A stretch of DNA of 64,000 bases, from assembly GCF_017948245.1 (NCBI RefSeq), contig NZ_CP072865.1, forward strand, positions 3,373,501 to 3,437,500. The letters are read 5' to 3'. The notes under the pieces are model-generated. The model was not told the DNA's origin. It ran no database searches and saw only the letters and a list, made by a program, of their open reading frames with translations. Within the stretch, counting starts at the first letter, position 1, and each line of letters opens with the position of its first letter. Made by a program: the position numbers and the translations under genes. The DNA comes from Rhizobium sp. NLR16a. Its GTDB lineage: Bacteria > Pseudomonadota > Alphaproteobacteria > Rhizobiales > Rhizobiaceae. Positions 1 through 64,000 of the stretch are shown here, in pieces.

Positions 1-342
1 GTCATCGACAAGATAGGTGTCGTTGCCCGCACCGCCGATCAAGCTGTCCGCACCGGCCTTCCCATCCAGGGTATCGGCACCTGCCCCGCCCAGAATGGTG
101 TTGTCGAGATCATTGCCCGTTCCGGCAAAGGCTACCGTGCCGATGCCGATATAGGTGAGGTTCTCGACATCGCTGCCAAGCGTATAGCTTGCCAATGTCG
201 TGCGAACCGTGTCGGTTCCCTCATTGGCGGCTTCGGTGACGCTGTCGCCGACATTGTCGACGATGTAGGTGTCGTCGCCCGCACCGCCGATCAAGCTGTC
301 CGCACCGACTCCGCCATTCAGCGTATCGTTGCCGGCGTCGCC
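1..342 (-). repeat. copy A of a near-identical 342-base duplication
   Basis: Matches 1864-2205 at 339 of 342 positions by eye (differences at 174, 280 and 308). The match is abruptly lost after 342 and runs off the window on the left. Other units in the array are clearly more diverged, so this pair is recent or has been homogenised. Confidence 0.85.
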
Positions 343-3300
343 CGAAAGCGTATCGGCGGCAGCGCCACCCGTGATCACGTTGTCGAGATTGTTGCCGGTG
401 CCTGCAAACGGCCCCGTGCCGGCAAAGCTCAGGTTCTCGACATTGGCAGCAAGCGTATAGCTCGCCAGTGTCGTGCGAACCGTATCGGTCCCGGCGTCAG
501 CAGCTTCGGCGACGATGTCGCCGGCATTGTCGACGATGTAGGTGTCGTTGCCCGCACCACCGATCAAGGTGTCCGCACCTGCTGCGCCATTCAGCGTGTC
601 ATTGAAGGCGCCGCCGGTGATCGTATTATCAAGCGCGTTGCCGGTGCCGGTGAAGCTGGCGGAGCCGGTATAGGTCAGGTTCTCGACATTGTTGCCGAGC
701 GTATAGCCGGCAAGCGCCGTCCGGACCGTGTCCGTCCCTTCATTGACATTCTCGATCACCACGTCGGTTGCGATATCGACCACATAGATGTCGTCGCCAA
801 TCCCACCCAGCATCGTGTCGGAACCAGCCCCGCCGATCAATGTGTCATTGCCCGCAGCGCCTATAAGCTTGTCGGCGGCGACACCACCTGTGATGACGTT
901 GTCGAGCAGATTCCCTGCCCCGGTAAAGGCTGCCGTTCCGATATAGGTGAGGTTCTCGACATTGGCCGCCAATGTGTGGGCACTCAGGGTCGTGCGAACC
1001 GTGTCGATCCCCTCATTGGCGTTCTCGGTGACGAGGTCGCCGGCATTGTCGACGATATAGGTGTCGTCGCCAACACCACCGATCAAACGATCGGCCCCGC
1101 CCCCGCCATTCAGCGTATCGTTGCCGACGCCGCCCGAAAGCGTATCGGCGGCAGCGCCACCCGTGATCACGTTGTCGAGATCATTGCCCGTTCCGGCAAA
1201 GGCTACCGTACCGATATAGGTCAGGTTCTCGACATCGCTGCCAAGCGTATAGCTTGCCAATGTCGTGCGAACCGTGTCGGTTCCCTCGTCGGCAGCTTCG
1301 GTGACGATGTCACCGGCATGGTCGACGATATAGGTGTCATCGCCCGCACCGCCGATCAAGGTGTCCGCACCTGCCCCACCATTCAGCGTGTCATTGAAGG
1401 CGCCGCCGGTGATCGTGTTGGCGAGCGCATTGCCGGTGCCGGTGAAGCTGGCGGAGCCCGTAAAGAGCAGGTTCTCGACATTGTTGCCGAGCGTATAGCC
1501 GGCAAGCGCCGTCCGGATCGTGTCCGTCCCTTCATTGACATTCTCGATCACCACGTCGGTCGCAATATCGACCACATAGATGTCGTCGCCCGTCCCGCCC
1601 GACATCGTGTCGGAACCGACGCCGCCGATCAATGTGTCGGTGCCGGCGCCGCCGTTCAGCGTGTCATTGCCGATGCCGCCGTCAAGCGTGTCGTTGCCGG
1701 CGCCGCCGATGATCGTGTTGACGAGCGCATTGCCGGTGCCGGTGAAGCTGCCGGATCCCGTATAGAGCAGGTTCTCGACATTGTTGCCGAGCGTATAGCT
1801 TGAAAGCGCCGTCTTGATCAGATCGGTTCCTGCATTCAGCCCTTCGGTGACCACGTCGCCAACGTCATCGACAAGATAGGTGTCGTTGCCCGCACCGCCG
1901 ATCAAGCTGTCCGCACCGGCCTTCCCATCCAGGGTATCGGCACCTGCCCCGCCCAGAATGGTGTTGTCGAGATCATTGCCCGTTCCGGCAAAGGCTACCG
2001 TGCCGATGCCGATATAGGTGAGGTTCTCGACATCGCCGCCAAGCGTATAGCTTGCCAATGTCGTGCGAACCGTGTCGGTTCCCTCATTGGCGGCTTCGGT
2101 GACGCTGTCGCCGACATTGTCGACGATGTAGGTGTCGTCGCCTGCACCGCCGATCAAGCTGTCCGCACCGGCTCCGCCATTCAGCGTATCGTTGCCGGCG
2201 TCGCCGGTGATCGTGTTGGCGAGCGCATTGCCGGTGCCGGTGAAGCTGGCGGATCCAGTGTAGGTGAGGTTCTCGACATTGACCAAGGCGGCGATCGAGT
2301 AGGCTGCAAGCGCCGTGCGGATTTCGTCGGTGCCGGCGCTGACCGCCTCGTTGATCACGTCGCCCGCACTGTCGACCATATAGATGTCGTTGCCGCCGCC
2401 GCCATTCAGCGTGTCATTGCCGGCGCCGCCGTCCAGAACATCGTTGCCAGCGCCGCCGGTGATCGTATTGGCGATGCTGGTTCCAGTCCCGGTAAAATCG
2501 CCGGTGCCGATGAAGGTCAGGTTTTCGACATTGGCATTGATGGTCAAGGCATAGGAAGAAAGCGTCGTCTTGATCAGATCGCCTCCTTCATTCAGCCCTT
2601 CGGTGATCACGTCGGCAAGGGTATCGACAATATAGGTGTCGTTGCCCGCACCGCCGATCAAGCTGTCCGCACCGCCCCTCCCGTCCAAGGTGTCGGCACC
2701 TGCCCCGCCCCTGATCGTATTGGCAAGGTCATTGCCCGTCCCGGTAAAGGCTGCCGTGCCGATATAGGTGAGGTTCTCGAGATTGGCGGCAAGCGTATAG
2801 CTTGCCGATGTCGCGCGAACAGTGTCGATCCCCTCATTGGCGGCTTCGGTGACGCTGTCGCCAACATTGTCGACGATGTAGGTGTCGTCGCCCGCACTAC
2901 CGATCAAGGTGTCCGCACCAGCCCCGCCATTCAGCGTGTCGTTGAAGGCGCCGCCGGTGATCGTGTTGGCGAGCGCATTGCCGGTGCCGGTGAAGCTGGC
3001 GGACCCTGTGTAGGTCAAGATCTCGACATTGTCGCGGAGCGTATAGGTTGAAAGCGCCGTCTGAACGGTGTCCGTCCCCTGGTTCGCACTCTCGATCACA
3101 AAATCGAAGTTATCGTCGACGGCATAGAGATCGTTGCCCGCCCCGCCCACCATCCAATCGGAACCAACTCCGCCGATCAATGTGTCAGCGCCGGCGCCGC
3201 CATAAAGCGAATCATTCCCGGCATTGCCCCAAAGCGTATTGTTCGCTTCGTTGCCTGTGATGTTGTCGTTGCCGGAGCCGGCCTGAACGTTCTCGATCAA

Positions 3301-4281
3301 GGACGCAACGTTGCCGTGAAACAGAAGCGCGTTGAAAATGTTGCCGCGGGCGTAGCCATTGTTCGGACCACCCCACAGATCGGCCAACTGGTCCTGGGAA
3401 AAGACCGAGTATCCGCCTGCTCGCAGGTCGATCTTGAGGGCGGTGGTATAAGCGCTCAAATCATAGGTATCGATACCGCCACCGTCCCAGATTGTTGCGA
3501 AGATCCGGTTGGCATCGGGCGTGATGGCCGCCACTCCGTTGACATAGGTGATGCCTTCGTCGGGATTCCACTTGTAGACGGTATCGCCACTGTTCGTGGT
3601 GTAGTCCGCACCATACATTTCCTGCAGGGCGGCGATGTCGAGCATCATGAAGGTTTGCGGCGCGCCATCATGCTCATACTTGTACCCACTCAAATTGTCT
3701 CCGACATAGGTGCGGTAGGTCATGATCGTGTATTCGACCGAGTCATACGCACTCGGAACAACTGTCGTATTGGCGTCATCCGGTTCATGAGCATGCTTCA
3801 AACCGAGAGCGTGACCCAACTCATGCGCCACGGTGTGGCCCGCATAGTTGCCGAACCCCGGAAAGCGAAGGTCATCTTCTGTGCCGGCATATTCGGTTCC
3901 GAACCAGACATCGCCGCTGTAGCTGCGATTACCCGGATAATAGGTCCATGCCGTCGGAGGCAGGGACGACTGAGCGAAGCGCACGGATGCGGTATCGGCG
4001 CCTCCCGCCTCAAAGTTCGCGTTCGTAAATCCCTCAACCGAAAAGCCGTCATTTGCCGCGTTTCCGTAGGATTGCTCCATAAGAAACAAGGCTGCAGACT
4101 GCTGTTGAGAAGAAATCGACGAGAAGTCGAAATCTTTCTCGCCCTCATAGGAATACGATGTCGAAAGGGTGGGAAACGCATAGGTTATCGTGCCGTCCCA
4201 GGCAACGCCGCTGATAAGCCCGTCAATTCTCTGATCCCCAGTCGTGTCGACGTACTTAATAAAAGTAATGAGGTTCGTCAT
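1..4281 (-). CDS. giant serralysin-like (M10B) metalloprotease with RTX repeats, partial (C-terminus outside window)
   Basis: The frame is open from an ATG at 4281 to base 1 (1427 codons, no stop), so the product is larger still. Near residue 153 it has the metzincin zinc motif HELGHALGLKH (H153, H157, H163, catalytic E154), and near residue 187 the Met-turn YTIMTY, as in serralysin zinc proteases. From about residue 334 come glycine/aspartate nonapeptides (GSGND, GNAGND, GGAGAD) that bind calcium as a beta-roll. These grade into 13 longer units of about 82-99 residues, each with an RTX row, a TYIVDN-GD-VTEA-NEG-DTVRT segment, a YTLAANVENLT segment and a GTGN-L-N-ITGG segment. There is no N-terminal signal peptide, as expected for type I secretion, but no secretion genes lie in the window. 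Typical serralysins are about 450-500 residues, so this one is several times longer. Likely a secreted or surface protease/adhesin; substrate unknown. Confidence 0.88.
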   Translation of the reverse strand, partial: MTNLITFIKYVDTTGDQRIDGLISGVAWDGTITYAFPTLSTSYSYEGEKDFDFSSISSQQQSAALFLMEQSYGNAANDGFSVEGFTNANFEAGGADTASVRFAQSSLPPTAWTYYPGNRSYSGDVWFGTEYAGTEDDLRFPGFGNYAGHTVAHELGHALGLKHAHEPDDANTTVVPSAYDSVEYTIMTYRTYVGDNLSGYKYEHDGAPQTFMMLDIAALQEMYGADYTTNSGDTVYKWNPDEGITYVNGVAAITPDANRIFATIWDGGGIDTYDLSAYTTALKIDLRAGGYSVFSQDQLADLWGGPNNGYARGNIFNALLFHGNVASLIENVQAGSGNDNITGNEANNTLWGNAGNDSLYGGAGADTLIGGVGSDWMVGGAGNDLYAVDDNFDFVIESANQGTDTVQTALSTYTLRDNVEILTYTGSASFTGTGNALANTITGGAFNDTLNGGAGADTLIGSAGDDTYIVDNVGDSVTEAANEGIDTVRATSASYTLAANLENLTYIGTAAFTGTGNDLANTIRGGAGADTLDGRGGADSLIGGAGNDTYIVDTLADVITEGLNEGGDLIKTTLSSYALTINANVENLTFIGTGDFTGTGTSIANTITGGAGNDVLDGGAGNDTLNGGGGNDIYMVDSAGDVINEAVSAGTDEIRTALAAYSIAALVNVENLTYTGSASFTGTGNALANTITGDAGNDTLNGGAGADSLIGGAGDDTYIVDNVGDSVTEAANEGTDTVRTTLASYTLGGDVENLTYIGIGTVAFAGTGNDLDNTILGGAGADTLDGKAGADSLIGGAGNDTYLVDDVGDVVTEGLNAGTDLIKTALSSYTLGNNVENLLYTGSGSFTGTGNALVNTIIGGAGNDTLDGGIGNDTLNGGAGTDTLIGGVGSDTMSGGTGDDIYVVDIATDVVIENVNEGTDTIRTALAGYTLGNNVENLLFTGSASFTGTGNALANTITGGAFNDTLNGGAGADTLIGGAGDDTYIVDHAGDIVTEAADEGTDTVRTTLASYTLGSDVENLTYIGTVAFAGTGNDLDNVITGGAAADTLSGGVGNDTLNGGGGADRLIGGVGDDTYIVDNAGDLVTENANEGIDTVRTTLSAHTLAANVENLTYIGTAAFTGAGNLLDNVITGGVAADKLIGAAGNDTLIGGAGSDTMLGGIGDDIYVVDIATDVVIENVNEGTDTVRTALAGYTLGNNVENLTYTGSASFTGTGNALDNTITGGAFNDTLNGAAGADTLIGGAGNDTYIVDNAGDIVAEAADAGTDTVRTTLASYTLAANVENLSFAGTGPFAGTGNNLDNVITGGAAADTLSGDAGNDTLNGGVGADSLIGGAGDDTYIVDNVGDSVTEAANEGTDTVRTTLASYTLGSDVENLTYIGIGTVAFAGTGNDLDNTILGGAGADTLDGKAGADSLIGGAGNDTYLVDD
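1864..2205 (-). repeat. copy B of a near-identical 342-base duplication
   Basis: Partner of 1-342, offset by exactly 1863 bases (621 codons), which preserves the frame. A more diverged third version of the same segment lies at about 2620-2900. Confidence 0.85.
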
Positions 4282-4324
4282 AAAATCCCCGTTTGCCTAT
4301 TCCATTTCGGCCGCGCCTAATGCC

Positions 4325-4355
4325 AATTTCCTCTGCTCCATTTGAAGAGGAAATT
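4325..4355. promoter_or_regulatory. 10-bp perfect inverted repeat upstream of the RTX protease gene
   Basis: Arms AATTTCCTCT (4325-4334) and AGAGGAAATT (4346-4355) are separated by 11 bases and lie 44-74 bases before the ATG at 4281. It could be an operator or a hairpin in the leader. No T-run follows on either strand, so it is not a standard terminator. Confidence 0.4.
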
Positions 4356-5056
4356 CAACCAAAAGCTTTATTTATGTTCGAGAAGGTTTTTGATCTTGGC
4401 GACTAGCGCTTATGAGGCGCTTCCACCGCAACCTCTAACAAAGGCTAGAAGACATATTCCAGGATCCTGCGCCCTGCCCGTCCGAACCTGCGCAATTGCT
4501 CGCATGACGGCACTTAAATTGAAGTTACGGTCATCTGCTAAAATTTAGTAAGTCTCCACGCTTATCGGGAAAACGAGGTCCGAATTGTTTAAGCGCCCCT
4601 GAATGTTGTCTACGCCTCTCTTGCCGCGGATCGGCTTCGCGGTTCGCATCCTTGGCAATTTTGCTTGCGTGGGGCATCGTTCCGGATCAAGTGGCGGATT
4701 GTTGCAATTGCGGAGCTCGCTGCTGCGTGCCGCATATGTAGCTCACCCAGAGGTATGGCACCATACGAGTGGGTTGTGCTTCCTGAATGTTCGAGCTGAT
4801 GTGGCAAATAGGCAGCAAATTCGCCGGAAGCGTAGGCTCTTTTTAAGCGCTGCTCACTTTGCCTTCGGGATGTTGCCATCTGGTCAGGAGAGGCGCCTCG
4901 CCTACCATCCCATACGTGAAAGCCCGTGCTTTTTGGCAAGGCAAGCCAGCCTCGGTGCGGCATCACTACAGATACAGTCAAACGTCTGTACGTTTTTCGG
5001 TCGAAATGACGTCAGCCAGAACGATTTGTCTGATAGGGAGCTGACCTAGAGAGAAA
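4356..5056. other. about 700 bases with no credible gene
   Basis: Short open frames exist on both strands (the longest is about 148 codons at 4603-5049 plus, mirrored by a minus frame at 4610-4981). Neither has a recognisable domain, a good ribosome-binding site or the codon bias of neighbouring genes. The upstream region of the RTX gene is at the left end and the 3' end of tRNA-His at the right end. It may be decayed DNA at an insertion junction, but I see no integrase, insertion-sequence end or repeat of the tRNA tail. Confidence 0.5.
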
Positions 5057-5133
5057 TGGTACGGTTGGGGGGTCTCGAACCTCCGACCTCAGGTGCCACA
5101 AACCTGCGCTCTAACCAACTGAGCTACAACCGC
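5057..5133 (-). tRNA. tRNA-His (anticodon GTG)
   Basis: The reverse complement folds as a complete cloverleaf of 77 bases with an encoded CCA tail. The anticodon loop is TTTGTGGCA, giving GTG. The acceptor stem pairs G1 with U72 and the discriminator is A73; the base before G1 is U. There is therefore no encoded G-1 opposite a C73, unlike most bacterial tRNA-His. This non-canonical form is known in a group of alphaproteobacteria whose histidyl-tRNA synthetase adapted to it. Confidence 0.97.
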
Positions 5134-5212
5134 ATAAATCACGTTTGACGCGACGGGGGTCACATACGAGGACTTGGCGATGAATTCAAGTCCCATTCCT
5201 CATCAATATACA

Positions 5213-5241
5213 AAAAGGCTGGACGCGGGGTCCAGCCTTTT
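5213..5241 (-). terminator. intrinsic terminator of the phasin gene
   Basis: Perfect 12-bp stem AAAAGGCTGGAC / GTCCAGCCTTTT with a 5-base loop. Read on the minus strand it ends in a run of five T, 22 bases after the phasin stop codon. Confidence 0.85.
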
Positions 5242-5262
5242 GTCACGCAATGGTAAAACCGA

Positions 5263-5712
5263 TCAGGCAACCTTGAAGGATGCCATGGCCTTTTCGGCGG
5301 CTTCCTTGGAGGGCTTTGCGAGCTTTTCGGCAACCTGCTTGGTGGTTTCCTGGATCGACTTCGCCTGTTCGACGGCGAGTTCGGCCTGCTTGCGCAGGAA
5401 GGAGGTCTGCAGTTCGAAGAATTCAGCCGGGGACTTGACGCCGAGCAGTGCTTCCATGTGCGAGAGCGAGGTTTCGGCGTTGACGCGCAGGACGTCGATC
5501 GCCTTCAGGCCGATCTCGACGGTGCCGGCCTGTGCCGTCTGGACGGTGGCTTCGAGCGTCTTGCCGGCTTCCTCGCCAGCGGTCTTCAGCTTGGCATAGG
5601 CGTCTTTCGACTGCTGGGCGCCCTTTTCAGCGAATTCGCGGAAGGATTCAGCCAGCTTGGACGGGTCGAAAGAAGCGATTGAAAAAACATCATCGGTCTT
5701 TATGGTAGCCAT
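5263..5712 (-). CDS. phasin family protein (PHB granule-associated)
   Basis: 149 residues, almost entirely amphipathic helix (runs such as AKLKTAGEEAGKTLEA and ELAVEQAKSIQETTKQVAEK), with the phasin core SLSHMEALLGVKSPAEFFELQTSFLRKQ in the middle (two adjacent parts: SLSHMEALLG, then VKSPAEFFELQ). Phasins coat polyhydroxybutyrate granules and control their number and size. The start MATIKTDD at 5712 is preferred to an in-frame ATG three codons earlier because AAAGGA lies 9 bases before it and would overlap the earlier one. A terminator follows at 5213-5241. The upstream region carries a TGC-N3-GCA motif shared with the acetoacetyl-CoA synthetase promoter, fitting control by a PHB-responsive repressor. 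Which phasin paralogue this is cannot be told from the sequence. Confidence 0.9.
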   Translation of the reverse strand: MATIKTDDVFSIASFDPSKLAESFREFAEKGAQQSKDAYAKLKTAGEEAGKTLEATVQTAQAGTVEIGLKAIDVLRVNAETSLSHMEALLGVKSPAEFFELQTSFLRKQAELAVEQAKSIQETTKQVAEKLAKPSKEAAEKAMASFKVA

Positions 5713-5786
5713 GGGTCGCATTCCTTTGGGCTAAGGCAGTTGCTGCCTGCGATCATCGAATGACGTCTATATAGAATATTTCATTG

Positions 5787-5817
5787 TGCATTGCAACATA
5801 AATTGTGCGACGCACAA
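5787..5817. promoter_or_regulatory. candidate PhaR/AniA operator region of the phasin gene
   Basis: TGCATTGCA (5787-5795) fits the TGC-N3-GCA type of site reported for PHB-responsive PhaR repressors. Eight bases on lies a perfect 15-base palindrome, TTGTGCG-A-CGCACAA (5803-5817). Both sit 75-105 bases upstream of the phasin start, in the region shared with the divergent histidine-kinase gene. Assignment to PhaR is inference. Confidence 0.5.
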
Positions 5818-5925
5818 GTCGTTAACCCTTTCGGCTGAAAGCACCCCGCTGTTCTGGACCGGCGTGCGACCTGCAGTTATTAATAAGCCGTTAATTTAGA
5901 AGGCCGACAGCGACAAGGTTTGATC

Positions 5926-8900
5926 ATGCCCGCAGTCCAATATCCGTTCATCGATATCGCCGTGCATGCGCGGGTGCGGGAACGCTTTTCGCGCGGCGAG
6001 GCCATGGTGCTATTTTCGGCCGATCTTGCCCGCCTGCTCTGGGCAAACGGCGCAGGCGCGGAGCTTTTCGGCCATTCGGCGGTCTACGACCTGCTCGACC
6101 AGGGAGCCGATCGCACCGACATCACCTTTCGCCAGCTGGAAACGGCGGCGCGTCAGCTCGCCGATATCGGCGACAACAGAAGCCTGATGATCCGGGTCGC
6201 CAAGGGCTTCCAGCGCGTGCAGGTGCAGGCGGCGGCCGAACTGATCCGGCTTTCATCAGGCGAGAAGGCTATTCTGTTTTCCGTGCCGGTGTCGGCAAGG
6301 CCGCTAACGGCGGGCGCTGCGGCGGCCCAGATGCTGCAAGGTCTCGATGATCCCGACACGCATATGGCCGTCATCGGCGCCAATGGCGAGGTCATCGCGG
6401 CCTCGCCCGGCTTCGCCTCGCTCGCCATATCAGGTGAGACCGCAAAGGCCTTGATCAATCTTGCCGGCGCGCATCCCGATCGCCTGGTGAAGCGCCCGGT
6501 CGCCACCGGCAGGGGTTATCTTCCGGCAGCAGTCGGCAGGCTCAGCGACGAGCCGGCGCTCAATCTGCTCTTTGCCGTGGAAACCGCGATCGGTCATCTG
6601 GATCCGACCGATGCGCCCGTGCTCGACGCAGTCGATGCACCCCCGCAGGCGGCTGACGCGCCGGCGAGGGAAGAAGGCACGTCGTCATCCGAACTTCCTC
6701 CGCAAGAGGCGGCTGCGGCGACCGGCTTCGGCGAGATCGTCAATGCCGTCTCGGGAATCGAAGAGGTCGAGGAGACACTGGAGGAGATCGCCGACGACCG
6801 GGAACAGCCGGCCGAGGCGGCTGCCACCACCGCAGAGGCGGCGGTTGCGGACGAGAATCCGACCGCAAAGGAAGCGGCGGAGAACGACGACGCGACCGAG
6901 AGCCGCATGGATGAGGCCGACGAGCCCGCGGCGCCCGTCGATGAGGCCGCGAGCCATTCCGCCGACGAGACGGCGGAAGCGACCGCGATGGCGGGGACAC
7001 CCGCCGAGACCAGCCAAATGCCGCGCGATGAGGCGCCGGACGCCGCGCGCGAAGAGCCGGCCATCGCAGCCGACGCGCCCCCTCCCGCGTCGCTTGCGCC
7101 CGAGCCTGGTTTCGTCTTCAGGCCGAACAGCCGCGCCACCCGCTTCGTCTGGAAGATCGATGCGGAAGGCCGGTTCAACGAAGTCAGTCACGAATTTGCC
7201 GAGGCCGTCGGTCCGCATGCATCCGCTATCATCGGCTCTGCCTTCAGCGACATCGCCGCTCTCTTCAATCTCGACCCCGACGGCAAGATTTCCGAGGCCC
7301 TTGCGCGCCGCGACACATGGTCGGGGAAGACGATCCTCTGGCCGGTCGAAGGCACCAGCCTCGTCGTTCCGGTCGATCTCGCCGCACTGCCGACCTATAC
7401 CCGCAGCCGCGACTTCGACGGCTTCCGCGGCTTCGGCGTCGTCAGGCTTTCCGATACGCAGGAGGATCCGCTGGCGCTCGGCCTGACGCTTGGCCCGGAC
7501 GGTGTCGGCCATGATGCGGCAGGCCCCGGCCCGGCGGCCGACGCTATCAGCGAACCGGCACACGAGATTGACGTCGCGCCCGAAGCGGCCCCGGCAGAAA
7601 CGATCGCGGCGGACGTGATCGAGGACCACCCTCAGATCGAAGAGACGCCTTTCGAAGCGGCCGGAGGGGAGGCCGGCTTCGAGCCGCCCACCCGGGAGAG
7701 CGCCGCCGAAGAGGTGCAGGAGAGCGCCGGTGAAGGGCTGGCGGCCGATGCCGCAGACGAACCCCCGGCGCTTCGCATCGTGGAAACGCCCAATCGCCGT
7801 TCCACCGACAAGGTGGTGCAGCTTCACAGCACAGGCGCCGCATTGACGGCCGCCGAACAGGCGAACTTCCGCGAAATCGCCAAGCGCCTGGAAGCCTTCG
7901 GCGCCCGCAGGGAGGAGCCCGACACCCCGGCGCCGACGGGCACCACCGCCACGGAACCGGCGGCTTTCGAAGAAAGCGCGGCGCCCGAAGCCTTCACCGG
8001 CGAAACGCCCGGCGCCGATACGCCCGACACAGCTTCGGCCGAGGAGATTGCGCCGCAGGAAGCGATCTTCGAGAAGGCGGCCGAGTCGTTGCGCGAAGAC
8101 GGCGCCGCGGAAGAACCCGCCGCCATCACCGAGGACGAGGCGACGGAAGGGCTCGAGGAGACGGTCAGCCAGATCGAGGTTCTCACAAGCTTCATCCCGC
8201 CGCGCGTGAAGATGATTGACGGGCTTTCGGCCGGAACGGTCGACCAATTGCCCGTCGCGGTGCTTATCCATGTCGGCGATGCGCTGATCCATGCCAATCC
8301 CGAATTCATGCGGCTGACGGGCTACCAGTCGCTCGACGCGCTGCGTGAGGTTGGCGGTATCGAAGCCCTGCTGCAGCGGCGCGAACTTGAGGAAAAGGCA
8401 GCCGGTTCCGGCACCATGATGCTGGTCAAGGCCGACGACACGCTGACACCGGTGACTGCGCGGCTGCAATCGGTGCGCTGGGAAGATGCCAATGCTCTGA
8501 TGCTGGCGCTGATGCCGGTGGAAGGCAAGGAGGATGGCCGCGGCGACAGCAACCGGTCCGAAGCGCGTCCGGAGCGGATGGTCGAGAAGGTCGCCAAGCT
8601 TCAGGTCGAGGTCGAGGAATTGCGCTCGATCCTGGAAACGGCGACCGACGGCGTCGTCGTCATCGGCACCGAGGGCGATATCCGTTCGATGAACCGGTCG
8701 GCGAGCGCGCTGTTCAATTACGACGAGCAGGAGACGCGCGGCAAACCCTTCGTCATGCTGTTTGCCCATGAGAGCCAGAAAGCCGTCCTCGACTATCTGA
8801 ACGGCCTTGCCGGCCACGGCGTGGCAAGCGTGCTGAACGACGGGCGCGAAGTGATCGGCCGCGAGGCCGGCGGCGGCTTCGTGCCGCTGTTCATGACGAT

Positions 8901-9720
8901 GGGCCGGCTTACCTCCTCGAACGGTTATTGCGCCGTCATCCGCGATATCACCCAGTGGAAACGCACCGAGGATGAGCTGCGCAATGCCAAGGGCGCGGCC
9001 GAAACCGCCAACGCCCACAAGACCGATTTCCTCGCGCGCGTCAGCCATGAAATCCGCACGCCGCTCAACGCCATCATCGGCTTTTCCGACATGATGGCCG
9101 GCGAGCGCTTCGGTCCGATCGGCCATCCCCGATATATCGAATATGCCAACGATATCGGCCGCTCCGGCCGGCACGTCCTGGATATCGTTAACGATCTCCT
9201 CGATATTTCGAAGATCGAGGCGGGCGAGATGGATCTTGACTTCGCCGCCGTCGGCCTCAACGAGGCGGTCTCAGAGGCCGTCGCCCTCGTCCAGCCGCAG
9301 GCAAACGGCCAGCGCGTCATCATCCGCACGGCGCTGTCCCATTCGGTGCCCGAGGTCGTAGCCGATCTGCGCTCGATCAAGCAGATCGCGCTCAACATCC
9401 TGTCGAACGCCATCCGCTTTACGCCGTCTGGCGGACAGATCGTCGTTTCCACCTCCTACGAGGCGAATGGCAGCGTGGTGTTGAGGGTTCGCGATACCGG
9501 CATCGGCATGACGCGCGCCGAACTCGACCATGCGATGAAGCCGTTCCGCCAGGTCTCCTCGACCCAGTCACGCCATCGCGGCGACGGCACCGGGCTCGGC
9601 CTGCCGCTGACCAAGGCGATGGTGGATGCCAATCGGGCGACATTCTCGATCAATTCGGCGCCGAACGAAGGCACGCTTGTCGAGATCACCTTCCCGTCGC
9701 AACGTGTGCTGGCTGGCTGA
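5926..9720 (+). CDS. pdhS: large cytoplasmic PAS-domain sensor histidine kinase, PdhS/DivJ/PleC type
   Basis: 1264 residues with no membrane segment. PAS-like sensory segments lie near residues 405-510, 755-860 and 880-1000. They are joined by two long Ala/Glu/Pro-rich acidic stretches (about 225-395 and 535-745) that look disordered. The C-terminal kinase has the H-box FLARVSHEIRTPLNAIIGFS, N-box NILSNAIRFTPSGG and G-boxes DTGIGM and GTGLGLPL. The segment after the H-box (MMAGERFGPIG, YIEYANDI, SG-HVLDIVNDLLDISKIEAG) is typical of the alphaproteobacterial kinases that act on DivK. PdhS kinases control cell-cycle and polarity decisions in Brucella and relatives, so that role is inferred by family. 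The start at 5926 (MPAVQYPF) follows AAGG; a TTG two codons earlier is less likely. Divergent from the phasin gene. Confidence 0.82.
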   Translation: MPAVQYPFIDIAVHARVRERFSRGEAMVLFSADLARLLWANGAGAELFGHSAVYDLLDQGADRTDITFRQLETAARQLADIGDNRSLMIRVAKGFQRVQVQAAAELIRLSSGEKAILFSVPVSARPLTAGAAAAQMLQGLDDPDTHMAVIGANGEVIAASPGFASLAISGETAKALINLAGAHPDRLVKRPVATGRGYLPAAVGRLSDEPALNLLFAVETAIGHLDPTDAPVLDAVDAPPQAADAPAREEGTSSSELPPQEAAAATGFGEIVNAVSGIEEVEETLEEIADDREQPAEAAATTAEAAVADENPTAKEAAENDDATESRMDEADEPAAPVDEAASHSADETAEATAMAGTPAETSQMPRDEAPDAAREEPAIAADAPPPASLAPEPGFVFRPNSRATRFVWKIDAEGRFNEVSHEFAEAVGPHASAIIGSAFSDIAALFNLDPDGKISEALARRDTWSGKTILWPVEGTSLVVPVDLAALPTYTRSRDFDGFRGFGVVRLSDTQEDPLALGLTLGPDGVGHDAAGPGPAADAISEPAHEIDVAPEAAPAETIAADVIEDHPQIEETPFEAAGGEAGFEPPTRESAAEEVQESAGEGLAADAADEPPALRIVETPNRRSTDKVVQLHSTGAALTAAEQANFREIAKRLEAFGARREEPDTPAPTGTTATEPAAFEESAAPEAFTGETPGADTPDTASAEEIAPQEAIFEKAAESLREDGAAEEPAAITEDEATEGLEETVSQIEVLTSFIPPRVKMIDGLSAGTVDQLPVAVLIHVGDALIHANPEFMRLTGYQSLDALREVGGIEALLQRRELEEKAAGSGTMMLVKADDTLTPVTARLQSVRWEDANALMLALMPVEGKEDGRGDSNRSEARPERMVEKVAKLQVEVEELRSILETATDGVVVIGTEGDIRSMNRSASALFNYDEQETRGKPFVMLFAHESQKAVLDYLNGLAGHGVASVLNDGREVIGREAGGGFVPLFMTMGRLTSSNGYCAVIRDITQWKRTEDELRNAKGAAETANAHKTDFLARVSHEIRTPLNAIIGFSDMMAGERFGPIGHPRYIEYANDIGRSGRHVLDIVNDLLDISKIEAGEMDLDFAAVGLNEAVSEAVALVQPQANGQRVIIRTALSHSVPEVVADLRSIKQIALNILSNAIRFTPSGGQIVVSTSYEANGSVVLRVRDTGIGMTRAELDHAMKPFRQVSSTQSRHRGDGTGLGLPLTKAMVDANRATFSINSAPNEGTLVEITFPSQRVLAG

Positions 9721-9764
9721 TCCCTATCGACGGGGCAGAGCCGCCGGAACGCTGCACGGCAGGC

Positions 9765-9791
9765 AAAAAAAAGGCAGCCGGAGGCTGCCTT
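9765..9791 (-). terminator. intrinsic terminator (3' end of the candidate sRNA and/or aacS)
   Basis: 9-bp perfect stem AAGGCAGCC/GGCTGCCTT with a 3-base loop and eight consecutive T on the minus strand. On the plus strand only two T follow, so it is mainly a minus-strand terminator and only weakly serves the converging kinase gene. Confidence 0.85.
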
Positions 9792-9890
9792 GAATGGGTG
9801 CTGTTCAACAAGAGCTCAGTCGATCAACGTCATGTTTCGTAAGCCCGGAGGCTTCAGGCCGCCTCGTTCATGTGCGGCCCCCAAGTTGTT
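9765..9890 (-). ncRNA. candidate trans-acting small RNA (alpha-r14/suhB-like) between pdhS and the acetoacetyl-CoA synthetase gene
   Basis: Read on the minus strand, the gap between two convergent genes holds three consecutive hairpins. SL1 is GGCCGC/GCGGCC (9857-9879) with an 11-base loop. SL2 is AAGCC-UCCG-GGCUU (9841-9854). SL3 is the terminator AAGGCAGCC-UCC-GGCUGCCUU (9771-9791), followed by eight U. SL2 and SL3 both show CCUCC at the loop, an anti-Shine-Dalgarno motif as in the rhizobial alpha-r14/NfeR1 small RNAs (Rfam suhB family, from memory). Length about 120-126 bases fits that family. The 5' end is approximate, since no clear -10 box was found. Upstream is a direct repeat of AAACCTTT (9902-9909 and 9917-9924). 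It could instead be the structured 3' untranslated region of the synthetase mRNA. Confidence 0.62.
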
Positions 9891-9975
9891 TCACCTTTGA
9901 CAAAGGTTTCTTAACGAAAGGTTTCCATGACAGGGGATTGCTGAATGGTGAAAGCTTGTGGTTTACGGCTCCTTA

Positions 9976-11928
<1,953 letters not shown>

Positions 11929-11964
11929 TCATTCTTCCTCCCCAATCCCGTCCTTATATCATGC

Positions 11965-12000
11965 TGCATTGCATTATAAAGTGCGACCGCCCGATCCCAA
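11965..12000 (-). promoter_or_regulatory. promoter of the acetoacetyl-CoA synthetase gene with TGC-N3-GCA operator
   Basis: On the minus strand TTGGGA (11995-12000) and TATAAT (11973-11978) are separated by 16 bases, a good vegetative promoter. TGCATTGCA (11965-11973) touches the -10 box on its downstream side, a position where a bound repressor would block transcription. The same 9-mer occurs upstream of the phasin gene. Confidence 0.6.
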
Positions 12001-12007
12001 GCCTAAA

Positions 12008-12038
12008 CGCGTCGCATAAACCGGATTCATGCGACGCG
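12008..12038. repeat. 10-bp perfect inverted repeat in the aacS/asmA divergent intergenic region
   Basis: CGCGTCGCAT (12008-12017) and ATGCGACGCG (12029-12038) with an 11-base spacer. There is no T-run, so it is not a standard terminator. GC-rich palindromes with ATGCGACGCG are, to my recollection, scattered in Rhizobium intergenic DNA, so this may be one copy of a dispersed element; a local operator is the alternative. Confidence 0.5.
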
Positions 12039-12173
12039 GTTCGGCTCTTCGTTTTATGATGTCGTAGTCTTGGAACCGTTGCACGCTTCCAGGCGACATG
12101 CATTGGATTTGCATAGGCCTGATATTTCATATATCGGGCGAAATCAGCGCATAACCGGTAACCGGCAGAGATC

Positions 12174-14066
12174 ATGAGCACGTCTAGACATCGCAGGTGG
12201 CGCAGGAAAATCGGGCCCGTTTCGCGCTGGCTTCCGGCCTTCGCCCGCATGTCGACGCTGTTTCTGCTGGTTGCGCTTGCACTGTTCGTGGCCCTCAGGG
12301 TCGCAGCGCCCTATCTCATCACGACGGGTTTCGTGCGCTCCGGCATCGAGGATGCGCTGTCGAAATGGACGGGCTACCATGCCGAGATCAAGGGTAATCC
12401 GGTTCTCGAATTCTGGCCGACGCCGCGCATCACGCTGAACCAGGTCACCATCCGCCAGCCGCGCGAAAGCGGCGACAAGCTGCTCGGCAGTATTGAAAGC
12501 CTGTCGGCGGATTTCAGCCTCATCGATGCGCTGAGAGGCCGGACGAGTTTCCACGAATTCCATCTGCTGCGGCCCAACCTGGCGCTGACGCGTGATGAGA
12601 ACGGCCTGATCGACTGGAGTTACGCCGGCCTGCTTGCGCGCGCGATCAGCGGCGTGCGCTACGAAAACGGGGCTGAGCTGCTCGATCCCGCTCTCGATGC
12701 CGAGATCGGTGCGGTGACCGTCGAGGACGGCACGCTTGCCGTCACCGACGTCAAGAGCGCCAAGACTTACAATTTTGACAGCGTCACGGCCGACATCGGC
12801 TGGCCACGGCTCTCGGGCGCGATCTCGGCTGTCGTGATCGCCCGTATCAACGGCGTGGACCTGAAGGTGGATTTCGCCTCGCGCCAGCCGCTGCTCGCCT
12901 TTGCCGGCAAGAGCGCCGAGACGCGGACATCGCTGACGTCAAACCTGCTGACGGCCCGTTTTCAAGGGATCGCCAGCATCGCCAGCCTTTCGGCGCTTTC
13001 CGGCAATATCGCCGTCAGCATTCCCGATGTGCCGGCGTTTCTGACATGGTCGGGCAGATCGCTCCCCGGCGTCGGCACGCTGAAGAGCGCCTCGCTGGAA
13101 TCCGACATCATGTCATCGGGCAGCGGGCTGCGTTTCAACGATCTCAGCCTGTCGCTGAACGAGGCGAGCGCCACCGGCGTGATGGACCTTACGACTAGGG
13201 CCGGCAGACGGCCGAAGATCGGCGGCACGCTCGCCTTCGACCAGATGAACCTGAAGCCGTTCCTCGACGCTTTCGCGCTGCGATTGGCGGCGGGTGAGGC
13301 GGAGGAAATCTCCACCGGCATCAGCGCACCGCTGCAACTGCTCGACGTCGACGTCAGGCTTTCGGCGCGGCGCGCTGAGATGGGCCGCTTCGAGCTTTCC
13401 GATGTCGGCGCCAGCATGATCGTCACCGGCGGCGAGGCCAAGTTCGATATCGGCGACAGCGGCTTCGAAGGCGGCGAAATGACGGCGCATCTGGAGGCGA
13501 CGCGGCGCGACTTCGACGGCGGCGGCAAGCTGCAGCTGTCGATCCGCGATGCCGACTTCGCCGGCCTTGCCGAGCGTCTGCAGCTCAAAGGACCGCTGCC
13601 GCTTGCGACGGGATCGCTCGATCTCGACCTGCAGTCGTCGAAGGCGATCTGGACGGCCGGTCTTGCCGACGTCACCGGCAAGCTGCATTTCTGGACGAGG
13701 GAAGGCACGATTCCCGGCGTCGACTCCGGCGCGCTCAGGACACAGGCGGCCCAAAAGCCGTTCTTTCCACTGAGTGCCGCAGCCGGCAGCGCTTTCGCGT
13801 TCAACCAGTTGGAACTTCGGGCCGATTTCGCCAACGGCTCCGCCGAAATCCATGACGCCCATGTTGTCGGGCCGACGCAGACGCTGGCGCTTTCCGGCGT
13901 GGTCACCTATCAGTCCAACGGGCTGGCGCTTTCCGGTTCTCTGGAGGCGACCGATCCGGCCAAGGCGGCAGAGCTGCCGCTTCTGCCGTTCTTCGTGGGC
14001 GGCTCATGGCCGAATCCGGTGATCTCGCCGGTTCCGCTTTTTGGCGGCACGCCCCACGCGCAATAA
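12174..14066 (+). CDS. AsmA family protein
   Basis: 630 residues. A basic N-terminus (RHRRWRRK) precedes one membrane anchor at about residues 25-45 (STLFLLVALALFVALRVAA). The AsmA N-terminal domain follows, with the characteristic early segment GIEDALSKWTGYHAEIKGNP and FWPTPRITLNQVTI, then a long beta-rich periplasmic body. The ending GGSWPNPVISPVP is typical of AsmA-like C-termini. AsmA-like proteins are inner-membrane proteins linked to outer-membrane assembly or bridge-like lipid transport; the exact job of this paralogue is unknown. Divergent from acetoacetyl-CoA synthetase; the gene 30 bases downstream converges on it. Confidence 0.85.
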   Translation: MSTSRHRRWRRKIGPVSRWLPAFARMSTLFLLVALALFVALRVAAPYLITTGFVRSGIEDALSKWTGYHAEIKGNPVLEFWPTPRITLNQVTIRQPRESGDKLLGSIESLSADFSLIDALRGRTSFHEFHLLRPNLALTRDENGLIDWSYAGLLARAISGVRYENGAELLDPALDAEIGAVTVEDGTLAVTDVKSAKTYNFDSVTADIGWPRLSGAISAVVIARINGVDLKVDFASRQPLLAFAGKSAETRTSLTSNLLTARFQGIASIASLSALSGNIAVSIPDVPAFLTWSGRSLPGVGTLKSASLESDIMSSGSGLRFNDLSLSLNEASATGVMDLTTRAGRRPKIGGTLAFDQMNLKPFLDAFALRLAAGEAEEISTGISAPLQLLDVDVRLSARRAEMGRFELSDVGASMIVTGGEAKFDIGDSGFEGGEMTAHLEATRRDFDGGGKLQLSIRDADFAGLAERLQLKGPLPLATGSLDLDLQSSKAIWTAGLADVTGKLHFWTREGTIPGVDSGALRTQAAQKPFFPLSAAAGSAFAFNQLELRADFANGSAEIHDAHVVGPTQTLALSGVVTYQSNGLALSGSLEATDPAKAAELPLLPFFVGGSWPNPVISPVPLFGGTPHAQ

Positions 14067-14095
14067 AGAGCCCTGCGTCCAAGGGGACATGCCGC

Positions 14096-14914
14096 TCAGG
14101 CGCCGGCTGCCGCCGCCCGCTCGTCGCGCTCGCGCTGCACTTCCCGCCGCTTGGTGATCACGGATGCGCAGATAACGCCGACCGCGACGATGGCGATCAG
14201 GATCGTGCAGATCGCATTGATCTCAGGCGTTACCCCAAGGCGCACCTGGCTATAGATCTTCATCGGCAGCGTGGTTGCGCCGGGGCCGGAGGTGAAGCTT
14301 GCAATGACGAGGTCGTCGAGCGACAGCGTGAAAGCCAGGATCCAGCCCGAAAACACCGCCGGCGAGATGATCGGCAGCGTGATCTCGAAGAAGGTCCGCA
14401 CCGGCGGCGCGCCCAGATCCTGCGCGGCTTCCTCGATCGACTGGTCGAAGCTCAAGAGCCGTGATTGCACGACGACGGCGACGAAGCACATGGTCAGCGT
14501 CGTATGCGCCAGCGTAATGGTCCAGAAGCCGCGGTCGAGGCCGATTGCGACGAAGAGCAGCAGCAGCGACAGACCGGTGATGACTTCGGGCATGACGAGC
14601 GGCGCATAGACCATGCCTGAAAAGAGCATGCGGCCGCGGAAGCGGGTATAGCGCACCAGCGTTAGCGCCGCCATCGTGCCGAGGATGGTCGCAAAGGTGG
14701 CCGACAGCAGACCGACACGGATCGTTACCCAGGCGGCATCGAGCAGGGCCTGGTTCGAGAGCAGCGACGCATACCATTTGGTGGAGAAGCCGCCCCAGAC
14801 GGTGACGAGTTTCGATTCGTTGAAGGAAAAGACCACCAGCAGCACGATCGGCAGATAGAGGAAGGCAAAGCCGAGCACGACGGAGATGATGTTGAAACGG
14901 GTCCATCTCAGCAT
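14096..14914 (-). CDS. potI: polyamine ABC transporter permease PotI
   Basis: 272 residues with about six membrane helices and the permease-ATPase contact (EAA) loop IEEAAQDLGAPPVRTFFEITLP. It is the second inner-membrane subunit of a spermidine/putrescine importer. It is last in potF-potG-potH-potI, with 3 bases between potH stop and its ATG, so translation is probably coupled. The stop is 29 bases from that of the converging asmA-like gene. Confidence 0.92.
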   Translation of the reverse strand: MLRWTRFNIISVVLGFAFLYLPIVLLVVFSFNESKLVTVWGGFSTKWYASLLSNQALLDAAWVTIRVGLLSATFATILGTMAALTLVRYTRFRGRMLFSGMVYAPLVMPEVITGLSLLLLFVAIGLDRGFWTITLAHTTLTMCFVAVVVQSRLLSFDQSIEEAAQDLGAPPVRTFFEITLPIISPAVFSGWILAFTLSLDDLVIASFTSGPGATTLPMKIYSQVRLGVTPEINAICTILIAIVAVGVICASVITKRREVQRERDERAAAAGA

Positions 14915-14917
14915 GGC

Positions 14918-15829
14918 TTATTTCCCCCGCTCTTCGGCCTTGGCCTGCGCATTCTGGAAGAAGACGATCGGAATCACCAGGATCATGAGCAGGATGGTTG
15001 CGACCGCCGAGGAGACTGGCCAGTCTCTATTCGCGTTGAATTCGTTCCAGAGCGTCTTGCCGATCATCAACGTCTGCGAACCGCCGAGAAGATCGGGAAT
15101 GACGAACTCGCCAACGGCAGGGATGAAGACCAGCATGCAGCCGGCAACCACGCCGGGGATCGACAGCGGGAAGGTGACGCGCCAGAAGGCCTGGGTCGGC
15201 GTGCAGCCGAGATCCTGCGCTGCCTCGATCAGCGTGCCGTCCATCTTTTCGAGCGCCGAATAGAGCGGCAGCACCATGAAGGGCAGATAGGAATAGACGA
15301 TGCCGATATAGACGGCGGTGGTGGTGTTGAGGATGATCAGTGGGATGTCGATTACATGCAGCGACAGGAGGAGCTGGTTCAGCAGCCCTTCGGGCTTCAG
15401 GATGGCTATCCAGGCATAGACGCGGATCAGGAAGCTCGTCCAGAACGGCAGGATGACGAGCATCAAAAGTGTCGGGCGGATGCGCCGCGGGGCCTGCGCC
15501 ATGCCATAGGCGATCGGATAGGCGATCAGCAGCATCAGGAAGGTCGAGACCGCCGCGATGATGACGCTCGAGAGATAAGCGTTGAAGTAGAGCGGATCGT
15601 CGGTGAGATAGCCGTAATTATCCAAGGAGAAGGTCGAGACCTTGCTCCAGAAGGCACTCCAGCCATCGGCAAAGGAGAAGACCGGCTCATAGGGCGGGAT
15701 GGCGATCGCCGTCGTCGACAGGGAAATGCGGAAGACGATGAAGAACGGCGCCAGAAAGAAGAGCAGCAGCCAAGCGTAGGGGATGATGATGACGAGGCGG
15801 TTGTAAAGGCGCGATGCGAAGGTTTCCAT
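14918..15829 (-). CDS. potH: polyamine ABC transporter permease PotH
   Basis: 303 residues with a first membrane helix at about residues 12-33 and five or six more. The EAA loop reads IEAAQDLGCTPTQAFWRVTFP. It pairs with PotI to form the membrane channel of the polyamine importer. The ATG lies 4 bases from the end of potG. Confidence 0.93.
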   Translation of the reverse strand: METFASRLYNRLVIIIPYAWLLLFFLAPFFIVFRISLSTTAIAIPPYEPVFSFADGWSAFWSKVSTFSLDNYGYLTDDPLYFNAYLSSVIIAAVSTFLMLLIAYPIAYGMAQAPRRIRPTLLMLVILPFWTSFLIRVYAWIAILKPEGLLNQLLLSLHVIDIPLIILNTTTAVYIGIVYSYLPFMVLPLYSALEKMDGTLIEAAQDLGCTPTQAFWRVTFPLSIPGVVAGCMLVFIPAVGEFVIPDLLGGSQTLMIGKTLWNEFNANRDWPVSSAVATILLMILVIPIVFFQNAQAKAEERGK

Positions 15830-15833
15830 AACC

Positions 15834-16976
15834 TCAATCCTTCAGCAGCACGCCGCCATTCTCGTCGAACGAAACCCAGACGTCCTGATCATAGGTGAAC
15901 GGGTCTTCGACGGAACGCTGCGCGTTGAGGGAAGAAGCTCTGACGAATTTGCCGCTCGGCAGCTTGATATGGAAGACGGTCATGTCGCCGAGATAGCCGA
16001 TATCCCAGATCTCGCCTTTGGCGGCATTGACCGAGGCATTCGCGGGGGCCGTGCGCGCCACGCGGATCTTTTCCGGGCGGATGGCAAAACCGACCGTTTT
16101 GCCGACGGCCGGCGTCTCGGTGGCGGCCGTCCGGATCGTCAGGCCGGTTTCGACCGAAATCTCGACCGCGCCGTTTTCCGACGTCGTCACCTTGCCGTCG
16201 AAGATATTCACGTCGCCGATGAAGTCCGCGACGAAGCGGGAATTCGGCGCCTCGTATATTTCGGCCGGCGTTGCCACCTGCACGACCTTGCCGTGGCTCA
16301 TGACCGCGATGCGGTCGGCCATGGTCATCGCCTCTTCCTGATCGTGGGTGACCACAACGAAGGTGAGACCGAGCGTCTGTTGCAGGTCCATCAGTTCGAA
16401 CTGAGTTTCCTCGCGCAGCTTCTTGTCGAGCGCGCCAAGCGGTTCGTCGAGCAGCAGCACTTTCGGGCGTTTGGCGAGCGAGCGGGCGAGCGCAACGCGC
16501 TGGCGCTGACCGCCGGAGAGCTGGTTCGGTTTGCGTGAGGCAAACTGCTCGAGCTTTACGAGCTTCAGCATCTGCGTCACGCGCTCAGTCATTTCGTCCT
16601 TCGGCATGCCGTCCTGCTTGAGGCCGAAGGCGATATTCTTCTCGACGGTCATATGCGGAAAAAGCGCGTAAGACTGGAACATCATGTTGACCGGCCGCTT
16701 GTAGGGCGGCGTGCCGGCGAGGTCGGTGCCATCGAGGATGATTTCGCCCGAGGTCGGCTGCTCGAAGCCGGCGAGCATGCGCAGAAGCGTCGACTTGCCG
16801 CAGCCGGACGCACCGAGCAGCGCGAAGAACTCGCGGTGATAAATGTTCAGCGACAGATCATCGACGGCGGTGAAATTGCCGAAGCGCTTGGTGACATTCT
16901 TGAAGGCTATGAAGGGTTTTGCAGAAGGGTCGGTCCAGGGTGCGAAGGCGCGGCGGATATTGCCCAAAGATTTCAT
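15834..16976 (-). CDS. potG: polyamine ABC transporter ATP-binding protein PotG
   Basis: 380 residues from the ATG at 16976 (MKSLGNIRRAFAPW). An upstream in-frame extension runs into the intergenic hairpin and is rejected. Walker A is GASGCGKSTLLRMLAG, the signature LSGGQRQRVALARSLA, Walker B VLLLDEPLGALD, and the switch histidine is in VVTHDQEEAMTMAD. The C-terminal regulatory domain is of the TOBE type (GFAIRPEKIRVA). It powers PotHI. A hairpin lies between potF and this gene. Confidence 0.93.
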   Translation of the reverse strand: MKSLGNIRRAFAPWTDPSAKPFIAFKNVTKRFGNFTAVDDLSLNIYHREFFALLGASGCGKSTLLRMLAGFEQPTSGEIILDGTDLAGTPPYKRPVNMMFQSYALFPHMTVEKNIAFGLKQDGMPKDEMTERVTQMLKLVKLEQFASRKPNQLSGGQRQRVALARSLAKRPKVLLLDEPLGALDKKLREETQFELMDLQQTLGLTFVVVTHDQEEAMTMADRIAVMSHGKVVQVATPAEIYEAPNSRFVADFIGDVNIFDGKVTTSENGAVEISVETGLTIRTAATETPAVGKTVGFAIRPEKIRVARTAPANASVNAAKGEIWDIGYLGDMTVFHIKLPSGKFVRASSLNAQRSVEDPFTYDQDVWVSFDENGGVLLKD

Positions 16977-17030
16977 AATATTCCCCGAATATAAGTTTTC
17001 AGCCGGCCTCCACCCCGGGCCGGTAATGAA

Positions 17031-17056
17031 AGGCCCGGACGTTTCCGTCCGGGCCT
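17031..17056 (-). terminator. hairpin between potF and potG
   Basis: Perfect 10-bp stem AGGCCCGGAC/GTCCGGGCCT with a 6-base loop, starting 10 bases after the potF stop. Only three T follow on the minus strand, so it is likely a partial terminator or an mRNA-stabilising structure that keeps the binding-protein mRNA more abundant than the rest of the operon. Confidence 0.7.
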
Positions 17057-17065
17057 GGCATCGAC

Positions 17066-18163
17066 TTACTGGCCGGTCACGACCTTCGTCCAGATTCGCG
17101 TTGCCGTGCGCTGCGTCTTCGGATCCCACGGCTTGACGGTGAAAAGGTTCTTCATCACCTCGTCGGTCGGATAGACCGCCGGATCTTCCAGCACTTCCTT
17201 GCTGACGAACTGCTGCGAGGCCTTGTTGCCGTTGGCATAGAAGGTGTGGTCGCTCGCCTTGGCGATGACCTCGGGCTTCATCAGGTAGTTCAGGAATTCA
17301 TGCGCTTCGGCCACGTGCTTGGCATCGGCGGGGATTGCCATCATGTCGAACCACATCTGAGCGCCCTGCACGGGGATCGAATAATTGACCTCGACGCCGT
17401 TCTTGGCTTCGGCCGCGCGGTCGCGGGCCTGCAGCATGTCGCCGGAATAACCGAAGGCAATGCAGATGTCGCCATTGGCAAGGGCGTTGATATATTCGGA
17501 CGAGTGGAACTTGCGGATATAGGGGCGCACCGCCGTCAGCAATGCCTCGACCTTCTTGAAATCCTCGGCCTTGGTGGAGTTCGGATCGAGGCCGAGATAA
17601 CGCAGCGCCGTGGTCATCACGTCCTTCGGCGTGTCGAGCACGTAGATGCCGCAGTCCTTGAACTTTTCGGCGACCTTCGGATCGAAAATCACTTCGAGAC
17701 CGGGCTTGGCGTCAGGCCCGAGGATTTCAGCGACCTTCTTGACGTTATAGCCGATACCGTCGGTCCCCCACATGTAATCGACGGCGTATTCGTTGCCCGG
17801 GTCATAGGAAGCGGTGCGCTGCTGGATCACGTCCCACATGTTGGAAAGGTTCGGCAGCTTCGACTTGTCGAGCTTCTGGAAGACGCCTGCCTGGATCTGG
17901 CGCTGCAGGAAGTCGGCGGTGGGAACGACGACGTCATAACCGGTGCCGCCGGCAAGCAGCTTGGTTTCCACCGTCTCGTTCGAATCAAAGGTGTCGTAAA
18001 CGACCTTGATGCCGGTTTCCTTGGTGAAGTCGGCAAGGATGCTGTCGTCGATATAATCCGACCAGTTGTAAACGTTGACGACGCGCTCCTGCGCAACGGC
18101 CGGCGCGGCGGCAAGGAGCGCGGCGATGGCTGCGGCCGTCACGGTTGCGATGGTTGACCTCAT
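17066..18163 (-). CDS. potF: periplasmic polyamine-binding protein PotF
   Basis: 365 residues with a clear signal peptide (MRSTIATVTAAAIAALLAAAPAVAQ, cut after AVA-Q). The mature protein begins with the typical VVNVYNWSDYIDDSILADF and carries FDSNETVETKLLAGGTGYDVVVPT, as in PotD/PotF putrescine- or spermidine-binding proteins. It delivers ligand to PotGHI. First gene of the operon, with AGGAGA before the ATG. Polyamine specificity cannot be set from the sequence; a glutamine-synthetase/FAD-oxidase pair for polyamine breakdown lies 11 kb downstream in the window. Confidence 0.93.
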   Translation of the reverse strand: MRSTIATVTAAAIAALLAAAPAVAQERVVNVYNWSDYIDDSILADFTKETGIKVVYDTFDSNETVETKLLAGGTGYDVVVPTADFLQRQIQAGVFQKLDKSKLPNLSNMWDVIQQRTASYDPGNEYAVDYMWGTDGIGYNVKKVAEILGPDAKPGLEVIFDPKVAEKFKDCGIYVLDTPKDVMTTALRYLGLDPNSTKAEDFKKVEALLTAVRPYIRKFHSSEYINALANGDICIAFGYSGDMLQARDRAAEAKNGVEVNYSIPVQGAQMWFDMMAIPADAKHVAEAHEFLNYLMKPEVIAKASDHTFYANGNKASQQFVSKEVLEDPAVYPTDEVMKNLFTVKPWDPKTQRTATRIWTKVVTGQ

Positions 18164-18288
18164 GACTTCTCCTGTTTGTTCGAAGAGCCCGCATCCGCGA
18201 ACCTCTTTTCCCTCTGGTTTTGCCCCGCAGACTAAGAAGGAATTTCTAACCCCACAAGCGCAAAAACTACGCTTTCAATCATTTCACC

Positions 18289-19698
18289 TCACTGGAAGTC
18301 GAAGGCGCTGAGGCCCGCCACCATCTCGTCGAGCCCGAGCGGCCGCGTTACCGGCGGCTCAGCGCGGGAAAGGCAGCCGCGCCGCTCGCAAAGACGACAG
18401 GCTGAGCCGATCGCAACCGGATCGAGCGCCGCCCCCTGCCCGTAGACCACGCCATCCGCGAGGGCGGCATCGCAGCCGATCAGAATCGCGGTGCGTCTGA
18501 TCCTTTCCCCGAATTCGACGCTCGGCCCCTCCAGGGTGCGCGCGACCGTCAGGAAGGAGGCGCCATCCGGCATGACGACGGTCTCGGCGAGAATCTGGCC
18601 CGGCTGCAGGAAGGCGGCATGGATATTGAGCTTTGGACAGCCGCCGCCGAAACGGGCCTGCGGAAAGCCCTGGGCGCCGGCGCGCCGCAGCCGATGGCCG
18701 GCCGCATCGATCTCGACCAGGAAGAAGGGGATGGCTGCCGCCCCAGGTCGCTGCAGCATCGTCAGACGCGTTGCCGCATGGCCGAAGGAGACGCCGAAAC
18801 GCGCGCGAAGAATATCGATGTCGTAACGCGTCGCCTTAGCCGCCGACAGGAAGGCCTCGTAGGGCATTGCCAGCGCCAGGGCCGCAATGCGGGCAAGCTC
18901 GAAGCGGGCGATGCGGCGCGCCTCGGCGGAAGAAAGCGAGAGATCGTCGAGCTCGGCATCGATGGCCGGCAGCAAGGCAAGGTTTGCGACCTCGACTGAG
19001 ATTTCGTGCGCACGATCGGCCGGCGACAGCCGTTCCGAAATGAAAAGCCGCATCGAATGCCGATCGAAACGGCGGCGCAGATCCGGCATGACGTGCACGG
19101 GCAAGACGCGCATAGCAATGCCGCGTTCGGCGCGCAGCCAGTCCTTCAGCCCCGCCGCAAGATCGAGGCCGCCGGGCACCGTCGCAGCAAAGGCTTCCGC
19201 CGCGGTCTCGATCCGTCCGAAATAGCCCGATCGGCGCTCCAGCGTCTCGCGCAGCTCGTCCAGCGGCAGCCGGCCGGCGGCAACGGGCGCATGCCCTTCG
19301 GCCGCCATCAGCGCCGTCAGATCGGACAGCCGCGCGGCCTGTTCGCGGTAGGCGCGATAAAGCTTGATCATGCCGCTTGCGGCATTCGGCGCCGCCTCGG
19401 CCACCTCCACCAATTCCTGGTCGCCAGGCAGTTCGCCTGATAGCAGCGGGTCGGCGAAGACCTCCTTCAGCTGCCCGAGGCTGCCGCCGGTCTGCCCCCG
19501 CAACTCCTCCAGATCGACCCGGTAGACGGCCGCAAGCTTCAGGAGCAGCTGCACCGTCAACGGCCGCTGGTTGCGCTCGATGAGGTTCAGGTAGGAAGGC
19601 GAAATCTCCAGCGCCTCGGCCATGGCGGTCTGCGTCAGCGCCAGCGCATTGCGGATGCGCCGCAGTTTAGGGCCTGCGAAGATCTTCCGTTCCGCCAT
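18289..19698 (-). CDS. ScfR/RamB-type XRE regulator, divergent from isocitrate lyase
   Basis: 469 residues. An N-terminal helix-turn-helix covers about residues 5-60 ([20 protein letters not shown], then [20 protein letters not shown]). A long domain of the short-chain-fatty-acyl regulator type follows, with the metallopeptidase-like stretch [20 protein letters not shown], and then a cysteine-rich tail ([12 protein letters not shown]). RamB/ScfR proteins control acetate and glyoxylate-cycle genes, and this one is divergent from aceA with 191 bases between starts, so aceA is the probable target. The start at 19698 (MAERKIF) has AAAGG at 7 bases and avoids an unsupported 24-residue extension. 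The helix-turn-helix recognises phage-repressor-like operators; candidate sites lie just upstream. Confidence 0.85.
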
Positions 19699-19703
19699 GT
19701 CAC

Positions 19704-19749
19704 ACCTTTGACAAAGAACAGGAGCGTTTAATTTACAAAATTTTACAAA
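19704..19749. promoter_or_regulatory. candidate operators between scfR-like gene and aceA
   Basis: CTTTG-A-CAAAG (19706-19716) is an 11-base palindrome overlapping the regulator's ribosome-binding site. TTTACAAA occurs twice (19732-19739 and 19742-19749), exactly 10 bp apart, so both copies face the same side of the helix. This arrangement suits a dimeric or oligomeric XRE regulator controlling itself and aceA. No binding data are available to me. Confidence 0.4.
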
Positions 19750-19889
19750 TTCACAGCGCCCCTCTGTCAATCCTCGTCATCTTAACCTTTTTCCAGTGCA
19801 GGAATCAAAGGTTTTCCTGGCCAGATCAGCGCAAATTGTCAATCTTGTCATTCATCCATCCAAAGACGATTTTCAGTGAGGAGAGCCGC

Positions 19890-21179
<1,290 letters not shown>

Positions 21180-21200
21180 GCGCAAGAGGAGGATAAGATC

Positions 21201-21437
21201 ATGGCATCCATCGCACGCGTCCGGGAGCGGGCCGAGCAGCAGGCATCGAGCATGAGCGAGGATCAACAGACGACGATCCGCATGCTCGCCAACGACCTGC
21301 ATCGGCTGAACCAATCCGTCATGAAGGCCGTCGAGGCCGGCGTTTCGGTCGAACTGGTGCGCTCGGCTCGTCATCACGGCGGCGACGGCAACTGGGGCGA
21401 CCTGTTGATCCCGGTTGTCGTCACCAACCGGCACTGA
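21201..21437 (+). CDS. small conserved-looking protein of unknown function downstream of aceA
   Basis: 78 residues. It begins 21 bases after aceA with a strong GAGGAGG ribosome-binding site, so it is probably co-transcribed. The first 55 residues look helical and polar (RVRERAEQQASSMSEDQQ, TIRMLANDLHRLNQSVMKAV). The end is GDGNWGDLLIPVVVTNRH. No cysteines, signal or membrane segment. I do not recognise a family; a cytosolic partner or regulator linked to the glyoxylate shunt is a guess. Confidence 0.7.
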   Translation: MASIARVRERAEQQASSMSEDQQTTIRMLANDLHRLNQSVMKAVEAGVSVELVRSARHHGGDGNWGDLLIPVVVTNRH

Positions 21438-21486
21438 CGAAACAGCCGGCAGCTCGGGCACATCGCTCGATCTGCCCTCGATCACA

Positions 21487-21517
21487 GCGTCCGCGCCTCG
21501 AAAGAAGGCGCGGACGC
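21487..21517 (+). terminator. intrinsic terminator downstream of aceA and its small partner
   Basis: Perfect 11-bp stem GCGTCCGCGCC/GGCGCGGACGC with a 9-base loop, lying between the plus-strand pair and the converging LysR gene. The T-tract is weak on both sides (CTTATC on plus), so it may work in both directions. Confidence 0.65.
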
Positions 21518-21549
21518 CTTATCGTCTTTCAGTCTTTCCAGCCTCGGCA

Positions 21550-22419
21550 TCAGCCGCGGCTTGGACGCTTGCCGGCGAAGAGATCGGCATAGCTTCGGAT
21601 CAGCCTGGTCATGCGGTCGGCGACCGTGCGGATCTCCGGGCGATGGCGATCCTCGGCATTCATGACGATCCATTGGCGGTGGCGCAATTCCGGCAGTTCG
21701 CTGCCCTGGCGCTGCAAATCGGGATGGAGATCGCCGACGAAACAGGGAAGCACTGTTTTGCCGGCGCCGGCGCGCACCAGATCCGGCAGCGAACGCGGCC
21801 GGTTAACCGTGGCGACGATCTCGGCGGCGGCATGGGCATGCGGCCAGCGCAGATAGGACGAGATCGCGTCCTCCTCGCCGACGGCTATCCAGCGCTCGTC
21901 CGGTTCGGCGGCGTTGCGCCTGCTATAGACCGCATAGGCCACCTCGCCGAGCTGGCGGGCGGCAAGATTGCCCTCCTCCGGCTCGAAGGCGCGAATGCCG
22001 ATATCGCTCTCGCGATAGGCAAGGCTTGCCCGCGCCTCGCCGATTGTGAGAGCAACGGCGAAGGCATCGCCCGGCATGCGGATTGCGGCGAAATTCTCCG
22101 TCAACAGCCAGGCGACCCAGGTGCCGGCGGCGATCCGGACGGTCGTGCCACCCTCCCCGGACTGCCGCCAGGCTTCGACCTTGCGGGCGGCCGCCTCCAT
22201 CTCTTGAAGGTGATCGAGCAGTGCCTGGCCGTCGCCAGTCAGCCGATAACCGGTCTGGCTGCGGGAAAACAAGGTGCGGCCGACCTCCTGTTCGAGATCG
22301 AGCATGCGCCGGCCGACGGTCGCCGGGCTGAGCCCGCTTGCGGCACTGGCTCCCGTCAGGCCGCCAAGCCGGGCGACCTGCAGGAAAAGCTGATAGGAAT
22401 CCCAATTCGCGTTTTTCAT
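21550..22419 (-). CDS. LysR family transcriptional regulator
   Basis: 289 residues. The N-terminal winged helix-turn-helix has the LysR pattern FLQVARLGGLTGASAASGLS then ATVGRRMLDLEQEVGRTLF (about residues 11-52). A linker helix and a substrate-binding-protein-like effector domain follow. It is divergent from a small unknown gene at 22510, with about 90 bases between the starts, the usual LysR arrangement, so that gene is a possible target. Effector unknown. Confidence 0.88.
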   Translation of the reverse strand: MKNANWDSYQLFLQVARLGGLTGASAASGLSPATVGRRMLDLEQEVGRTLFSRSQTGYRLTGDGQALLDHLQEMEAAARKVEAWRQSGEGGTTVRIAAGTWVAWLLTENFAAIRMPGDAFAVALTIGEARASLAYRESDIGIRAFEPEEGNLAARQLGEVAYAVYSRRNAAEPDERWIAVGEEDAISSYLRWPHAHAAAEIVATVNRPRSLPDLVRAGAGKTVLPCFVGDLHPDLQRQGSELPELRHRQWIVMNAEDRHRPEIRTVADRMTRLIRSYADLFAGKRPSRG

Positions 22420-22509
22420 CAGTGAAAAACATAGCGTGGATTTGCCTGTTTATGAAGAGAAATTCGATGCTTAAATCCAGGGATGTACTCGAGTAGGAAA
22501 GGACATCCC

Positions 22510-22761
22510 ATGTTCGATATGATCACCATCGCAGGCGTCCACGGATTTCGGCATCATTGCGGTCCGAGCAACAGCAAGGCCGACGAGGATCGGTTCTATG
22601 CCGAGTTCGGAGACAGCGGCATCATTCGCTTTGCAGCTTGGCTGACCTCGCTCGACCTCATGCTCAAGCGTGTCGCCCCAACGGAAAGACGCCGCAAAGT
22701 TGCGGCGCAATCCTGCGGCAGCGGCCGCGCTCCTCAGGCGACCTTCCTTGCGCCGCGGTGA
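22510..22761 (+). CDS. small protein of unknown function, divergent from the LysR gene
   Basis: 83 residues from the ATG at 22510, with AGGAAAGGA 6-7 bases upstream. The first 55 residues ([20 protein letters not shown] and so on, to [13 protein letters not shown]) look like real protein with good codon use. The last 25 residues are Arg/Ala/Pro-rich, and their DNA also forms the terminator hairpin of the facing chemoreceptor gene. The frame overlaps that gene's last 28 bases. The gene may have lost its original end and read through into its neighbour. No family recognised. Confidence 0.5.
22690..22707 (-). terminator. probable terminator of the first chemoreceptor gene
   Basis: 7-bp stem CGCCGCA/TGCGGCG with a 4-base loop and TCTTTCC after it on the minus strand, 27 bases past the stop at 22734. 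It lies inside the small plus-strand frame 22510-22761. Confidence 0.5.
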
Positions 22762-24581
22762 GCGGCCGCGGGCTCTACGCCGATGCGGAAACGCTCGATC
22801 AGCGCCATCAGCGTATCGGCCTCGCCGGCAAGCAGGCGGCTTGCCTGCGTCGTCTCGGCAACCATCGAGGCGTTCTTCTGGGTCATCTGGTCCATGGCGT
22901 TGACCGAACTGTTGACCTCCTGCAGCGCGGCCGCCTGGTCGCGGTTGGCGGTGGCGATGGTCTCGACATGGCCGCTGATTGCGATGATCTCCTGGCTGAT
23001 CGAAGCAAGGACGCTGCCAGTCTTCTGGACGAGCTCCGAGCCGGCCGTGACTTCGCGGCTTGATGTCTCGATCAGCGACTTGATCTCGCGCGCCGCATCG
23101 GCCGAGCGCTGGGCGAGTTCGCGGACCTCCTGGGCGACGACGGCAAAACCCTTGCCCGCCTCGCCGGCGCGCGCCGCCTCGATGCCGGCATTCAGCGCCA
23201 GAAGGTTGGTCTGGAAGGCGATGTCGTCGATCACCTCAATGATCTGCTCGATACGCTGCGAGGCTCCTTCGATACGCTCCATGGCGGCGACGGCATCGCC
23301 GACCACGGTGCCGGAATTGTCGGCCGTCTTCTTGGTCGCGGCGACGACGCTGTTGGCTTCGCGGGCACGCTCGGCGGAGGAGCGAACCGTGACCGTAATC
23401 TCCTCCACCGCGGCGGCGGTCTCCTCCAGGCTCGCCGCCTGCGCCTCGGTGCGCTTCGAAAGCTCGCCGGCGGAGGCCGAAACGGCGCTGCTGTTGCGCT
23501 GGATCGTCGAGGCGCTGTCGCGGATGCCGGAGAGCGTATCCTGGAGCCGGAGCAGCGATGCGTTGAAATCGACGCGCAGTTGTTCCAGCCGGCCGATAAA
23601 GGGCGTGCCGATCGTTTGCGAGACATCACCCTGGGACAGGCGCCCGAGGCCAGCCGCCAGCTGGCTGACGGCAAAATCGATCTGGCTGTCGAGCGAGCGC
23701 TTGTCAGCATCGTTGCGGGCGCGTTCGGCATCACCCAAGGCGCGCTGTTCGACTGCCTGCGTTTCCAGATTGCGCCTGGCACGGGCGCTGTCACGGAAGA
23801 GCGCAAGAGCCCGGCCGATTTCGCCGAACTCATTCTTCTTCTCGAGACAGGGGATCGCGCCGTCAAGATCGCCCGAGGAGATCGAGTGGACGTTCGCCGT
23901 CAGCGCCTGCAGGGGCCGCACCGACAGGCGGATCGCATAGAAGGCGAGAACGCCGACGAGCAGCATGACGACGGCGCCGATGCCGAGAACCAGGATCAGC
24001 AGCTCATTCATGCGTTGATAATAGAACTCCATCGGGATGCCGATGAAGATTATGCCGACATTGACGTTCGACGCGTTCTTGATCGGGAAATAGCCTGTCA
24101 TGAATTTGCGGCCGAATAGCTCGGCGGGTCCGTAATAGGCCTCGCCCCGGGCGAGAACCGCCTGGGCCGGGTGCTCGGCTGCAAGCTTGGTGCCGAGGGC
24201 GCGGTCGCCGTTTTCCTTCTTGACGTTGGTGGAGATGCGAACGTAGTCGCTGCCCTGCTTTTGGAAGATCGTCGCGACACCGGCGATCGACTGCGCGGTG
24301 CGGTCGACAAGCGAATGATCGGCAAGGGCCGGAACCGCGTCCTCGGTGACGGCGGCAAGCTGATTATTCATCACCTCGATCTTCGCGGCCGGATCAGCCG
24401 CGCCGTAAAGGACAGCCATGGCGCGGGCGGCGTTCCGGGCATCCGAGACAGCCCCGTCCATCACATGGCGGCTCAGATTGTAATAGGTCGCGCCGACGAT
24501 AGCGGCCGTGCTGATCGCCAGCAGAAACAGCGTGATCGCCACGATCTGGCTGACAATAGATGTAGAGAAAAGGCGCAGCAT
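22734..24581 (-). CDS. methyl-accepting chemotaxis protein (periplasmic sensor, about 160 residues)
   Basis: 615 residues. TM1 lies at about 12-33 ([20 protein letters not shown]). A Cache-like periplasmic domain spans about 35-190 and includes [19 protein letters not shown], the usual single-Cache pattern. TM2 is at about 193-216, then HAMP ([21 protein letters not shown]) and a second HAMP-like linker. The signalling domain has the conserved hairpin tip [20 protein letters not shown] and [21 protein letters not shown]. It passes ligand occupancy to CheA/CheW and so to the flagellar motor. There is no C-terminal CheR-docking pentapeptide. Its last 300 residues closely match the neighbouring receptor, suggesting tandem duplication with a changed sensor. 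Ligand unknown. Confidence 0.92.
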
Positions 24582-24683
24582 GAAAAACCCCCGGCCGGCA
24601 ACAAGGGCTAAATTAGAGGAAAAGCGTTAAGGAAAATTTTCCGTAAATCAGGGCGGCAGTGAGCGCGATTCTGGAACAAAAGA

Positions 24684-24713
24684 AAACGGCCCCGGGAAGA
24701 GCCGGGGCCGTTT
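24684..24713 (-). terminator. intrinsic terminator of the second chemoreceptor gene
   Basis: Perfect 12-bp stem AAACGGCCCCGG/CCGGGGCCGTTT with a 6-base loop, followed on the minus strand by TCTTTTG, 21 bases past the stop codon at 24735. Confidence 0.85.
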
Positions 24714-24734
24714 GGATGAGAAAAGGATCAGCGA

Positions 24735-27266
24735 TCAGGCGGCGCGGTAGACCTGGGCCTCGGCCGCCTCGCCGTGGATCTTGAACTGCTGGATGAGGCG
24801 GCGCAGCGCATCGGCCTCGTCGGCGAGTTCGCGGCTGGCAGCGGTCGTCTCCTCGACCATGGCGGCGTTCTTCTGCGTCATCTGATCCATCTGGTTGACC
24901 GTCGAGTTGACGCTCTGCAGCGCGTTGGACTGATCGTGGCTGGCACGGGCGATCATCTCGACATGCTGGCTGATCGTGACGATCTGTGCGCTGATCTTCG
25001 CAAGCACGGTGCCGGTTTCCTGGACGAATTGCGAGCCGGAACTGACCTCGCTGGTCGACTTGTTGATCAGCCCCTTGATCTCCTGCGCGGCAGCGGCGGA
25101 GCGCTGAGCGAGTTCGCGGACTTCCATGGCGACGACTGCAAAGCCCTTGCCGGCCTCCCCGGCGCGCGCTGCCTCGATGCCGGCGTTGAGCGCCAGCAAA
25201 TTGGTCTGGAAGGCAATCTCGTCGATGACGCCGATGATCTGCTCGATCTGACGCGAGGCTTCCTCGATGCGGCCCATGGCGTCGATCGCATTGCTGACGA
25301 CGACGGCGGAATCGTCGGCGCTGCGCTTGGCCTGGCGGACGATCTGGTCGGCATCCTTGGCGCGTTCGGCCGACGAGCGGACCGTGACGGTGATCTGATC
25401 GACGGCGGCGGCGGTCTCTTCGAGCGAGGCGGCCTGCTGTTCCGTGCGCTTGGAGAGATCCTCGGCCGAATGGGCCATCTGGTTGCCGTTGCCCTGGATC
25501 AATTCGACGTTGTCACGGATCTGGCTCATCGTCGCCTGCAGGCGCAGCATCGAGCCGTTGAAATCCTGGCGCAGCTGTTCGAGACGGCCGATGAAGGGTG
25601 TCGCGATCGTCGTCGAGATATCGCCCTGCGACATGCGCTCGAGGCCGGCGGCGAGTGCGTTGACCGCGAATTCGATCTGGCGATCCATCTCGCGCTTTTC
25701 GGCATCGTTGCGCTGGCGCTCGTGTTCGGCGGCAGCGCGCTCCTCGTCGCTCTGTTCTTCTATGCGGATCTTCGAGATGGCGTTTTCTTTGAAGATGCCG
25801 AGTGCCCGGGCCATGTCGCCGATTTCGTCGTGGCGCTGCTCGCCCGATATGCTGGTATCCAGCGCGCCTTCGGCGATGCGGCGCATGGCGCCGGTGATCT
25901 GGCTGATCGGACGCTGCAGCGTCAGCACCAGAGCGATGCCGCCGAGGATCGACAGGAGGATGCCGAGGCCGGTGGTCATGACGGAGATGCTGTTTGCCTG
26001 GGTGCGCTCGGTGCCGGCCGTCTGCTTCTGCAGTTCGGCGAAATCGGTGAGCTTCTTCCAGATGCCGTCGAGTTCCTGGCGGGCCGCTGCATAGGCCGTG
26101 ACGCGCTCGCCGATCGTATCGACGATCTTCGAGCCGCCGCCGGAAATGGCGTCGAGCGCCGGCTTGATCGCCTCCGATATGCCTTCGGCAAAACCCATGC
26201 CCTTGGCGCTTGTTGTTAGCACTTCCATGTCCTTGCCGAGCGTGCCGGTCTGCTGTTGCAGACGGACGAGATTTTCCTTGCTTGAATTGGCGAGGAAATC
26301 GGAAAGGACGATCTGCAGCGCGTAGACGGAGTTTTCGAGACGCCGCGTATCCTGAAGGACGGAATTGGTCTGGGCGATGCGGCCTTCCAGTTCGGCGAAA
26401 CGCTGTGTCGCCTCACGCATCTTCTGCGTCGCGGTGAGCTGCGTATAGGTCGAGGTCTGGCGGAAGCGGGACACGAGACGACCGAGCTCGGTGATGTTTT
26501 CCTCCGTCGGGCTGGGCATCTCGGCGATCTGCTTGATGCTGTCGATGGTCGCAGCCAGCGAATCGATGACATTCTTCTGGTTGGTGGGGACCGAGATTGC
26601 GATCAGCCGCTGGGACTTCATGATCTCCGGCAGCTGTTCCTTGATGTAGGCGATCTTTTCCTCAGGCGTCTGCGGCTTGCTGTAACCGCTGGCGACGCTG
26701 CCAAGGAAATCGCCGCCCTTCAGCAGGCGGTCGGCCGTGCGCAGCGTGATCGTGGCGGCGCCCTCGTCGCGCTGAAGCGCGGTCTGCAGTTCATCGGCCT
26801 GATAGGAGACCGTGAAGCGGGTGCTGATCAGGCTCTTCTGCGCCGCGTCGATCTGCTCGTGCAGCTTCTGCTCCTGCTCGTGCAGGCCCCAGAGCTTGTC
26901 GACGACGCCGGAAATATCCTTGGTGCGGCGCGATGCCTCGGCAAGGCTGTCGCGGCCGGCGGCCTCTTCTCCGACCTGATCCAGCGTCTGGTCTAGCACG
27001 CCCTGCTGGGTCTTCAGATCCGACAGCAGCTTGTCGCGCGCCTCGGGGCTGGTGACGCGCAGGAAATCGTCCATCGAACCGTAGAGATCCTTGAATCCGC
27101 TCAGCGACTGCAGCACGCTGTTGGATATTTCCATGCGGCCCTGGAGAAGCCCGGATGCGTAAAGGCCGGTCAAGCCCACCGCCGAAATGGTGACGACAAA
27201 GGGCAGAACGAAGATCAGAACCTTGGTCTTGATCCTGAAGCGGGAAAGAATCTTGTCAATCAACAT
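24735..27266 (-). CDS. methyl-accepting chemotaxis protein with large helical periplasmic domain
   Basis: 843 residues. TM1 is at about 16-36 ([20 protein letters not shown]). An exceptionally long (about 390-residue) helix-rich periplasmic domain follows, full of heptad-like Q/E/L runs and without Cache motifs. TM2 is at about 430-452 ([20 protein letters not shown]), then HAMP ([19 protein letters not shown]) and a signalling domain with [20 protein letters not shown]. The signalling half is nearly that of the receptor downstream, so the two differ mainly in what they sense. The large helical domain may be of the helical-bimodular kind; that is inference. No C-terminal pentapeptide tether. 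Confidence 0.92.
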
Positions 27267-27577
27267 GGCGTTCCGAGCCTTTCATACACTACTCCTCCCG
27301 CGGGCAGCCATAAGGCGCGCCAGCCGAGTGCACATCGAACTATTCTCTTTCCATCGGGGAACCTGGAGGCCAGGCGGCAGTCATTGCCGGTTCATGTCCA
27401 AGCAGAGTTGGAAACGCCCAAATAATCGCGGGCAATAGTGTCAGATTAGATATTAATTTTCAGATAAGCGGTCATGGTGACTTAAGCCAAGGCGGTGAAA
27501 TAATTGCAGATTATGCGCCACGCAGCCGCAGTGTTGCGAACGGGGGCCGCAAGTTTGCTTGTCGACGCTCGGCAGGA
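27267..27577. other. about 310 bases upstream of the second chemoreceptor, no gene seen
   Basis: Contains the leader of the chemoreceptor gene and an AT-rich stretch (about 27430-27520). I see no frame with a plausible ribosome-binding site, no strong hairpin and no convincing -35/-10 pair. Confidence 0.4.
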
Positions 27578-27721
27578 TCAGATGAGGTGAGCGAGCAGCA
27601 GCGCCAAGCTGGCGGCGGTCGCGCCGGCTGCGAGCATCAGGTATCGCAGGGTGGCGATGCGGGCGTCGGGTTTTGCCTGGGCGATTGCGATGGCGCGGGC
27701 GCGTCGTGCGTTTCTGTTCAT
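27578..27721 (-). CDS. 47-residue single-pass membrane protein, unknown function
   Basis: ATG at 27721 with GAGG 9 bases upstream, stop at 27578. The N-terminal half is very basic (MNRNARRARAIAIAQAKPDA) and the C-terminal half is one hydrophobic helix (YLMLAAGATAASLALLLAHL). Positive-inside topology predicts a cytoplasmic N-terminus. Codon use is GC-rich at third positions, as in real genes here. Too short for most gene finders; no family recognised. Confidence 0.5.
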   Translation of the reverse strand: MNRNARRARAIAIAQAKPDARIATLRYLMLAAGATAASLALLLAHLI

Positions 27722-27866
27722 GCTCGAAACCTCACTTTTGTGACACAACAGTCCAACAAAAAGGCCTGCCGGTAAAGCTTAATTTGGGAAAAGCTTTCAG
27801 AGCCGGCAATTGAGACAGGATGGCGCACCTCTCTTAAGAAGTCTTGAATCGTTATACCGGATATTT

Positions 27867-29048
27867 CTATGCGCATTCGCCGGCGGCAAAGCCGGAAGCC
27901 CAGGCCCATTGGAAATTATAGCCGCCGAGCCAGCCGGTGACGTCGACACATTCCCCGACGAAATAAAGGCCTGGAACGGTCTTTGCTTCCATGCTGCGGG
28001 AATCGAGCGCCGCCGTGTCGATGCCGCCGAGCGTCACTTCGGCGGTGCGGTAGCCTTCAGAGCCGGACGGTTTGATGATCCAGTTCTGGGCGCTGGCGGC
28101 CAGCCGCTGCAGCGCCTTGTCGGGCAGATCGGCCATATTGCCGGCGATCTTTTCCCGCTCGACGAGAAACTGGGCCAGCCGCTTCGGCAGGATATCGCCG
28201 AGAGCTGTCTGGGCCGACTGGCGGCCTTTCAACTGCTTTGCCGTCTTCAGCTGCGCTGATATGTCGACATCCGGCTCGACCGCGACAACGATTTCATCGC
28301 CCTCCCGCCAGTAGGACGAGATCTGCAGGATGGCGGGACCGCTTAAGCCCCGATGGGTAAACAGCAGCGCTTCGCGAAAAGCGGTGCGGCCATGGCGGAT
28401 TTCGGCAGGTGCGGAAATGCCGGCAAGCGGCGCTAAGCTTGCAAGCAGGCCGGGATCGAGCGTCAGCGGCACGAGACCCGGGCGGGTTTCGAGCACGGCC
28501 AGGCCGAACTGCTCGGCAAGGCGATAGGCAAAGCCGGTGGCGCCCATCTTCGGGATCGATTTGCCGCCGGTCGCAACGATGAGAGAGGATGCCTCGAAGA
28601 CGCTTTCGCCCGTGGAGACGCGGAAGCCAGCCTCACTTCTCTCGACACCTGATATTTCGGTGCCGAGATGCAGGCCCGCGCCGGCCGCGCGCATCTCGTC
28701 CAGCAGCATGCGGATGATGTCCTTGGCGCTGTCGTCGCAGAACAATTGGCCGAGCGTCTTTTCGTGCCAGGCAATGCCGTGTCGGTCGACCATGGCGATG
28801 AAATCGGCGGGCGTGAAACGGGCAAGCGCCGACTTGCAGAAATGCGGATTGGCGGACAGGAAATTCTTCGGCTCGGCATGGATATTGGTGAAATTGCAGC
28901 GACCGCCGCCCGATATGCGGATCTTCTCGCCAGGCACCTTCGCGTGGTCGATGACGACGACCGAGCGGCCGCGTTTACCCGCGCGAATGGCCGCCATCAT
29001 GCCGGCGGCTCCGGCGCCGATGATGATGACGTCGCTTTTGTGCTGCAA
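27867..29048 (-). CDS. HI0933/YhiN-family FAD-dependent oxidoreductase
   Basis: 393 residues. The N-terminal dinucleotide fold has VIIIGAGAAGMMAAIRAGKRG. The family signature GEKIRISGGGRCNFTN is present, with the second nucleotide motif IVATGGKSIPKMGATGFAYRL, and the C-terminal FAD contact GWLGGYNFQWAWASGFAAG. The family is widespread; some members act as flavoprotein reductases (BaiN-like), but the substrate is generally unknown. It is divergent from the glutamine-synthetase-like gene at 29174 with 125 bases between, and shows no functional link to its neighbours. Confidence 0.9.
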   Translation of the reverse strand: MQHKSDVIIIGAGAAGMMAAIRAGKRGRSVVVIDHAKVPGEKIRISGGGRCNFTNIHAEPKNFLSANPHFCKSALARFTPADFIAMVDRHGIAWHEKTLGQLFCDDSAKDIIRMLLDEMRAAGAGLHLGTEISGVERSEAGFRVSTGESVFEASSLIVATGGKSIPKMGATGFAYRLAEQFGLAVLETRPGLVPLTLDPGLLASLAPLAGISAPAEIRHGRTAFREALLFTHRGLSGPAILQISSYWREGDEIVVAVEPDVDISAQLKTAKQLKGRQSAQTALGDILPKRLAQFLVEREKIAGNMADLPDKALQRLAASAQNWIIKPSGSEGYRTAEVTLGGIDTAALDSRSMEAKTVPGLYFVGECVDVTGWLGGYNFQWAWASGFAAGECA

Positions 29049-29118
29049 ACCCTTTTCCCCAATCCAACCGGCGTCTTCTTTTCCATCAAAGGGCGAAAGT
29101 CAACGTTCTCAACCCCTC

Positions 29119-29128
29119 GCCAATTGGC
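29119..29128. promoter_or_regulatory. 10-bp palindrome upstream of the gamma-glutamyl-polyamine genes
   Basis: GCCAATTGGC is a perfect palindrome 46-55 bases before the ATG at 29174, in the divergent region shared with the YhiN-like gene. It could be the half-site core of a repressor of polyamine catabolism. No regulator gene is adjacent, so this is only a candidate. Confidence 0.3.
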
Positions 29129-29173
29129 AAACTCCGGCTATGATGGCGCCACGATCAACCAAACCGGTGTGTC

Positions 29174-30610
29174 ATGTCCCCAAAAAAGACGACGCTGAAG
29201 CCTGCCAGAAACGTACCCGCCTCGACGAAAACACCTCCGGACCCCGGATCCCTGCGCGGCGTTGCGAACTGGAAGGAAGCGGCGCAGTGGCTGAGGGCCA
29301 GGGGCATCGAAGACATCGAATGCATCACGCCGGACCTTGCCGGCGTGCCGCGCGGCAAGATGATGCCGAGTTCCAAATTTACCTCCAACACCTCGCTGGC
29401 GCTGCCTTCGGCGATCTACCGGCATACGATTTCCGGCGAGTATCCGGAGGAGACGGAGAGCTTCCGATACGAGCCGCGCGACAGCGACCTGAAGCTGATG
29501 CCCGACCTTTCGACGCTTTCGGTCGTCCCCTGGGAGACCGACCCGACGGCCCAGGTGATCTGCGACATCGTCGATTCGGACGGCGGGGAAGTGCCCTATA
29601 CGCCGCGCAACGTCTTGAAGCGGATCATGAGCCTCTATCACGACCGCGGCTGGAAGCCGATCGTGGCGCCGGAGATCGAGTTCTATCTGGTCGCCAAGAA
29701 TGACGACCCCGACTATCCGCTGCATCCGCCGAAAGGCCGCTCCGGCCGCTCGATCCTCGGCGGCCAGGGCTATTCGATCGCCGGCATCAACGAGTTCGAC
29801 GAACTGATCGACGATATCTACCACTTCTCCGAAAAGCAGGGGCTGGAGATCGATACGCTGATCCACGAGGAGGGACCGGCGCAGCTCGAGATCAACCTGC
29901 GCCATGGCAATCCGATCGAGCTTGCCGACCAGGTGTTCCTGTTCAAGCGCACGATCCGCGAGGCGGCGCTGAAGCACGACATCTACGCGACCTTCATGGC
30001 CAAGCCGATGCAGGGGCAGCCGGGCTCGGCGATGCATATCCACCAATCGGTGGTCAATATCGAGACGGGTAGGAACGTCTTCTCTAATCCGGACGGATCG
30101 GCCTCGAAGGAATTTTTCCATTTCATCGGCGGCATGCAGAAATTCGTGCCGAGCGCGATGGCGATGCTGGCCCCCTATGTGAATTCCTACCGCCGCCTGC
30201 AGCCCGACATGTCCTGCCCGGTCAACAATGCCTGGGGCTACGACAACCGGACGACCGCCTTCCGCGTCCCGGTTTCCGATCCGCAGGCGCGGCGGGTGGA
30301 AAACCGGCTGCCGAGTTCGGACGCCAATCCCTATCTGGCGCTCGCAGCCTCGCTCGCCGCCGGCCTGCTCGGCATCATGAGGCAGATCGAGCCGACGGCG
30401 CCGACCGAGGATTCGGCCAATGAAGGTTCGATCGACCTGCCGCGCGGTCTGCTGGAAGCCGTGGCGCTGATGGAGGACGAGCTCGCCTTCGAAGAGGTGT
30501 TCGGCAAGCAGTTCATCGGCCTTTACGCCGGCGTCAAGCGCGGCGAGTTCGAGACCTTCATGCAGGTGATCAGTCCCTGGGAGCGGGAGTTTCTTCTGCT
30601 CAACGTGTGA
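29174..30610 (+). CDS. puuA: glutamine-synthetase-like gamma-glutamylpolyamine synthetase
   Basis: 478 residues with the full glutamine-synthetase catalytic fold. Metal ligands are seen in APEIEFYL and GPAQLEINLRHG, the ATP/substrate histidine segment in GSAMHIHQSV, and the phosphate-binding arginine region in WGYDNRTTAFRVP. It is not a housekeeping GlnA: the N-terminus is different and the gene is followed 7 bases on by a DadA/PuuB-like oxidase, the arrangement used to gamma-glutamylate putrescine and then oxidise it. The substrate (putrescine or another amine) is inferred from context, including potFGHI in the same window. Confidence 0.82.
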   Translation: MSPKKTTLKPARNVPASTKTPPDPGSLRGVANWKEAAQWLRARGIEDIECITPDLAGVPRGKMMPSSKFTSNTSLALPSAIYRHTISGEYPEETESFRYEPRDSDLKLMPDLSTLSVVPWETDPTAQVICDIVDSDGGEVPYTPRNVLKRIMSLYHDRGWKPIVAPEIEFYLVAKNDDPDYPLHPPKGRSGRSILGGQGYSIAGINEFDELIDDIYHFSEKQGLEIDTLIHEEGPAQLEINLRHGNPIELADQVFLFKRTIREAALKHDIYATFMAKPMQGQPGSAMHIHQSVVNIETGRNVFSNPDGSASKEFFHFIGGMQKFVPSAMAMLAPYVNSYRRLQPDMSCPVNNAWGYDNRTTAFRVPVSDPQARRVENRLPSSDANPYLALAASLAAGLLGIMRQIEPTAPTEDSANEGSIDLPRGLLEAVALMEDELAFEEVFGKQFIGLYAGVKRGEFETFMQVISPWEREFLLLNV

Positions 30611-30617
30611 GGATATC

Positions 30618-31913
30618 ATGGCGTCGCAGGAGATGTGGCAAAGCCCGATTGCGCCCGGGCTATCCTGGTACCAGGCAAACGTCGGGGGGCGGCCGACCTA
30701 CGCCGCTCTCGACGGCTCGAGGACATGCGACGTCGCCATTGTCGGCGGCGGCTATACCGGCCTGCAGGCCGCCTACAACCTCGCCAAGTCGGGCGTTTCG
30801 GTGGTGCTGATCGAGGCATGGCGCTTCGGCGACGGAGCCTCCGGGCGCAATGGCGGCCAGCTCGGCACCGGCCAGCGGTGGTGGCCGGAAGAGCTTGAGG
30901 AAAAGATCGGCTACGAACGCTCGAAGGCGCTGTTCGATGTCGCCGAGGCGGCCAAGCGCCATCTTCTCGATTTCGCCAGGGAACATCAGATCGAGATCGA
31001 TTACGTGCCTGGCCAGCTCAACGTCGCGCACAAGGCAAGCTACGAACGCGACTATCGTGAGAATGCGGAAATCGCCGCTGAGCGTTACGGCTATCCGCAT
31101 TTGCGCTTCATGGACCGGAAGGAAACGCAGGAGCGGCTCGGCTCAAACCGTTTCCACTGCGGCGTGCGTGATGTCGGCACCGGCCATATTCATCCGCTGA
31201 AGCTGCTCATCGGGCTGGCGCGGGTGGCCTCCAATGCCGGCGCTGATATCTTCGAGATGACCCCTGCAAAGGCGATCCGCCAAACCGGCGGCAAGGTGAT
31301 GATCGAAACCGAAAGGGGAACGATCACCGCCGACCGGGCGCTGATCGCCTGCAACGGTCATATCGGCAATCTGGAGCCGGTGACGGCAAGTCATGTCATG
31401 CCAATCCGCTCCTTTATCGGCGCCACCGTTCCGCTTGAGGCCTATCCCGATGTGCTGCCGGGAGGCGAAGCTGTCGCCGATTCGCGCTTCGTCGTTCGCT
31501 ATTTCCGCAAAGTCGAAGGCCGCCTGCTGTTCGGTGGCCGCGAGGTCTATACGGCGGACAATCCCCGGGACATATCGCGGCACATCCGACGGCAGATCGG
31601 CGAGGTCTATCCTGGCTTGAAGGATATCCAGATCACCCATGCCTGGGGCGGCAGCGTCGGAATCACCATGCCGCGCCAGCTTTTCGTGCGCGATGTGATG
31701 CCCGGCGTCACCTCGATCGGTGGTTACTCCGGCCATGGCGTCATGCTGTCAAACTACTGTGGCAGGCTCTATGCGGAAACGGTGCTTGGCAAATCCGGCG
31801 ATCTCGACCTGTTCAGATCGCTCGATATTCCTGCCTTTCCCGGCGGAGCCCGGATGCGGGCGCCGCTGCTTTTCCTCGCCTTGTCGTGGTTTGCGCTTCG
31901 CGACAAGTTTTAG
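30618..31913 (+). CDS. puuB: FAD-dependent gamma-glutamylputrescine oxidase-like protein
   Basis: 431 residues. The N-terminus SPIAPGLSWYQANVG is typical of PuuB/OrdL oxidases. The FAD-binding fold is CDVAIVGGGYTGLQAAYNLA (about residues 37-56), then GDGASGRNGGQLGTGQRW, and the C-terminal FAD loop TSIGGYSGHGVMLSNYCG. It probably oxidises the gamma-glutamyl amine made by the upstream enzyme, releasing ammonia and peroxide. It starts 7 bases after puuA, so they form one operon. Genes for the aldehyde dehydrogenase and gamma-glutamyl hydrolase steps are not in the window. Confidence 0.82.
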   Translation: MASQEMWQSPIAPGLSWYQANVGGRPTYAALDGSRTCDVAIVGGGYTGLQAAYNLAKSGVSVVLIEAWRFGDGASGRNGGQLGTGQRWWPEELEEKIGYERSKALFDVAEAAKRHLLDFAREHQIEIDYVPGQLNVAHKASYERDYRENAEIAAERYGYPHLRFMDRKETQERLGSNRFHCGVRDVGTGHIHPLKLLIGLARVASNAGADIFEMTPAKAIRQTGGKVMIETERGTITADRALIACNGHIGNLEPVTASHVMPIRSFIGATVPLEAYPDVLPGGEAVADSRFVVRYFRKVEGRLLFGGREVYTADNPRDISRHIRRQIGEVYPGLKDIQITHAWGGSVGITMPRQLFVRDVMPGVTSIGGYSGHGVMLSNYCGRLYAETVLGKSGDLDLFRSLDIPAFPGGARMRAPLLFLALSWFALRDKF

Positions 31914-31973
31914 TCCGATTGCGGATTTCCTCTTCCGGCAATTCGCTCTAAAACCGGAGCCCGACAGATTCAT

Positions 31974-31982
31974 TGCACTGCA
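31974..31982. promoter_or_regulatory. TGC-N3-GCA element upstream of zwf
   Basis: TGCACTGCA, 65-73 bases before the zwf ATG, matches the same TGC-N3-GCA pattern seen at the phasin and acetoacetyl-CoA synthetase promoters. If PhaR/AniA binds here, PHB status would control entry of glucose into the Entner-Doudoroff route. Single short motif; low confidence alone. Confidence 0.4.
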
Positions 31983-32046
31983 CACTGGCTTTTTTAAATC
32001 GATTAGATTAAAAGGGCCGCAACCAGCCTGATTGAGAGACAAGCTC

Positions 32047-33522
32047 ATGAGCAGCCAGATCATTCCCGTTGAGCCCTTTGATTGCGTCGTCTTCGGCGGC
32101 AGCGGCGACCTTGCCGAGCGGAAGCTTTTGCCCGCGCTCTACCATCGCCAGATCGAGGGCCAGTTCAAGGAGCCGACGCGTATCATCGGCGCCTCGCGCA
32201 GCCCGCTTTCGCATGAGGAATATCGCAAGTTCGCCAGGGACGCGCTGAAGGAACACCTGAAGAAAGGTGAATACGACGAAGACGAGGTCGAGAAGTTCTG
32301 TGCCCGCCTCTATTATGTTTCAGTCGACGCCCGCACGGACACCGGCTGGGATGAGCTGAAAAAGCTGCTCGACGAAAGCAAGGATCGGGTGCGCGGCTTC
32401 TATCTGGCGGTTGCACCTGGCATCTTCGGCGACATTTCGCAAAAGATCCATGATCACAAGCTGATCACCAAGTCGACCCGCATCGTCGTCGAAAAACCGA
32501 TCGGCCGCGACCTCGCCTCGGCGCTGCAGCTCAACGACACGATCGGCCGCGTCTTCAAGGAAGAGCAGATCTTCCGCATCGACCACTATCTCGGCAAGGA
32601 GACGGTGCAGAACCTGATGGCGCTGCGTTTTGCCAACGCGCTCTATGAGCCGCTGTGGAACGCCAACTACATCGATCATGTGCAGATCACCGTGGCGGAA
32701 TCGGTCGGCCTCGAAGGCCGCGCCGGCTATTACGATACCGCCGGTGCGCTGCGCGACATGGTGCAGAACCACATCCTGCAGCTGCTCTGCCTGACCGCGA
32801 TGGAAGTGCCCTCGTCGATGGATTCGGAAGCCGTTCGCGACGAGAAGCTGAAGGTGCTGCGCGCCCTGAAGCCGCTCGACGCTTCCAATGTCGAGCAGGC
32901 GACGGTTCGCGGCCAGTACCGGGCCGGTGCATCGAGCAGCGGCCCGGTCAAGGGTTATCTCGAAGAGCTCGAAGGCGGCGTCTCCAACACCGAGACCTTC
33001 GTCGCCATCAAGGCGGAGATCAACAACTGGCGCTGGGCGGGTGTGCCCTTCTACATCAGAACCGGCAAGCGCCTTACCGGGCGCATGTCGGAAATCGTCA
33101 TCACCTTCAAGCCGATCCCGCATGCGATCTTCGACCAGGCGGCCGGGCGCATTGTCGCCAACCAGCTGATCATTCGCCTGCAGCCGGATGAGGGGGTCAA
33201 GCAGTCGCTGATGATCAAAGATCCGGGTCCGGGCGGCATGCGCCTGCGCAGCGTATCGCTCGACATGAGCTTCGCCCAGGCCTTCAATGTCCGCAATCCC
33301 GACGCCTACGAGCGCCTGCTAATGGACGTGATCCGCTCCAACCAGACATTGTTCATGCGCCGCGACGAAGTCGAGGCCGCATGGAGGTGGGTGGATCCGA
33401 TCCTCAAGGGTTGGGAAACGACCGGCCAGCAGGTGCAGGGCTATACGGCCGGCACCTGGGGCCCGAGCCAGGCCATCGCGCTGATCGAGCGCGACGGCCG
33501 CACCTGGCATGACGACATATAG
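32047..33522 (+). CDS. zwf: glucose-6-phosphate 1-dehydrogenase
   Basis: 491 residues. It oxidises glucose-6-phosphate to 6-phosphogluconolactone with NAD(P)+. The N-terminal nucleotide fold is VVFGGSGDLAERKLLPALY. The substrate/active-site motif RIDHYLGKETVQNLMALRF contains the catalytic histidine, preceded by VEKPIGRDLASA. The start at 32047 (MSSQIIPVEPF) is chosen over a TTG five codons earlier. First gene of zwf-pgl-edd, the upper Entner-Doudoroff operon, with 10 bases to pgl. Confidence 0.97.
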   Translation: MSSQIIPVEPFDCVVFGGSGDLAERKLLPALYHRQIEGQFKEPTRIIGASRSPLSHEEYRKFARDALKEHLKKGEYDEDEVEKFCARLYYVSVDARTDTGWDELKKLLDESKDRVRGFYLAVAPGIFGDISQKIHDHKLITKSTRIVVEKPIGRDLASALQLNDTIGRVFKEEQIFRIDHYLGKETVQNLMALRFANALYEPLWNANYIDHVQITVAESVGLEGRAGYYDTAGALRDMVQNHILQLLCLTAMEVPSSMDSEAVRDEKLKVLRALKPLDASNVEQATVRGQYRAGASSSGPVKGYLEELEGGVSNTETFVAIKAEINNWRWAGVPFYIRTGKRLTGRMSEIVITFKPIPHAIFDQAAGRIVANQLIIRLQPDEGVKQSLMIKDPGPGGMRLRSVSLDMSFAQAFNVRNPDAYERLLMDVIRSNQTLFMRRDEVEAAWRWVDPILKGWETTGQQVQGYTAGTWGPSQAIALIERDGRTWHDDI

Positions 33523-33532
33523 GACGACACCG

Positions 33533-34231
33533 ATGGCATCGAACCTGCATTCCTTCGCCAGTGCTGCCGACCTCGCCGACAGCCTCGCCGACACGGTCGC
33601 CGACAGGCTTTCGGCGGCAATCGCCGCCCGCGGTGCGGCGTCCATCGCCGTTTCCGGCGGTTCGACGCCGAAGGCCTTCTTCCAGGCGCTTTCGACACGC
33701 GACATCGCCTGGGACAAAGTGACGATCACGCTGGTGGACGAACGTTTCGTGCCGGCCGACAATGCCCGCTCGAACCACCTGCTGGTCGATGCCAACCTTC
33801 TTCAGAACAAGGCAAAAGCGGCGCGTTTCGTGCCGCTTTACCAGCCGGCATCCTCCGTCGAGGAGGCCGCACGGCTTGCGACGGAAAAAAGCGACGAAAT
33901 CGGAATACCCTTCGACGTCGTCATCCTCGGCATGGGCGGCGACGGCCACACGGCTTCGTTCTTCCCCGGCGGCAGCAATCTTGCCCGGGCGCTCGACGCG
34001 TCGACGCCGCGCGGCGTCATCACCATGGAAGCGGAAGGAGCCGGCGAGCCGCGCCTGACCTTCACCTTCTCCAGTCTTCAGGATGCCGCACTCCTGGTGC
34101 TCCATATTGAGGGCGAAGGCAAAAAAGACGTTCTCGCAAAGGCGGAAGGCAGCGGTGACGAGGCAGAAATGCCGATCCGCGCCGTTCTGCGCCGGGCCAC
34201 TTCCCCGGTCGAGATCTACTGGGCTCCCTGA
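33533..34231 (+). CDS. pgl: 6-phosphogluconolactonase
   Basis: 232 residues. It hydrolyses 6-phosphogluconolactone to 6-phosphogluconate. Family motifs are SIAVSGGSTPKAFFQALS, ITLVDERFVPADNARSNHLL and the signature VILGMGGDGHTASFFPG. The start at 33533 (MASNLHSF) has AGGA 8 bases upstream; an in-frame ATG inside the end of zwf is rejected. Middle gene of zwf-pgl-edd. Confidence 0.95.
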   Translation: MASNLHSFASAADLADSLADTVADRLSAAIAARGAASIAVSGGSTPKAFFQALSTRDIAWDKVTITLVDERFVPADNARSNHLLVDANLLQNKAKAARFVPLYQPASSVEEAARLATEKSDEIGIPFDVVILGMGGDGHTASFFPGGSNLARALDASTPRGVITMEAEGAGEPRLTFTFSSLQDAALLVLHIEGEGKKDVLAKAEGSGDEAEMPIRAVLRRATSPVEIYWAP

Positions 34232-34309
34232 TCGGCCCCAGACCGGATCCGGATTTCAGGCCGGAGCCGCCGAAAGAGATAGAGACAACGAACAAGGCAG
34301 GGATTTTCC

Positions 34310-36130
34310 ATGTCCGCTCATGCACGCATTTCTGCGATCACCGATCGCATCGTCGAACGCTCGAAGCCGACCCGCGAGCGCTACCTGGAACGCCTGCGCG
34401 CCGCCGCTTCCAAGGGTGTGCAGCGCTCGGTGCTCGGCTGCGCCAACCTCGCGCACGGCTTCGCGGTCTGTTCCCCCGCCGAAAAGGATGCGCTCGCCGG
34501 CGACCGCATACCCAATCTCGGCATCATCACCGCCTATAACGACATGCTCTCGGCCCACCAGCCGTTCGAGACCTATCCGGCGATCATCCGTGAGGCGGCC
34601 GCCGAGGCAGGCGGTGTCGCTCAGGTGGCCGGCGGCGTGCCCGCAATGTGCGACGGCGTCACCCAGGGACAGCCGGGCATGGAGCTCTCGCTCTTCTCGC
34701 GTGACCTGATCGCCATGGCCGCGGGCGTCGGCCTGTCGCACAATATGTTCGATGCCGCCCTCTTCCTCGGCGTCTGCGACAAGATCGTGCCGGGCCTCGT
34801 CATCGCCGCACTATCCTTCGGCCACTTGCCGTCGATCTTCGTTCCCGCCGGTCCGATGACCACAGGCCTGCCGAACGACGAGAAGTCGCGCGTGCGGCAG
34901 CTCTTTGCCGAGGGCAAGGTCGGGCGCGCCGAGCTTCTGGAGGCGGAATCGAAATCCTATCATGGTCCCGGCACCTGCACCTTCTACGGCACCGCCAACT
35001 CCAACCAAATGCTGATGGAGATCATGGGATTCCACATGCCGGGCTCCTCCTTCATCAACCCCGGTACGCCGCTGCGGGAAGCGCTGACGCGCGAAGCCGC
35101 CAAGCGGGCGCTGGCGATCACCGCACTCGGCAACGAATTCACGCCAGCCGGCGAGATGATCGACGAGCGCTCGATCGTCAACGGCGTCGTCGGCCTGCAT
35201 GCGACCGGCGGCTCGACCAACCACACGCTGCACCTCGTCGCCATGGCGCGGGCAGCCGGCATCCAGCTCACCTGGCAGGACATTGCCGAGCTTTCGGAAA
35301 TCGTGCCGCTGCTTGCCCGCGTCTATCCGAACGGGCTTGCCGACGTGAACCATTTCCAGGCGGCCGGCGGCATGGGTTTCCTCATCAAGGAACTCCTCAA
35401 GCACGGGCTGGTGCATGACGACGTGCGCACCGTCTTCGGCCAAGGCCTCGAGGCCTATACGGTCGATGCCCGGCTCGGCGAGAACCGCACCGTGTTGCGC
35501 GAACCGTCGCCGGAGAAGAGCCACGATCCGAAGGTGCTTTCCAGCATCGAGACGCCGTTCCAGGCCAATGGCGGGCTGAAGATGCTGCGTGGCAATCTCG
35601 GCAAGGCGGTCATCAAGATCTCCGCCGTCAAGCCGGAGCGCCACGTCATCGAGGCGCCGGCGATTGTCTTCCACAGCCAGCAGGAACTGCAGGACGCTTT
35701 CAAGGAAGGCAAGCTCAACCGCGATTTCATCGCGGTTGTACGCTTCCAGGGGCCGAAGGCGAACGGTATGCCGGAACTGCACAAGCTGACGCCGCCGCTC
35801 GGCGTGCTGCAGGACCGCGGCTTCCGCGTGGCGCTGCTCACCGACGGGCGCATGTCGGGCGCATCCGGCAAGGTGCCGGCAGCAATCCACGTCACGCCGG
35901 AAGCGGTCGATGGCGGCCCAATCGCCCGCATCCGGGACGGCGACATCATTCGCCTCGACGCGATCAAGGGCACGCTCGAAGTGCTGGTCGATGCAGCCGA
36001 CATGGCCGAGCGCGAGCCGGTGAGCATCGATCTCTCCGACAATGAATTCGGCATGGGCCGTGAACTCTTCGCCCCCTTCCGCCGCGCCGTCGGCGCATCC
36101 GATCAGGGCGCCAGCGTGCTCTTCCACTGA
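34310..36130 (+). CDS. edd: phosphogluconate dehydratase
   Basis: 606 residues, the usual length. It converts 6-phosphogluconate to KDPG in the Entner-Doudoroff pathway. IlvD/Edd-family iron-sulfur and active-site motifs are visible: [59 protein letters not shown] and the C-terminal [18 protein letters not shown]. It lies 78 bases after pgl, and the operon ends at a strong terminator just after the stop. The KDPG aldolase gene eda is not in the window. Confidence 0.97.
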
Positions 36131-36150
36131 GCGCAATCAGTTTAAACAAG

Positions 36151-36189
36151 AAAAACCCGCGGGGCGCCTGAAGCGTCCCGCGGGTTTTT
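36151..36189 (+). terminator. strong intrinsic terminator of zwf-pgl-edd
   Basis: 17-bp stem (one G-T pair) from AAAAACCCGCGGG to CCCGCGGGTTTTT, with a run of five T. Symmetric A and T runs mean it may also serve the converging PilZ-like gene at 36214. Confidence 0.9.
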
Positions 36190-36213
36190 CTATGAGCGGT
36201 CCGAGACTATCCG

Positions 36214-36567
36214 TCAGGCGCGGATATCGAGGACGTAGTCCTTGTGCGCGGGGTGCGTGCTGTAGACGAAGATCTTATTCAGCTCCTTCTGCGTCAGCAG
36301 CCGCAGGAAGCGAACCTCGATCGTATTGTTGGCGTTGACCTTCATCAGCAGGCATCCGACCTTGGTGATGCGGGCATCCGGAATATCCAGATAGAACTGC
36401 TTCGGCAGGTTGAACTGGGTCAGGATTGCCAATGTTGCGCTGCTCATCGAGATGCGGACAATGTCGCAGCGGCGCGAAGCCGCGTGCATGACGCCCTTTT
36501 CCGTATATTCGATGCGCGCGGCGTTCATCGTATCCTCCATTTTGAACCGCGCCTCGCGGTCATACAT
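36214..36567 (-). CDS. PilZ-like domain protein with degenerate c-di-GMP motifs
   Basis: 117 residues from the ATG at 36567 (MYDREARFKMED), with AAGGAAGAG upstream. An alternative GTG at 36627 also has a good GAGGGGGA site and would add 20 residues. The beta-rich pattern AARIEYTEKGVMHAASRRCD then IVRISMSSATLAIL, followed by FYLDIPDARITKVGCLLMKV, resembles PilZ proteins. But the D/N-x-S-x-x-G motif reads RISMSSA, lacking the first acidic residue and the glycine, so c-di-GMP binding is doubtful. It sits between edd and the agl operon and faces edd. The function in that setting is unknown. Confidence 0.65.
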   Translation of the reverse strand: MYDREARFKMEDTMNAARIEYTEKGVMHAASRRCDIVRISMSSATLAILTQFNLPKQFYLDIPDARITKVGCLLMKVNANNTIEVRFLRLLTQKELNKIFVYSTHPAHKDYVLDIRA

Positions 36568-36743
36568 GAAGGACTCTTCCTTGCTCAGGAAATGAGATCT
36601 TGGCTGTGACGGATTGGAAGCGGCCACCTGCTTATCCCCCTCATAAAGTGATGAGGAAAAGGTAGCAGCCGATCTTTAACAGAAAGTGAGAATTCGGCTG
36701 CCTCCATATAATTCCCGGGATTACCACCCCAAAAATGGCCGCC

Positions 36744-37832
<1,089 letters not shown>

Positions 37833-37853
37833 TTCTCACTCCCCTCCTGATCC

Positions 37854-39506
<1,653 letters not shown>

Positions 39507-39539
39507 GGAATATCCTGTCTGAAGTCAGTTTGGAAATGG

Positions 39540-40703
39540 TCAGCCGCCCTTGACCGAACCCGCCAGCAGACCACGCACCAGATAACGCTGCAGTCCGAAG
39601 AAGACCAGCAGCGGCACGACGATAGTGACGAAGGCCGACGCCGTCAAAATCTCCCAATTGCCGCCGCGCGAGCCGAGCAGCGCGTTCAGCCTGCCGGTCA
39701 GCACGAGGTGATCCTGGTCAGTGCCGAGGAAGACCATGGCGACGAGCAGGTCATTCCATACCCACAGGAACTGGAAGATGGCGAAGGAGGCGAGTGCCGG
39801 GAAGGACAGGGGCAAAACGATACGAACGAAGATCTCGAAGTCGCTTGCGCCGTCGACGCGGGCGGATTCGATGATCTCCTTCGGCAGGCCGGCGATATAG
39901 GCCCGCAGGAGAAAGATGGCGAGCGGCATGCCGAAGGCGGTGTGCGCGAACCAGATGCCAGGATAGGTCTTCGACGGCTGGCCAAGCATATTGCCGATCT
40001 CGTTGTAGAGACGCAGCAGCGGAATCAGCGACATCTGCAGCGGCACGACGATGAGGCCGACCACAAGCGCAATCAGCAGCGCGCGCCCGGGAAACTCCAT
40101 CCAGCTCAATGCATAGGCGGCAAAAGCGGCAATCAGGATCGGGATGATCGTTGCCGGGATCGTCACCGTCAGCGAATTGATGAAGGACTGACCGATGCCT
40201 TCGCCGGTCAGAACCGTCTTGTAGTTCTGCAGCGTGAACTCCGGCGGCGCGGAGACGGACACGTAGATGCGCCGCGGCCGCTCGTCGGGCGAAAAGGCCG
40301 TGTTCTTCATGTAGCGATAGCTGCCGTCGCTGTTGATCTGCAGGCTCTCGCCATCGCCGAGATCGGCGGTCTCGCCGGCTTCAAAAGCGGCCGGTTGCTG
40401 CACGCGGTTGCCGAAGGATTTTACCGAGCGGCCGGTCTGCCCTTCCAGCACATTGCCTGAAATGACGTAATCGGCGCCTTCCTGCTTTTGCTGATCGGGC
40501 GTGCCCAGGCGGACGGCGACAGTCTGCGTCGAGCCGACGAAGGACGTCCACCAGCCGGAGACGACGATCTGGTCCTTGTCGCGCAAGGCGCTGACGAAGA
40601 TGCCGAGCGTCGGGATCAGCCAGATGATGACGATCAGCAGAACGGCAAGGTGAACGAAGAGACGGGCGGGGCCGATCTTGAAATAGCTTCCGACAGCGGT
40701 CAT
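39540..40703 (-). CDS. aglG: alpha-glucoside ABC transporter permease AglG
   Basis: 387 residues. After a first helix (LFVHLAVLLIVIIWLIPTLG, about residues 14-33) there is an unusually long extracytoplasmic segment (about 40-165) rich in polar and beta-like sequence, then the five-helix permease core with the EAA loop IESARVDGASDFEIFVRIVLP. This long insert is also what makes AglG longer than other MalG-type permeases. The ATG of aglG lies 1 base from the aglF stop. Confidence 0.93.
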   Translation of the reverse strand: MTAVGSYFKIGPARLFVHLAVLLIVIIWLIPTLGIFVSALRDKDQIVVSGWWTSFVGSTQTVAVRLGTPDQQKQEGADYVISGNVLEGQTGRSVKSFGNRVQQPAAFEAGETADLGDGESLQINSDGSYRYMKNTAFSPDERPRRIYVSVSAPPEFTLQNYKTVLTGEGIGQSFINSLTVTIPATIIPILIAAFAAYALSWMEFPGRALLIALVVGLIVVPLQMSLIPLLRLYNEIGNMLGQPSKTYPGIWFAHTAFGMPLAIFLLRAYIAGLPKEIIESARVDGASDFEIFVRIVLPLSFPALASFAIFQFLWVWNDLLVAMVFLGTDQDHLVLTGRLNALLGSRGGNWEILTASAFVTIVVPLLVFFGLQRYLVRGLLAGSVKGG

Positions 40704-40704
40704 C

Positions 40705-41718
40705 TCAATGGCCCTTCAGTTCGCGGTTGGCGCGGCGCACGTTCCAGACCATGATCGGCGTGACGGCAAGCATGATGATGATGGCGATGACCGCACTTCG
40801 GCCGGAATCGCCGCCGCCGCGGAACATCCAGTCGAACATCAGGTTCGCCAGCACCATGGTCTGCCACTGGCCGTTGGTCATGGTCAGCACGATGTCGAAA
40901 ACCTTGAGGACGAGGATGGTGATCGTCGTCCAGACGACGGCGATGGTGCCCCAGACCTGCGGCACCATGATGCGCCAGAAGATCTGCCAGCCATTGGCGC
41001 CGTCGATGACGGCGGCTTCGATCGTCTCCTCGGGAATGCCGCGCAGCGCTGCCGAGAGGATGACCATGGCGAAACCGGTCTGGATCCAGATCAGGATGAC
41101 CATCAGGAAGAAATTGTTCCAGAAGGGAACCGAGATCCAGACTTCGGGCGTGCCGCCGAACAGCTGGACGATGGCGTTCAAGAGGCCGATCTGGACGTCG
41201 TTGCCGCCGCGATATTCATAGATGAATTTCCAGATGACCGAGGCGCCGACGAAGGAGATCGCCATCGGCATGAAGACGATGCTCTTGGCGATATTGCCCC
41301 ACCAGATGCGGTCGGTCATCACCGCGATGACCAGGCCGAAGAAGGTGCAGGCGGCCGGCACGACGGCGAGCCAGAGGATGTTGTTGAAGATCGACTGGCG
41401 GAATTCGCGGTCACCGATCGCCCATTTGTAATTGGCCACGCCGACGAATTGCTGGCCGGTGCGGTCATAGAAGGAGAGAATGAAGGTCGCGACAACCGGG
41501 TAGACGAGATAGACGAAAAGCAGGAAGAGCGCCGGGCCGAGAAACAGCCATGGCCGGATGAGCGCACGGCGGTTGAGGTTGCGCGAGGCGGCGCGGATGT
41601 CGCCGTCCTTCACCGGCAGAGCGAAATCGAGGATCTTATTCGAAAAATAGAAATAGGCCGAGCACGCGACAACGGCGGCGACCACGACGCCCAAAGCGGA
41701 CACTATCTGCAACAGCAT
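40705..41718 (-). CDS. aglF: alpha-glucoside ABC transporter permease AglF
   Basis: 337 residues with an extra N-terminal helix (about residues 5-27) and the MalF-type six-helix core. The EAA loop is IEAAVIDGANGWQIFWRIMVP. It forms the channel with AglG. A hairpin separates it from aglE upstream. Confidence 0.93.
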   Translation of the reverse strand: MLLQIVSALGVVVAAVVACSAYFYFSNKILDFALPVKDGDIRAASRNLNRRALIRPWLFLGPALFLLFVYLVYPVVATFILSFYDRTGQQFVGVANYKWAIGDREFRQSIFNNILWLAVVPAACTFFGLVIAVMTDRIWWGNIAKSIVFMPMAISFVGASVIWKFIYEYRGGNDVQIGLLNAIVQLFGGTPEVWISVPFWNNFFLMVILIWIQTGFAMVILSAALRGIPEETIEAAVIDGANGWQIFWRIMVPQVWGTIAVVWTTITILVLKVFDIVLTMTNGQWQTMVLANLMFDWMFRGGGDSGRSAVIAIIIMLAVTPIMVWNVRRANRELKGH

Positions 41719-41867
41719 TACGTCCCTCCCCTGCTTCCCCTGATCTTATTCCGACCGGCTTTCATTCTGACGGGTCAAGGCCGGCCACCGTCAATATGTT
41801 TGCATTGCCCAATCACAATATATCCCATTGGCCCGGCTCTTTGCGAACCCGGCCAGTCATGGAGCGT

Positions 41868-41891
41868 ATGCCGCCGGCAAACCGGCGGCAT
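41868..41891 (-). terminator. hairpin between aglE and aglF
   Basis: Perfect 10-bp stem ATGCCGCCGG/CCGGCGGCAT with a 4-base loop, 12 bases past the aglE stop, with no T-run. As after potF, it probably stabilises the binding-protein mRNA or causes partial termination. Confidence 0.65.
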
Positions 41892-41903
41892 CGTTTTGAA
41901 AGA

Positions 41904-43265
41904 TTATTTGATGCCGTCCCAGGCGCTCTGGATTTCGCCGGCGGCCTCCTCGGCGGACTTGCCGCCGACGAAATCAACCATGCCCGTCCAGAAGGCGCCG
42001 GCGCCGATCTTCCCCGGCATCAGGTCGGAACCGTCAAAGCGGAAGGTGGTGGCGGACGTCAGGATCTCGCCTTCCTTCTTCATTTGCGGATTGGCATAGG
42101 CATCGGTGCTGACGCCCTTATAGGGCGTCAGGAAGCTCGACTGCGCCATCCAGACTTCATGCGCGATCGGGGTCTTCAGGAAGTCGATGAAGGCGCGGGC
42201 CGTCTTCGAGTCCTTGGTGATCGAGACGAGCGTGCCGGCGCCGAGCACCGGCTTGCCGAGTTCGGGATGCGAAGCATAGGTCGGCATATAGAAGAAGTCG
42301 GCATCCTGTCCGAGCTTCGTGCCTTCAGGGAAGAAGGACGGTATGAACGAGGCCTGATGGTGCAGGTAGCACTTCGGCGGAACGGTGAAGAGGCCCTTCG
42401 GGCTGTCGCGGAAATCGGTCGATGCCACGGCCGCGACGCCACCGTTTACATATTTCTCGTTCTTGGCGAACTTGCCGAATTCTTCGATCGCGGCAACGAC
42501 GGCCGGATCGGTGAACTTCAGCTCGTTCGTCGTCCATTTGTCATAGGCTTCCGGCGACTGCATGCGCAGCATGATGTCCTCGACCCAGTCGGTCGCCGGC
42601 CAGCCGGTGGCGCCACCGGAACCGAGACCGATGCACCAGGGAACGCCGCCATCCTTGACGATCTGGTCGGTCAGAGCATGGAGCTCTTCCATGGTCGTCG
42701 GGATCTTGTAGCCGGCTTCCTCGAAATTCTCCGGAACGTACCACACCAGCGACTTGACGTCGGCCTTATAGGGGAAGGCGTAGAAGGCTTCCTTGCCGTC
42801 CTTGCCCTTGTAGGTGCCGTAACCGACCCAGCTGTCGCCGGCGCCGTAATTGTCCTTGATCCACTTGGAATTGTCGTCGCCGAGCGGCGTCAGGAAGCCC
42901 TTGCCGGCGAGGTCGGCCAGAAGGCCCGGCTGCGGCAGAACGGCGATATTCGGCGGCGAGCCGGCCTGCGTATCGATGACGATCTGCTGTTCGTAGTTTT
43001 CGGAAGAGGAATATTTGACGTCGATTCCGGTCGCTTCGGTAAAATAGGCGAGAACGCTGCGGAAGAACGCCTCGTCCTCACCGCGCCACGGGCCGAAGAT
43101 CGTCAGCGGCTGCCCCTTCAGATCGGCATGAGCGGCCTTGAATTCGTCATAGCTCTTCCAGTTGAACTTGGCATCCTGTCCCGGGGCAAATTTCAGGTCG
43201 GCCGCGGACGCAGCACCGGCAAAAAGCGCCGCCACGGCAACGCCCATCAAAAATGACTTTTTCAT
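41904..43265 (-). CDS. aglE: alpha-glucoside-binding periplasmic protein AglE
   Basis: 453 residues with a signal peptide (MKKSFLMGVAVAALFAGAASA, cut before ADLKF). It is a family 1 extracellular solute-binding protein: after WKSYDEFKAAHADLKGQPLT comes an ABC-sugar-binding core with IAVLPQPGLLADLAGKGFLT and tryptophan-rich ligand-side segments. First gene of aglEFGAK. A LacI-type palindrome lies 53 bases upstream of the ATG, and aglR is divergent. Confidence 0.94.
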   Translation of the reverse strand: MKKSFLMGVAVAALFAGAASAADLKFAPGQDAKFNWKSYDEFKAAHADLKGQPLTIFGPWRGEDEAFFRSVLAYFTEATGIDVKYSSSENYEQQIVIDTQAGSPPNIAVLPQPGLLADLAGKGFLTPLGDDNSKWIKDNYGAGDSWVGYGTYKGKDGKEAFYAFPYKADVKSLVWYVPENFEEAGYKIPTTMEELHALTDQIVKDGGVPWCIGLGSGGATGWPATDWVEDIMLRMQSPEAYDKWTTNELKFTDPAVVAAIEEFGKFAKNEKYVNGGVAAVASTDFRDSPKGLFTVPPKCYLHHQASFIPSFFPEGTKLGQDADFFYMPTYASHPELGKPVLGAGTLVSITKDSKTARAFIDFLKTPIAHEVWMAQSSFLTPYKGVSTDAYANPQMKKEGEILTSATTFRFDGSDLMPGKIGAGAFWTGMVDFVGGKSAEEAAGEIQSAWDGIK

Positions 43266-43317
43266 GTGATCAACCTCCCATCACAAAACCGCGCCAAACT
43301 TCTTCATCGGAAATTTT

Positions 43318-43329
43318 CAAAGCGCTTTG
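43318..43329. promoter_or_regulatory. LacI-family (AglR) operator upstream of aglE
   Basis: CAAAGCGCTTTG, a perfect 12-bp palindrome with the central CG pair typical of LacI/GalR operators, 53-64 bases before the aglE start. Confidence 0.7.
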
Positions 43330-43484
43330 GCACCCCCAACTCATTCCACTTTCGGTGGAGCGAAGTCAAGTCATTTCGCTAAAAGCCGCGGCAGACATGC
43401 GGAATAGCGCCGTCCCACCAGTGTCTATTGGGCAATATGGAGCGATTTTTCTTGAGTCAAGCGCGCCAAATGAATACATAATTG

Positions 43485-43494
43485 AAAGCGCTTT
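43485..43494. promoter_or_regulatory. LacI-family (AglR) operator upstream of aglR
   Basis: AAAGCGCTTT, the same core as the aglE-side site, 64-73 bases before the aglR GTG. The two centres are 166 bp apart, which would allow a repression loop and self-control. Confidence 0.7.
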
Positions 43495-43557
43495 GGCTGT
43501 CGCTGGGAGGCGGCTTGCCCGTCGAGGCGCCAAGCGGGCCGGGAGGAAGCATAGCAG

Positions 43558-44586
43558 GTGAATCTCAAACAGCTATCGGAATTGCTGGGGCTTTCGCAGA
43601 CGACAGTGAGCCGAGCGCTCAACGGTTATCCCGAGGTCAACGAGGCGACCCGAGAGCGCGTGCTCCAAGCCGTGAAGGAAACCGGGTACCGGCCGAACAA
43701 GGCTGCGCAGCGGCTTGCGACCGGCAAGGCAGGTTCGATCGGCCTCGTCATGCCGACGGCGCCCGGCCACCAGTCCGACGTGCATTTCGGCGAATTCCTG
43801 GCTGGACTCGGCGAGGAGGCCGTGCGCCACGATTTCCATTTCGTCATCATGCCGTCCGATCCGGACGACGAGGTGGCGGCGCTCCGGCGGCTTGCGATCA
43901 GCGGTAATGTCGACGCGCTGTTCATCGCCTATATGCGCGCTCACGACCCGCGGCTCGCCATGCTGAAATCGCTCTCCATGCCCTATGTCGTCCACGGTCG
44001 CTCCTTCGGCGCGGAGCCGGATTATCCCTATCTCGACATCGACAATGAAGGGGCCTTCTACGACGCGACGCGGCTCTTGCTGCAGCTCGGCCACACGCGT
44101 TTTGCCTTGATGAATGGGCCGATACATCTCGATTTCGCGATCCGCAGAAGGAACGGCGTCATCTCAGCCCTTGCCGAACGCGGCCTCACGCTGGAGGAGG
44201 ATTGCATGAGCCAAACACTGATGACGGACGAACTGGGCCTGCTGGCGATGGAACGGTTCCTGCAACTGCCGGAACGGCCGACGGCGATCCTCTGCTCCAG
44301 CACGGTGATGGCGCTCGGGGCGATCCGCGCGGTGAACCAGGCCGGATTGCGGCTCGGCGAGGACATTTCGCTGATCGCCCATGACGACGTGCTGCCGCTC
44401 TTGAAGCCGGAAAACTTCTCGGTGCCGCTGACGACGACACGCTCCTCGCTGCGGGCCGCAGGCGTTCGCATCGCCCAGCGGCTGATCGGCACGGTGAAAG
44501 AGGCCGACCCCTTCCCCGAACAGGAGCTCTGGAAAACCGAGTTGATCGTCAGGGCCTCGACCGGCCCAGCCCCGCAACAACCATAA
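43558..44586 (+). CDS. aglR: LacI family transcriptional regulator AglR
   Basis: 342 residues from a GTG with GGAGGAAG about 9 bases upstream. The N-terminal LacI helix-turn-helix and hinge reads LKQLSELLGLSQTTVSRALN then GYPEVNEATRERVLQAVKET; a periplasmic-binding-protein-like sensor follows (GSIGLVMPTAPGHQSDVHFG, ILCSSTVMALGAIRAV). It is divergent from aglEFGAK; two AAAGCGCTTT sites lie in the shared region, so it should repress the operon in the absence of alpha-glucosides. The stop codon directly abuts that of folD. Confidence 0.93.
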   Translation: MNLKQLSELLGLSQTTVSRALNGYPEVNEATRERVLQAVKETGYRPNKAAQRLATGKAGSIGLVMPTAPGHQSDVHFGEFLAGLGEEAVRHDFHFVIMPSDPDDEVAALRRLAISGNVDALFIAYMRAHDPRLAMLKSLSMPYVVHGRSFGAEPDYPYLDIDNEGAFYDATRLLLQLGHTRFALMNGPIHLDFAIRRRNGVISALAERGLTLEEDCMSQTLMTDELGLLAMERFLQLPERPTAILCSSTVMALGAIRAVNQAGLRLGEDISLIAHDDVLPLLKPENFSVPLTTTRSSLRAAGVRIAQRLIGTVKEADPFPEQELWKTELIVRASTGPAPQQP

Positions 44587-45486
44587 TCAGAACTGCGGCG
44601 GCGTCTGCCCGGCGGTGCGATGGGCGGCGATGACCGTATTGGCCATCAGCATGGCGATGGTCATCGGGCCGACGCCGCCCGGAACCGGCGTGATGGTGCC
44701 GGCGACCTCGGAGACCTCGCGGAAGGCGACGTCGCCGACGAGCCGGGTCTTGCCCTCGCCCTTCTCAGGAGCCGGCACGCGATTGATGCCGACGTCGATC
44801 ACGGTCGCGCCGGGCTTGACCCAATCGGCCTTGACCATTTCCGGCCGGCCGACGGCGGCGACCAGAATATCGGCGTTGCGGCAGACCTCGGCGAGATTCT
44901 TGGTTCTCGAATGCGCGATCGTCACCGTCGCATTGGCATTGAGCAGCAGTTGCGCCATCGGCTTGCCGAACAGGTTGGAACGGCCGATGACGACGGCGTT
45001 GAGGCCGGAGAGATCCTCGCCATGGGTGCGGCGGACGAAGACCATGGCGCCGGCCGGCGTGCAGGAGACCAGACCGGTCTTCAGGTCGCCGGTGGCAAGC
45101 TTGCCGGCGTTGACGACGCTGAGGCCGTCGACATCCTTTTCGGGCAGGATCGACTGGATGATCGGCTCGCTGTCGAGCGGCTTCGGCAAGGGCAATTGCA
45201 CAAGGATGCCATGGATCGACGGATCGCCGTTGAGGGTGGCGACGAGGCCTGCCAGTTCCTCCTGCGTCGTCTCGGCCGGCAGCGTGTGCTGCACAGACTT
45301 GAAACCACATTCCTTGGCCATGCGGCTCTTGGAGCCGACATAGGCGTGGCTTGCCGGATCGTCGCCGACGATGATGACCGCAAGGCCGGTGGTGACGCCG
45401 CTGCTCTTTTCCAGCGCTGCCGTCGCACTCTTGACCGTCTGAATTACCGATGCAGCTACGTTCTTGCCGTCGATTACTGTCGTCAC
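44587..45486 (-). CDS. folD: bifunctional methylenetetrahydrofolate dehydrogenase/cyclohydrolase FolD
   Basis: 299 residues from the GTG at 45486 ([16 protein letters not shown]), the usual family length. The catalytic region [16 protein letters not shown] contains the active-site lysine. The Rossmann part has [20 protein letters not shown] and the C-terminal signature [19 protein letters not shown]. It interconverts one-carbon tetrahydrofolates. It converges on aglR with no spacer between the stop codons. Confidence 0.96.
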
Positions 45487-45607
45487 GCGTCTCTCCGCCC
45501 TGTTTAGCGTCAATCTATGGATAGTTGACGAGCGTCAAATGCCCGCTAACGCCCTATCCTGTCGGAAAGCGGCAAGGCAATATCAAATTTGCAAGGAAAT
45601 GGTTGGT

Positions 45608-47374
45608 TCAGCGCCGCGGTTGCCGCGTTTCCATCACATGAACACGAAGCCGGTCCCGCAGGCCTGAGATTTGGGAGCGCAGCAGTTCGACCTCGTCGAC
45701 CGCAGCAGAGGCCGGCACGGGCGATGGCGGCGGAGAAGGGACGGACGCGGACGCCGGCACATCCATTGCCGGAGCCGCGACGGATTTGCGCAAGGACAGC
45801 AGGAAAGCCAGTGCGAGAGCGATTGCCAGGCCTGTGGCGGCGCCGGCCAGAGCGCGGCCGGTCAGACCACTCTTTGCCGATGTCGCCGATGCCAGCGGCG
45901 GCTTCAAAACGGTGATATGGCCGTCGCCTGCCGCCGCCGATACGGATGCCGCATCATCCAGGCGCGAGCGGGCGGCATTCGCCTTTTCGCGCAGTTCGGT
46001 CAGCCGCGACAGATCGACGCCGGTATCCCGGCTCTGGGCGATCAGCATGTTGCGGCGCTCGTTCAGTCCCTTGCGCGCATCGACCGCAGCCTTGGCAGCG
46101 GCATTGGCGACCTGAGCGAGCCGGGCAAGCTCCTTGCCCATGTTCTCCTTAAGCCCATCCGTTTCGGCCTGCTGCTGCAACAGGCGGGGATGGCGTGGGC
46201 CAAGCTCAGCCGAAAGCTGCGCAAACGTCGTCCTTGCGACCGCATATTTGTCGCGCCAGTCCTGCATCGCCGGCGAGAGCATGCCGGAGGGCAACGAACC
46301 ATCCAGCACGTCGGCAAGCTTCGCCGCCTTCAGCCGGTCGGCCTGCGCCTTGGCCGCGAGAATGTTCTGGTCTGCCTCTTTCAGATCGGCATCAAGCCGG
46401 TCGATCTGACGACGAAGGTCGATCGCTACCTTGACATTGCCATCGCCGCTCTTTGCCGTGAAGGCGGAAAGCTCGGCCTGAGCCTCGTCATAGGCCTTAC
46501 GCAGGGTGGCGTCGGTCTCAGCGCTCCGACCTTGGCCGCTGCCTGTGGAACCGGTTTCGGCAAGCCGCGCGGCGATGCGCATGGATTTGCCACTGTCGCC
46601 GGTCGTCACCCTGACGAGAATCGTGCCGGCGGCCGCATCGGGCACGATCTCAATCGCTTGTTTCAGCGTGGCTTCGGCGCGCGAGGCCGGATCGGCGGCG
46701 GCACCGGTTCCCGAGAGGAGATCGAATGCAATGCCGAGCGCATTGGTGCTGGAACCGGCAAATTCAGGATCGCGATCAAGTTTCAACGCAGCGACCGTCG
46801 AGGCCACCGTGCGCGCGGACACTAGCCCCTTTGCCGCAGCCTGCGTGAAAGCGGCGCGGCTTGCGGCATCCGTTTTCACAGCAAGCGTCGTTTCGGCGCG
46901 GTAGTGGACAGGCGCAGCCGGCATCAGCATCGGCAGACCGGCGCCCAGGATTGTTGCGGCAGCGACCATTACCGCAAAGCCGGTCCTGCCCGCGCGGGGT
47001 TGCGGTGCCGCCGGGCGGGGCTCGACCGGTTCCTGATGACTTGCGGCCGGCAGTTCGACCGAAATTGCCGTCTCGCCGGCGGGAACCGCCGGCTCCCCAT
47101 ATCGTGCTGGTTCCGTCGGAAGACGATGGCCGACATCATTGGCAGCCCGGAGACGGTTGCCGAGAATGGTTTCGATGCGGTCGACGAGCGGCGCCTCGGG
47201 CGCCGCCTTCACGCGCTGCTCTTCCAGCACACGGCCGATGGCGCGCAGCAGGTCGGCTTCGGGCGGGGCGATATTCGCTCCGTTCGATCGGGACTGCCGG
47301 TAGTGATCGTCATGGGCGCGCGGCCTTGCGGCTGCGCGATCGAGAAAACTGCTTCTGGCCCTGCTATCGTACAT
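45608..47374 (-). CDS. Wzz/GumC/ExoP-like polysaccharide chain-length protein without kinase domain
   Basis: 588 residues from the ATG at 47374. An unusually long cytoplasmic N-terminus of about 130 residues, Pro/Ala-rich, precedes TM1 (about 130-150, GFAVMVAAATILGAGLPMLM). Then comes a long periplasmic region with coiled-coil helices (EADQNILAAKAQADRLKAAK, LGPRHPRLLQQQAETDGLKE), typical of GumC/ExoP co-polymerases, and TM2 near 512-532 (ALAGAATGLAIALALAFLLS). The C-terminus is short and has no Walker motifs, so any tyrosine-kinase partner is separate or absent. It likely sets chain length or export of a surface polysaccharide together with the WecG-like enzyme 172 bases upstream. Confidence 0.78.
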   Translation of the reverse strand: MYDSRARSSFLDRAAARPRAHDDHYRQSRSNGANIAPPEADLLRAIGRVLEEQRVKAAPEAPLVDRIETILGNRLRAANDVGHRLPTEPARYGEPAVPAGETAISVELPAASHQEPVEPRPAAPQPRAGRTGFAVMVAAATILGAGLPMLMPAAPVHYRAETTLAVKTDAASRAAFTQAAAKGLVSARTVASTVAALKLDRDPEFAGSSTNALGIAFDLLSGTGAAADPASRAEATLKQAIEIVPDAAAGTILVRVTTGDSGKSMRIAARLAETGSTGSGQGRSAETDATLRKAYDEAQAELSAFTAKSGDGNVKVAIDLRRQIDRLDADLKEADQNILAAKAQADRLKAAKLADVLDGSLPSGMLSPAMQDWRDKYAVARTTFAQLSAELGPRHPRLLQQQAETDGLKENMGKELARLAQVANAAAKAAVDARKGLNERRNMLIAQSRDTGVDLSRLTELREKANAARSRLDDAASVSAAAGDGHITVLKPPLASATSAKSGLTGRALAGAATGLAIALALAFLLSLRKSVAAPAMDVPASASVPSPPPSPVPASAAVDEVELLRSQISGLRDRLRVHVMETRQPRR

Positions 47375-47546
47375 TTGCACCACATCTCATGCACATGATG
47401 GCCAAGTTTACTCATCCGCACGCGATGCAGATGATTAAGCCACTCTAAATATTCATGGCAAAGAAATGGTTAACCGCGACCGGCAAGAATTGCGGTCCGG
47501 TTCTCGATAGCGCTGCCTGCGCGTCAAACGCGCGGGCAATTCAGGC

Positions 47547-48386
47547 TCAGCTCGCCTTCTTGCGATCGGCCGCCGGCTGCACGATGCTGCGGGGCTCTTC
47601 GGGATGGCCGAGAATTCTTTCGCGCCGGCGGAAGCGGTAGCGCAGCACATGAAAGAGGAAGACCGGAATGCCGACGATATAGCGCCGCCAGAGGCGCGCG
47701 GGCTCCTGTATCAGGCGATAGGCCCATTCAAGACGCATCATCCGCACCGTCTTCGGCGCCCGCGGCACGGCGCCGGAGACGAAGTCGAAGAGAGCGCCCA
47801 CCGTCAGCACCAGGCGCGCATGGTCGGCGCGGATATTGTCGTGAACCCATTTCTCCTGCAGCGGTGTCCCCATGCCGACGATCAGAATATCGAGTTTCTG
47901 GCGCTCGATCTCCTCGATGACATCCGTGGAGTCGACCTTGTCGAAAAAACCGTCGGAAATAACGACAAATTCATGCCAGGGCGTGTGCTTGTGGAAATTT
48001 TCTGCCGCCGCCTCGACGACCGAGCGCTTGCCGCCGATAAGACCGATGCGGCGCGGGGCCTCCATGAAGGTGAGGAAGGCCGGGACGAAATCAGTGCCGT
48101 TCAAATTGGCGGGAAATGGCGCGCCATGGGCGATCTGCGAAGCGATGTTGAGGCCGATACCATCAGGCAGCACCAGATTGTGCGACATGATCCGGTAATA
48201 TTCATCGTCCCGCAGGGCCGTCAGCATGTTATGGGCGTTGACGAAGCAAACCACGGTCTGACCGACGGGGATGGAGGCGAGCTCGTTGATGAAAACGAGG
48301 GCATCGTCCCAGCCGAGATCGCAGACCGGCAGATCGAAGATCGTCCGCCGCGACGCAAGCACCGCGAAGTTTGCAATCAAATTCAT
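47547..48386 (-). CDS. WecG/TagA/CpsF family glycosyltransferase
   Basis: 279 residues from the ATG at 48386, with AGGAGG 5 bases before it. Family landmarks are VCFVNAHNMLTALRDDEYYR, VLPDGIGLNIAS, LNGTDFVPAF, RRIGLIGGKRSVVEAAAENF and the GMGTPLQEKWVHDN block, followed by VGALFDFVSGAVPRAPKTVR. These enzymes add a sugar (often N-acetylmannosamine or its acid) to a lipid-linked intermediate in surface-polysaccharide synthesis. It sits just upstream of a chain-length protein on the same strand. The polymer cannot be told. Confidence 0.88.
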   Translation of the reverse strand: MNLIANFAVLASRRTIFDLPVCDLGWDDALVFINELASIPVGQTVVCFVNAHNMLTALRDDEYYRIMSHNLVLPDGIGLNIASQIAHGAPFPANLNGTDFVPAFLTFMEAPRRIGLIGGKRSVVEAAAENFHKHTPWHEFVVISDGFFDKVDSTDVIEEIERQKLDILIVGMGTPLQEKWVHDNIRADHARLVLTVGALFDFVSGAVPRAPKTVRMMRLEWAYRLIQEPARLWRRYIVGIPVFLFHVLRYRFRRRERILGHPEEPRSIVQPAADRKKAS

Positions 48387-48631
48387 TCCTACCTCCTGCC
48401 GAGGGTGCTTCATGCGCCCGACATCCCGGAAAACAAGCCCATATTCCGCACCCCGGAGGTCTCGAAAGGACCGGTCGCGTCACGCATGGAAAGGCGTCGC
48501 CCCGATGGCGGAAACGGCGCATGCCAAGCTGTGCCACCTGATATAACAGGACGGTTTCAAACAACCCTTAGGAAAATTCCTTGGATTTTGATGCTCGTAT
48601 AAGTAGTTTATTAACCAAAGACGGCCCAACG

Positions 48632-48659
48632 ACAAACGGCGCCCAAAGGCGCCGTTTGT
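48632..48659 (-). terminator. terminator at the end of the flagellar cluster
   Basis: 12-bp perfect stem ACAAACGGCGCC/GGCGCCGTTTGT with a 4-base loop, starting 18 bases after the last flagellar-cluster stop. The T-run is short, so efficiency is uncertain. Confidence 0.65.
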
Positions 48660-48677
48660 GCATTGATGGTCGGTTGT

Positions 48678-49217
48678 TCAATGGGCGAGCGGGGCCGATG
48701 CTTCCTCAGCTGGCGCGCCCTCGATGATCTTCACCGGTGCGCCGAGCTTCTTCGGCTGACCGGCCGAATTTTCCTTGACCTCTTCCTTGGAGAGATAATC
48801 AAGCTGCTCCAGCATCACGTCGGCGACATACTCGCCGCCGAGGCGCTCGTTCATGCCCTTCCTGATCTCCTCGCGAAAGGCTTTCGGGTCGAAGGATTTG
48901 ATGTGGGCAAGATCGACCATCTTGTTGCCGACGAGCAGGCTGAAAAGCTCGTCGGTCGTCATCTCGGTCAGCGGCAAGGTCACGCCCTTCAGCATGTCCT
49001 TGTTCATCATGAAGGAAATGCGGCCGAGAAAATAACCGGTGATCGCGCCGTCACCGATGACCGGCACAGTGATCGTTTCACCCTTCACCAGTTCGAGCGC
49101 GCTCTGCTTGGAATCCGTTGCCGCGGGTGCCGGCGCCGTCGCCAGGTACACCGAAAAATAGACCGAGGCCAAGGTGATGGCGCAGACCCAGATACCGGTG
49201 AGGACGAGCTTGACCAT
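48678..49217 (-). CDS. FliL-like membrane protein of the flagellar cluster
   Basis: 179 residues. One N-terminal membrane segment (about 4-26, LVLTGIWVCAITLASVYFSV) is followed by a periplasmic domain. Its helix-strand end FREEIRKGMNERLGGEYVAD then VMLEQLDYLSKEEV resembles the C-terminal part of FliL, a stomatin-like protein around the stator. The short acidic tail ends EGAPAEEASAPLAH. The start overlaps the preceding gene's stop (TGATG), so translation is coupled. A true FliL normally lies in another rhizobial flagellar operon, so this may be a paralogue. Similarity judged by eye only. Confidence 0.6.
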   Translation of the reverse strand: MVKLVLTGIWVCAITLASVYFSVYLATAPAPAATDSKQSALELVKGETITVPVIGDGAITGYFLGRISFMMNKDMLKGVTLPLTEMTTDELFSLLVGNKMVDLAHIKSFDPKAFREEIRKGMNERLGGEYVADVMLEQLDYLSKEEVKENSAGQPKKLGAPVKIIEGAPAEEASAPLAH

Positions 49218-49582
49218 CAGTTTCCACGCGTGGCGAATTGTTCCTGGGAATAGGTGCCGTCGGCGTCGGCGTCCTGAACCGCATTCTTCAGGAGGTCGGC
49301 CACTGCACGAACTGCTTCGAGATGCGCCTCGACACGCCGGGCGTTAAGAACCAGCTTCTTTTTCAGGCCGTGCAGCTGATCGAGATGGGCAGCGGCAAGC
49401 TCGGCCGGATCGGTGTCGCGGAAAAGCATCGACAGCTCGTAGAGGCAACGGCTCTTGTGGGCGTTGGAGACCTTGAGGTCGAACTGCGGATCGTTGCCGA
49501 TCCGGGTGTTCTCATTGTCGATGATCATCTCGAGGCGTCCGAGAACGGATTTGATCCTGTATTCGTTCGAAACTATTTCCAT
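49217..49582 (-). CDS. small helical protein of the flagellar cluster, possibly FlgN-like
   Basis: 121 residues, predicted all helical. It contains NEYRIKSVLGRLEMIIDNEN, an SRCLYELSMLFRDTD segment, and a long helix LDQLHGLKKKLVLNARRVEA then HLEAVRAVADLLKNAVQDAD. Length, helicity and place after flgJ fit a FlgN-type export chaperone for the hook-filament junction proteins FlgK and FlgL, which are made upstream in this cluster. The assignment is inference; no diagnostic motif is known to me. Confidence 0.55.
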   Translation of the reverse strand: MEIVSNEYRIKSVLGRLEMIIDNENTRIGNDPQFDLKVSNAHKSRCLYELSMLFRDTDPAELAAAHLDQLHGLKKKLVLNARRVEAHLEAVRAVADLLKNAVQDADADGTYSQEQFATRGN

Positions 49583-49593
49583 TGTATCCTCGA

Positions 49594-50157
49594 TTATGCG
49601 TCGCTTGCTGTCTTGGAGTCGGCGGTTGGCGTGCCGAAGGTCCTGCGCTGGAAGTCATCGATCATGCTGAGCGCGGTGTTGCGGTCGCGATCATCGGTCG
49701 CGGCATTGACGATCTTGCCCTCCTGACGGCGCAGCTGCTCGCTGTACATCTGCTTGGCGATGCCGATACCGTCGCCCTTCGCCATGGTGTTGCCGAGCTG
49801 CTCGGCCATCATGCCCTTCCAGATATCGCCGGTCGCGCCCTTGCCGTAGACGTCTTCGCTCTCGCTCGGCAGCATCGACTTGACGAAGTTCTGCAGCACC
49901 ATGGCCTCGAACTTCCGGTAGCTTTCCGGAACCTCCTCAGTCTTGGTGCGGTTCTGAATATTGGAGAGGCCGCTCTTCTGGCCGACATGATCGAGAACGT
50001 CGACCGCATTGGAGAAGCCCTTGCCGTTCTCGGCGAGGCTCGTCGCGGCAAAGGCCGCGCGATTTGCCTTCAATTTTTCCTGGGCTGCCTGAACCTCCAT
50101 GGGGTCGGCAGCTTTGACCACGTCCAGGACCAGATCACTGGGGGGCGAAATAGCCAC
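49594..50157 (-). CDS. flgJ: rod-binding protein FlgJ-like (N-terminal domain only)
   Basis: 187 residues. The conserved rod-binding core is YRKFEAMVLQNFVKSMLPSE, then IWKGMMAEQLGNTMAKGDGI and GIAKQMYSEQL. Unlike enterobacterial FlgJ there is no C-terminal muramidase domain, as is usual in alphaproteobacteria (Caulobacter CheL type). A separate lytic transglycosylase is encoded at 60135 in the same cluster and may supply the wall-cutting activity. Confidence 0.82.
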   Translation of the reverse strand: MAISPPSDLVLDVVKAADPMEVQAAQEKLKANRAAFAATSLAENGKGFSNAVDVLDHVGQKSGLSNIQNRTKTEEVPESYRKFEAMVLQNFVKSMLPSESEDVYGKGATGDIWKGMMAEQLGNTMAKGDGIGIAKQMYSEQLRRQEGKIVNAATDDRDRNTALSMIDDFQRRTFGTPTADSKTASDA

Positions 50158-50188
50158 GTTACAATCCTCTGAATTAAGATCGCAACGA

Positions 50189-50602
50189 TTATGGTTTTTG
50201 AAGCTTGCTGGAGGCTGGCGTTGCGAATTGCTGGTCGATCACATCGTAAACGGCATTGTCGTCGGCCTCCCGACGCTCGGCGTCCAAGGCCTCTTTCAAG
50301 CCCTCTTCCAGCCGATCGGCCTTGGCGCGCTCCCGCGACAGCCGCATCTCGTGGATCTGCTGCATGCCGGTCAGCTGCTGATCCTTGATGGTGAGTCTGC
50401 CGAATCGATCGGCATAATTCTGTGAAAAAGCGTGGTGGACGGGATCCATCGAGCCGAGCGCGACGATGACGTCGTCCATCGCCGCATTGACCTCGATGCG
50501 TTGACGGCTGGTTTCCGCCAGATCGTTTTCCGCCATCCTTTCGATATGCCGTTGCACCGACAGGAGACGCTTGAGCTTCTGGGAACGGCTCTTCTCGATC
50601 AT
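50189..50602 (-). CDS. coiled-coil protein of the flagellar cluster, FliJ-like
   Basis: 137 residues from the ATG at 50602 (MIEKSRSQKLKRLLSVQRHI), 7 bases after fliR. It is almost wholly helical with heptad runs (RIEVNAAMDDVIVAL, QQIHEMRLSRERAKADRLEE). FliJ proteins are small antiparallel coiled coils of the flagellar export gate, and their early segment KLKRLLSVQRHIERMAENDL is matched in style here. Position next to fliR/flhA supports an export role; sequence identity is low, so this is a family-level guess. Confidence 0.58.
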   Translation of the reverse strand: MIEKSRSQKLKRLLSVQRHIERMAENDLAETSRQRIEVNAAMDDVIVALGSMDPVHHAFSQNYADRFGRLTIKDQQLTGMQQIHEMRLSRERAKADRLEEGLKEALDAERREADDNAVYDVIDQQFATPASSKLQKP

Positions 50603-50609
50603 GACAGCC

Positions 50610-51362
50610 TCATCGCCCGATATAGATCGAACCAAAGGCTTGGCCGAACTGGCTGATCAGCGCCGCAATCGAGATGTAAAGCAGGAAGAGCCCGCCCATC
50701 AGGAGATAGGGCGTGGAAATGAAATAGACCGGGATCTGCGGCGCCAGCTTGTTGATGAAGCCGATCGAGACGTTGAAGATCATGCCGTAGATCAGAAAGG
50801 GGCTCGACAGCCGCAGCATGATGTAGGTCGTCTGCTCGAGCGTGTCGGTGAAGGAGATCAGCGTCGCGCGCATCTGCATCAGGCCGCCGAAAGGCATGGT
50901 CGTGTAGGAATCGATCAGGGCGCGGAAGACGATGTGATGGAAATCCATGATGAAGAGAATCATGATGCCGGCAAAGGTGATGAAGGCGGAAAGGCTGGTC
51001 TCGGGCGTATCTTCGATGACATCGGCCGAACCCGGCTGGGTATAGCCGACCATCATGGCGAGGATCGTCGCGGCGAATTGCATGCCGAGCGTATAGAGTC
51101 TGGCCAGCATGCCGTACATCACGCCGATCAGTGATTCGCTGAAGATCAGGCCGATATAGGTCGCGGACCCGGTGTGGACGGCGGGATAGACGGTGTCCCA
51201 AAGCAGCGGCATGACGGCGATCGACAGCGCGAGGGCAATGAAGACGCGCAGCTGCTCGGGCACGCGCGCCGAGGAAAAACCCGGAAGGACCAGCACACAG
51301 CCGCCGATCCGGCAGAAAACCAGAAACAGCGCGAGAACCGTCCCTTGCGGGTCTGTTATCAT
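50610..51362 (-). CDS. fliR: flagellar biosynthesis protein FliR
   Basis: 250 residues, six predicted membrane helices. Landmarks are [20 protein letters not shown] at the N-terminus, [16 protein letters not shown], and [20 protein letters not shown] then [20 protein letters not shown] at the C-terminus. It belongs to the FliPQR export channel. The ATG overlaps the flhA stop by 4 bases. Confidence 0.95.
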
Positions 51363-53446
51363 GAAATCGAGCCCAAAATTTTTATTTCGATGCCCTTGGC
51401 CAGTTCGACATGCGACAGGACCGGGAGCGTGGCGAACAGCCTTTCGATTATCATGCGCACATAGGAGCGTGTTTCCGGCGACGTGACAAGGGCGAACGGC
51501 AGGCCGCGATCCATGAACTCACGGATAACTTTGCTGGCCTGCTCGCTGAATTCCTCCAGGCTGCGCGGATCGATGTCGAATTCGATCACCTCGCCCTTGG
51601 CATCGCGCTTCAGCGCCTGGTGGAAGGCGAGATCCCATTTACTGCCGAGGCGCAACACACGCAATACGCCATTATCGGCGAGATCGCCGCAGAGCTGTTG
51701 GGCCATGCGGATGCGGACATGCTCGACGATCTGCTCGGTCTTCCTGACATGCGGGGCAAGCTCGGCCACCGCTTCGAGAATGAGATGCAGGTTGCGGATC
51801 GACACCCGCTCGGCAAGCAGGAGCTTGAGCACCGCCTGCAGGCCGGAATAGGACATGTGCGACGAGCAGATCTCGTCGGCGAGCTTCTTGTATTCCGGGT
51901 CGAGTCGATCGATCAGCACCTTGACGTCCTTGTAGGACAGAAGCTGCGGCAGGTTGTTGCGGATGACCTCGCTCATGTGCGTGAGCACGACGGAGACGTT
52001 GTCGATCGGCTGGAAGCCTTCGCGTTTCAGATCGTCGGCGAAGTTTTCGAGGATCGAGACGGCCGGCATGCCGAAAGCGGGTTCGCGGATTTCGTCGCCG
52101 GGAATACTGGGCTTGCGACCGGCGCCGGTGACGACGAGGACTTCGCCGACGCGCAGCAGATTGGAGGCGACCGTCGTGCCGTGGATGCGGATCTGATAAG
52201 ACTTCTCGGCGATGGCGATGTCGTCCGTGACCTTGATTTCCGGCACCACGAAACCGTATTGAGTGGCGAACTTCTTGCGCATCTTGCCGACGCGGAACGC
52301 CAGCTCCTGGTGAGCGCCGAGCAGGCGGGTCGACACCATCTTGCCGAGTGCGAGTTCGATCTCCGAGGTGCGTAGCACCGACTTGACCGAATCCTTCTCC
52401 AGCTCCTTGCTCTGGACGACCTTCTTTTCCTCCTGTTCGCGGCGAAGCTTATTTTCAGCCTCGACCTGCCGCGGAATGAACCAGGCGCCGAAGGCGAGAA
52501 GACCGCCGAGGACGGTGAAGGGAATGGTCGGCAGGCCCGGCATCAGGCCGAGAACGAACATCAGCACGGCCGAGACGGAGAGCGCGCGGGGATAGCCGCT
52601 CAGCTGGTTGACCACCGCCTGGTCGGTGGAGCCGGTCGTGCCGCCGCGCGACACGAGAAGGCCGGCCGCGAGCGAAACGATGAGGGCCGGCATCTGCGAG
52701 ACGAGGCCGTCGCCGACGGAGAGCTTGACGAAGACGTCGGCCGCTTCGCCGATCGGCATGGCGTGGCGGAAATAGCCGATGATGATGCCGCCGAAGACGT
52801 TAATCGCGGTGATGATGAGGCCGGCGACGGCATCGCCGCGCACGAATTTCGACGCGCCGTCCATCGCCCCGAAGAAGGAGCTCTCCTCCTCGAGCTCCTT
52901 GCGCCGGCGCTGGGCTTCCTTTTCGTCGATAATGCCGGCCGAGAGATCGGCATCGATCGACATCTGCTTGCCCGGGATGGCGTCGAGGGTGAAACGCGCG
53001 CCGACTTCGGCGATACGCGTGGCACCCTTGGTGATGACGATGAAGTTGATGGTGATGAGGATCAGGAAGACGATCAGACCGATGACGAAGTCGCCGGACA
53101 TGACGAGACTGGCGAAACCGGCAATGACGCCGCCGGCCGCATCGTGGCCTTCATTGCCGTGGGACAGGATGACGCGGGTCGTCGCGATGTTGAGCGCCAA
53201 CCGTGTCATCGTCGCGATCAGCAGAATGGTCGGAAAAGACGAGAAATCGAGCGGCTTCTGGATCCACAGCGCGACCATCAGGATCAGCACCGAGAAAGCG
53301 ATCGAGAAAGCCAGGCCCATATCGATCAGGAACGGCGGGATCGGCAGGAAGAGAATGCAGATGATGCCGATGATGCCGAGGGCAAAACCGATATCGCGCA
53401 GGCTCGGGGCGACTTTGGGAAGGGGGAGTGCAGGTGGTTGCGCCAT
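51359..53446 (-). CDS. flhA: flagellar biosynthesis protein FlhA
   Basis: 695 residues. Eight membrane helices in the first 320 residues, the FHIPEP family signature region [20 protein letters not shown] then [14 protein letters not shown] (about residues 140-170), and a cytosolic domain of 350 residues that docks export substrates. It is the main gate of flagellar type III secretion. It overlaps fliR by 4 bases; the gap to fliQ upstream is 148 bases. Confidence 0.96.
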
Positions 53447-53594
53447 GACGATTCCGTCTCTTCATGAGAGGAGGCGGACATGGGTCCGCCCAATTCGGAT
53501 CGAGAATTAAATGGCGAAGCTTGCGCGAAGGTGGCTCAAAGCGGTTCAGCTATTCATGAGGCGTAGAACCGCTGCGCAGTTTTGCGGGAATTGC

Positions 53595-53861
53595 TTAGAA
53601 GCCGGTCTGGATGCGCGAAAAGACGAGATTGGTGAAAATGGAGATTTGCGAGCCGACGAAAGGGGCGGTGATTCCGACCACGACCAGCACGGCGACAATC
53701 TTCGGCACGAAGGTCAGTGTCGCTTCCTGCACCTGGGTCAGCGCCTGAATCAAGGCAATGACGAGACCCACCACCATCGCGGCGAGAACCGCCGGACCGG
53801 AGGCAATCAGGACCGTCCAGATTGCGGCCTGGAACAGGTCCAATGCATCGGCTTCATTCAT
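53595..53861 (-). CDS. fliQ: flagellar biosynthesis protein FliQ
   Basis: 88 residues, two membrane helices (about 17-37 and 52-72), with the family pattern VGLVIALIQALTQVQEATLT and FVPKIVAVLVVV. It forms part of the FliPQR export channel. It lies 89 bases after flgD and before flhA. Confidence 0.94.
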   Translation of the reverse strand: MNEADALDLFQAAIWTVLIASGPAVLAAMVVGLVIALIQALTQVQEATLTFVPKIVAVLVVVGITAPFVGSQISIFTNLVFSRIQTGF

Positions 53862-53950
53862 CTGAAGGCAACCTCATATCGCCTCGAAGCAGCCCCGCTA
53901 TAACAGGGCTGCGATTGATCGGCATTAGCGCGCTCCTGGCGCCCCTTGCG

Positions 53951-54376
53951 TCAGGAGCCGCTGCTCGGCGCCTCGTCGGCAACAGTGATTCCCGCCTGCA
54001 CGAGTATCTTATCGCCATCCGTGGTCGTCGCAATGATGCCGTCGGAATAAACTTTGACGGAATCAATGACGCCTTTGACGGTGCCGTCGGCGCTTTCCAT
54101 ATATTTGCCGACATAGCTGCTGGCCTGCGTCAGGCTCGAGCTTGCCAGAAGCGTATCCAGCTTGGTGTTGGTCTGGATCGTCTGCTCGACCTGCGAGAAG
54201 GTCGCAAGCTGAGCGACCTGCTCACTTGCATCCATCGGATCGGTCGGATCCTGGTTCTTCATCTGCGCGATGAGCAGCTGAAGGAAGTTGTCGTAGTTCA
54301 GCGTCGCCTTCTGGGTCGAGCTTGACGTGCCGGTCGAGGTCGAGCTCGTCACTTTTGACGTTGCATCTACCGCCAT
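53951..54376 (-). CDS. flgD: flagellar hook-capping protein FlgD
   Basis: 141 residues. The Ser/Thr-rich N-terminus is followed by the conserved [20 protein letters not shown], then [20 protein letters not shown]. FlgD caps the growing hook. The short C-terminal part lacks the full fibronectin-like and Tudor-like domains of longer FlgD, as is common in rhizobia. It overlaps flbT by 10 bases. Confidence 0.93.
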
Positions 54377-54816
54377 GGTGCGATCTCCCTGCGGATCTGC
54401 TCGACCATCGTCGGCGGCAGTTCGTGGTTGTTGAGAATATTGTCTTCGATGGCGTAGAGACCGCGGATCGCCTTCAGCGCGTCGAAGGCGCGGCCGGTCG
54501 ACACAAGTGCGTCGATGCGCTTCAGTTCGGCGAGGATCTCTTCATTCTTGAAGCAGGTGAGCAGCATGGTGATCGACTTGCGGAACATCGCCGTCGAGTG
54601 CTCCTTGCCCTCGGGGTTGATGAGGATCATCTGCGCGATGAAGTAGAGCTGGCGCAGGGGCGTCGTCGCACCTTCCGGCTGGAGGACGTGATTTTCGAGA
54701 AGGAACGTCACATCATTCAGGAATTCCAGCGCGACCTTGCGGTCGACACGCAGGACGGCGCCGTTGATGAAGATTCTTTCCCCGGCTTTCAGAGAAATGC
54801 GTAGTGTACTTTTCAT
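54367..54816 (-). CDS. flbT: flagellin-synthesis regulator FlbT
   Basis: 149 residues. Family pattern: [20 protein letters not shown] at the start, [20 protein letters not shown] then [15 protein letters not shown] in the middle. In Caulobacter FlbT binds flagellin mRNA and lowers its stability, while FlaF acts in the opposite sense. The ATG overlaps the flaF stop. Confidence 0.93.
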
Positions 54817-55160
54817 TTAAGTCCATCCCTGATGATGGTGGTAACGTCGATGATGCCCTGGTAGTTGTTAGACAGACGTTTTCTGATCCTGTCGCATTCC
54901 TTCAATATCCAGATCGCAATCGAGATGAGGTTGGCCCTGAGCTGGACATCCAGCTGGTTTTCCGGATGTTTCAGATCCTCGATAAAGCTGATCCACACCC
55001 GGCGCGTATAAAACAGGGCTTCGATGGCTTCCCGGCCGTATTTTTCCTTGTCGCGCGCCAACGACAGCAGCTCTATGGACCGGTCAAGAACCTGCCATTC
55101 CCGCTCTTTCGCGTCGGCCACCGAGTCCTGCATGACTTCGGCATATGAGAACTGATACAT
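54813..55160 (-). CDS. flaF: flagellar regulator FlaF
   Basis: 115 residues, all helical: [40 protein letters not shown] and [20 protein letters not shown] are typical FlaF segments. It pairs with FlbT in coupling flagellin translation to assembly. It overlaps flbT by 4 bases and follows flgL after 34 bases. Confidence 0.93.
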
Positions 55161-55194
55161 TCATGCATCCTTCTTTATTGCGCGCCTTTGCTCA

Positions 55195-56247
55195 TCAAAG
55201 GTAGTTCACGAGACTCAACTGCTGGATCTTCGAGACGATCGTGTAAGCGGTTTCAAGCTGCGTTTCCAAAGTCTTGACGAGAGTGGAGGCTTCGTACGGA
55301 TCGACGCCCTGAAGATCGACCAGCTTGTTCTTGATAATGTTCGACTGAGCGTCGAGAGCGTCGTTGGACTTCTTGACGCGCTCCTGGGAGAGGCCGAGCT
55401 GGCTTGCCTGCGTCACGAGACCGCTCGTGGCCTTGGCCGTGTAGCTGATGGCCTGCTTGGACACCGTCGTCATTGCATCGGTGCTGAGGTTCTGGCCGAG
55501 CAGCGCGGTGGTCATGACCGAAGCAAGCGCCAAATAGCGCATGCCTTCGGAATTGGCATTGGTCGAAGATTCGATCACTTCCGAGTTGCTGATGCGGCTC
55601 GTCATGTTCTGGCTCGACGCCTGCGACCAGCCGGTCCCCGCAGCCGTCCAGTTCGCTTCGCTGAACATCGGTTCGACCGTCGACGTGATGAAGGTCTCCA
55701 TTTCAGCGCCGGTGAGGTCGCTGACCGCTTTCGGCGGGATAAGGCCGGCTGCATAAGTGTTCAAAGCGGTAACGATTGCCGTACTGGTTGCGGTCGTCTT
55801 GTCTGTCAGCGGCTGCACGTCGGTGTTGATGCCGGAGAACAGATATTCCCCGTTCACCATGGTGTTGGCCGTATCCATCATGGTCGAAAGTGCGCTGGTG
55901 GCCGACTGAATGGCGACGGTTATGCTGCCCGGATCGTGGCTGCCCTGCAGCGCCGTCAGCTTCGAAACGAGGCCATCGCCAACGTCCTTCATCTTGGAAA
56001 GACCGAGCTGCGAGGATTCCATGCGTGCGCTGACGAGCGAATTGCTTGCTTTGATCGAGTCTATTCTGTCGGTCTCGCGGGTGAAATCCACGCTCCTGGC
56101 CGCATTACCGCCGAGCGAGATGCCGATGTCTGCATAGACTCCCGTCGTTGCTTCCATCGTCGCCTTCGTCATCTGGTTCTGCGCCTGACGGATCGTCAAC
56201 CGCATCGCATTCTGAATGGCCGAACTTGAAATAAATGAGCTCTTCAT
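55195..56247 (-). CDS. flgL: flagellar hook-associated protein FlgL
   Basis: 350 residues with flagellin-like N-terminal and C-terminal helices (LTIRQAQNQMTKATMEATTG; NIIKNKLVDLQGVDPYEAST then LVKTLETQLETAYTIVSKIQ). It forms the hook-filament junction with FlgK. It lies 3 bases after flgK. Confidence 0.93.
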   Translation of the reverse strand: MKSSFISSSAIQNAMRLTIRQAQNQMTKATMEATTGVYADIGISLGGNAARSVDFTRETDRIDSIKASNSLVSARMESSQLGLSKMKDVGDGLVSKLTALQGSHDPGSITVAIQSATSALSTMMDTANTMVNGEYLFSGINTDVQPLTDKTTATSTAIVTALNTYAAGLIPPKAVSDLTGAEMETFITSTVEPMFSEANWTAAGTGWSQASSQNMTSRISNSEVIESSTNANSEGMRYLALASVMTTALLGQNLSTDAMTTVSKQAISYTAKATSGLVTQASQLGLSQERVKKSNDALDAQSNIIKNKLVDLQGVDPYEASTLVKTLETQLETAYTIVSKIQQLSLVNYL

Positions 56248-56250
56248 GGC

Positions 56251-57738
56251 TTAACTCGCGATATCCAGCAATGACTTCAACATTTCGTCTACGGCGTTCA
56301 GAATCTTGGTCGCCGCTTTGTAGGACTGCTCAATGTCGAGGAGCAGCGTCAGCTCCTCGTCGAGGTTGACGCCGGTCTCATTGGAATAGGCTTCGTCGGA
56401 GCGCGACAGTGCCGCCGAAGTGTTTTCGGCCGCCGTCGTTGCGTTGCTGCGGTACTGCTCGAGCCAGCCGAGTGAATTCGTGGCATATTCCATGATGCTC
56501 ACGTTGGAATCGATGCCCGTCGTGGCGTCGAAGCCGACCGGCGCTCCAGCTGCCGGGTCGAAATCCATGTCGGATGTCATCGCCGTATAAAGGCGGTCGA
56601 GCTCAGCCGTATAACCGCTGACGCCTGACGTATTCAGGACGACGCCGGCGGCGTTGACGCCACCATCGCGCAGACGCATCGGATCGCCGCCCTGTGAGGT
56701 GATTACGCGGGTGCTGACCGTGATGGTCGACGCCATGCCGGCGACCGCGGTGGCGCCAGTATCTACCGTGCCGCCGCTCCAGGTGAAGAGGCCAGGCACA
56801 TAGGCCGGGGGGCCTGCCGTGTTCTGCTCCTTGAAGAGCGAGACGAGGCCACGGGCGATTTCGTCGAGCTGCTTCTGGAAGTTGGGGGCGATCTCGTCGC
56901 GAATCTGCAGGAGCGACTGGAGGCTTCCCTGCCCCGTCGTCGTCGAACCCTTGCCGAGCGGCAGCGCCACGCCGTCGATATAGACAGAATTGCCGACCGT
57001 GGTGGCGGTATAGATATCCTGGGACTTGAACGTCACCTTGCGCGGGATCGTCTCGAAGAGGATCGTTCCGTCCGGCGTGCTCAACACCATGTCGTTGTTG
57101 TCGCGCGTCGTCGCGCTGACGCCGACGATTTGCGAAATCTGCTTCAGAACTTTCTCGCGTTCATCGAGAGCGCCGGATGCATCCGTACCGGAGGCGGTGG
57201 CGGTCTTGACCGCATTGTTAGCCTTCTCGAACTGGCTGAGGAGCGTATTCAGCGTATCGACGGCGGTGGTGATTTCCTTGTCGGCGTTGGCGCGAACGTC
57301 CTGAACGGACTGCGAGGCATTGTTCAGCGAGTTGGCGACGTCCTGGGCGGCGGTGACGGCGCCCTGCGCGGCGACTGTACTGCCGGGCGTGGTGCGGAAC
57401 GCCTGGAGCTTCTGCTGGAAAACACCGAGATAAGTGGACGGCGACGTTTCGTAGTCGTTGCCGCCCATGATCGATTTGAGGTCTTCGAGACCGCCCAGCA
57501 GGGTCTGCTGGGCACTATCCTGAGAGGAGGTCTTCAGATACTGACGCAGTAGGGCATCTTCCTGTGCCCGGTTGATCTTGACCACCTGCGCGCCGTTGAG
57601 TGACGTGGTGAGCATCGCCTGTCGGCGCACGTAATCCTTGTTGCCCGCATTCGAGATATTGTTCGATACGACACTGCTCTGCGTGCCGGTATTGTTGAAT
57701 ATGTTCTGCGCGGTATTCAGTGCGGACGTGAGCGACAT
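56251..57738 (-). CDS. flgK: flagellar hook-associated protein FlgK
   Basis: 495 residues. The N-terminal motif SVVSNNISNAGNKDYVRRQA is a variant of the usual axial-protein signature. The central region has NNDMVLSTPDGTILFETIPR, and the C-terminal helix is GVNLDEELTLLLDIEQSYKA then ATKILNAVDEMLKSLL. It joins hook to filament with FlgL. It lies 19 bases after flgE. Confidence 0.94.
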   Translation of the reverse strand: MSLTSALNTAQNIFNNTGTQSSVVSNNISNAGNKDYVRRQAMLTTSLNGAQVVKINRAQEDALLRQYLKTSSQDSAQQTLLGGLEDLKSIMGGNDYETSPSTYLGVFQQKLQAFRTTPGSTVAAQGAVTAAQDVANSLNNASQSVQDVRANADKEITTAVDTLNTLLSQFEKANNAVKTATASGTDASGALDEREKVLKQISQIVGVSATTRDNNDMVLSTPDGTILFETIPRKVTFKSQDIYTATTVGNSVYIDGVALPLGKGSTTTGQGSLQSLLQIRDEIAPNFQKQLDEIARGLVSLFKEQNTAGPPAYVPGLFTWSGGTVDTGATAVAGMASTITVSTRVITSQGGDPMRLRDGGVNAAGVVLNTSGVSGYTAELDRLYTAMTSDMDFDPAAGAPVGFDATTGIDSNVSIMEYATNSLGWLEQYRSNATTAAENTSAALSRSDEAYSNETGVNLDEELTLLLDIEQSYKAATKILNAVDEMLKSLLDIAS

Positions 57739-57757
57739 GGCTTAGCCGTTACCTTAC

Positions 57758-59056
57758 TTATCTCTTGAGGTTGACGAGGACGTCCATGATGTCGGACCCC
57801 GTCTGAAACACTTTCGAATTGGCGGTGTAGCTGCGCTGCGCTTCGATCATCTCGGTCAGTTCGCCGGCGAGATCGACGTTCGAACCCTCGAGAGCACCTG
57901 ATTTGATCGTGCCGAGCCCGTTGGTCTGCGGGAAGCCGGTGACGGTGACGCCCGATTGTCCGTTGGCGCTGTAGACGTTGCCGCTCATCAGCGTCAGCTT
58001 GTCGGGGCTTGCAACGTTGGCGAGCGGAATGCGGTAAAGTGGCTTGGTGCTGCCGTCTTCATACTTGGCGTAGACGATGCCGTCGCCGTCGATGGTGACG
58101 TCCTTGACCGGGGTCGCCGCCTGACCGTTCGGCGTACCGGTGCCGGAAAAGGCGGCGCCGAGTTGAGTAAAGCCGGAGAGATCCATTGCTATCGTCTGGC
58201 CGGTGGTCGTATCGTTGATGCTGAGGGTGCCGCCAGTGAGCATCTTGCCGTCACGGTCAAAGGTTAGCGATCCCGATCCGACAGCGCCACCGGCGCTGTA
58301 CGGAAATGAAGTTGTGCCACCCGTCGCCGCGTTGGCGTTGCGAAAGACTGCAACCTCCCAGGTCGCAGCGGTACCGGTTGCCGGCGGCGGCGTAACCACC
58401 GAGGTCTTCGTGAAGTAGAAGTCGTACATCACCTTGTTGCCGAGACGGTCATAGGCGACCATCGAGACCTTTTTGGTGTCGGCGGTGGTGGTCGCGAGGT
58501 TTGCGCTTGGAAGGGTCGCCGGGGCAACCGGCGCGACGTTGGCGTTGGAATCAAGGTTCCCCTTGAAGACACCTGATGTCGACGCGATTGCGGTCAGACC
58601 ATCCTGATTGACGTTGACGGGGACGAGGCCGTCGAAGCCGTTGACGACGACGGCAGGAGCGCCGGAGTCGTAGGAATAGCCCATCAACTGGAAGCCGGCG
58701 GCATTGACGAGATTGCCTTCGTCGTCCTTCTGGAAGTCGCCGGCGCGGGTCAGAACCGGTGTGCCGTCAGGCCCTTGGACAATGAAGAAGCCGTCGCCCG
58801 AAATCGCAAGATCGGTGGAGGAGGTCGTGTAAGAAATATCGCCTTGGTCGGAGACCGCCTGGCGCACGGAGGTCTGAACGCCGCCGGAGTTGTAATTGCC
58901 GCCCGAGGAGGGGAGAACCAGCGAGGAGAAGCTCGTCGACACGGCCTTGTAACCGGTGGTGTTCACGTTGGCAATGTTGTCGGAGACGGTGCTGAGGCGG
59001 TTTGCCTGCGCGTTCATGCCCGACACTGCCGTCTTCATGCTGCCGAAAATGCTCAT
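57758..59056 (-). CDS. flgE: flagellar hook protein FlgE
   Basis: 432 residues. The axial N-terminal signature is MNAQANRLSTVSDNIANVNT then TGYKAVSTSFSSLVL. The GDGFFIVQGPDG patch and the C-terminal SNVDLAGELTEMIEAQRSYT then ANSKVFQTGSDIMDVL are diagnostic. It forms the flagellar hook. First gene of a run that includes flgK, flgL, flaF, flbT and flgD; rem lies just upstream, and the 126-base gap should contain the Rem-controlled promoter. Confidence 0.95.
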   Translation of the reverse strand: MSIFGSMKTAVSGMNAQANRLSTVSDNIANVNTTGYKAVSTSFSSLVLPSSGGNYNSGGVQTSVRQAVSDQGDISYTTSSTDLAISGDGFFIVQGPDGTPVLTRAGDFQKDDEGNLVNAAGFQLMGYSYDSGAPAVVVNGFDGLVPVNVNQDGLTAIASTSGVFKGNLDSNANVAPVAPATLPSANLATTTADTKKVSMVAYDRLGNKVMYDFYFTKTSVVTPPPATGTAATWEVAVFRNANAATGGTTSFPYSAGGAVGSGSLTFDRDGKMLTGGTLSINDTTTGQTIAMDLSGFTQLGAAFSGTGTPNGQAATPVKDVTIDGDGIVYAKYEDGSTKPLYRIPLANVASPDKLTLMSGNVYSANGQSGVTVTGFPQTNGLGTIKSGALEGSNVDLAGELTEMIEAQRSYTANSKVFQTGSDIMDVLVNLKR

Positions 59057-59182
59057 CTGAAAACCTCGTTTTACCTGTTAAACTCGAGAGTATTTGTCGG
59101 GCCTTGCGTGAAGCTGTCTGTGATGGCGAGCAGCGAGGCCAATCTCGAGGTTCAGCCGGACGCCGCTGTCCGGCCGGAAAAA

Positions 59183-59854
59183 TCAGGCCCAGTCGATGCA
59201 GTAGCCAAGGAAGCGCTTGGAATCGACCGGATCGACACCGAGCTTCTTGCGCAGCTTCTTGCGCAGCTTCGAGATGTGGCTTTCGACGACGTTCTCCTCG
59301 ACCTCCTCATCGAAGATGCCGTAGATGGCGTTGAAGATCTGGGTCTTGGTGACCCGGCGACCGCGATTGGCGATCAAATATTCGAGGATGCGGCGCTCGC
59401 GCCGGGGAAGCGCGAAGACTTCGCCGTTGATCTCGGGGTCACGACCATCCGAGAAGACACGGATGCCGCCGATATCGGTGTAGTTGGCGATCGCCTTCAG
59501 CCGGCGCCGGATCGCGGCCGCCCTGGCGAGGATTTCGCGGGGATGGACAGGCTTGCGTACCACGTCGTCGACGCCGCAATCGAAAAGCGCAAGGGTGTTT
59601 TCGAGCGAGGGCTGGTCGCTGACCGCGATCACCGGCGCCATCGAGCGGTCCCGGATCGCCCGGGGCAGCTCGAAGCTGCGTTGGCCCTGACCGATCAAAA
59701 AGGCCTCGACCGCCGCAATATCCGAATCGGCAGCGGTCTGTACCCACTCGCCGAATTCCGATGGATCAAAGCCGGTGGAGGGAATGCCCTCCCGGCCAAA
59801 CAGGGATGTGTATCCGTCTTTCACGAGCTCACGCTCATCAACCACTACGATCAT
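59183..59854 (-). CDS. rem: OmpR-like orphan response regulator Rem (flagellar class III activator)
   Basis: 223 residues. The C-terminal winged helix (about 127-223) has [20 protein letters not shown], the wing [20 protein letters not shown] and [16 protein letters not shown]. The N-terminal receiver is degenerate: the acidic pair (VVDERE) is present, but the usual phospho-acceptor aspartate position falls in [10 protein letters not shown] and appears to be glutamate. The later [16 protein letters not shown] keeps the conserved lysine. In Sinorhizobium Rem activates hook and filament genes in exponential phase; the position before flgE matches. No kinase gene is adjacent. Confidence 0.9.
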
Positions 59855-59898
59855 TCGTCCGCCTCCGAATCAGTGTGGCACTTCGATGATCTATGGGT

Positions 59899-59916
59899 AC
59901 GAATCGCACGAATCGG
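59899..59916. promoter_or_regulatory. tandem 9-bp direct repeat upstream of rem
   Basis: ACGAATCGC followed directly by ACGAATCGG, 45-62 bases before the rem ATG. This is a possible site for an upstream flagellar activator (VisNR in rhizobia). The rest of 59855-60134 is AT-rich and shows no gene. Confidence 0.3.
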
Positions 59917-60134
59917 CGACAACTCGTTAAAGTGAATGGCGGAAATTAATAATTGATTAAGACCCGCGTTGCGATTTGATCTACATCTAGTGGCCTGGCT
60001 CGGATATCCACACAAAAGTTTCGTGGAAAAGTTAACGAGCAGTTAAATGTGACTTGCACGTCGATTTGACGCCGGATTCCTGCCACATTATGACACAGTT
60101 CCGTCACAATTTGGCACTTCCATTTTTGGTTGAA

Positions 60135-60719
60135 TTAATTTTGGCAGAAGTTACTCGCATTGGGAGTCCATTTGCCATAGCCCGTGGCCACCAAATTGGC
60201 GATGACGCGACAGACATATTGCTTCTGCGCCGGGTTGTTATTTGGCCCTGCATGGTATCTGGCTACCGCCATTGTCCACGTCTCATGACGGTCATGCAGG
60301 TTGCGGAGAAACTTCGCCGCATATTCGACGTTGCGATGCGGATCGAACATATCTTCGGCGGAGGCGAAATTCTCGCCATGATAATAGTGATTGATCTGCA
60401 TGCATCCGATGTCGATTAGCTTCGCCCCGCTTCTTCGGGCGACATCGAACTGCCTCATCGCATCCTCTTCCGAAGGCGGAAAAATCGCCCTGCCTTCGAC
60501 GTTCATGGCATAGGGATAAAGTGAGCCCTTGCGACCGGTCTCCGTCAGCCCAACCGAATAGAGGATGCCTTCCGGGATGCCGTATTTGACCGCAGCCGAC
60601 TGGATTTCGCGTTCGCAGGCACCGGTGGAAGCGGCTGCCTCAGAGGTAAACGCCGCCAGCGCTGCTGCTGCGAGCACCGCCAGCAAAGACGTCTTCGATA
60701 CCGGTCTCGCCTGCGCCAT
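60135..60719 (-). CDS. lytic transglycosylase (SLT domain) of the flagellar cluster
   Basis: 194 residues from the ATG at 60719, with GGAGG 6 bases upstream; longer in-frame extensions run through fliK and are rejected. A signal peptide (LLAVLAAAALAAFTSEAAAS) precedes the SLT fold: the catalytic glutamate in GIPEGILYSVGLTETGRKGS, then AKLIDIGCMQINHYYHGENF and TMAVARYHAGPNN. It would open the peptidoglycan for rod or stator passage. Its first 80 bases overlap the end of fliK in another frame. Confidence 0.87.
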   Translation of the reverse strand: MAQARPVSKTSLLAVLAAAALAAFTSEAAASTGACEREIQSAAVKYGIPEGILYSVGLTETGRKGSLYPYAMNVEGRAIFPPSEEDAMRQFDVARRSGAKLIDIGCMQINHYYHGENFASAEDMFDPHRNVEYAAKFLRNLHDRHETWTMAVARYHAGPNNNPAQKQYVCRVIANLVATGYGKWTPNASNFCQN

Positions 60720-62079
60720 TGAAGCCTCCATCCGTCCGCTGCGCCACCTGATTGTGGCGCTCGCGCGCCTCGCTGCCCTGCCCTTGCTGCGGCAGCGACT
60801 GCTGCTGGGAGGCCTGCCCCTGGCCGTCGGCCTGGTTGCCAACGTCGGCCCGCTCGACGGGGGCCAGGCTGATGGTAACGTTTTCGACCGCATAGCCCTG
60901 GCTGCGCAGAGATTCGAGAATCTTGCCGTGATCTTCCTTCAGCTGCCGGTAGGCTGTGCCGGTTTCGACCTTGAGGTCGACGTTCAGGGCGTCGCCAGCC
61001 AGGCGCATGGTCGCCGTCACCAGGCCAAGATCGATCGGGTTCATCTGGATCTTCAGCGTATTGACCACCTTGCCGGTGCTCGTCCATTCCGCCGCGTTGG
61101 AGAGCGCCGAACTCGGCTGCATGGCGCGCGCCCATTCGGAGTCACCAGCGAGAGCCGCGGTGACCGCGGCGGAATTGGTGTTCTGCGCCAAGCCGATATA
61201 GCGGCGCGATTCGAGGACCGAGACGTTTTCGACATCGGTCTTCTTCGCACCGTCCTTCGGCCCGGCCTGTTCCGCGCCGCGGTGAACGTCCATCGACACG
61301 CCGCGGCCATCGGCGCGACTGATCCGGAACGTCCGGCCGTCGGCGGCTTCGGTGTTCTCGGCGCCGGGAACCCTGATATCATCAGCCTTGACGCTTTCGA
61401 CATTGCCGCTGACGACCGCCAGGGCGTCGGATGCGTGCCCGCTCGTTTTGGCGTCGACACCAACGGTCGTCTTCTCGGCAGATCCGGCCTCGCCGGTCTT
61501 GGTGAGGGCTTGATGGACGGCTGCCACGGCTGGCGAAGCCGTGCCATTGGCGGCCTCCTGCTTCAGCAGCCCGAGCACATCGGAAATGCCGCCGTCATCG
61601 GCCTCACTGTCCGTATCCGCATCTGTTTTCGGGATCTCCGCCTTGACGCGCTTGACGCCCTTGGCCGCCTGCGCGGCCTCGTCGGCGGATTGATCCTCGG
61701 CATCGAGCTTGCCGACGCCGACCGGCGGTTTGAGCCCATCCTTTGCAGGTCTTGCCGCGGCCTTTTCGACATTGGCGATCGTCTCCGGCTGCACCTCGGC
61801 CTGTGCCTTGAGCGCGGCGCCGCCGAGATCGATCAGCGGTTTGGCGCCGCTGCGGCTGCGGATCGTTCGTGTCACTTTCCCTGGATCGCCATCGGCGACA
61901 CTTTGATCCGGCTGCGCATCGTCGGGCGCGTCGTCGAAGGCGCTGCCGCCTGTCTTGGCAAGCACATCGGAGAAGCCGCCCTGCTGACCGGTGGCATCGC
62001 CCTTTCCAGCCTTGGCGGATTTCGCGGCCGCAGCCGCCTCCGCACCAGAGGCTCCGCCCGAGACGCTCAAATCCATCAT
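60640..62079 (-). CDS. fliK: flagellar hook-length control protein FliK (formerly MotD in rhizobia)
   Basis: 479 residues. A long Ala/Asp/Lys-rich low-complexity N-terminal part (about 1-310) acts as the ruler, with a folded C-terminal hook domain at about 330-415: TLKIQMNPIDLGLVTATMRL, AYRQLKEDHGKILESLRSQG and YAVENVTISLAPVERAD. The tail is Gln/Gly-rich. It switches export from hook to filament proteins. The start overlaps the motC stop by 4 bases; the end overlaps the lytic transglycosylase by 80 bases. Confidence 0.9.
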   Translation of the reverse strand: MMDLSVSGGASGAEAAAAAKSAKAGKGDATGQQGGFSDVLAKTGGSAFDDAPDDAQPDQSVADGDPGKVTRTIRSRSGAKPLIDLGGAALKAQAEVQPETIANVEKAAARPAKDGLKPPVGVGKLDAEDQSADEAAQAAKGVKRVKAEIPKTDADTDSEADDGGISDVLGLLKQEAANGTASPAVAAVHQALTKTGEAGSAEKTTVGVDAKTSGHASDALAVVSGNVESVKADDIRVPGAENTEAADGRTFRISRADGRGVSMDVHRGAEQAGPKDGAKKTDVENVSVLESRRYIGLAQNTNSAAVTAALAGDSEWARAMQPSSALSNAAEWTSTGKVVNTLKIQMNPIDLGLVTATMRLAGDALNVDLKVETGTAYRQLKEDHGKILESLRSQGYAVENVTISLAPVERADVGNQADGQGQASQQQSLPQQGQGSEARERHNQVAQRTDGGFNGAGETGIEDVFAGGARSSSAGGVYL

Positions 62080-63371
62080 TGTTCGTTGCCTTCCTGCGCC
62101 AGCAGACCATCGATCTCGTCGAGCTTGGACCGGCTGGTCGTCACAAATGCGTTGAATGAGGAGTCGGTATCCTGGCTCTGGCCAGTCGATGCCACACCTC
62201 CCGGAACAGGCTCGGGAGGCGCGCTTGGCGTCCCCGGTTGCGTGGCTATCGCAGCAGCCTTTTCAGAAGTGATTTCTTGATGAGAAGTGTTAGGATTGGA
62301 TGCTTGCGTCAAGCTTGCCGGATCCGGCGCACGCAGGATCTGCTCGGCAACGGACCGCGCCGCCGCCTGCAGCGCCTGATCCCGCGGCGAAAGCGTTTCA
62401 CCATCGATGTCGCTGACGTTCTTCGCCGCCTGGTCGATATCGTCCGTCGGAAGGCCGGCCATACCGCCATAAAAATCTGCCAGCGGGCCGAAGGCATTGT
62501 CGGTACCCGCGCTAAGCAGCTGCACATGTTCGACCGCCATGCGCGCCAGCTCAGGCTTGCCCGCTATCGCTGCAGCGCGGGCGATGCGCAGATAGACCTC
62601 GCGCTGGCGCGGGGCATCCATGAAGGAGAGGATATCGACGACATCATGCGGTTTCACATCGTGATCATGGGCGACGACGAGCTTGACGAAAAGATCGGCG
62701 AACTGGCTAGCATAGGGCGAATGCAGGAAGCGTCTGGCATAACGCTGCGAATAGGCGAGCCCCTTGTCGAGCATTCCCTTGTCGACGCAGATGGCGAGGG
62801 AACGGCGCAAGGCCGCCTCCTCGACAATCGTGCCCGGCGCGGCCAGACGTGCCTGGTCGTAGAGGCCAAGCGCATCTGTCGGTTTGCTGGCGATCATCAC
62901 GTTGCCGCCGATCAGCGCCAGGTATGGACCGATCTTCTTGTCGCGATATTCCTTAGCGGTTTCCTCCAGCGTCTTGGCGACGAGCAGCCCCTTGCCCGTC
63001 AGATATTTGCGCAGCACATCGGTGACGCGGTTGTCGAAATAGCCGTTGACGTCATGGGCGATCAGATATTCGAGCGTCTGGGGATTGCCGCCGCTCATCG
63101 TATAGATCAGCGCCGCATCGACATTGCGGTCGTCATCGAAAATCTTTGTATCGGCCGTTCGCAGCCGTTCGTCGATGGTTCCCAACATGAAGCGCTGCAT
63201 TTCGCCGGCCGAATGATCGCCGGCGACGACGGAATCCTGTACGAACTGCAGCGACCGCAGCATCTTGTACGGCGCAAGATCGTCCGGATCCTGCGCTTTG
63301 CCTGCGGCAGGCGAAAGCATCGCCAGGCCGAGGGCCATAAATCCGACGTAGCGATGCTGCCGACGCGCCAT
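62076..63371 (-). CDS. motC: periplasmic motility protein MotC
   Basis: 431 residues from the ATG at 63371 (MARRQHRYVGFMALGLAML), with a signal peptide cut near GKAQ. The body is helical, with repeat-like pairs (AEEAALRRSLAICV style), and includes SLQFVQDSVVAGDHSAGEMQ, SGGNPQTLEYLIAHDVNGYF and DVVDILSFMDAPRQREVYLR. MotC is an alphaproteobacterial periplasmic partner of MotB needed for motor rotation in Sinorhizobium. It lies 10 bases after motB and overlaps fliK by 4 bases. Confidence 0.88.
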   Translation of the reverse strand: MARRQHRYVGFMALGLAMLSPAAGKAQDPDDLAPYKMLRSLQFVQDSVVAGDHSAGEMQRFMLGTIDERLRTADTKIFDDDRNVDAALIYTMSGGNPQTLEYLIAHDVNGYFDNRVTDVLRKYLTGKGLLVAKTLEETAKEYRDKKIGPYLALIGGNVMIASKPTDALGLYDQARLAAPGTIVEEAALRRSLAICVDKGMLDKGLAYSQRYARRFLHSPYASQFADLFVKLVVAHDHDVKPHDVVDILSFMDAPRQREVYLRIARAAAIAGKPELARMAVEHVQLLSAGTDNAFGPLADFYGGMAGLPTDDIDQAAKNVSDIDGETLSPRDQALQAAARSVAEQILRAPDPASLTQASNPNTSHQEITSEKAAAIATQPGTPSAPPEPVPGGVASTGQSQDTDSSFNAFVTTSRSKLDEIDGLLAQEGNEQ

Positions 63372-63381
63372 CCGACTATCC

Positions 63382-64000
63382 CTATTCCGCCTGCACCAGG
63401 ATCTCGATCCGACGGTTGGCCGCATTGAACGGGTCGGCGGGAAGCTTCAGCCGACGGTCGGCGAAACCGGAGACCTGGGAGACGCGCGTCTCGTCCAGCC
63501 CGCCGCGCACGAGCATGTAATAGGCGCTCTGGGCGCGATCCATCGAAAGCCGCCAGTTCTCGTTCTGCCCGCCCTTGTATTGGCGCCCGTCCGTGTGGCC
63601 GCGGACGGCGACTGCGCCCCCCCTCTCCTTCAGGATCGTCCCGATCTTTTCCATGGCGAGCACCATCTCCTGGCGCGGAACGGCCGAACCGATATTGAAC
63701 ATCGAATCGTCGTTCTGGTCGGAGATGCTGACCAGCAGGCCGCCTTCGGCTGCCGTCACTGTCAGGCCTTCGGCGAGCTTGCCGGCAACACCGCCGATCT
63801 GTTGCGCGATCTCCGCCTGAAGCTGTTCGGCTTCCTTCTTCTGCTGCTCGGTCCCAGCCGCGCTCTTGTCGGCTTCCTTCTGATGCTCGACGTCCTTCCG
63901 AGCTTCCGCCTTCTTCTCCTCAGGCGCCCTGCCATCCGTCGCCTTGCCGTCCCTGGTCTCGGCGGGGCCGGTCGTTTCCTTGGTCTGCTTGGCTTCCTTG
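63382..64000 (-). CDS. motB: flagellar motor protein MotB, C-terminal part (runs off the window)
   Basis: The frame is open to the right edge, so only the last about 205 residues are seen. It starts in a Lys/Glu-rich linker (KEAKQTKETTGPAETRDGKA) followed by helices EAEQLQAEIAQQIGGVAGKL and a peptidoglycan-binding OmpA-like domain: SDQNDDSMFNIGSAVPRQEM, AVRGHTDGRQYKGGQNENWR, LSMDRAQSAYYMLVRGGLDE and a terminal NRRIEILVQAE. It anchors the stator to the cell wall. The long charged linker resembles rhizobial MotB, which binds MotC. Confidence 0.92.
   Translation of the reverse strand, partial: KEAKQTKETTGPAETRDGKATDGRAPEEKKAEARKDVEHQKEADKSAAGTEQQKKEAEQLQAEIAQQIGGVAGKLAEGLTVTAAEGGLLVSISDQNDDSMFNIGSAVPRQEMVLAMEKIGTILKERGGAVAVRGHTDGRQYKGGQNENWRLSMDRAQSAYYMLVRGGLDETRVSQVSGFADRRLKLPADPFNAANRRIEILVQAE

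Follow-up and report, generated by a model that had tools for sequence, protein, structure and literature searches.

The window analysed here is the whole 64,000-nucleotide stretch taken from the Rhizobium sp. NLR16a genome. Within it, the gap that separates the acsA2 stop (9976) from that of a convergent histidine kinase gene (9720) is predicted to encode, on the minus strand, a structured RNA of ~120 nt (9767–9886) with an intrinsic terminator at its end. The features of the locus are as follows.

5920..9720, plus strand: PdhS-like histidine kinase, the convergent neighbour, with HisKA, HATPase_c and PAS domains
9765..9770, minus strand: U run, predicted 3' end of the RNA
9765..9791, minus strand: predicted intrinsic terminator, stem AAGGCAGCC/GGCUGCCUU plus U run (94.7% of cells paired; terminator scan)
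9767..9886, minus strand: predicted small RNA gene (covariance-model matches over the whole model length; alignments A1 and A3)
9799..9817, minus strand: conserved linker GAGCUCUUGUUGAACAGCA (alignments A1 and A3)
9826..9836, minus strand: second AUGA element, AAC-AUGAC-GUU, a small hairpin or single strand (2 of 3 pairs changed on both sides)
9841..9854, minus strand: variable hairpin SL2, loop UCCG (66.4% of cells paired)
9856..9880, minus strand: hairpin SL1, with a hypervariable stem and AUG(A) kept in the loop (both-side change in 6 of 7 pairs)
9886, minus strand: predicted 5' end of the RNA, an A; first letters ACUUGGGG
9893..9898, minus strand: −10-like element AAAGGT (22 representatives: A conserved in 19 and, four bases apart, T in 20)
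9911..9925, minus strand: CtrA-like box GAAA-CCTTTCG-TTAA (matches at 6 of 8 positions; begins at −39 relative to the predicted 5' end)
9976..11928, minus strand: acsA2, acetoacetate–CoA ligase, the same-strand upstream neighbour (TIGR01217, 1055 bits, cut-off 521)
12174..14066: AsmA-family gene, beyond acsA2

For the kinase, the best NCBIfam model is PdhS (NF041593), with a score of 1002 bits that lies below the cut-off of 2000. Folding of the minus strand over 9765–9890 gave an energy of −48.6 kcal/mol, compared to −34.6 ± 3.6 kcal/mol for 200 dinucleotide shuffles (z = −3.92), none of which was as good. The minimum-energy fold holds three hairpins, SL1, SL2 and the terminator, the last of which was also recovered by the terminator scan as a 9-bp stem (9791–9771) followed by the U run. 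A previous sequence-only reading of this DNA had described three minus-strand hairpins ending in a U run, placed between a convergent pdhS-like kinase gene and an acetoacetyl-CoA synthetase gene, and the fold, the terminator scan and the two stops confirm this description. Its suggestion that the gap between the protein genes holds a regulatory-type small RNA gene of ~120 nt likewise appears to be correct.

Distribution and structure of the RNA family

With the DNA between the stops of acsA2 and the kinase as query, matches were found in 36 of 61 genomes, 35 of these being among the 37 searched in the genus (G002 and G020 gave no DNA match). One match in another family, spanning 34 query bases (E = 0.0056), was counted as chance. 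In the more distant genomes, the matched DNA consists of the RNA plus ~40 bp upstream of it.

With a covariance model built from 25 sequences (R1), matches at E ≤ 0.01 were obtained in 79 of 394 Rhizobiaceae genomes, and those with the poorest scores are doubtful. A better model, built from 27 diverse sequences (R2), matched 75 of the 394 genomes at E ≤ 1e-4, distributed over 19 of 109 genera. The R2 matches fall in a single place per genome, apart from one assembly with two, and plasmid records gave no match. In an order-wide scan, matches at E ≤ 0.001 came from 17 of 397 genomes, comprising 14 Rhizobiaceae and three false matches (L201–L203), which were rejected as homologues and are read as the end of a coding sequence followed by a terminator. 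The coding tail is presumably the GGM tail of a GroEL-type protein; in combination with a terminator it mimics the second AUGA element and terminator of the model, and is liable to be picked up by searches as a false positive.

Scanning named genomes with a sequence pattern yielded at least 119 stretches, of which, judged by their titles, at least 99 belong to Rhizobium or its relatives and at least 20 to distant taxa. The stretches from distant taxa were taken as chance; ten of them were run against R2, and none matched at E ≤ 1. Carriers among the stretches listed include Allorhizobium borbori, Ectorhizobium quercum, Gellertiella hungarica, Ferirhizobium litorale and R. johnstonii 3841. When 42 loci were run against R2 (20 from the family and order scans and 22 of the 119 named stretches), 32 matched at E ≤ 1, the three false loci included. 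One of the homologues (L109) is from R. rhizogenes, a species represented by strain C16/80 in the agrobacterial differential RNA-seq data of PMC10469942.

The consensus structure was drawn by hand on alignment A3, which contains 27 distinct sequences, and was compared with shuffles that do not preserve kinship among the sequences. Paired cells amount to 83.8%, compared to 74.9 ± 0.9% in these shuffles; both sides are changed in 18 of the 22 stem pairs, compared to 9.3 (none of 500 shuffles reached 18), and double-change cells number 73, compared to 20.1 ± 4.6. Sliding the stem partners by 1 to 3 columns left only 33–51% paired, a control that is biased towards the structure because the structure came from the same sequences. 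SL1 and the terminator are shown by covariation, and the RNA has a conserved structure with compensatory changes, as is characteristic of an independent trans-sRNA gene.

The SL1 stem is swapped wholesale between genera (GGCCGC/GCGGCC, UCAUCC/GGAUGA, CACAGG/CCUGUG, CCGGCC/GGCCGG) with AUG(A) kept in the loop: among 70 distinct homologues, the loop region contains AUG in 67 and AUGA in 51. The second CAUGA is present in 70/70, a count that holds partly by construction, because the motif sat in the pattern by which some of the named loci were recruited. This second element can form AAC-AUGAY-GUU or GAC-AUGAU-GUC, and its outer pair is A-U in 9, G-C in 8 and G-U in 6 of the 27 aligned sequences; the mini-hairpin is regarded as tentative, because the minimum-energy fold of the window itself pairs the element otherwise. 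Pairing of the 5' CUUGGG with CUCGAG/CCUAAG of the linker, as a long-range helix, fits by eye and is not claimed here, as it lacks support from covariation. Its pair counts were equalled in 69 and 151 of 500 shuffles, and an alignment-free test on 73 sequences gave a mean score of 11.8 compared to 9.6 for shuffles, a test that is weak in the window's clade.

The AUG of the first loop, with its near-fixed spacing after a purine run in the 67 homologues that have it, would also suit a small mRNA or dual-function RNA, in which GGGG or GAGG is followed after ~7 nt by an AUG that opens a micro-ORF. However, the frame varies from 1 to more than 30 codons and specifies unrelated peptides (only MNEAA in the window), and the second AUGA is equally conserved without such a leader. 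With neither length nor peptide conserved, a micro-ORF was rejected as the main reading, and a coding function of this kind seems very improbable.

The sequence-only reading had further proposed that two of the loops carry CCUCC, and act as anti-Shine-Dalgarno sequences. The string does occur at both hairpins, the first copy at the SL2 loop and the second spanning the terminator loop, but in the fold it is partly paired, with only UCCG and UCC exposed. Among the 70 distinct homologues, CCUCC was found in the SL2 region in 7, in the terminator in 12 and at both in 2, and the SL2 loop of some species holds a palindrome; the anti-Shine-Dalgarno loops, which in unpaired form would be expected of an alpha-r14/NfeR1 RNA, are thus not a property of this family. 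The palindromic inserts (~35 to 100 nt; L007, L008, L010, L011 and L022) do not disrupt SL1, the second AUGA or the terminator. Since the SL2 loop tolerates them, it is unlikely to be a seed. The palindrome core matches five places in the Rhizobium sp. NLR16a genome, and we take the insert to resemble the RIME elements of Rhizobium.

Promoter region and neighbouring genes

In 55/55 loci, 33 of which belong to one genus, the RNA is preceded by a box resembling TTAA-N7-TTAA, whose first base lies 39 to 41 bases upstream of the first position of the RNA model. The box matches at eight of eight positions in 6 loci, seven in 21, six in 25 and five in 3, while mononucleotide shuffles give eight, seven and six matches in 0.07, 1.3 and 11.6% of cases, respectively. 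At least TAA-N7-TTAA is present in 25/55 loci, and the second half is exactly TTAA in 47/55. The box of the window itself is imperfect, with GAAA as its first half, as in the rest of its clade. Among three control stretches, one (−110 to −70) contains six or seven of eight matches in about half of the loci when position is ignored. In 22 representatives, with the box columns anchored on the best match, T11, T12 and A3 are each found in 22/22, and the half-site columns reach up to 2.3 bits, while none of the 20 columns that precede the box exceeds 0.6.

The signature of CtrA is a pair of TTAA half-sites set 11 bp apart across the −35 region. In the excerpts consulted, the consensus for S. meliloti is given as TAA-N7-TTAAC (PMC3616915), and in Caulobacter the full motif TTAA-N7-TTAA, with its 5' base at −39, activates ctrA P2 (PMC4287350); the latter paper lists 6 non-coding RNAs just ahead of its description of the CtrA motif. 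Judged by the position and composition of the box, the promoter of the RNA is probably controlled by CtrA.

In genus g97 (L197–L200 and L204), acsA2, the box, an ACTTGAG start, a similar linker and the terminator are kept, and the AUGA hairpins are replaced. As the promoter is kept there with a swapped RNA body, the promoter would be older or more constrained than the body of the RNA.

The gene acsA2 lies directly upstream of the RNA, on the same strand, in 30/30 oriented loci of a first set, in which the kinase is within reach in 24/30, and in 24/30 loci of a second set, which shares three places with the first. The terminator scan detected no other terminator between the acsA2 stop and the RNA in the window, so that acsA2 messages may well end at the hairpin of the RNA. 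Both observations are compatible with a structured 3' untranslated region of acsA2, which would terminate and stabilise the mRNA and perhaps be processed to a 3'UTR-derived sRNA, with no promoter of its own. Against this, six loci of the second set keep the RNA with acsA2 not adjacent (1.5 kb examined per side), and in the same genera acsA2 is also absent from the 8-kb stretches L117, L150, L068 and L184, the 10.5-kb L207 and the 7-kb L208. In L049, L050 and L052, the upstream gene is AsmA-like (28–41% identical to that of the window) and points away from the RNA, the kinase converges, and the RNA, box and terminator are all kept. In L054–L056, from the genus of Rhizobium sp. Leaf262, the RNA, with a perfect CtrA-like box, lies 107–125 nt after an open frame, with acsA2 not adjacent; in L055 and L056, the two in which the family was tested, this frame encodes an ABC transporter permease (BPD_transp_1). 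In addition, conservation outside the RNA is strongest at bases that together resemble the footprint of a promoter. Since the RNA is kept where acsA2 is not adjacent, it should have its own promoter and cannot be solely the 3'UTR of acsA2, and we regard an explanation by the 3'UTR as unlikely. A predicted promoter of its own in combination with an intrinsic terminator is the arrangement of an independent trans-sRNA gene. A link to PHB, for which the neighbour acsA2 is the sole basis, is unsupported; acsA2 is not adjacent in the six loci mentioned.

Comparison with known small RNAs

At the RNA locus no Rfam family scored above its cut-off; relaxing the threshold to E ≤ 10 brought up just two weak matches, one to a trypanosome snoRNA and one to a Brucella sRNA terminator. 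Membership of alpha-r14/NfeR1 or suhB, as suggested by the sequence-only reading, was not borne out by the covariance models of Rfam, neither of which matches at the locus. In the window the gathering score was not reached by alpha-r14/NfeR1 (RF02344), by suhB/MmgR (RF00519; suhB is now described as MmgR in Rfam 15) or by alpha-r15/AbcR (RF02345), and all three were rejected. Elsewhere the same genome contains five ar14 copies, a genuine suhB copy (C1:197370-197441) and two ar15 copies in tandem (C1:868469-868804); the ar14 and suhB copies indicate that the family names suggested earlier apply to other loci of this genome. The RNA represents a family without any matching entry in Rfam 15, for which a covariance model is now given. 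Separately, the only Rfam match above cut-off in the window is a tRNA gene (5060–5133, minus strand) with GUG in the anticodon loop, probably a tRNA for His.

Published small RNAs were compared on the basis of excerpts of the papers cited. The RNA resembles alpha-r14/NfeR1 in its size of ~120 nt and in having hairpins whose stems are hypervariable and whose loop motif is fixed (for alpha-r14, PMC7143759), but the motif is AUG(A) here and anti-Shine-Dalgarno in alpha-r14. MmgR, which is linked to PHB storage (PMC7143759), and alpha-r15/AbcR are likewise rhizobial sRNAs, but do not match at this locus.

EcpR1 (SmelC291) and GspR are S. meliloti trans-sRNAs tied to the cell cycle (PMC4414408, PMC5928217). 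EcpR1, considered in view of the cell-cycle neighbour, was rejected as it has another locus and another loop: it is situated between divK-pleD and rpmG, and its loop is UCCGCCGCAUCU (PMC4414408). GspR differs in being located between SMc03844 and SMc03845 (PMC5928217), and is likely restricted to Sinorhizobium (PMC7143759). CcnA of Caulobacter crescentus is comparable in being an alphaproteobacterial small RNA controlled through a CtrA box, but is 182 nt long, lies at the replication origin and has its CtrA box at −23; its CCCC loop pairs with GGGG of the ctrA and gcrA leaders, and according to the excerpted text no homologue of the CcnA type was clearly detected in S. meliloti (PMC8959179).

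SmelC165 and SmelC151 are single-copy chromosomal sRNAs on the plus strand with relatives in Sinorhizobium and Rhizobium (PMC3927594, PMC7143759). SmelC165 is 116 nt long and maps to S. meliloti 910182–910297, plus strand (PMC3927594, PMC7143759); in a presumed Sinorhizobium genome (G130), R2 places the homologue of our RNA at 934039, also on the plus strand. On position and strand, SmelC165 would be the likeliest published counterpart and SmelC151 the second. In the excerpts, SmelC165 differs by an atypical terminator stem and by having no relative in A. tumefaciens C58, and SmelC151 (843451–843524) by its length of 74 nt and fragmented microsynteny (PMC3927594). The literature searched held no text tying an sRNA to acsA2 (SMc00774 in the excerpt of PMC5596199), and the main-text portions of the R. 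etli and S. meliloti sRNA papers held no fitting coordinates or gene names.

Possible targets and mode of action

Sites complementary to the second AUGA element (ACAUGAYGUU; searched as AACRTCATGT) were found at 29 places in the genome, none of them at a credible start codon; among the 29, L226 is the opposite strand of the RNA gene itself, and L240 lies ~30 nt inside an open frame. In leaders of ctrA (15) and gcrA (14) from carriers of the RNA, the mean longest complementary run was 6.5 nt in both sets, compared to 6.2 nt for shuffles, and a CcnA-like RNA was rejected on the grounds that complementarity to the ctrA or gcrA leaders is not conserved. An earlier duplex test on the same kind of leaders (z from −2.2 to 2.2) was not discriminating, because near full-length duplexes were formed.

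That no complementary target emerged from the start-codon, ctrA and gcrA searches would agree with a CsrB-like titration of a protein, in which the AUGA loops are protein sites rather than antisense seeds; such an RNA would also be expected to combine a hypervariable stem with a short, invariant loop motif, and to repeat that motif. However, the motif is present in only two copies per RNA, and we know of no protein that binds AUGA loops. Titration is accordingly considered quite unlikely.

We therefore favour, on the sequence evidence, a stand-alone trans-acting sRNA gene of ~120 nt that belongs to a new family and has its own promoter, one probably driven by CtrA. The promoter would lie in the gap between acsA2 and the kinase, with the CtrA-like box over its −35 region, and transcription would then be likely to follow active CtrA in the cell cycle. 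The transcript would comprise, in order, SL1 with its drifting stem and AUG(A) loop, the variable SL2, the second AUGA, the linker and the Rho-independent terminator. The SL1 loop and the second AUGA would be the most likely contacts with partners, and could quite plausibly pair with UCAU-type sites in mRNAs, with Hfq helping at the U tail.

A more speculative proposal, to which we give little weight, is that the RNA forms a CtrA-driven sRNA arm of the Rhizobiaceae cell-cycle circuit, with the twin AUGA elements acting on mRNAs for the cell cycle or polarity. Its targets might then include the convergent pdhS-like kinase gene, whose 3' end the RNA faces, and the feedback would be analogous to that of CcnA in Caulobacter, but with another RNA and other targets. 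Two sRNAs of S. meliloti, EcpR1 and GspR, are described in the excerpted text as acting on the cell-cycle circuit (PMC7143759). A single-copy sRNA kept in 19 or more of the 109 Rhizobiaceae genera sampled, if transcribed from a CtrA-like promoter, would tie RNA regulation to the master regulator of the cell cycle.

Transcripts of acsA2 probably end at the terminator of the RNA, which would double as the 3' end of the acsA2 message where the two genes are adjacent.
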